Shown in pieces: positions 1-7,810 of a stretch of 7,810 bases of DNA (its first letter is position 1; each line of letters starts with the position of its first letter). The notes under the pieces are model-generated. The model ran no database searches, was not told the DNA's origin, and saw nothing but the letters and a program-made list of their open reading frames with translations. A program made the position numbers and the translations under genes. Origin of the DNA: Promethearchaeota archaeon. GTDB lineage: Archaea; Asgardarchaeota; Lokiarchaeia; Sigynarchaeales; SOKP01. The DNA lies in NCBI GenBank assembly GCA_016839845.1, contig JAEOTL010000233.1, positions 1-7,810 on the forward strand. Reading direction: 5' to 3'.

Positions 1-1266
1 AGCAAGACAAAGATGAGTTAAATTCTTAAGATTTGAAATCTCGGAGGGGAACTCTGATAAACCTAAATTAAATAGTGATAAGAGAATAATCTCCCCATTT
101 AAAGCTATATAATGACAAGGAAATTTATTAACAGGAAATTCCATATCAGGATTTACCCATGGAATTTTACCAAGATTAGCTTTATTTGTTTCTTCTTCGA
201 GATCAGCAGTAATTCTCTCAATTTCCTTTCCAAGTTGCTTTTCTAATGCTTCAAGCACTTTTTTCTCCTCAGGATTAAGTGGCTTATTCACCTGGGTAGC
301 TAATTGCATTAATAATGGATTTGTTTTTATTTGGAACATCTTATTTCGTTCTAATATTTGTTTTTCGCTGTGATATTCGTCTGAAATTCTCCTTTTTAAA
401 AGCTTTTCTATAAACCCTGTGTCTTCATTTACTTTGGTGAACATATATTTTTTATGGGGAAGTTCTCGGCGGGATGGAATAGATCCCATAGCTACTCTTT
501 TGAGAGTATTCATCACCAGGGAAAAATTTCCTCCAAGATCTTTTGCTTTAGCGAAAATATAAGCTGAATCTTCAGTTAATTTCCTCTTTAAACCTAACAT
601 AAATTTAATTTTTTCTTGATCTTCCCCTGTTGAAGGAATTTCTTCAATTTTCTGCACACCTATTAAGTGCTTAACTGACATATCTCTGATATTATATTTT
701 GTATTTTGAAACTCAAATTCTTTTACCCTACGAGAGCGTTTGTTTTCCGTCTCATACCATGGAGTACTGTTTTTCCACTGATCATTCATATTTTTCCAGT
801 TCTCTATTAAATTTTGGATCCCTTCTGTAGATCCCCATCGATCAGATTTGTAAAGTACCTCATTTTCCCATAAGAGTAACATAGCCTCGATATTAGGATC
901 TAATTCTAACAGTTCTGGGATTATCTCCTTCACATTATCTAAATATTTTAAATCTCTTCTTCTGTTTGATGTTTGATTTTTAAAATGGTCTCTTAGAATG
1001 TTTAAGAAAGCATCAGAATAGTCCTCCCAAATATCTGCTTCAATTTGTTCATTCAAATACTCAAACCAAAACTTTGGTAATGAAACAACTAATTTTTGTC
1101 TATTTTTTTTACTTTCACTTTTAAGCATTTTTCTCCAACGCGCTAAAGTAGGTTCTGATATCCCAAACTTTTCACATGTATCTTTATATGTGTGGGTTTC
1201 TAAATAATTAAGGATCTCTTTCTTTTCTATGAATGAATATCTTCGCCCATAATTTCTCTCACTCAT
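1..1266 (-). CDS. HTH-RHH-LRR protein, 3'-truncated by window edge (paralogue of the gene at 1371-3137)
   Basis: An uninterrupted frame of 422 codons runs from the ATG at 1266 to the left edge without a stop, so the C-terminus is outside the window. Residues 8-48 form a helix-turn-helix of the transposase/Psq-like kind (GRRYSF..KK, then SEPTLARWRK). Residues 58-96 (KLVVSLPKFW...EDYSDAFLNILRDH) match the beta-strand plus two-helix pattern of ribbon-helix-helix (RHH) repressors. Residues 100-330 are charged, largely helical-looking and not recognised. From about 334 (VLEALEKQLGKEIERIT) an LRR lead-in begins, with a first repeat near 394-416 (IILLSLFNLGLSEFPSEISNL) and a second starting at the edge. 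The first 96 residues are 71/96 identical to the upstream paralogue, with no gaps (hand count). The middle is about 50 residues shorter than in the paralogue. No Shine-Dalgarno is visible; the start is supported by the conserved MSER N-terminus and by promoter spacing. A DNA-binding regulator with an LRR interaction module is inferred; the function is unknown. Confidence 0.85.
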   Translation of the reverse strand, partial: MSERNYGRRYSFIEKKEILNYLETHTYKDTCEKFGISEPTLARWRKMLKSESKKNRQKLVVSLPKFWFEYLNEQIEADIWEDYSDAFLNILRDHFKNQTSNRRRDLKYLDNVKEIIPELLELDPNIEAMLLLWENEVLYKSDRWGSTEGIQNLIENWKNMNDQWKNSTPWYETENKRSRRVKEFEFQNTKYNIRDMSVKHLIGVQKIEEIPSTGEDQEKIKFMLGLKRKLTEDSAYIFAKAKDLGGNFSLVMNTLKRVAMGSIPSRRELPHKKYMFTKVNEDTGFIEKLLKRRISDEYHSEKQILERNKMFQIKTNPLLMQLATQVNKPLNPEEKKVLEALEKQLGKEIERITADLEEETNKANLGKIPWVNPDMEFPVNKFPCHYIALNGEIILLSLFNLGLSEFPSEISNLKNLTHLCLA

Positions 1267-1283
1267 AAAAAAATATAGAAAGC

Positions 1284-1303
1284 GTAAGTATTTAAATACT
1301 TAC
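1284..1303 (-). promoter_or_regulatory. Palindromic TATA box/operator upstream of the truncated LRR gene
   Basis: GTAAGTATTTAAATACTTAC is a perfect 20-bp palindrome ending 17 bp before the ATG at 1266. Its centre, TATTTAAATA, is a good archaeal TATA box about 27 bp from the ATG, which is the usual TATA-to-start-site distance, so transcription probably begins at the ATG (leaderless). A further GTAAGTA half-site lies at 1316-1322. The block 1284-1320 aligns with 3155-3190 in front of the paralogue. Palindromy over the TATA box suggests a repressor site; the binding protein is not known. Confidence 0.7.
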
Positions 1304-1370
1304 TTAAACTGTAGTGTAAGTAGTAGTTAAATATTAATGACCTTCAAACCTAAAGAATAAGTTGAAGTAG

Positions 1371-3137
1371 CTAATCGATGACGAAATAGAGGTACCTATG
1401 CATATTTAACAAAGATTTTTGTTCCAATTCTAATTGCTCCTGTGATAATGAGCTACGATCAATCGGATTTCCAGAGAAAATTAAATTACCGGGAGGAAAA
1501 TTTGGATCCCCAATACGGGCTTGCCAGGTTTCAGTTAAAGTAATAGGGATTTTGGAAATTTGATTGTTTCTCATATAAAGGTTTTGTAATCTAGGTAAAT
1601 CAATAAGAATATCCGGAACCTTAATGAATTGATTATTATTTAGAAAGAGATTTTGTAAAGATTTTGTGTTAGAAAATGATTTTGGTAGTTCAGATATATT
1701 ATTTGAATTACAATTGAGATAAGTTAAACTTTTGAGATTTAAAATTTCGGATGGAATATCTGATAGACCAAAATTCAATAACGTCAAGAGGATTATCTTT
1801 CCATTTGAGGCTATATAATGACAAGAAAATAAATTTGCTGGGAAATTTACATTAGCGTGCATCCATGGTAATTTTTGGTACGATCTTCTTTGAACTAGTT
1901 TTGCATTTTGATTTGGCATTAGATCATTTCTAGATATTTCTTGTTCAGGATCGGCTGTAATCCTCTCGATTTTCTTCCCAATTTGTTTTTCTAATGCTTC
2001 AAGCACTTTTCCCTCCTCAGATTCAAGTGGAATATTCACTCGAGTAGCTACCCGCATCAAAACGGGATAGGTTAATATTTTAAACTTTCTTTCCTTTTCT
2101 TTTTCCCAATTTACTTTAGATTCTTTTAGATAATTCTTTGTTCTTTTTAATCCCTTATTTTCGACTATATCTTCCCCATATTTTTCTCTTATTCGTGAAT
2201 TAAGACGATCTAGTCCTGTAGTTTGCTCTTTTATGATGATTTGTGGGTCTTCCCTAATGATTTCCTGCGTCTTTTCAATATATTCTTTTCTTCTTTGCAA
2301 TATAGTTTCTAATTCATTTGATGGCATATCTGTGGACGATTTTAATGATTTTCCAACAATTGGTTCACTAACGGGTGGAAGGACACCCATTGCGGCTCTT
2401 TTAAGAGTGTCCATTGCCAAGAACAATGAATTATCCCCAATTTCTTCTGCTTTAGCTAAGATATATACATCATTTTCGGTTAATTTTCTCTTCAATGCTA
2501 ATAGAAGACTGGATTTTTGGCTTTTTTTCACTCCAACTAGGTGTTTTGCTGAAATGTCTCTAATGTGGTATATTTCATTTTGAAATTCGAAGCTCTTTAG
2601 ATTTTGTTTTCTTAGGTTATCTAGTTCTTTGTCCTTATACCAATAGTGTTTTTTCACATTAATTAAACATTTTTTCCAGCTCTTTATCAAATTAGATATA
2701 CCCTTTGTTGATTCCCATCGTTCAGTTTTATAAATTACGTCGTTAGTGCTAAAAAGCAACATGGAATCAATATTAGGATTAAGGTTTACTAGACTTGGAA
2801 GGATCTCTTTTGCACGTTCTAAATAGTTTGAATCAGCATCCTTAGCTAATTTTATATAGTCTCGGATGATTGTTAATATGGCATCAGAATAATCTTCCCA
2901 TACGTCTGCTTCAATTTGTTCATTCAAATATTCAAGCCAAAACTTTGGGAGAGAGATAATTATTTTTGTCCTATTATATTTACTCCCACTTTTGATCTCT
3001 TTTCTCCATCTTGATAAGGTAGTTTCTGATATACTAAACTTCTCACTTGTATCTTTGTATGTGTGTTTTTCCAAATAGTCAAGTATATCTTTCTTTTCTT
3101 TGAATGAATATCTTCGCCCATGTTTTCTCTCACTCAT
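1371..3137 (-). CDS. HTH-RHH-LRR protein, putative DNA-binding regulator (complete, 588 aa)
   Basis: Complete gene with ATG start and TAG stop. Domains seen: helix-turn-helix at about 8-48 (RRYSFKEKKDIL, then SETTLSRWRKE); ribbon-helix-helix-like segment at about 58-96 (KIIISLPKFW, then YSDAILTIIRDYIK); an unrecognised middle at 100-255; a highly charged, probably helical insert at about 265-350 that is much longer than in the neighbour; an LRR lead-in at 377-395 (VLEALEKQIGKKIERIT); and three to four 23-residue LRRs at about 447-538 (LTYLNCNSNNISELPKSF, LQNLFLNNNQFIKVP, LQNLYMRNNQISKIP). A cap-like end reads LIFSGNPI. There is no signal peptide or membrane segment, so a cytoplasmic DNA-associated protein is likely. 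It lies 104 bp upstream of its paralogue on the same strand. Known of the families: these HTH and RHH folds bind DNA and LRRs bind proteins. The combined role, regulator or domesticated transposase-derived factor, is inference. Confidence 0.9.
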   Translation of the reverse strand: MSERKHGRRYSFKEKKDILDYLEKHTYKDTSEKFSISETTLSRWRKEIKSGSKYNRTKIIISLPKFWLEYLNEQIEADVWEDYSDAILTIIRDYIKLAKDADSNYLERAKEILPSLVNLNPNIDSMLLFSTNDVIYKTERWESTKGISNLIKSWKKCLINVKKHYWYKDKELDNLRKQNLKSFEFQNEIYHIRDISAKHLVGVKKSQKSSLLLALKRKLTENDVYILAKAEEIGDNSLFLAMDTLKRAAMGVLPPVSEPIVGKSLKSSTDMPSNELETILQRRKEYIEKTQEIIREDPQIIIKEQTTGLDRLNSRIREKYGEDIVENKGLKRTKNYLKESKVNWEKEKERKFKILTYPVLMRVATRVNIPLESEEGKVLEALEKQIGKKIERITADPEQEISRNDLMPNQNAKLVQRRSYQKLPWMHANVNFPANLFSCHYIASNGKIILLTLLNFGLSDIPSEILNLKSLTYLNCNSNNISELPKSFSNTKSLQNLFLNNNQFIKVPDILIDLPRLQNLYMRNNQISKIPITLTETWQARIGDPNFPPGNLIFSGNPIDRSSLSQEQLELEQKSLLNMHRYLYFVID

Positions 3138-3154
3138 ATTAATAATGAAGAAGT

Positions 3155-3174
3155 GTGCGTATTTAAATATTTAC
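3155..3174 (-). promoter_or_regulatory. TATA box/imperfect palindrome upstream of the complete LRR gene
   Basis: GTGCGTATTTAAATATTTAC matches the element at 1284-1303 at 17 of 20 positions and lies at exactly the same distance (17 bp) from its ATG at 3137. The inner TATTTAAATA (3160-3169) is a perfect palindrome and a plausible archaeal TATA box about 27 bp from the ATG, again implying a leaderless message. Similarity continues outward to about 3190 (ACTC..AACT.AGTG.AAG, read on the + strand). Confidence 0.65.
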
Positions 3175-3328
3175 TCCAACTCAGTGAAAGTAAATTAAGA
3201 ATTCTACAAATAAATAGTTCTTTTTTCTTTCAAATTGTTTCCTATTTTAATAGAAGAATGTTAAAAGATCAATACTAAAAGTAAAAATATTTACATTACA
3301 AAAAATTTCTCTATCTAATTTATTAAGA

Positions 3329-3336
3329 ATATAAAT
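3329..3336 (+). promoter_or_regulatory. Probable TATA box of the flavin oxidoreductase gene
   Basis: ATATAAAT is centred about 33 bp before the ATG at 3366. Archaeal TATA boxes lie about 26-27 bp before the start site, which would give a 5' leader of only a few bases. That fits the lack of a Shine-Dalgarno, since the ATG is preceded by a run of A. The rest of the 228-bp divergent gap (3138-3365) is AT-rich and holds nothing else I recognise. Confidence 0.45.
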
Positions 3337-3365
3337 TCAGAATTATTAAAAAGTGAAAAAAAAAA

Positions 3366-4418
3366 ATGGTATTAGAAACAAATATTACTAAAATGTTAGG
3401 GATTAAACACCCTATTATTGCCGCTCCAATGGGCCCATTCTACACAACTGACTTGACCATAGCAGTTTCAGAAGCAGGCGGTCTTGGTGTGTTAAGCCAT
3501 AGCGCTTTAATAAGTGATTATCAGGCAGGAAAGAGTCCAGTTAACATATTGAAAGAAAATATGTTAAAAGTGGTTGAGCATACTGATAAACCATTTGGTT
3601 TTAATATAAGGACTTCCCGAAGAGAAGTAGGTGCTGCACAACTAGTCACAGAAATTCCCAAGTTCATTATGGAAAATCAGAGGGTAAAGGAACAATGTGT
3701 GTATGCTATCACTAGCGCAGGATCTTCCAAAACATTACCAATGTCAAAGGATTACCAAAAATTGAAAGAAAGTGGTTCACAAATTAAGCATTTTCATGTA
3801 GCACCAGCTTTATGGCTTGCTGATAAGTGTGTTGCCTCGAATGTTGATGGATTGGTTGTTACTGGAGGAGAAGGTGGAGGACATCAATCATATGAAAAAG
3901 TTAGTACCTTAGTTTTGTTGCAACAAGTTGCACAAAAACATCCAAACATTCCAATAGTAGCTTGTGGTGGCTTTGCAACAGGAGAAGGTCTTGCTGCTGC
4001 GTTAGCTATGGGTGCTGGAGCCGTTGCAATGGGTTCTAGATTTATTGCCTCAAAAGATAGTGAGTTTTCACAAGAATATAAGGAGATCGTTCCTCCTGCG
4101 AAAGCTCAAGATACAATATTGGTAACAGGTGCTTTAGGTCCGATTCGTTTATGGAAAAATGAGTATTCATTACATCATGGACTTGTTGCCGATAAAGAAT
4201 CAAAAATGGCTGAAGAAGCAGCAATGACAGAGCAGGACTTTATTAAGGAAGGAATGGCTTATGAAGCAGCCTATAAAGGAGACACAACTTCTGGCGCTGT
4301 CTTATTAGGTCAAAGCATTGGAGTTATTAAGAGCCTTGAAAATGTCAAGACTATTATTGATGATGTCGTTGGTGTCGCAGAAAAACGCCTAAAAAACGCT
4401 TATAATTTTTTAAAATAA
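3366..4418 (+). CDS. Nitronate monooxygenase / 2-nitropropane dioxygenase-family flavin oxidoreductase
   Basis: A 350-residue FMN-dependent TIM-barrel protein. Visible family marks are PIIAAPMGPF (16-25), EAGGLGVL (36-43), FGFNI (77-81), ITSAGSS (115-121), GGEGGGHQS (167-175) and the phosphate-binding stretch ACGGFATGEGLAAALAMGAG (199-218) followed by MGSRF. His173 sits where nitronate monooxygenases carry the catalytic base of their AGGH motif; here the motif reads GGGH. GQSIG (315-319) is the usual late glycine-containing loop. Length is normal for the family. Members oxidise alkyl nitronates, while relatives include FabK-type enoyl-ACP reductases and uncharacterised NAD(P)H:flavin oxidoreductases, so the substrate cannot be fixed from sequence. 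A 3-hydroxyacyl-CoA dehydrogenase gene follows 77 bp downstream on the same strand, which makes an acyl-chain-related reaction plausible. The protein is probably cytoplasmic, since no signal peptide or membrane segment is seen. Confidence 0.88.
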   Translation: MVLETNITKMLGIKHPIIAAPMGPFYTTDLTIAVSEAGGLGVLSHSALISDYQAGKSPVNILKENMLKVVEHTDKPFGFNIRTSRREVGAAQLVTEIPKFIMENQRVKEQCVYAITSAGSSKTLPMSKDYQKLKESGSQIKHFHVAPALWLADKCVASNVDGLVVTGGEGGGHQSYEKVSTLVLLQQVAQKHPNIPIVACGGFATGEGLAAALAMGAGAVAMGSRFIASKDSEFSQEYKEIVPPAKAQDTILVTGALGPIRLWKNEYSLHHGLVADKESKMAEEAAMTEQDFIKEGMAYEAAYKGDTTSGAVLLGQSIGVIKSLENVKTIIDDVVGVAEKRLKNAYNFLK

Positions 4419-4428
4419 GCAAACCTTA

Positions 4429-4440
4429 TTTTTTTTTTTT
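4429..4440 (+). terminator. T12 tract after the flavin oxidoreductase gene
   Basis: An unbroken run of 12 T begins 10 bp after the stop codon, followed by G and more T-rich sequence (GTTTATTTTT). No stem precedes it. Archaeal RNA polymerase terminates at U-tracts without needing a hairpin, so this is a likely full or partial terminator before the next gene. Confidence 0.6.
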
Positions 4441-4495
4441 GTTTATTTTTAGTATTAACATAATTTCAAATAATCAAAGAATGAGAGTGTAAAAG

Positions 4496-5659
4496 ATGGA
4501 TGTGAAAAATATAGTTGTAATTGGAGTCGGGTTAATGGGTAATGGAATTGCTCAAGTTTCTTTAATGGCAGGATATAACGTAACACTTGTTGATATTAAA
4601 CAGGAATTCATCGATAGAGCTGTTGAAAACATTAAAGGTGGACTAACTAAACTTGAGTCAAAGGGAGTCTTAAATGCAGCAGAAACTATTGAACGAATGA
4701 AGACAAATTTAGATCTTGCTTCTGCGGTAAAAGATGCTGATCTAATCATAGAAGCTGTTGTTGAGGATATGGATGTGAAGAAAAATATTTTCAAAACATG
4801 TGATGATAACGCACCTCCTCATGCAGTAATTGCCTCAAATACTTCTACGATGTCTATAACGGAAATGGCGACAGCCACCAATAGACAGGATAAATGTATC
4901 GGGATGCATTTCTTCAATCCAGCTCCTTTAATGAGATTAATAGAGGTTATTGCTGGTGAAAAATCTTCTGAAGAAGCGATGGAAGTTGGTATGAAAGTAA
5001 GCGCAACTTTGCCTTGTCTTAGAGGTGACAGATATGTTGCAAAAGTCCTAAAAGATCGACCCGGTTTCATTGTGAATAGATTGAATGCTCCAGGTGGTAT
5101 CTATATGAATTATCTTCTTGATACATGCTTAGAGAAGGGAATTCCTTTTGAGTCATTAGATGCTGATTTTGGGAGTCGTGGACCGATGTCTCCATTAGTA
5201 TTAGCCGATTATACGGGAATCGATACGGGATATCATGTTCGAAATTATTATGCTGATACATTGCATGAAGACTTCAGACCCGGGAAAGTAGTCACAAAAA
5301 TGTTTAATGAAGGAAAATTAGGTAGAAAATCTGGACAAGGATATTATGATTGGACTAAGGGAAGACCACAACCGGACTTCTCTAAAATTGAAAAAGCAGG
5401 ATTAGTAAATGGAGGAGTTTTTCTAGCCATTAGCTTAAATGAGGGATGCAGGATCTTAGAAGAAGGTATTGCTTCTGGATGGAAAGTAATTGACGATGCA
5501 AATATGGCTGGTATGAATGCTCCAGGACCTTTCGAACGAGGGATTCAAAATTGGGAAGGATTAGTTAAATTATTAGAAGAATACTCTGAAAAACTCGGAA
5601 AGGAATATCTTAAACCATGCGATTTGTTTAAGAGCGGAAAATTTGTAGATATGAAATAG
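4496..5659 (+). CDS. 3-hydroxyacyl-CoA dehydrogenase (NAD-dependent)
   Basis: 387 residues. The product oxidises (S)-3-hydroxyacyl-CoA to 3-oxoacyl-CoA with NAD+, the third step of beta-oxidation, or runs in reverse in butyrate/crotonyl-type routes. The N-terminal Rossmann fold starts at once (IVVIGVGLMGNGIA, 6-19), and Asp33 ends the second strand, as expected for NAD preference. Catalytic residues by family alignment are Ser117 (SNTS), His138 (GMHFFNP), Glu150 (LIEVI) and Asn194 (GFIVNR). The Ser-His and His-Glu spacings of 21 and 12 equal those of human SCHAD. The helical C-terminal domain covers about 188-285 (KLGRKSGQGYYDW), and a second, shorter copy fills 300-380. No enoyl-CoA hydratase is fused, so it is a stand-alone enzyme. 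The start fits because the first beta-strand follows directly; GAGAG-like bases 8 nt before the ATG could be a weak ribosome site. It lies between the flavin oxidoreductase and the metallo-hydrolase on the same strand. Confidence 0.95.
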   Translation: MDVKNIVVIGVGLMGNGIAQVSLMAGYNVTLVDIKQEFIDRAVENIKGGLTKLESKGVLNAAETIERMKTNLDLASAVKDADLIIEAVVEDMDVKKNIFKTCDDNAPPHAVIASNTSTMSITEMATATNRQDKCIGMHFFNPAPLMRLIEVIAGEKSSEEAMEVGMKVSATLPCLRGDRYVAKVLKDRPGFIVNRLNAPGGIYMNYLLDTCLEKGIPFESLDADFGSRGPMSPLVLADYTGIDTGYHVRNYYADTLHEDFRPGKVVTKMFNEGKLGRKSGQGYYDWTKGRPQPDFSKIEKAGLVNGGVFLAISLNEGCRILEEGIASGWKVIDDANMAGMNAPGPFERGIQNWEGLVKLLEEYSEKLGKEYLKPCDLFKSGKFVDMK

Positions 5660-5672
5660 TTTTTATATTTCC

Positions 5673-5683
5673 TTTTTTTTTTT
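5673..5683 (+). terminator. T11 tract after the 3-hydroxyacyl-CoA dehydrogenase gene
   Basis: A run of 11 T lies 13 bp after the TAG stop and within the short gap before the next gene, with no stem in front. As an archaeal U-tract it is a likely terminator or attenuation point. The preceding TTTATATTT (about 5662-5670) could also serve as a TATA box for the next gene, but that is weak. Confidence 0.55.
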
Positions 5684-5710
5684 ATTACATCAGATATTTT
5701 GGTTTTAAAA

Positions 5711-6934
5711 ATGTCAAAAGAGAATAATGATCAATCAGATAAAGTTGATCCTATAAATGTATATACTCTTCAGCCAACATTTGATACTCCAATCAAGGAT
5801 GTAGGTACTGCAATAGCCCCTCTTTCTTCATGTGGATGGATTCATACAACAGAAGGAGTGGTTTTAATCGATACCTTAATCTCTAGAAGAGTGGCCAAAC
5901 AAGTGAAGGAACTAATAAAAGATAAAATTAAATATATAATCTATACGCATGGTCATATCGACCATGTGCGTGGAACTAATGTCTTCATGGATGATAAACC
6001 CGAAATTATTGCAAGCAAGTATTTAGTAGATCGTTTTGATAAATATCAGATGTTAGCACCCCATAAAGCTCGTTATGACGCACAACAATTTGGAGGTCTA
6101 GAAGTCATACCGGAATTCGATTTAATTTATCCAACAAAAACTTTCTTTGGGGATATGACAATTACTTTAGGGGATAAAACGTTTGAGCTCCACACAGCAC
6201 GAGCAGAAACTGATGATGCAGTATGGGTATATGTTCCAGAACTAAATGCTGCTTTCATTGGAGATTTAATGATTGGAAGCTTTCCTAATATCGGGAATCC
6301 GTGGAAACCGACCCGCTTTGCTTTAGATTGGGCAAAAGAATTAGAAAGAATAAGAGAATTAAAACCGGAATATATTTTTTATGGTGGAGGTGGGACATTA
6401 CTTAAAGGTGTAGAGGCTATGAAAGCAATTAACGATCATATAGAAGTTATTCGCGCCTTACATGATCAGGTAGTCGATCATATCAATAAAGGTACCCATA
6501 TTACCGAAATGATTCATGAAGTAAAAATACCTGAACACTTAAAAAAAAGCCCTTATCTTCGAGCGAGTTATTCTCGAACTGAATTTTTCGTATTTAATGT
6601 TTATCGGTGGTATCATGGTTATTTTGACGATAATCCGGCACATCTCTTACCAAGACCTCAAAAAGAAGTTATGGGTGAGATATTTAGCCTAATTGGGGGC
6701 TCTAATACCATTCTAAAGAGATCACAAGAACTTTTAGATAATAATCAAGCACAGTTAGCATTAGAAGTCTTAGATGTGTTAATTCAAGCAGATCTTGAAG
6801 ATATCGAAGCACGGAAAATGAGGATTAAACTCCTTAAAAATATTGGTAAGGATGATTTTAGTTTAATGTCTCGAAATGCGTGGGTGTACTTTATTAATAA
6901 AGATAAAGAATTTATCAAGTCAAGAGAAAAGTAG
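5711..6934 (+). CDS. Alkyl-sulfatase-like metallo-beta-lactamase-fold hydrolase
   Basis: 407 residues from the ATG at 5711. An in-frame TTG at 5699 would add four residues, but ATG is the better start. The metal motif THGHIDH (79-85: His80, His82, Asp84, His85) is intact. Glu166 (HTARAETDD) and Asp185 (FIGD) sit where alkyl sulfatases and other MBL enzymes have the next ligands. The late metal-binding His, normally in a PGHG- or SH-type turn, appears to be Gly: the turn reads FYGGGGT (223-229). Residues 255-395 are the alkyl-sulfatase dimerisation domain, marked by VYRWYHGYFDDNPAHL and a helical repeat-like tail. The C-terminal sterol-carrier domain of SdsA1-type enzymes is missing. Alkyl sulfatases cleave sulfate esters, but substrate and activity here are unproven. 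There is no signal peptide, so it is probably cytoplasmic. It follows the dehydrogenase by 51 bp. Confidence 0.88.
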   Translation: MSKENNDQSDKVDPINVYTLQPTFDTPIKDVGTAIAPLSSCGWIHTTEGVVLIDTLISRRVAKQVKELIKDKIKYIIYTHGHIDHVRGTNVFMDDKPEIIASKYLVDRFDKYQMLAPHKARYDAQQFGGLEVIPEFDLIYPTKTFFGDMTITLGDKTFELHTARAETDDAVWVYVPELNAAFIGDLMIGSFPNIGNPWKPTRFALDWAKELERIRELKPEYIFYGGGGTLLKGVEAMKAINDHIEVIRALHDQVVDHINKGTHITEMIHEVKIPEHLKKSPYLRASYSRTEFFVFNVYRWYHGYFDDNPAHLLPRPQKEVMGEIFSLIGGSNTILKRSQELLDNNQAQLALEVLDVLIQADLEDIEARKMRIKLLKNIGKDDFSLMSRNAWVYFINKDKEFIKSREK

Positions 6935-6955
6935 AATCTAATTATTCTACTATTT
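6930..6955 (+). terminator. Hairpin plus T-tract at the end of the metallo-hydrolase gene
   Basis: AGTAGAAT (6930-6937) pairs perfectly with ATTCTACT (6944-6951) around a 6-nt loop, and TTTTT follows at 6953-6957 after one A. The stem includes the TAG stop codon. Stem plus T-run resembles an intrinsic terminator, placed where convergent transcription must be stopped. The rest of the convergent gap to 7022 is AT-rich with only a weak TCTTTT/AAAAGA repeat near 7002-7014. Confidence 0.45.
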
Positions 6956-7022
6956 TTAAGTCAATACCATAATTTTTAGGTAAAAATGTAATCTTCACTT
7001 TTCTTTTTAAAAGATATTAAAT

Positions 7023-7810
7023 TTATGACAGTGGTTTTTTCTTATGTAAAATAGTATTTCCTAAGTCTAGATAAATATTTTGTGGACTTTCAACTTTGAA
7101 TTCAACCGGGATTGGTTGATCAAGTAAAGCTGGATTGGGCATGAAGAATTGAAAATTCTCGATGTTATCAAGGATTAAAGGCATTTTATTTTCACCTGGA
7201 ACCTCCTTAAAGTAAAACACCCCTAATTCTCTTGAAATTTCAACACGCATGAATCCTTTATAAGACTCATATAAACCCGTCAACATCGTAAGGTTTTGAG
7301 CCGATTTTGTAATAGGAAAATACTTTGTTGGATCTTCGCCCAACATTGCAGTTAATATTAAATGCACTATGAGTTCTAATTGTGCGTAATTAGCTGTATT
7401 ACTAGTAATAGCAATACCTATATTTTTATCCGGGATAAACGCAAGACGTGCCGCAGATACTACAATGGCACCTGTATGTGAAATCAATTTATGCCCATAA
7501 TAATTTTCCTCAATAGACCATCCATATCCATATCCAAACTTACCTTCTTTTAAATTTGAGGGACGTTCGATTTGTATTTTGAGCATTTCATTTAATAATG
7601 ATTCATTTAAAATCTGTTTTTCTTCAAATAAACCGTTGTTTAAATATAATGAAAGATAATTTGTTAATTCCTTAACCGAACTTAATAATCCCATCGGGGG
7701 ATAAAAGAATTTACTAAATGGAATGCTTGATTTTTTATTGTCTGCAAAACTCAGATAGGCTGTCATAGTATCTTCATCATTTTCGAATTCTTCCTTTAAA
7801 AAAGTAGATC
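7023..7810 (-). CDS. Beta-lactamase-family serine hydrolase, C-terminal part (5' end off the window)
   Basis: The frame stays open to the right edge, giving 261 visible residues and a TAA stop. An internal ATG at 7766 exists, but the family needs far more N-terminal sequence, so the real start is outside. Visible marks are GLLSSVKELTNYLSLYLNNG, GYGYGWSIEE, and HTG at 7470-7478, which is the third active-site motif of class C beta-lactamase/EstB-type enzymes (KTG in beta-lactamases). RLAFIPDKNIGIAITSN follows, then a beta-rich C-terminal extension (LTGLYESYKGFMRVEIS) like the small domain trailing many such esterases. The catalytic SxxK and YxN motifs are not in the window. Members hydrolyse esters, peptides or beta-lactams; most archaeal ones are uncharacterised. 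The gene is convergent with the metallo-hydrolase and has no obvious functional tie to it. Confidence 0.85.
   Translation of the reverse strand, partial: STFLKEEFENDEDTMTAYLSFADNKKSSIPFSKFFYPPMGLLSSVKELTNYLSLYLNNGLFEEKQILNESLLNEMLKIQIERPSNLKEGKFGYGYGWSIEENYYGHKLISHTGAIVVSAARLAFIPDKNIGIAITSNTANYAQLELIVHLILTAMLGEDPTKYFPITKSAQNLTMLTGLYESYKGFMRVEISRELGVFYFKEVPGENKMPLILDNIENFQFFMPNPALLDQPIPVEFKVESPQNIYLDLGNTILHKKKPLS

Follow-up and report, generated by a model that had tools for sequence, protein, structure and literature searches.

The window, that is, the whole stretch of 7,810 nucleotides that was analysed, carries an intact ORF for a 588-amino acid protein (hereafter P0001), which runs on the minus strand from an ATG to a stop codon (1371-3137), and a related gene in tandem with it. 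The features of the two genes are as follows.

1..1266, minus strand: tandem paralogue of P0001, 47% identical to it, with the same domain order up to the start of the leucine-rich repeats (LRRs).
1284..1303, no strand: perfect 20-bp palindrome GTAAGTATTTAAATACTTAC, containing TTTAAATA, 17 bp upstream of the paralogue ATG.
1371..3137, minus strand: complete ORF of P0001, with the domain order HTH, ribbon-helix-helix (RHH), profilin-type domain, helical linker, LRR, drawn from the ORF and its homologues.
1374..2072, minus strand: LRR module at residues about 356-588, capped at its N-terminus; the canonical repeats lie at about 449-545.
2073..2381, minus strand: variable, mostly helical linker, residues 253-355; low to medium pLDDT in AF2 and gap-rich in alignment A1.
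2382..2834, minus strand: predicted profilin-type domain at residues 102-252, with an N- and a C-terminal helix flanking seven strands.
2844..2969, minus strand: predicted RHH, residues 57-98; from hhalign to NikR/CopG and the AF2 helices 65-76 and 83-103.
2985..3116, minus strand: transposase-like tri-helical HTH, residues 8-51; from AF2 helices and HTH_28/HTH_23 matches.
3159..3174, minus strand: the same motif as upstream of the paralogue, here as GTAAATATTTAAATAC, 21 bp upstream of the P0001 ATG.

The paralogue is truncated by the window edge after 422 amino acids, inside the start of its LRR. An earlier note had described the ORF as a fusion of HTH, RHH, and LRR; the ORF is real and has all three parts, but the note gave neither the strand nor the profilin-type domain (residues 102-252), nor did it mention the paralogue in tandem (1-1266). 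The intactness of the ORF, its domain order, the RHH and profilin relationships, the conservation of the family, the tandem pair, and the shared promoter motif are computed results. Three metabolic genes lie at 3366-6934 on the plus strand, opposite to P0001, namely, a nitronate monooxygenase-like gene (3366-4418), a 3-hydroxyacyl-CoA dehydrogenase gene (4496-5659), and a gene for a metallo-beta-lactamase fold with an alkyl-sulfatase dimerisation domain (5699-6934). A gene on the minus strand (7023-7808), truncated by the window edge, encodes a hydrolase of the serine beta-lactamase type, which also matches Pab87 octamerisation weakly.

Three protein searches yielded 41 relatives of P0001 (30, then 9 and 2 new ones); in the first two, which gave 30 and 9, scoring was limited to the roughly 8,000 candidates with the most words in common. 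Down to 40% identity, the relatives align over residues 1-440, and the complete ones align into the LRR. Organism names were available for 10 of the 41 (eight Promethearchaeota, one Candidatus Hodarchaeota, and one "archaeon"). The nearest relative, P0002, is 98% identical to P0001 and is named Promethearchaeota archaeon, which supports the Lokiarchaeota-type origin supposed earlier. The tandem pair is probably also present at P0002, as this protein and the partial member P0034 are each found on a 5334-base contig. A regular expression search for the same architecture found the HTH, the RHH, the profilin-type domain motif RD[ILM]S[VAI]KHL, and at least two LRR motifs in 24 of the 42 family proteins including P0001, and 16 of the 18 proteins without the full set are shorter than 440 amino acids; the fusion thus recurs in relatives, as the earlier note had proposed to check.

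The longest well-conserved stretches of the family are the HTH and the RHH (mean majority residue over 32 rows, 0.84 and 0.80, respectively), and the profilin-type domain contains short stretches that are equally conserved by the same measure (W-loop, 0.81; b3, 0.82; b5, 0.84). Alignment A1 omits P0002, and A6 omits P0002, P0013, P0022, P0024, P0025, and P0040-P0042. P0037, at 27% identity, retains the HTH, the RHH, and the LRR, but its middle part has diverged, and P0038 (283 amino acids) and P0039 (282 amino acids) have the HTH, RHH, and middle domain without the LRR. This distribution suggests that the core of DNA-binding parts and middle domain predates its fusion to the LRR or that the LRR was lost from it; from the sequences, the family core looks like the DNA-binding pair plus the middle domain, and the LRR would be an addition or a loss.

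Several members differ individually. P0038, P0039, and P0041 are distant LRR-less relatives of the HTH-RHH-middle domain type, one of them a partial protein from Candidatus Hodarchaeota. P0024 has the family N-terminus (a partial HTH, the RHH, and a profilin-type part) followed by a piece of HcyBio (PF01837), either a gene fusion or an assembly error. P0026, on a 74.7-kb contig, is also LRR-less, its tail departing from the alignment where the LRR cap should begin, and it may be a frameshifted or shortened copy.

The N-terminal residues 8-48 had been read as a transposase/Psq-like HTH, and this reading was borne out. The second AF2 model places three helices at residues 12-24, 27-34, and 38-51, and a Pfam scan of 31 aligned members (E limit 5) matched HTH_28 in 26, HTH_23 in 26, and HTH_Tnp_1 in 25, with best E values of 4.6e-8 for HTH_28 and 1.2e-5 for HTH_23. 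The tandem paralogue scores above the Pfam gathering score for the HTH, and P0001 itself scores below it. PADLOC rows reached the P0001 N-terminus only at E 0.018-0.03.

The likeness of this HTH to those of transposases (HTH_Tnp_1 in Pfam, phrog_151 in PHROGs) is what a remnant or regulator of a mobile element would show, that is, a family that took up such an HTH, expanded within its lineage, and does not regulate anything in the cell. The tandem duplication is in keeping with such an origin, and so is a patchy occurrence: two scans of genome contigs gave 42 and 28 pattern matches and no confirmed relative, although these patterns were short exact peptides, for which absence is weak evidence. 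However, the Pfam table of P0001 contains no transposase or recombinase catalytic domain, the ORFs are long and intact, and the relatives P0026 and P0021 come from Promethearchaeota-named contigs as long as 74.7 kb and 185.9 kb, respectively. Nor was a relative confirmed among viruses: two scans of viral contigs with family queries gave 6 and 35 matches to short exact peptide patterns, again weak evidence, and tblastn of phages gave no match to the family. Viral-contig scans with a Loki profilin fragment and with E. coli NikR found nothing. We consider a mobile-element origin of this kind very unlikely.

For the RHH, claimed earlier for residues 58-96, the evidence comes from profile-profile comparison and the predicted structure. 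The RHH profile aligned by hhalign to a nine-sequence NikR/CopG reference over 38 columns with a probability of 85.7 and a score of 27.5, and 300 column-shuffled controls scored a median of 8.0 and a maximum of 18.6. When 36 segments of 48 residues along residues 1-258 were scanned against NikR/CopG, those starting at 49, 55, and 61 scored 25.7-28.3, that starting at 43 scored 21.4, and all the remaining ones scored 17.4 or less. Against a six-sequence NikR set, the probability was 88.4 for the RHH part and 74.9 for the full length. The RHH alignment (A7) comprised 13 of 34 distinct RHH segments and one from P0041. By contrast with the more sensitive hhalign, Pfam HMMs did not agree with the claim: single-sequence scans of 14 members to E 10 gave no Pfam RHH family, with PBD in three members (best E 0.071) and NAP in one. 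A profile search of the PDB (14 members, 48 positions) gave NikR 2bj1 weakly, at E 0.63 and third of nine rows, behind two unrelated ones.

The first AF2 model had low confidence in this region (block pLDDT 35-55), and the second reached 73-88 for residues 61-100, with residues 58-63 extended and followed by helices at 65-76 and 83-103. A helical bundle at residues 58-96 was thus not seen. The AF2 monomer has no strand at the start of the RHH, which is expected because the RHH strand pairs only in the dimer. We therefore accepted residues 57-98 as a predicted RHH, with profile-profile support and without a Pfam or significant PDB sequence match.

The C-terminal LRRs of the earlier note were confirmed by Pfam LRR_4 (E 2e-9) and by LRR rows at about residues 372-585 in the model. 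NCBIfam labels (Leptospira, XopAC, and internalin) and PHROGs rows on this part were set aside, as they rest on the LRR and not on family membership.

The 150 residues between the RHH and the linker are, by profile and model, a predicted profilin-type domain, and this assignment changes the leading functional idea. The predicted structure has the N- and C-terminal helices and the seven strands of the profilin fold. A profile of the middle domain retrieved profilins from the PDB at E 3.3e-5 and 8.8e-4, and after Loki fragments were added to the profile, Odin (E 4.1e-5) and Thor (E 0.033) profilins came next. By hhalign, the score to profilins was 42.9 versus 17.3, and 27.1 versus 19.5 without the Loki rows. 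The sequence match covers the first two-thirds of the domain (profile positions 7-93 of 141), and the last third rests on the predicted structure. By structure alone, eukaryotic profilins were tied with Asgard profilins. Alignment A8 comprised 11 of 30 non-redundant segments, hand-picked for diversity. Pfam PF00235 was absent from the P0001 families to E 5 and from 11 families of 11 isolated domains to E 10, a negative limited by HMMER filters that drop most matches above about 0.1; a genome search with PF00235 matched in 0 of 14 control genomes and is thus uninformative.

The best 50 VIA entries were profilins (including two chimeras with profilin) and roadblock-type domains. The profilins among them were identified by title or allergen name, and the list was filled by the profilin-type domain, so that the HTH and RHH parts were barely probed there. 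A roadblock/LC7-type middle domain, which would work with small GTPases together with the LRR, had been a candidate for residues 105-255 and was dropped, since both AF2 models have seven strands, profilin scores higher, and the sequence matches are to profilin only. Roadblock/LC7 is a five-strand sheet with a long central helix, as passages of PMC10933270 describe it. This reading, already disfavoured, is very unlikely.

A Foldseek search with the model placed IclR regulators at ranks 2 and 3 (E 1.4e-3 and 1.9e-3). These ranks would fit a one-component regulator in which the profilin fold senses a small molecule or lipid, like the GAF/PAS-type domains of IclR, with no link to actin, and an HTH with an alpha/beta sensor is a common layout. 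Asgard profilins also interact with PIP2, according to parts of PMC8410842. However, the superpositions on IclR were poor (TM 0.32-0.33, rmsd 17), no IclR appeared in the best 50 VIA entries, and the sequence match is to profilins; we judge such a sensor to be distinctly improbable.

The promoter motif bears on what the protein might bind. GTAARTATTTAAATAC has three matches at two places in the window (up to two mismatches were allowed, and all three are exact), one place before each gene; positions 1284-1303 count on both strands as a palindrome, and at 3159-3174 the motif is not a full palindrome. The expected number of matches is 0.06, and 0 of 200 shuffles had at least three. A perfect palindrome of at least 20 bp occurred in 11 of 500 order-1 Markov windows. 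By consensus, TTTAAATA is an archaeal TATA box; TTTAWATA occurs also at 2851 and 7639, both inside genes. The position of the motif fits a leaderless or nearly leaderless transcript. A scan of 1200-1420 for sigma-70 promoters and terminators found none, sigma-70 not being the archaeal promoter type. The regions upstream of the paralogue and P0001 are otherwise only partly alike. Shared ancestry of a duplicated promoter and a plain TATA box suffice to explain the motif, and the more interesting explanation, an operator for the protein itself, is putative and concerns two related genes only.

These results lead us to a reading that we hold to be somewhat more probable than its negation: P0001 would be a sequence-specific, dimeric Asgard DNA-binding protein, encoded by a tandem paralogue pair, with the profilin-type and LRR domains as its input or partner-binding side. 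From the folds, the HTH and RHH together would read DNA. RHH folds bind DNA as dimers, and pairing of the RHH would make P0001 a dimer. A partner, which could be monomeric actin, some other protein of the cytoskeleton, or a GTPase-type protein bound by the LRR, would change or localise DNA binding; a regulator recruiting partners through the LRR, as proposed earlier, is a plausible candidate role. One likely target would be its own promoter, through the TATA-like motif that precedes both genes and forms a palindrome before the paralogue; a dimer bound there could exclude TBP and bring about autoregulation. DNA binding, dimerisation, autoregulation, and the identity of the partner are what we infer here.

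In human cells, the profilin fold serves actin control. The fold by itself demonstrates no function, and actin binding is only a candidate. Actin is the obvious partner candidate, given that Asgard profilins are reported in parts of PMC9433394 and PMC8410842 to inhibit the nucleation of actin in vitro. The narrower proposal, in which actin monomers or some other partner of profilins bind to the profilin-type domain and the condition of the actin cytoskeleton determines where the protein binds DNA and which genes it controls, is possible but rather unlikely. The same combination of an RHH and an actin-regulator fold in a single chain could instead make a ParR-like adaptor, in which the RHH/HTH end grips a DNA site and actin is bound at the profilin-type end, so that actin monomers or filaments would move, anchor, or position DNA, and transcription would not be regulated. 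In the passages of PMC12270681, the RHH protein ParR serves as an adaptor and binds both parC and ParM, and Asgard profilins act on actin in vitro in those of PMC8410842 and PMC9433394. However, the 7.8-kb window has no iteron array (of its seven repeat rows, one is a T run and the others are short repeats with 1.9-2.8 copies each), and an actin or ParM-like gene is absent among the four neighbouring ORFs scanned. We count this adaptor role, like the ligand sensor, as a serious rival of the favoured reading, though a distinctly improbable one.

Under the favoured reading of a DNA-binding protein with a partner side, gene control or DNA handling could be tied to the cell skeleton by DNA-binding folds, a profilin-type domain, and LRRs. 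With an Asgard family in which two DNA-binding folds are fused to a profilin-type domain, it would seem that a eukaryotic-signature fold also served gene control or DNA handling, and cytoskeleton-to-genome signalling before eukaryotes would become directly testable. The actin-responsive proposal, if true, would mean that archaeal DNA is linked directly to the actin cytoskeleton, through a single chain that would be the counterpart, before eukaryotes, of actin-responsive transcription or of ParR-type adaptors.

P0001 is by kind a predicted multidomain DNA-binding protein, and what surprises is to find a profilin-type domain in such a protein. Among the literature matches listed (titles and abstract openings), no HTH/RHH-profilin-LRR protein was described, which is no proof of absence. 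Compared with the NikR/CopG-type regulators, with which P0001 has the beta-alpha-alpha motif in common over the 38 aligned columns, it lacks the NikR metal domain and a Pfam-level match, and its RHH follows an HTH in one chain. The LRR proteins Roco (Chlorobium tepidum) and SHOC-2/Leptospira differ from P0001, which has no Roc GTPase domain and has a DNA-binding N-terminus. The ParR of ParMRC (passages of PMC12270681) offers a functional analogy, in that P0001 too would be an RHH protein connecting DNA to filaments of the actin type; P0001 has additional HTH, profilin-type, and LRR domains, and neither iterons nor a ParM neighbour in the window. The Asgard profilins (LokiProfilin1/2, OdinProfilin, and ThorProfilin; PDB 5yed, 5yee, 5zzb, 5zza, and 7pbh) are a close known system. 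By contrast, the P0001 domain, known here from sequence and model, is 13-14% identical to them and is located behind two DNA-binding folds and before LRRs. In the eukaryotic case that links a DNA-binding factor to profilin, as excerpts of PMC6265261 present it, the two are separate proteins and the DNA-binding fold is Myb-related, whereas P0001 unites both parts in one chain.
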